Source: Nitrospirae bacterium CG2_30_53_67 (GTDB lineage: Bacteria > CG2-30-53-67). Taken from it: 14,512 nucleotides of DNA. A program made the translations under genes and the position numbers. The stretch is taken from assembly GCA_001873285.1 (NCBI GenBank), contig MNYV01000038.1:1-14512 (forward strand). Reading direction: 5' to 3'. Position 1 is the first letter of the stretch, and each line of letters opens with the position of its first letter. Shown here in pieces: positions 1 to 14,512 of the stretch. A model generated the notes under the pieces. The model was not told the DNA's origin. It saw nothing but the letters and a program-made list of their open reading frames with translations, and ran no database searches.

Positions 1-58
1 CAGAAAGAATCACGACCAACCTTAAGAATCGAAGAAGAAAAAGGCGAAGAAAAAAGGC

Positions 59-88
59 TTGACCTGCGGAATAAAAGCGTGTAATAAT
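59..88 (+). promoter_or_regulatory. Probable promoter of the first ars operon
   Basis: A near-consensus -35 hexamer TTGACC (59-64) is followed after 18 bases by AATAAT (83-88), five of six matches to the -10 consensus. The -10 lies inside the operator dyad at 84-107, so a bound repressor would block RNA polymerase. The promoter sits just upstream of arsR. Assigned by eye from sequence only. Confidence 0.55.
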
Positions 89-107
89 TCGTTATCTGGC
101 GAATTAT
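84..107. promoter_or_regulatory. ArsR operator dyad upstream of arsR
   Basis: ATAATTCG (84-91) and CGAATTAT (100-107) form a perfect 8-bp inverted repeat with an 8-base spacer. Read as 11-2-11 half-sites around a centre between 95 and 96, 9 of 11 positions are symmetric. This geometry is usual for ArsR/SmtB family operators. It overlaps the proposed -10 and ends directly before the ribosome binding site of arsR. Autorepression relieved by As(III) is inferred from the family. Confidence 0.7.
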
Positions 108-118
108 AGGAGACGGTA

Positions 119-484
119 ATGCGGAACTTCATGGACATCACAAGGGCCCTGTCCGATGAGAACCGGGTCCGGGCGCTTGCGGCGCTTCGCGGGCGGGAGC
201 TCTGTGTCTGCCAGATCATAGAACTTCTAAGGTTGGCGCCCTCTACGGTCTCAAAACATATGCAGATCCTAAGGCAGGCCCGCCTCGTGGAGTGCCGCAA
301 AGACGGCCGCTGGATACATTACAGTCTGGCCGGAGATGAGGCGCCGTCATCGGCGCGGGCCGCCATCGAATGGATCTGCAATACCGTGGCAAAGGATCAG
401 AAGATCCGGGATGACGCCAAACACTTGAAGCAAATCCTGAAAATGGATCCGGAGACCGTATGCAGGCTCCAGCAAAAAAGCTGA
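119..484 (+). CDS. arsR: ArsR-family arsenic-responsive repressor
   Basis: A 121-residue winged-helix transcriptional repressor of the ArsR/SmtB family, expected to bind DNA as a dimer and release it when As(III) binds. The ELCVCQ segment carries Cys29 and Cys31, the paired cysteines of the classical alpha-3 metalloid site. The recognition helix is APSTVSKHMQIL (about 40-51), followed by the wing at ECRKDGRWIHYSL. Further cysteines (59, 87, 115) could supply a third ligand. The start at 119 is supported by AGGAG at 108-112 with a 6-base spacer. A self-matching dyad overlaps its promoter, so autoregulation is likely. Its end overlaps arsC by 25 bases, which suggests translational coupling. The assignment to arsenic rests on the CVC motif and the neighbours arsC and acr3. 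Confidence 0.93.
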   Translation: MRNFMDITRALSDENRVRALAALRGRELCVCQIIELLRLAPSTVSKHMQILRQARLVECRKDGRWIHYSLAGDEAPSSARAAIEWICNTVAKDQKIRDDAKHLKQILKMDPETVCRLQQKS

Positions 485-903
485 AGGTCCTCTTCCTCTG
501 CACGGGGAACTCCTGCCGCAGCCAGATGGCCGAAGGGTGGGCCCGGCGCTTCCTCAGTGATCGGATTGAGCCCTATTCGGCGGGGATCGAAATACACGGG
601 TTGAATCCCAGGGCCGTGGCCGTCATGGCCGAGGCGGGCGTGGACATCTCCCGTCACCGCTCCAAGCACGTGAGCGAACTCAAGGATCTCAAGTTCGATT
701 TTGTGATCACGGTCTGCGACCAAGCCCGGGAGAGCTGCCCGCTTTTTCCGGGAAATGCGAAAATCATCCATCGCAGCTTTGATGACCCCCCCAGACTGGC
801 CCAAGGGGCCCGGACCGAGGAGGAAGCCCTGGCCCATTACCGCCGCGTGCGGGATGAGATCATGGAGTTTGTGAAAACCCTGCCTGATGTCCTGGGACGG
901 TAG
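460..903 (+). CDS. arsC: Arsenate reductase, thioredoxin-coupled (LMW-PTP fold)
   Basis: A cytoplasmic enzyme of 147 residues reducing As(V) to As(III). The nucleophile loop is Cys14-TGNSC-Arg20 (the C-X5-R P-loop of low-molecular-weight tyrosine phosphatases). VCDQARESCPLFPG supplies Cys86 and Cys93, the redox pair that passes a disulfide to thioredoxin in the S. aureus/B. subtilis type. FDDP (107-110) holds the expected catalytic aspartate before proline. All key residues are present and the length is normal for the family. The start at 460 has GGAG at 451-454 with a 5-base spacer. It begins inside arsR (25-base overlap), so the two are probably co-translated. The product As(III) is the substrate of acr3, which starts 31 bases downstream. 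A plain phosphatase is unlikely because both extra cysteines are present. Confidence 0.95.
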   Translation: MQAPAKKLKVLFLCTGNSCRSQMAEGWARRFLSDRIEPYSAGIEIHGLNPRAVAVMAEAGVDISRHRSKHVSELKDLKFDFVITVCDQARESCPLFPGNAKIIHRSFDDPPRLAQGARTEEEALAHYRRVRDEIMEFVKTLPDVLGR

Positions 904-934
904 TTTTGTTGAAACATGATGATAGGAGGCGCCC

Positions 935-2011
935 ATGTTCCGAAAGGTTTTTGAGAAAATTCACAACTTCCGGCTGCTCCCGGTATTCGTCATCGTCAGC
1001 ATGGTGATCGGGATCGCTATCGGCAAATGGTACGGGATCTCCAACTTCCAACTCACCCCGCCGATCGATGCGATTAAATCCATCTTTCACGGGACTTACG
1101 AATTCAGCATAGGAAATACCCTTGCCCTCGGCGTGGTCATCGGGCTCTTCATGATGATGTACCCCGCAATGGCGAACATAAAATTCGAGGACCTGGGTAA
1201 GGCAACACGCTCGCCGAAACAGCTCCTGATCGTGGTATTCTTTAACTATGCTGTCGCCCCATTCTTCATGCTGCTGCTTGCAAAGATATTTTTAAGCGGC
1301 GAGCCAGACCTGTACACAGGGCTCGTGCTGTACGGGCTCGCCCCCTGCATCGCGATGGTGATCGTCTTCACCTATCTCTCGGCGGGTAACGGTCCTCTGG
1401 CCATCATCCTCGTGGCGCTGAACTCCATCATTCAGATGCTGCTGATCCCCGTCTATGCAAAGCTGCTCCTCGGAGAGATTCATTTCGATGTGTGGGTGGT
1501 GGGAGAGAGCGTGCTGCTCTATCTCGGCATCCCTCTTGTCGCGGGAATGCTTACGAGGTTCCTCGGCGTGAAGCGCTTCGGCGAGGAATGGTTCCATAAT
1601 CTCAAGTTTTATCTGGATACCCTTTCAATTATCGGGCTCTTATTTACCTTAATTGTCATGTTCGCCCTTAAGGGCGATCTTATTCTTGAAAAACCGTTCC
1701 TCATCGTCCAGATGGCCATTCCCATGACGATCTTCTTCTGGATCATGTTCGTGGTCGTTTATCTTACGGGGTGGAAACTGGGGCTCAATTACAAGGATGC
1801 CGTGGCCGTGGGGTTCAACGCCACGGGAAGAGATTTCGAGATCGCCATCGCCATTGCGATCACCGCGTTCAATCCGACCGTGGCACTCGCCACGGTCATC
1901 GGCCCGCTGATCGAGGTGCCGGTCATGCTGGTCCTGGTCTGGTTTGCGAGAAAAACAGAACATGCACTTTTCAATGGCCGTTCTGAATCTGTGGAAGCGG
2001 CCGATATCTAA
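935..2011 (+). CDS. acr3: Acr3 arsenite efflux permease
   Basis: An inner-membrane arsenite carrier of the Acr3 (bile/arsenite/riboflavin transporter) family with 358 residues and about ten membrane segments. Cys138 in LYGLAPCIAMV corresponds to the conserved TM4 cysteine needed by studied Acr3 proteins. The late segment DFEIAIAIAI (Glu302) and IGPLIEVPVM (Glu327) are family hallmarks. Before DFEIAIAI this protein has FNATGR where many Acr3 proteins have a TASSNN-like stretch, a mild departure from the commonest form. The start is set by AGGAGG (924-929) with a 5-base spacer. It is third in the arsR-arsC-acr3 run and is followed after 14 bases by a cysteine-rich peptide gene. Expression is presumably ArsR-controlled from the promoter at 59-88. 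Confidence 0.94.
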   Translation: MFRKVFEKIHNFRLLPVFVIVSMVIGIAIGKWYGISNFQLTPPIDAIKSIFHGTYEFSIGNTLALGVVIGLFMMMYPAMANIKFEDLGKATRSPKQLLIVVFFNYAVAPFFMLLLAKIFLSGEPDLYTGLVLYGLAPCIAMVIVFTYLSAGNGPLAIILVALNSIIQMLLIPVYAKLLLGEIHFDVWVVGESVLLYLGIPLVAGMLTRFLGVKRFGEEWFHNLKFYLDTLSIIGLLFTLIVMFALKGDLILEKPFLIVQMAIPMTIFFWIMFVVVYLTGWKLGLNYKDAVAVGFNATGRDFEIAIAIAITAFNPTVALATVIGPLIEVPVMLVLVWFARKTEHALFNGRSESVEAADI

Positions 2012-2025
2012 CAAAGGAGAAAAGT

Positions 2026-2193
2026 ATGGAAGAAGTAAAAAAGAAAAGAGGGTTGTTTGCTTTCATCAAGGAGTCCATGACCAGGAGCGGCGGATGCTGC
2101 GGGCCGGGGTCAAGCTGCTGCGGGCCGGCAAAAGAAGAAGGTGAAAAAAAAGCCGAAAACAAAAAAAAGAGAACAGACAAAGTAAAAAAGTAA
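2026..2193 (+). CDS. Small cysteine-rich peptide in the ars operon, function unknown
   Basis: A 55-codon reading frame with a strong ribosome binding site, AAAGGAG at 2013-2019, 6 bases before the ATG, only 14 bases after the acr3 stop. The N-terminal part (residues 1-21) is basic and contains GLFAFIKESM, which could form a short amphipathic helix. Residues 22-34 read GGCCGPGSSCCGP: two CC pairs (24-25 and 31-32) in glycine/proline/serine. The C-terminal 21 residues are almost all lysine, glutamate and asparagine. There is no signal peptide and no full membrane helix. I do not recognise a named family. Four clustered thiols beside an arsenite pump suggest metalloid or soft-metal binding, for instance buffering or delivery to Acr3; that is inference. 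The lysine-rich tail lies in A-rich DNA, so the coding end is less certain than the core. Confidence 0.72.
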   Translation: MEEVKKKRGLFAFIKESMTRSGGCCGPGSSCCGPAKEEGEKKAENKKKRTDKVKK

Positions 2194-2247
2194 AATTGAA
2201 AAGTCGAATCCGGATTGGAAAGATTTGTATGAGGATTTAATATCTGG

Positions 2248-2270
2248 ATTCCCCGATCCAGTCGGGGAAT
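2248..2270. repeat. Dispersed palindromic repeat (REP-like)
   Basis: ATTCCCCGA (2248-2256) and TCGGGGAAT (2262-2270) are perfect 9-bp arms around a 5-base loop. The flanks (CTGG before, GACA after) match the style of TGGATTCCC...GGGAATGAC palindromes common in environmental proteobacterial genomes. There is no T-run, so it is not a standard terminator, although it could stall polymerase or protect the mRNA 3' end of the upstream operon. Confidence 0.7.
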
Positions 2271-2317
2271 GACATGGTGTGTTTCAAAATGTACCCACAC
2301 AATTGCGCGAAGACCCA

Positions 2318-2353
2318 TAAGTTTTTTCGTGCCTTCGTGTCTTCGTGGCAAAC
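2318..2353 (+). repeat. Degenerate intergenic repeat, third family member
   Basis: This stretch (AGTTTTTTCGTGCCTTCGTG and onward to TTCGTGGCAAAC) resembles the start of the longer repeats at 6545 and 10649. Its TTCGTGGCAAA is the reverse complement of the TTTGCCACGAA that opens the inverted repeat near 6480. It lies just before the ATPase gene and contains an in-frame GTG that could be mistaken for its start. Confidence 0.5.
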
Positions 2354-2383
2354 GGGTTCGAGTTTGTCTGGGTTGGGTTATTA

Positions 2384-4318
2384 ATGGAGCATTCTGACGT
2401 GAAGAATGAAAATCATAGGGATACATCTGTCCGGTTCCGGGAGATTGCCGTTCTTGCCTTTATCCCGGCGATGGTCGGGATCCTGATCCTGATCAGTTGG
2501 GCGCTGGATTTCTGGGAGATCGGGCATCCCTTCTGGCACAAGGGGATCGCCCTGACCGCGGCCCTGTTCGGCGGCTACACCCGGTTTGTTGAGGGCTTCG
2601 GGGATATCCTGAAACGTCGGATCACCGTGAATGTCTTTGTGGCCGTGGCCCTGACGGCAACGATCGCCATCGGAGAATTCCGGGCCGCGGCCCTGATCGT
2701 CTTCATCATGTCGGTCTCCGGGGCGCTCGAGGCCTACACCCTGGACAAGAACCGGCTGCACATCCGGAACCTGCTCGATCTCGCACCGAGAATGGCCACG
2801 GTCCGCCGCGGGGATGAGGAGATCTCCATGCCCGCGAGCGAGGTCCGGGTCGGGGACATCGTCATCGTACGGCCCGGGGAACGGATCCCCGTGGACGGGA
2901 TGGTGACGGCAGGGGCAAGCAGTGTGAATCAGGCCCCCATCACCGGGGAATCCATGCCCGTGGAGAAATTCATCGGGAGCGAGGTTTTCTCCGGTTCCCT
3001 GAACGAGGCAGGCCGTCTTGAGATCGAGACCACCAAGACCGGCGAGGACACCACCCTGGCCCGGATCGTGCATCTGGTGGAAGAGGCGCAGAGGACCCGT
3101 GCCCCGATCCAGAACATGGCCGACCGGTTCACGGTCTGGTTCCTACCCACGGTGCTCGTGCTCGCGGTGATCGGCTTTTTCACCTCCGGGGACATCAAGG
3201 TCTCGGTCTCGATCCTGCTCGTGGCCTGCCCGTGCGCCTTTGCCATTGCCACGCCCACGGCCGTGACCGCGGGGATCGCCAACATGGCCCGGCGTGCCGT
3301 GCTGATCAAGGGCGGCATCTTTCTGGAGCTGGCCGGAAAGATCGAGACCCTTCTCGTGGACAAGACCGGGACCTTCACCCTCGGAAGGCCCAGGGTCATG
3401 GAGGTTGTGGCCTTGAACGGGGTGCTCAAAGAAGATGTGCTCCGGCTCGCATCCATCGCCGAAAAATACTCGGAACATCCGCTGGCCCGCGCCGTGCTTG
3501 ACAGGGCCAGAGAGGAGAAGATCCAGGTCCCCGACCCTGAGAAATTCAGGGTTGAAAGCGGAAGGGGCGTCACAGCGCACTGGGCAGGCAAGGATCTTCT
3601 GGTCGGGAACCGTGAGTTCCTGCAGGGGAAAGGGATTGCCCTGGGAGAAGAGATCGCCTCGCTAATTTCCCACCATGTGGAACTGGGGAGGACCGTGATC
3701 CTGGTGGCCGACAATGCACATCCCATGGGGCTGATCTCCGTTGCCGACGAGATCCGTCCGGAGACCGTACAGTCCATCGTTTCCTTGAAGGCCATGGGCA
3801 TCCGCAACATCACCATGCTCACAGGGGATAACCCGCGGGTGGCCAGGGCCGTGGCTGCCGAGATTGGTGTGGATGATTTCCGGGCCGGGCTTCTGCCGGA
3901 GCAGAAGCAGGAGTATGTCAAGCGTCTCCAGAGCGAGGGGCAGAAGGTCGGGATGATCGGAGACGGGATCAACGACGCCCCGGCGCTGGCCCTGGCCGAT
4001 GTGGGGATCGCCATGGGCGCCGGGGGCACGGACGTGGCCATTGATACCGCGGATGTGACCCTCATGACCGATGACCTCTCCCGGGTCGCGGAATTCATTT
4101 GGATGTCCAAAAAGGTGATCCGGCGGATCAAGATGAACATCTTCTTTTCAATTATCTACAATGTTATCGGGCTTACTCTCGGAAGCATAGGCCTGCTCAC
4201 CCCGGTCCTGGCGGTGATCTTTCAGGAAGGCGGGTGCATTACCGTGGTCATGAGCTCCACCCTGCTTCTCTGGGCCAGGCCGGATGGGACCGGGGGCTCC
4301 CGCACCGAGGCTGTATGA
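2384..4318 (+). CDS. P1B-type heavy-metal translocating ATPase without N-terminal HMA domain
   Basis: An inner-membrane ATP-driven metal exporter, 644 residues from the ATG at 2384. Order: two N-terminal helices (TM1-2), TM3-4 at about NVFVAVALTATIAIG onward, the A-domain with TGES (187-190), TM5, TM6 with Cys282-Pro-Cys284, then the P/N domains with DKTGT (phosphorylated Asp326), the HP motif (365-366) and GDGIND (526-531), then TM7-8. No CXXC metal-binding domain precedes TM1. TM8 has QEGGC (614-618) and a serine pair in VVMSSTLLLW, which does not cleanly match the usual Cu (TM7 YN with TM8 MxxSS) or Zn/Cd (conserved TM8 Asp) patterns, although TM7 has YN. Substrate is therefore open: Cu(I)/Ag(I), Zn/Cd or another soft metal. 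The start is uncertain: 2384 has only a weak GGGTTGGG-type upstream site, and a GTG at 2345 lies within a repeat. ArsP follows 31 bases downstream. Confidence 0.88.
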   Translation: MEHSDVKNENHRDTSVRFREIAVLAFIPAMVGILILISWALDFWEIGHPFWHKGIALTAALFGGYTRFVEGFGDILKRRITVNVFVAVALTATIAIGEFRAAALIVFIMSVSGALEAYTLDKNRLHIRNLLDLAPRMATVRRGDEEISMPASEVRVGDIVIVRPGERIPVDGMVTAGASSVNQAPITGESMPVEKFIGSEVFSGSLNEAGRLEIETTKTGEDTTLARIVHLVEEAQRTRAPIQNMADRFTVWFLPTVLVLAVIGFFTSGDIKVSVSILLVACPCAFAIATPTAVTAGIANMARRAVLIKGGIFLELAGKIETLLVDKTGTFTLGRPRVMEVVALNGVLKEDVLRLASIAEKYSEHPLARAVLDRAREEKIQVPDPEKFRVESGRGVTAHWAGKDLLVGNREFLQGKGIALGEEIASLISHHVELGRTVILVADNAHPMGLISVADEIRPETVQSIVSLKAMGIRNITMLTGDNPRVARAVAAEIGVDDFRAGLLPEQKQEYVKRLQSEGQKVGMIGDGINDAPALALADVGIAMGAGGTDVAIDTADVTLMTDDLSRVAEFIWMSKKVIRRIKMNIFFSIIYNVIGLTLGSIGLLTPVLAVIFQEGGCITVVMSSTLLLWARPDGTGGSRTEAV

Positions 4319-4349
4319 TTCAGTAGGGTCCGCAGCAAAGGAGCGCGTC

Positions 4350-5651
4350 ATGGATTGGAAACAGGAAGGAAGGATACTTGCGCTGATTGTCGCCGTGTTT
4401 CTCGGCTTCTACTACCTGCCCGTGGGCTCTGAGCGTTTCGATCACTCCGTGACCGAAGCGTTTTATCTGGCCAAGTGGTATGCCCGGGAACACGTGCTTC
4501 TCTGCCTGGTCCCCGCCTTTTTCATTGCGGGCGCGATCGGTGTCTTTGTGAGCCAGGCCTCGGTGATCCGGTACCTGGGGGCCCGGGCCAACAAGGTTCT
4601 GGCTTACGGCGTGGCTTCTGTCTCGGGCACGATCCTCGCTGTCTGCTCCTGCACGGTCCTTCCCCTTTTTGCCGGGATCTACCGCATGGGAGCGGGGCTC
4701 GGGCCGGCCACGGCCTTCCTCTATTCGGGGCCGGCCATCAATGTCCTGGCCATCGTACTCACGGCCCGGGTTTTGGGAATCCATCTGGGCGTAGCGCGCG
4801 CCGTGGGAGCGATCCTCTTCAGCGTGATCATCGGCCTTTTCATGCACCTCATTTTCCGAGGGGAAGAGCTGGAAAAGGCCGGGGCCGAGGCGGTCATGCC
4901 CGATGGCGAGCCGGCGCGGCCCCTCTACCAGAACGCCCTCTACTTCGCAGTTATGGTCGGGATTTTGGTCTTTGCCAACTGGGGAAGACCCGATGAGACG
5001 ACCGGCCTCTGGCATGCGATCTACGCGGACAGGTGGGCCATCACCTCTCTCTTCTCAGTACTGCTGGCCCTGATCCTGGTCATCTGGTTCGGGTTTAAGG
5101 CCCGAACCGTGCTGCTTGCCTCCCTGCCTGCCGCGGTCCTGGCATTCCTGGTCCCTCATGAGTCCATGATTCCTTTTGTGGCCGGGGTCTTGGGACTCTC
5201 GGTGATCACGGCCCGGGATCCGGGTGAAGGGGGCGAGTGGTTCCAGGCCTCATGGGGATTTGCCAAGCAGATCCTGCCCCTTCTCCTGATCGGGGTGCTG
5301 ATCGCGGGCGCCCTGCTCGGAAGACCGGGCCATGAAGGGTTGATCCCGTCTGAGTGGGTGAGCCGGGCCGTGGGAGGCAACTCCTTTGCCTCCAATTTTT
5401 TCGCCTCCTTTGTCGGGACCTTCATGTATTTCGCCACCCTGACCGAGGTGCCGATCCTCGAGGGGCTCCTGGGGAACGGCATGGGGCAGGGACCGGCCCT
5501 GGCCCTTCTGCTCGCGGGACCGGCGCTGAGTCTTCCGAACATGCTCGTGATCCGAAGCATACTTGGAACCCAAAAGACCGTGGTCTTTGTCTCCCTGGTG
5601 GTGATCATGGCCACCTTCACGGGAATGGTCTACGGCAGCGTTTTCGGATGA
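4350..5651 (+). CDS. arsP: ArsP-like permease (DUF318/SO_0444 family)
   Basis: A polytopic inner-membrane permease of 433 residues. The family hallmark is Cys99-Ser-Cys101 in AVCSCTVLPLFAGIYRMG followed by GPATAFLYSGPAINVLAI, repeated in degenerate form near the C-terminus as MYFATLTEVPILEGLL and ALALLLAGPALSLPNMLVIR. Studied ArsP members export trivalent organoarsenicals such as methylarsenite and reduced roxarsone; other members of this superfamily are uncharacterised, so the substrate here is inferred from the arsenic context. The start at 4350 is chosen over an in-frame upstream ATG at 4284 because AAAGGAG (4337-4343) stands 6 bases before it and the earlier start would overlap the ATPase gene. 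The hydrophilic linker about residues 170-190 (EELEKAGAEAVMPDGEPARP) separates two membrane halves. The next gene begins 10 bases after the stop. Confidence 0.82.
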   Translation: MDWKQEGRILALIVAVFLGFYYLPVGSERFDHSVTEAFYLAKWYAREHVLLCLVPAFFIAGAIGVFVSQASVIRYLGARANKVLAYGVASVSGTILAVCSCTVLPLFAGIYRMGAGLGPATAFLYSGPAINVLAIVLTARVLGIHLGVARAVGAILFSVIIGLFMHLIFRGEELEKAGAEAVMPDGEPARPLYQNALYFAVMVGILVFANWGRPDETTGLWHAIYADRWAITSLFSVLLALILVIWFGFKARTVLLASLPAAVLAFLVPHESMIPFVAGVLGLSVITARDPGEGGEWFQASWGFAKQILPLLLIGVLIAGALLGRPGHEGLIPSEWVSRAVGGNSFASNFFASFVGTFMYFATLTEVPILEGLLGNGMGQGPALALLLAGPALSLPNMLVIRSILGTQKTVVFVSLVVIMATFTGMVYGSVFG

Positions 5652-5661
5652 GGGATCTCCC

Positions 5662-6450
5662 ATGAAGATGGCCGCGACCTTTCAGTCGGAAAAAGAATTT
5701 CGGGAGATGAAAGGGAGGCTCGATGCCTTGGGTCTTGCCTATGAGCTGATCTCTCCTGCGCCCGGGTATGCCCTGGTGGGGGAGCCCGCCCTGGTCATGG
5801 ACGGGGAGACCCGGATGGCCCTTTTCCGGCGGGCCGGCGTGGAGATCCCCTGTTCCGGATGGGTGGAGCACCGTCCATCGAAGATCCCGATACCGGGGGA
5901 AGATCCGCCCCGATTCGCGGAGCAGCCTTTTATCCGAGCCGCGATCACACTTCTTGCACCCTGTGTGGCGGACCCGACCAAGATCCGTATCCTCGCCGAT
6001 GTCTCGGGCGACATGGGCGCGGTCTTCCCCTATCTGAACACTGAGATGAAGGAGGTCTTCTACAATCCCCAGGGCCAGACGCTGACCTTCATGGAAGACT
6101 ACCGGATGATCTGCCTCACACCGAGGGGGATCGCCGTGGCCAAGGCCGACGAGATCGTGGATGCCTGGCGCGTGTTGGAGATGATCAGTCGACGCGTGAA
6201 CGAGACCTGGGCCCGGCGCCACGAGATCGAACCCTCCTACGAGATGCGGAAAAAGCCCCCTGCCCTGGAGATCTACAAGCGGCTCCCCCGGACCAACTGC
6301 CGGTCCTGCGGCGAGGCCACGTGTCTGGCCTTCGCGGTGAAAGTGCATGCCGGAGAGCTTCCTGTCTCACTCTGCACGCCCGTTTTTGAGGGGGAGTTTC
6401 AGCGGTTCAAAGATGCGCTCCTTGAGATCTGCGCTGGATTGGGGGTGTAG
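5662..6450 (+). CDS. Fe-S binding protein with DUF3343-like N-terminus, partner of the permease
   Basis: A soluble 262-residue protein of unknown function. The N-terminal 70 residues (FQSEKEFREMKGRLDALG ... ELISPAPGYALVGEPALVM) resemble the DUF3343 putative Se/S-carrier fold. The middle has two notable cysteines in GVEIPCSGWVEHRPSKIP and LAPCVADPTKIRI. The C-terminus is a 4Fe-4S domain like that of CODH/ACS proteins (PF04060-type): NCRSCGEATC with Cys213, Cys216, Cys221, then Cys238 in SLCTPV. The start at 5662 has GAGGGA overlapping the permease stop; a second ATG six bases on is equally possible. The 10-base spacing to the permease makes co-translation very likely, so it may deliver electrons or handle a thiol-bound substrate for the transporter. 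No role is demonstrated. The domain calls are from memory of motifs; the Fe-S assignment is firm and the N-terminal one is moderate. Confidence 0.8.
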   Translation: MKMAATFQSEKEFREMKGRLDALGLAYELISPAPGYALVGEPALVMDGETRMALFRRAGVEIPCSGWVEHRPSKIPIPGEDPPRFAEQPFIRAAITLLAPCVADPTKIRILADVSGDMGAVFPYLNTEMKEVFYNPQGQTLTFMEDYRMICLTPRGIAVAKADEIVDAWRVLEMISRRVNETWARRHEIEPSYEMRKKPPALEIYKRLPRTNCRSCGEATCLAFAVKVHAGELPVSLCTPVFEGEFQRFKDALLEICAGLGV

Positions 6451-6481
6451 GTGGGAGGAAGCCGGTGGATTGATCGGATTT

Positions 6482-6544
6482 GCCACGAATGAACACAAAT
6501 CTACACAAAGAAACGGTTGTTATTTATTTGTGCCCATTCGTGGC
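6482..6544. repeat. Long imperfect inverted repeat
   Basis: The 19-base arms at 6482-6500 (GCCACGAATGAACACAAAT) and 6526-6544 pair at 17 of 19 positions around a 25-base loop. It abuts the direct repeat that starts at 6545, so both appear to be parts of one composite intergenic element between the Fe-S gene and arsE. No coding capacity is seen in the element. Confidence 0.75.
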
Positions 6545-6618
6545 TGAATAGTTTTTTTGGCGCCTTTGTGGCGGTAAAGGCTTTTCTCTGTGTACTCTGG
6601 TTATATCTTTCACAATAC
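6545..6618 (+). repeat. Direct repeat copy 1 (matches 10649-10723)
   Basis: The first 48 bases (6545-6592) match 10649-10696 with one difference, and similarity continues with a 2-base gap to about 6618. It starts TGAATAG, then seven T, then GGCGCCTTTGTG. It occupies the leader of arsE and so may carry part of its promoter or 5' UTR; TTATAT at 6601-6606 is a possible weak -10. Confidence 0.85.
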
Positions 6619-6641
6619 GTATTTCAAAGGAGGAATAAATC

Positions 6642-6875
6642 ATGAAAAAGTTTCAGATTCTCGGGCCTGGGTGCCCCAACTGCAAGAAGCTCGAGGCCAA
6701 CACCCGTCAGGCCGCGGAGGAACTCGGCCTGGAGTATGAGATCGAAAAGGTCTCGGACATCAAGGTCATTATGGGGTTCGGCGTCATGATGACCCCGGCC
6801 CTGGTGGTGGACGGGGAGGTCAAGATCTCGGGCAAGGTCGCGACCGTAGGCGAAATCAGGGAAGTGCTTCAGTAA
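6642..6875 (+). CDS. arsE: ArsE-like small redoxin (TM0996/MTH895 family)
   Basis: A 77-residue cytoplasmic thioredoxin-fold protein with the active site GPGCPNCKK (Cys11 and Cys14), the cis-proline loop MMTPALVVDG and the C-terminal helix VATVGEIREVL. There is no signal peptide. Small redoxins of this family occur in ars loci; followed by ArsF- and ArsG-type genes it corresponds to arsE of the arsEFG operon described in Shewanella, where ArsE and ArsF support reduction of nitrophenyl arsenicals. The start is fixed by AAAGGAGG (6626-6633) with an 8-base spacer. It leads the run arsE-arsF-arsG, with 21 bases before arsF. The leader consists of repeat DNA (6482-6618), so how it is transcribed is unclear. 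Recognised from the motif and gene order; a generic redoxin role remains possible. Confidence 0.85.
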   Translation: MKKFQILGPGCPNCKKLEANTRQAAEELGLEYEIEKVSDIKVIMGFGVMMTPALVVDGEVKISGKVATVGEIREVLQ

Positions 6876-6896
6876 ACCCAGTCAAAGGGGAGTGAT

Positions 6897-7421
6897 ATGA
6901 GTACCAAGAGGATCATTACTACACTGCTTTTACTCTTCGTGGCCGGGAGCCTGGTCTATCTGGCAGCGGGGGAGGTCGCCCGGAACCCGAATAACGGACA
7001 GGCTGCGAACAGGGATCCTGTCAAAGAGACCGTGCCTTCGGCCGATGCTCCGGGCACATTACAGGATCGTCCCGAAATACCGGACCGGGTGGTGGTCTAT
7101 TACTTCCACGGGACCATGCGCTGTCCCACGTGCCGGAAGTTCGAGGCCTACGCCGGGGAGTCCCTGATGAGCGCATTTCCCGGGGAGCTCGCCTCGGGAC
7201 GCCTGGAATGGCGCGTGATCAATGTGGATGAACGGGAAAACGAACACTATGTCCGGGACTATGAGCTCAGGACCAAGTCCCTGATCGTGTCGGAGGTGAA
7301 AAACGGGGAGCAGACACGGTGGAAAAACCTCCAAAAGATATGGGATCTGGCCGGTGACAAGGAGGCCTTCTTCTCCTACGTGCAGGAGGAGACCCGAGCC
7401 TATCTCCTGGGATCTGACTGA
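6897..7421 (+). CDS. arsF: ArsF-family membrane-anchored thioredoxin-like protein
   Basis: A 174-residue protein with a positively charged N-terminus (MSTKR) and one hydrophobic segment (about 5-25), then a charged linker and a thioredoxin-like domain. This predicts an inner-membrane anchor with the domain in the periplasm. The active site is YYFHGTMRCPTCRKFEAYA (Cys76, Cys79). ELRTKSLIVSE occupies the cis-Pro region but has serine and no proline there, which is common in this family as far as I recall. The family is named for ArsF, a subunit of the nitrophenyl-arsenical nitroreduction system. The start at 6897 has AGGGGAG (6886-6892) 4 bases before it. The stop TGA overlaps the ATG of arsG by one base, a tight translational coupling. 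The periplasmic location is inferred from charge distribution. Confidence 0.85.
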   Translation: MSTKRIITTLLLLFVAGSLVYLAAGEVARNPNNGQAANRDPVKETVPSADAPGTLQDRPEIPDRVVVYYFHGTMRCPTCRKFEAYAGESLMSAFPGELASGRLEWRVINVDERENEHYVRDYELRTKSLIVSEVKNGEQTRWKNLQKIWDLAGDKEAFFSYVQEETRAYLLGSD

Positions 7422-8110
7422 TGAACGGTATCTTTTTGGGGAGCGCGAGCGCCCTGTGGCTGGGGGTCCTCACCTCACTCAGCCCCTGTCCCCTCGCGAC
7501 CAACATTGCCGCGGTCTCCTATGTGGGAAAGCAGATCGGCAGGCCCCGCCGGGTCCTTGCGGCGGGCGTGGTCTATTCCCTGGGCCGGGCGCTCACCTAC
7601 ATGGTCCTGGGTCTGCTCCTGGTCTCAAGCCTGCTTTCGGCGCCGATCCTCTCCCACTGGCTCCAGAAGTATATGAACAAGCTCCTGGGGCCGATCCTGA
7701 TCCTGGTGGGCATGGCCCTGCTGGAGCTGATACAGTTGAATGTGGGCGGCGCAGGCATGGCGCTCAAGATGCAGAAGCGGATCGACACGTCAGGACTCTG
7801 GGGAGCGGGCCTCCTCGGGGCCGTCTTCGCCCTCTCTTTCTGCCCGGTCTCCGCGGCCCTCTTCTTCGGGAGCCTGATCCCCCTCTCGATCAAGTACGGA
7901 TCCGGCATGATTTTGCCCGGCCTCTACGGCATGGGCACCGGCCTTCCGGTCTTGGTCTTCGCGATCCTCATCGCCCAGGGAGCGCGGTCCGTGAGTAGGA
8001 TCTTCGACCGGATCACCCGGATCGAGGTCTGGGCGCGTCGGATCACGGGGGTGATCTTCATCGGGGTGGGGATCTATTATTCATTAAGCTACATCTTTGT
8101 CGTCCTGTAG
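7421..8110 (+). CDS. arsG: ArsG-family membrane protein (CcdA/DsbD-like fold)
   Basis: An inner-membrane protein of 229 residues with about six helices. Two Cys-Pro motifs occupy equivalent places in the two halves: LSPCPLATN (Cys23) and LSFCPVSAALFF (Cys141), as in CcdA and the DsbD core, where the pair shuttles electrons across the membrane. Described ArsG proteins are reported to export trivalent aminophenyl arsenicals. SPCPLATNIAAVSYVGK is strongly characteristic of this family. It overlaps arsF by one base and is followed by a truncated CDF gene after 28 bases. Whether this protein transports arsenicals, electrons or both cannot be settled from sequence; both cysteines are intact, so a redox function stays possible. 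Confidence 0.86.
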   Translation: MNGIFLGSASALWLGVLTSLSPCPLATNIAAVSYVGKQIGRPRRVLAAGVVYSLGRALTYMVLGLLLVSSLLSAPILSHWLQKYMNKLLGPILILVGMALLELIQLNVGGAGMALKMQKRIDTSGLWGAGLLGAVFALSFCPVSAALFFGSLIPLSIKYGSGMILPGLYGMGTGLPVLVFAILIAQGARSVSRIFDRITRIEVWARRITGVIFIGVGIYYSLSYIFVVL

Positions 8111-8138
8111 TGACGGCGGATGGAACGGCAGGTACGAA

Positions 8139-8627
8139 ATGAAAGGGACGGCACTGACAAATAGACTCTTCCGGGCATTCATGATTACCCTGATCATTCT
8201 CGTCGGAGAGGTGATCGGGGGGATCATGAGCCGCAGCCTTGCCCTCCTGAGTGACGCCGGCCACGTTCTCATTGACGGTTTGTCGCTCGCTCTGAGTCTG
8301 ACGGCAGGGATGATCATGCGCCGGGCCCCGGACCACAGGGCCACCTTCGGCTACCAGAGGATCGGGATCCTCGCGGCCCTGATTAACGGTGTCAGTCTGG
8401 TCCTAATTGCGGCCTTCATCTTCGTGGAGGCCTACAGGCGTCTTGGATCACCGCCGGAAGTGGATTCCACTCTCATGCTGGGTATCGCCGCGGCCGGGTT
8501 TGCGGGCAACCTGATGATGGCGTGGATTCTCGGAGACGCCCATCACGACCTGAATGTCCGGAGCGCCTGGCTGCACGTTATCGGGGATACCCTCTCCTCG
8601 GCGGGCGTAATCCTCTCAGGGTGTTGA
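8139..8627 (+). pseudogene. Truncated CDF (CzcD/ZitB-type) zinc transporter
   Basis: The first 162 residues of a cation diffusion facilitator, normally about 300 residues. TM1-TM5 are intact: NRLFRAFMITLIILVGEVIGG opens it, TM2 has SDAGHVLID with His42 and Asp46, then DHRATFGYQRIGILAALINGV, and TM5 has HVIGD with His146 and Asp150, together the tetrahedral zinc site. The frame then ends at TGA (8625-8627) directly after the start of the TM5-TM6 loop. TM6 and the cytoplasmic dimerisation domain are absent, and the DNA after the stop does not encode them in any frame that I can read. The start at 8139 is chosen over the ATG at 8097, which lies within arsG; its ribosome site is weak (GGCAGG). 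Probably a decayed gene by deletion or replacement of the 3' half, although a short membrane protein cannot be excluded. Confidence 0.82.
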
Positions 8628-8951
8628 AGACTGCATATGGGAAATCCGTCGATACCCTTCAGCGGTGAATTTGATTTCGATGTCATGGCGAAGGAGTTGT
8701 TGAAATGATAAAGATCAGAACGAAAAAGCGACATGAAAATGGAAGCCTCGTCCTCCTGGGCGCATCTGTAAAACTCCTCTGGGGCCGGTTCCTCTAGGAT
8801 TCATTAACAGGGTTCCATTTATCCTCGGGCTTCTCTGTAGAGAGCAACATCCCGTTGCCCTTCTCATCTGATCATAAGGACCGGGATGGGGCGTGAGGGG
8901 CGGCACATGCAGCAGGCAGGTCCGCAATAGCAAAAAAATGATGCAAAGGTC

Positions 8952-8980
8952 TTGACAAATGGAGAATATGAGTAAATATT
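8952..8980 (+). promoter_or_regulatory. Probable promoter of arsR2 and the RND operon
   Basis: A perfect -35 TTGACA (8952-8957) is followed after 17 bases by AATATT (8975-8980), a fair -10 (4 of 6). The overlapping TAAATA at 8973 is an alternative with 15-base spacing. The -10 lies within the operator dyad 8965-8986, as expected for a repressed ArsR-family promoter. Confidence 0.6.
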
Positions 8981-8986
8981 CATATA
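8965..8986. promoter_or_regulatory. SmtB/CzrA-type operator dyad
   Basis: Half-sites AATATGAGTA (8965-8974) and TATTCATATA (8977-8986) flank a central AA. The reverse complement of the right half is TATATGAATA, matching the left at 8 of 10 positions. This is close to the known ArsR/SmtB operator pattern TATATGAA...TTCATATA (12-2-12 class). It sits between the -35 and the start codon of arsR2, so arsR2 most likely controls itself and the following efflux genes. Confidence 0.82.
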
Positions 8987-9009
8987 AAAATATTGCAAAA
9001 GGAGAGAAC

Positions 9010-9336
9010 ATGCAGGATATCGTGGTCCGTAAGGCTATGGTTCTAAAGGCGGTTTCCCAACCGACCCGGATGCAGATCCTGGAACTTCTCAGACAGGGGG
9101 AGCGGTGCGTCTGCGAGATCATCCCCGTTCTCAAAGAAGAGCAGTCCAATCTTTCCAAGCATCTTGCTTTCTTAAGACATGCCGGGATCGTGGACCTGCG
9201 CAAAGAAGGGGCAAGCAACTACTACAGCGTTCGCCATCCCGAAGTATTCCAAATCCTCGATCTGGCCCAGGAGATCGTCAAGAATGAAATCACGACCTCG
9301 GCTCGTATGCTGAAGCGATTGAAAGTGAAATCATGA
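9010..9336 (+). CDS. Second ArsR/SmtB-family repressor, for the RND operon
   Basis: A 108-residue winged-helix repressor. ERCVCEI places Cys33 and Cys35 at the ArsR-type alpha-3 site, with no other cysteine in the protein; the recognition helix is EQSNLSKHLAFLRHAG (about 43-58) and the wing is DLRKEGASNYYSV. The start at 9010 is preferred over an in-frame ATG at 8959 because GGAGAG (9001-9006) precedes it, and because 8959 lies upstream of, and would read through, the operator and the expected transcription start. The inducer is inferred to be a soft metal or metalloid from CVC; the operator resembles those of zinc/cadmium sensors, so arsenic specificity is not certain. The stop overlaps an ATG at 9333, although the likelier start of the next gene is at 9351. 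It differs in sequence from the first ArsR, so it is not a recent duplicate. Confidence 0.92.
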   Translation: MQDIVVRKAMVLKAVSQPTRMQILELLRQGERCVCEIIPVLKEEQSNLSKHLAFLRHAGIVDLRKEGASNYYSVRHPEVFQILDLAQEIVKNEITTSARMLKRLKVKS

Positions 9337-9350
9337 GAGGGAGTCTCCGT

Positions 9351-10655
9351 ATGTCACGACCTATGCTTGCCGTCCTGTCCTGCCTGATCCTCCTGCATCC
9401 GGTCACCTCCGACGCCGGGGAGACCCTGACCCTGGATCAGGCCCTCGATGCCGCCCTTACCCAGAGCCCCCTGATCGCCTCGAGCCGCAGTGACGTTGAG
9501 GCCGCGAGGCAGGGCAGGAGGGCCGCCCAGGGAAGAAGGCTTCCCCAGGTCAACCTGTATGCCCGGGCCACGAGGTTGAGCGATCCCCAAGCGGTCATCC
9601 CCATCAAGAGTTTCGGCGGGGAGCCCCCGGTCTTCAGCCGAGATCAATACGGAGCAGGCGTGACCTTTCGGATCCCCCTCTATGAAGGCGGGCGGCTAAA
9701 AAATCAAGTGACCGTGGCCGGACTTTCCAGGGCCATCTCCGAATCAGGGCTCAGGCTCACGACCCAGGACCTGATTGCCGATGTGACCAATGTCTTTAAC
9801 CGTATCCTCTATCTCAACGGATTGATTGCGGCGGAAGAGGAGACGCTTTCCGCCCTGGAAAAGTCCAGAGATGATGCCGCGGTCAAGCTCAAGGTGGGAC
9901 GAATTGCGCCGGTGGACCTGATGCGCATGGAGACCCAGGCGGCCGAACAGAAACAGGCCCTGATCCAGAGCCGCGAAGATGAGAGGCGCTCGAGACAGAC
10001 CCTGGCCCTGCTTCTGGGGTGGGACCCGTCCCGGGAGCCCGAGGCCGTGGGCACGCTTTCGCCCCCTGATCCGGGGACCGTTCCAGCCGAAGGCGTCAAG
10101 GCGGAAGCAATCATCGAGAACCGTCCGGATGTTCAAAGGGCGATCCGAGAGGCCAAAAAAGCCGAGGCCGATCTGGAACTTGCAAAAGGACTTCATCTTC
10201 CTTCCGTGGACTTGGTCGGAGACTACGGTAAAAGGGCCGGAAGCAGCGGCGAGGGGGACGAAGAGGTCTGGTCCGGGGGAGTCGCCATGAATCTGAATCT
10301 CTTCAGCGGGGGCGCCATTGCAGCGGAAGTCGGGCAGGCCAAGGCGCGACTTGTCGCCGCCGAGGAAGATCTGCGGCAGACGAGGCTGAACGCCAGTACC
10401 GAGGTCATGCATGCCGTATCCAATGTGCGGGAGTCCGGACACCGTTTCGAGGTGGCCGCGTCCGCACGAGCCACGGCCGAGGAGACATTCCGGATCGAAG
10501 ATCTCCGCTACCGAAAGGGAGCAGGCACCGTCACCGACAGCCTCCTGGCCCAGGGGGCCTGGCTTGCGGCCCGGGCCAATGAACTCTCCGCCCTTTTTGA
10601 CATGCAGAAGGCGGCCGTGGACTACCGGCTCGCAGCGGGAACCATTGATGAATAG
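9351..10655 (+). CDS. TolC-family outer membrane factor of an RND efflux system
   Basis: A 434-residue outer membrane channel with two OEP repeats, each entering long coiled helices. The N-terminus has a short hydrophobic signal-like stretch (about 4-16) with probable cleavage near TSDA; Cys11 does not sit in a good lipobox. Family features are LTLDQALDAALTQSPLIASSRSDVE at the start of the mature part, YGAGVTFRIPLYEGGR as the first beta strand and GGVAMNLNLFSGG as the second. The start at 9351 is chosen because GAGGGAG (9336-9342) lies 8 bases before it; an ATG at 9333 overlapping the arsR2 stop is in frame but has no such site. The last codons (D-E-stop) lie in the direct repeat that starts at 10649, so a repeat supplies the stop. 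It should dock with the adaptor and pump encoded downstream. Confidence 0.9.
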   Translation: MSRPMLAVLSCLILLHPVTSDAGETLTLDQALDAALTQSPLIASSRSDVEAARQGRRAAQGRRLPQVNLYARATRLSDPQAVIPIKSFGGEPPVFSRDQYGAGVTFRIPLYEGGRLKNQVTVAGLSRAISESGLRLTTQDLIADVTNVFNRILYLNGLIAAEEETLSALEKSRDDAAVKLKVGRIAPVDLMRMETQAAEQKQALIQSREDERRSRQTLALLLGWDPSREPEAVGTLSPPDPGTVPAEGVKAEAIIENRPDVQRAIREAKKAEADLELAKGLHLPSVDLVGDYGKRAGSSGEGDEEVWSGGVAMNLNLFSGGAIAAEVGQAKARLVAAEEDLRQTRLNASTEVMHAVSNVRESGHRFEVAASARATAEETFRIEDLRYRKGAGTVTDSLLAQGAWLAARANELSALFDMQKAAVDYRLAAGTIDE

Positions 10656-10723
10656 TTTTTTTGGCGCCTTTGTGTCGGTAAAGGCTTTTCTCTGTGCGCT
10701 CTGTGGTTATATTTTGACAATAC
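10649..10723 (+). repeat. Direct repeat copy 2 (matches 6545-6618)
   Basis: The first 48 bases (10649-10696) match 6545-6592 with a single difference (T for G at 10675). The 3' part is slightly diverged with a 2-base insertion near 10701. It overlaps the end of the outer membrane factor gene (stop 10653-10655) and fills most of the 92-base gap before the adaptor gene. Confidence 0.85.
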
Positions 10724-10747
10724 TTCGTAATAAAAAAGGACGGGATC

Positions 10748-11857
10748 ATGAAGAAGAAAATCATCGGGATCGCCGCGGTTCTCCTGCTGATTCTGGCAGG
10801 AATCCTCATCATCATGCACAAGAAGTCCCAACTCGCCCAGGCGCCCACGCCCGTGGAAGTCGTCCCTGCCGTGGAGGCGGCCCAGGCCATGCAGGGGACA
10901 TTTCCTGAAACCCAACGGTTTCTGGGAACGCTGTCGGCAAAGAATTCCACGGACCTCGCCCCCAGGGTGACGGGCCATCTCGTAGAGGTGCGGGTGCGGG
11001 AGGGTGCAACGGTTCAAAAAGGAGACCTCCTCGCTCTCTTAGATGACCGGCCCGAGAGGGACAAGGCCGCGGGACTCAGGGCCGATCTCGCTGCAGCCCG
11101 AACCGCACTGGCCGCACAGGAGGCGGTCTACCAGCGGGACCAGAGCTTGTTCGCGGCCAAGGCCGTCAGTCAGGAGGCCCTGGACCATTCCCTCACGGAG
11201 CGGGACGCGGCCCTGGCCCGGATGACCAGTCTGGAAAAGGCGCTCCATGCCGCGGAGACCGACCTCTCCTATACCCGGATCATCGCCCCTTTTGACGGGG
11301 TGGTTACAACACGGCTCGCCGATCCCGGCGGCCTCGCCGTGCCCGGAAAACCGGTCCTCGCGATGGAAGCGCCGGACCTCGGCTATTTCGTATCGGTCAA
11401 TGTGCCGCAAGACCTCTTTCCCAAACTCAGGGCCGGAGGAGAGGCGTTCTTGTCCGGCGGATCCGGAGGGGAGGGGAGCATTCCCTGCCGTGTCAGCCGG
11501 GTCCACCCGGCGGTGCGTCAGGGGACCCTGATCATTGTAGAGATCGACATCAAAACCAGGCCCTTTGACCTCCCGACCGGGGCCACCCTTGACGTGGATC
11601 TTGTGACCGGAAGGGACGAAGGGTGGCGGGTACCCACGGGCGCCCTGCTGGAAAACACGGATGCGGTCTATCTCTATCTGATCAACGACGATGAAACCAT
11701 CCACATCGAAAAGGTATCGCTCCTTTCCCGGGGGCCGGAATGGGCCGTGGTCCGCGGCAAGATCCCGGACAAGGCTCGTGTGGTGACGGCACAGGAGAGC
11801 GCTCTGCTGAGACTGCACGAGGGGGAGAAGGTACGGGTCGTGGGAGACGAGATTTAA
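10748..11857 (+). CDS. RND periplasmic adaptor (membrane fusion protein)
   Basis: A 369-residue adaptor linking the inner-membrane pump to the outer membrane factor. The N-terminus is a short basic run and a membrane helix (about 5-23) that anchors it, with the rest periplasmic. In order: the first half of the lipoyl/barrel-sandwich domain (VTGHLVEVRVREGATVQKGDLL, about 78-98), an alpha-helical hairpin (about 105-170), and the second half (YTRIIAPFDGVVTTRLADPGG), then a beta-barrel and C-terminal domain. No His/Met-rich metal-binding N-terminus as in CusB or CzcB is seen. The start is fixed by AAAAGGA (10734-10740) 7 bases upstream. It is separated from the pump gene by an unusual 291-base hairpin-rich gap. 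Confidence 0.9.
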   Translation: MKKKIIGIAAVLLLILAGILIIMHKKSQLAQAPTPVEVVPAVEAAQAMQGTFPETQRFLGTLSAKNSTDLAPRVTGHLVEVRVREGATVQKGDLLALLDDRPERDKAAGLRADLAAARTALAAQEAVYQRDQSLFAAKAVSQEALDHSLTERDAALARMTSLEKALHAAETDLSYTRIIAPFDGVVTTRLADPGGLAVPGKPVLAMEAPDLGYFVSVNVPQDLFPKLRAGGEAFLSGGSGGEGSIPCRVSRVHPAVRQGTLIIVEIDIKTRPFDLPTGATLDVDLVTGRDEGWRVPTGALLENTDAVYLYLINDDETIHIEKVSLLSRGPEWAVVRGKIPDKARVVTAQESALLRLHEGEKVRVVGDEI

Positions 11858-11903
11858 CGGCTTCGTGAAGCGTCCATCGAAATGAAAACCTTACAGTCAT
11901 CAA

Positions 11904-11952
11904 CCTCCGGCAAAGCCGGAGGCTTGACGTTTGCCGGCCCCTCAAAGGGGCC
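11904..11952. repeat. Pair of hairpins with an alternative pairing, after the adaptor gene
   Basis: The first hairpin has arms CCTCCGGC (11904-11911) and GCCGGAGG (11915-11922) with a 3-base loop. The second has GGCCCC (11936-11941) and GGGGCC (11947-11952) with a 5-base loop. CCGGCAAA (11907-11914) can also pair perfectly with TTTGCCGG (11930-11937), which excludes the first hairpin. No T-run follows, so not an ordinary terminator. Confidence 0.65.
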
Positions 11953-11974
11953 TATTCGCAAACGGTTAAAAACA

Positions 11975-11993
11975 CCCTCCCATCCAGGGAGGG
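11975..11993. repeat. Short palindrome in the adaptor-pump gap
   Basis: CCCTCCC (11975-11981) pairs with GGGAGGG (11987-11993) over a 5-base loop ATCCA. It belongs to the same purine/pyrimidine-rich family as the next hairpin. Confidence 0.6.
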
Positions 11994-12010
11994 GAGGCCC
12001 AATGGCAGTT

Positions 12011-12033
12011 CCCTCTCCCCTTGTGGGAGAGGG
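12011..12033. repeat. Dispersed repeat hairpin (CCCTCTCCC type)
   Basis: CCCTCTCCC (12011-12019) and GGGAGAGGG (12025-12033) form a perfect 9-bp stem with a 5-base loop, followed by CAAGGGTGAGGGG. This composition is very common as an intergenic repeat in environmental bacterial genomes. It has no T-run. Confidence 0.7.
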
Positions 12034-12097
12034 CAAGGGTGAGGGGTAAAGCATTTCGGTTAACTGCATACTCCCGGAATGGCTAAACTCTAAGAGT

Positions 12098-12116
12098 CCC
12101 CCGGCAGAGCCGGGGG
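12098..12116. repeat. GC-rich palindrome immediately upstream of the RND pump
   Basis: CCCCCGGC (12098-12105) and GCCGGGGG (12109-12116) form an 8-bp stem with loop AGA, 32 bases before the pump ATG. It may slow transcription or act as an mRNA processing or stability element; it resembles dispersed CCCCCGGC...GCCGGGGG repeats. A termination role is doubtful because GGTT follows without a T-run. Confidence 0.65.
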
Positions 12117-12148
12117 GGTTACCTAAATGCTAATTAGAAGGCGAAATC

Positions 12149-14512
12149 ATGACGGACCCGGAGAATACCAAAAAGAAGAAGAGCTTCATCGAGGCCTATC
12201 TCGAACGGCCGCACCTCATCACCTCCATCATCCTGCTGGCCGTGGCCATGGGATTCATCGGGTTCAAGTCCATGCCTCTCAACCTCTTTCCCGACGCGAA
12301 CTACCCGGTGATCTCGGTCGTCATCCCCGAACCCGGGGCCTCGGCCGAGGACGTGGAAGACAAGGTGACCCGGACCGTGGAGAAGGAACTGGCCACCGTG
12401 GACCTGGTCCGCAAGGTGCGTTCGGTGAGCCAGGATGAGATCGCAGCGGTGAGTGTGGAATTCCAATACGAGAAGGGCCTGGACGCCGCGGCCACGGACG
12501 TGGCCAATGTCCTTCAGCGTATCGCCTCCAGGCTTCCGCAGGACATCCTCCCCCCGGAGATCTTTCGGGTAAGCGACGCGACCTCGCCGGTCTTCACCCT
12601 GGCCCTGAGCCCCCGTCCGGGCAGCCATCTCGACCTTTCGAAGGTGCGGCAATTGGCCGACAACGAGATCCGAGAGGACTTCCTCCGGATTCCGGATGTG
12701 GCCAACGTCGAGATCTTCGGCGGCTACTTCCCGGAGGTTACGGTGGAGATCGATCCGAGGAGACTCCATGCCCACGGTCTCTCTCTCGAGGAGGTGCTTC
12801 TATCCATCCGCGCCCAGAATCTGAACATCCCCAACGGGCTCATCATCCGGAGGGGGAGCCAGTTCCTGGTCAAGACCGAGGGGGAGCGGCTCCGCAAGGC
12901 CGAGCTCGAAGAGATCGTGGTCGGTCATGAGGCCGGGGGCGAGGTCCACCTGCGGGACGTGGCCGCGGTCTTGACCTCCTACCAGGAACGGCAGTCCCTC
13001 TACCGAGGGAACGGGAGATCTGCGATCGGTCTGAACATCATGCGGCCGGAGAAGGGTCATGTCACCACCACCATCGCCGCGGTGGAGAACGCCCTGCCCG
13101 AGATTCAGGCAAAATATCCGGAACTCTCCATGGAAACGGCCGACACCCAGCGGACCATCATCCGTACCAGCGTGTCGAACATGGTCGACGCCCTGCGGGA
13201 TGCCGTCATCATGACCCTGGCCGTGATCTTCCTGATCCTCGCCAGCACCCGGATCTCGATCCTCGCGGCCATCTCCATCCCCTTTACCTATTTTCTCACC
13301 TTTGCGGCCATGTATCTCTTCGGCTACGAGCTGAACATCGTCACCCTGACCGCAGTGATCGTGGCCGTGGGACTCCTCCTGGATGATGCCATTGTGGTGA
13401 TCGAGAATATCGAGCGGCACTTCCACCAGTTGGGAAAGCCGATCTACAAGGCCGTGGTGGACGGCCTCAACGAAATCCTCCTGGCCGACTGGGCCGGCAC
13501 CTTTACCACGGTGATCGTGCTGGTGCCGATCATGTTCAGCGGCGGCTACGTCCAGAAGATCCTGAGGCAGTTCACGGTGGTCCTCTCCCTCGCCCTCCTT
13601 TCCAGCTACATCGTCTCGGTGACGGTGATCCCCCTTCTGGCCCCTTACCTGGTGCGGGCCTCATCCGAGAAGACCCGGCTGGAACGGGTCACGGCGCTCT
13701 TCGGACGTTTCGTGGTGGACCCGATCCGGAATTTTTTCGCCGGCCTGATCCATACGGCCCTGCGGCACAAAATCCTCTTTATCCTCCCCATCATCGTCCT
13801 CTTCGTGGTCAGCATGAAGCAGATACCCCTTGCCGGACGGGACCTGATGCCGCCCATGGACACGGGGATCATCAAGATCGCCTTTGAGACTGAATCCGAC
13901 GCCTCCCTGCCCGCGACCGAGGCGGCCGCGGAAAAGATCGAGGCCATTCTGAAAAAGATGCCGGGGATGGAGAATATCTCCACGACCGTGGGATCCGAGA
14001 TCGGCGTCATCAGCTTCGGTACCGGACGGATCCCGCAGCAGGGGCTCATGACCGTGCACTTCGTGGATCGCTTTCACCGGGACAAGACCATCTGGCAGTT
14101 GGAGGAGGATATCCGTAAACAGGCCGCCGGAATCCCCGGACTCAAGTCCCTGGACGTCTATGATTTCGGGGCCACGCCCCTCTCCTCGATCAGCGCGCCC
14201 GTGGACGTGATGATCTCCGGCCCCGATCCCAAGGTGCTGGACGCCCTGGCCGATCAGGCGGCGGAGAGGCTCCGGAAGGTTCGGGGCCTGACCACGGTGA
14301 CGCGCTCCTGGACCCTGGACAAGCGGCAACTCCTCCTGACCATCAACGTGGAAAAATCGAGCCGGTACGGCGTAGGTCCCCTGGAGATCAGCCGCCAGCT
14401 CACAGAGGCCCTCAAAGGCGGTCCGGCCTCGGTCCTGCGGGTCCCGGGTGAGGACGGCTACCTGATCCGGGTCCGTTATCCTGAAGGGGCCAGGGACAGT
14501 CTTTCCGCGCTA
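12149..14512 (+). CDS. RND efflux pump, inner-membrane subunit (partial, runs off the window)
   Basis: The first 788 codons (no stop, cut by the window end) of a proton-driven RND transporter, normally about 1,030-1,050 residues. TM1 is at about 23-40, the porter loop begins with MPLNLFPDANYPVISVVIPEPG, TM2 follows ADTQRTIIRTSVSNMV, and TM4 carries GLLLDDAIVVIENIERH with Asp412-Asp413. A pair of adjacent aspartates with AIVVIEN is the hydrophobe/amphiphile (HAE) signature; metal-cation pumps of the CusA/CzcA class have a VDGA- or VDAA-like sequence instead. The second half has FEGR-type DLMPPMDTGIIKIAFE and the second porter loop. The start has AAGG (12138-12141) 7 bases upstream. The pump is in the same operon as the adaptor, with 291 bases between. 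The drug-type signature next to a metal-type regulator is unusual; see findings. Confidence 0.92.
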   Translation, partial: MTDPENTKKKKSFIEAYLERPHLITSIILLAVAMGFIGFKSMPLNLFPDANYPVISVVIPEPGASAEDVEDKVTRTVEKELATVDLVRKVRSVSQDEIAAVSVEFQYEKGLDAAATDVANVLQRIASRLPQDILPPEIFRVSDATSPVFTLALSPRPGSHLDLSKVRQLADNEIREDFLRIPDVANVEIFGGYFPEVTVEIDPRRLHAHGLSLEEVLLSIRAQNLNIPNGLIIRRGSQFLVKTEGERLRKAELEEIVVGHEAGGEVHLRDVAAVLTSYQERQSLYRGNGRSAIGLNIMRPEKGHVTTTIAAVENALPEIQAKYPELSMETADTQRTIIRTSVSNMVDALRDAVIMTLAVIFLILASTRISILAAISIPFTYFLTFAAMYLFGYELNIVTLTAVIVAVGLLLDDAIVVIENIERHFHQLGKPIYKAVVDGLNEILLADWAGTFTTVIVLVPIMFSGGYVQKILRQFTVVLSLALLSSYIVSVTVIPLLAPYLVRASSEKTRLERVTALFGRFVVDPIRNFFAGLIHTALRHKILFILPIIVLFVVSMKQIPLAGRDLMPPMDTGIIKIAFETESDASLPATEAAAEKIEAILKKMPGMENISTTVGSEIGVISFGTGRIPQQGLMTVHFVDRFHRDKTIWQLEEDIRKQAAGIPGLKSLDVYDFGATPLSSISAPVDVMISGPDPKVLDALADQAAERLRKVRGLTTVTRSWTLDKRQLLLTINVEKSSRYGVGPLEISRQLTEALKGGPASVLRVPGEDGYLIRVRYPEGARDSLSAL

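Follow-up and report, generated by a model that had tools for sequence, protein, structure and literature searches.

Copper chaperones of the CopZ/Atx1 type and HMA domains deliver soft metal ions to P1B-type ATPases, and trivalent arsenic and antimony prefer three thiol or other sulfur ligands. For antimony, the antRCA operon of Comamonas testosteroni JL40 reportedly mediates the export of Sb(III). AntC is the small peptide of this antimonite-resistance operon, whose ATPase AntA is the subject of An et al. 2021 (cited in PMC10509353). Peptides of this kind are known but little studied, and here we describe a four-thiol variant of them. It is encoded in a 14,512-nt stretch of DNA from Nitrospirae bacterium CG2_30_53_67, referred to as the window, by a 55-codon frame that a preliminary description had presented as an undescribed peptide gene coupled to acr3. 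The gene is indeed unannotated; wholly undescribed it is not, as it belongs with AntC of the antRCA operon.

The frame itself, its coordinates and length, its Shine-Dalgarno sequence, its spacing from acr3 and the GGCCGPGSSCCGP core were all found as first reported (Table 1). The translated peptide reads MEEVKKKRGLFAFIKESMTRSGGCCGPGSSCCGPAKEEGEKKAENKKKRTDKVKK and carries its thiols at C24, C25, C31 and C32, within the cysteine core GGCCGPGSSCCGP (type-1 layout, CC..CC). AAAGGAG precedes the frame, with AAAGGAGAAAAGTATG as the Shine-Dalgarno sequence, and 14 nt separate the end of the acr3 stop codon at 2011 from the ATG at 2026. The start of the peptide, which had been called basic and amphipathic, is basic, but its amphipathic character is weak: the helical moment of 0.32 was matched or exceeded by 41% of shuffled sequences. 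Structure prediction yielded an N-terminal helix at residues 2–20 and an unstructured remainder at a pLDDT of 57, a low confidence at which the model is indicative only; we take the peptide to be cytosolic. Searches of the window peptide against the Pfam and NCBIfam models gave no match, the ArsD model NF033727 included. When the acr3–ATPase spacer was shuffled 5,000 times with its dinucleotides preserved, an ATG-initiated ORF of at least 55 aa arose 819 times and an ORF of this size with a Shine-Dalgarno sequence 102 times, while the combination of ORF, Shine-Dalgarno sequence and CC..CC core did not occur at all (0/5,000).

Table 1. Features of the arsenic gene cluster in the window
Feature	Position	Strand	Remarks
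arsR, first cluster gene	119..484	+	ArsR type by Pfam/NCBIfam; not close to AntR (6UVU E=6e-4)
arsC, LMW-phosphatase (thioredoxin-type) arsenate reductase	460..903	+	Pfam/NCBIfam
acr3-family arsenite permease	935..2011	+	TIGR00832 E=5e-78, 262.6 bits, below 282.8 cut-off
Shine-Dalgarno region (AAAGGAGAAAAGT)	2013..2025	+	GGAG ~7 nt 5′ of ATG
AntC-like peptide gene	2026..2193	+	55 aa; ATG 2026, stop 2191–2193
AntA-type P1B ATPase, 644 aa	2384..4318	+	Pfam/NCBIfam; 63% identical to Enterobacter antR-operon ATPase
ArsP_1-type permease, downstream of antA	4350..5651	+	PF03773 E=1e-68
arsE-arsF-arsG-like genes	6642..8110	+	TIGR00412, NF040494, NF040495

The genes of the cluster follow each other in the order arsR, arsC, acr3, antC-like, antA-like, ArsP_1 permease, Fe-S protein, arsE, arsF and arsG. 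Beyond arsG, judged from translations only, a CDF-like frame is followed by another arsR-like one and by frames resembling outer-membrane and membrane-fusion efflux components. With this gene content the host would be able to export different trivalent species by more than one route. Between antC and antA, the spacer (2194–2345) contains a palindromic dispersed repeat with the core TGGATTCCCCGATCCAGTCGGGGAATGAC, of which 37 more partial copies were found elsewhere in the genome; it is missing from the corresponding spacer of the congeneric genome G001.

Single-sequence searches with the window peptide returned zero relatives in genome contigs or plasmids, and the family surfaced only via a DNA pattern scan for CCGPGxxCCG and via searches with the ATPase. 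Most matches of the pattern in the GTDB contig set were chance frames; four were true relatives, one in Phycisphaerae, one in a second Planctomycetota bin and one each in bins of Lentisphaerae and Verrucomicrobia. A weak match (G044/L003, E=3e-4) was dropped as chance, as it falls inside a frame overlapping minC/minD-like genes. Relatives are thus known from Planctomycetota, Verrucomicrobiota/Lentisphaerae, one further lineage and Enterobacter plasmids, with most homologues deriving from metagenome-assembled genomes (MAGs). The only other genome of the genus in our sample carries a copy at the same position that is 82% identical and differs by an in-frame 6-nt indel. At all 15 homologous loci a purine-rich, Shine-Dalgarno-like stretch is found close 5′ of the ATG. 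No family member has fewer than three clustered cysteines, and C25 and C31 are invariant among them: nine of the 15 show a CC..C(C) core and the other six the three cysteines of CGPGCGC. The N-terminal helix segment KKxGxxxxIxESM is kept across phyla. Mapped onto the ATPase tree, the cysteine layout of the peptide has switched at least two times, and both layouts occur inside one AntA clade. Two side observations concern related frames: a DsbD-like gene 5′ of antC (L124:2464-3282(-)) reads into the antC frame, probably through a frameshift in the MAG, and two very short archaeal frames with a CCGPGCGCCGPGCC core, L065:1545 and L140:21, are possibly separate thiol peptides; a Bathyarchaeota bin is the source of one.

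The core of the peptide is under purifying selection across phyla, its amino acids being kept while the codons drift. Between phyla core dN amounts to 0.04–0.17, with synonymous sites near saturation. For the 29-codon core of the window and Phycisphaerae peptides we counted 13.5 synonymous changes over 18.3 sites versus 10.5 non-synonymous changes over 68.7 sites; the G386–G387 pair gave dN 0.038, dS 1.2 and a dN/dS of ∼0.03, and the G922–G904 pair 14 synonymous versus 4 non-synonymous changes. The window and its nearest congener are too close for a rate test, their dN/dS of 0.57 resting on 4.5 synonymous and 11.5 non-synonymous changes. The preliminary description had made the reality of the gene depend on the CC core of homologues and on purifying selection, and on neither count did the data speak against it. 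The 55-aa frame is a real, unannotated gene; that its product is a small thiol peptide acting as a metalloid chaperone or buffer, two of the roles suggested at the outset, appears most plausible.

With the downstream ATPase (window 2384–4318) as query, the matches separated into those at least 55% and those at most 44% identical to it. The peptide is encoded directly upstream of the ATPase at all 15 sampled loci of one P1B subfamily (identity to the window ATPase 56% or more), the window included, and at none of the loci of seven ATPases with at most 44% identity. The gene 5′ of the peptide is an ArsR/AntR-type regulator at seven loci, a DsbD/ArsG-like permease at five, acr3 at two, both in the genus of the window, and arsD, joined in frame, at one. 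The constant partner of the peptide is the AntA-type ATPase and not acr3, because all 15 AntA-type loci carry the peptide while the upstream gene varies; the coupling to acr3 proposed earlier does not extend beyond these two loci. When a profile of all 15 peptides was run against 158 diverse genomes, it matched exactly the three AntA carriers and zero orphans. The system is rare and patchy: AntA was not found in samples of Burkholderiaceae and Desulfobacterota (∼200 each), and 392 sampled Planctomycetota yielded one full-length AntC.

A link to the ant system comes from Enterobacter hormaechei plasmids, which carry antR, a 62-aa peptide gene and a P-type ATPase gene in this order; PGAP labels the regulator as antimonite-responsive repressor AntR and the 62-aa product as ‘hypothetical’. 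The Enterobacter AntR matches PDB entry 6UVU over 124/124 residues (E=1.4e-76), and 6UVU is the solved AntR of C. testosteroni JL40. As proxy for the AntC sequence we took the peptide of Enterobacter plasmid pEhoE1-2 (L171 8810-8998). The Enterobacter peptide begins with MEKKNSEVKSDKKGIWTILKESMNKASSGCGPGCGCHVEN and has the KKG....I.ESM.K lead-in and the C.G..C frame also seen in the window peptide. Furthermore, a profile built exclusively from type-2 (CGPGCGC) peptides retrieved the window peptide with E=1.4e-9, while none of 3,000 shuffled decoys scored better than 0.069. Because of this recovery, and because of the Enterobacter antR–peptide–ATPase operon with its AntR matching 6UVU, we assign the window peptide by sequence comparison to the AntC type, with a four-thiol layout and as partner of a putative Sb(III) pump of the AntA kind that is embedded in an arsenic operon.

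The 15 AntA-type ATPases, among them that of the antR operon, form a clade that excludes other P1B-ATPases with a support of 100/100. The nearest PDB relative of the window ATPase is the copper pump CopA. An N-terminal HMA domain is absent from the window ATPase according to Pfam. The protein contains exactly three cysteines in 644 aa, C282 and C284 in the CPC motif of M6 and C618 in M8, the last membrane helix (EGGCITVVMSST); all 15 AntA-type pumps share C618, whereas 0/10 other ATPases have it. Three loci encode a protein of ∼250 aa as neighbour of antA (L071:3102-3851(-), L124:3310-4044(-) and L118:5372-6127(+)). These proteins appear to have a single membrane helix; their N-terminus bears CC or CGPGCGC and their C-terminus a cluster of cysteines. 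Two of these proteins lack an NCBIfam model and none has a convincing Pfam match.

We consider it likely that the peptide acts as an AntC-type partner of AntA, binding a trivalent metalloid through its thiols, docking on the pump and handing the ion over for export. The peptide would consist of a lysine-rich N-terminal helix (approximately residues 2–20), a flexible glycine/proline loop with the four thiols and a tail that is disordered and charged. Three or more of its thiols would bind trivalent Sb(III), and probably also As(III) or MAs(III); the loaded peptide would dock on AntA, itself devoid of an N-terminal metal-binding domain; the ion would pass by thiol exchange to the membrane site C282/C284/C618, from where AntA would export it in an ATP-driven manner. 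Metalloid binding, docking, transfer and the preference for Sb(III) over As(III) are steps that we infer. Most likely AntC supplies the function of the missing metal-binding N-domain in trans, serving Sb(III)/As(III) as a chaperone or as a buffer. The company of arsR, arsC, acr3, ArsP and arsEFG in the cluster speaks for this reading, while a cysteine layout unlike that of the Enterobacter AntC and a regulator of the ArsR rather than the AntR kind count against it. Two findings in other proteins may lend circumstantial support to a role in metalloid handling. On the Enterobacter ludwigii plasmid pEL-ars2 (L172:8456-8986) ArsD (NF033727, E=3.4e-38) and an AntC-type peptide form one uninterrupted frame of 177 aa, and a Shine-Dalgarno sequence is still present before the AntC ATG despite this joining. 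In addition, CCGPGxxCCG occurs near the N-terminus of seven frames of ∼260–370 aa, of which the three tested (L047, L058 and L114) are arsenite methyltransferases scoring above the cut-off of NF008823, and the other four (L068, L100, L125 and L126) look alike. A broader generalization is possible, although we lean slightly against it: a widely dispersed and hitherto unrecognised family of trans-acting metal-binding peptides, in which cores of three and of four thiols are interchangeable, would replace the built-in metal-binding domain of a P1B-ATPase subfamily. The three-cysteine membrane site of these pumps would be specific for trivalent pnictogens, and the pumps would provide arsenic operons with a second export route beside Acr3.

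The main rival to a chaperone that hands its ion to AntA is a thiol buffer or mini-metallothionein, which would sequester cytosolic Sb(III)/As(III) with no specific hand-over, its location next to antA reflecting co-regulation only. A flexible, low-complexity peptide with clustered cysteines and a low-confidence fold agrees with such a role, as do the repeated changes of cysteine layout on the AntA tree (at least two), which suit a loose binding requirement. However, a plain buffer would have no need for the KKxGxxxxIxESM helix that is kept across phyla, and the peptide is tied to one ATPase subfamily rather than to ars operons generally, so that we regard this explanation as unlikely. The same conserved basic helix, together with the 1:1 synteny with AntA, could also be expected of a small regulatory subunit whose helix modulates the ATPase and whose thiols sense the metalloid or redox state instead of carrying an ion. 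The three to four clustered cysteines of every member better suit ion binding, and the E. ludwigii peptide, read in one frame with the chaperone ArsD, also argues against regulation; we judge this reading improbable.

Far less weight still falls on an accessory peptide of Acr3, the permease partner considered in the preliminary description: the gene does follow acr3 by 14 nt in two congeneric genomes, but at 13 of the 15 loci another gene lies upstream, and AntA is downstream at all of them. That the frame is spurious and has no product might be suspected from its shortness, its A-rich ends and the lack of a family model match. This notion is refuted by conservation across phyla and can practically be dismissed, as synonymous-biased change, Shine-Dalgarno-like sites, synteny and the PGAP annotation of the Enterobacter homologue also oppose it.

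With the assignment of the peptide to the AntC type, an unannotated micro-gene gains a place in a defined pathway, and the range of the ant system, until now a few Pseudomonadota, grows to include Planctomycetota, Verrucomicrobiota/Lentisphaerae and further lineages. Generic ‘heavy metal P-type ATPases’ can be distinguished from such pumps by the combined signature of AntC and C618 of the ATPase. It also becomes a testable question whether a peptide of ∼55 residues is the detachable metal-binding domain of an antimony/arsenic P-type pump.

Among the known systems AntC of the antRCA operon, represented by its Enterobacter proxy, is closest: both are small cysteine peptides encoded directly upstream of an AntA-type P-ATPase, with the KKG....I.ESM.K segment and the invariant C25 and C31 in common. 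They differ in that the window peptide has four cysteines in CCGPGSSCC (CC..CC) and the proxy three in CGPGCGC; moreover, the window gene lies within a large ars cluster, after acr3, and this cluster starts with an ArsR-type regulator instead of AntR (6UVU E=6e-4 only). ArsD, the metallochaperone of the ArsAB pump (NF033727), resembles the window peptide in its proposed role, in that it carries metalloids on vicinal thiols to a pump driven by ATP, and in E. ludwigii it shares a reading frame with AntC; in contrast to the peptide it is a folded domain of ∼120 aa, and a sequence relation between the two was not found. Bacterial ArsM (NF008823), likewise an arsenite-handling protein, shares the N-terminal CCGPGxxCCG motif, but there the motif belongs to a methyltransferase of ∼300 aa and the likeness is probably convergent. 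With CopZ/Atx1 chaperones and HMA domains the window peptide would share the task of delivering soft ions to an ATPase of the P1B type, whereas it has neither their ferredoxin-like fold nor their CxxC motif and instead presents four clustered thiols that suit S3 coordination.
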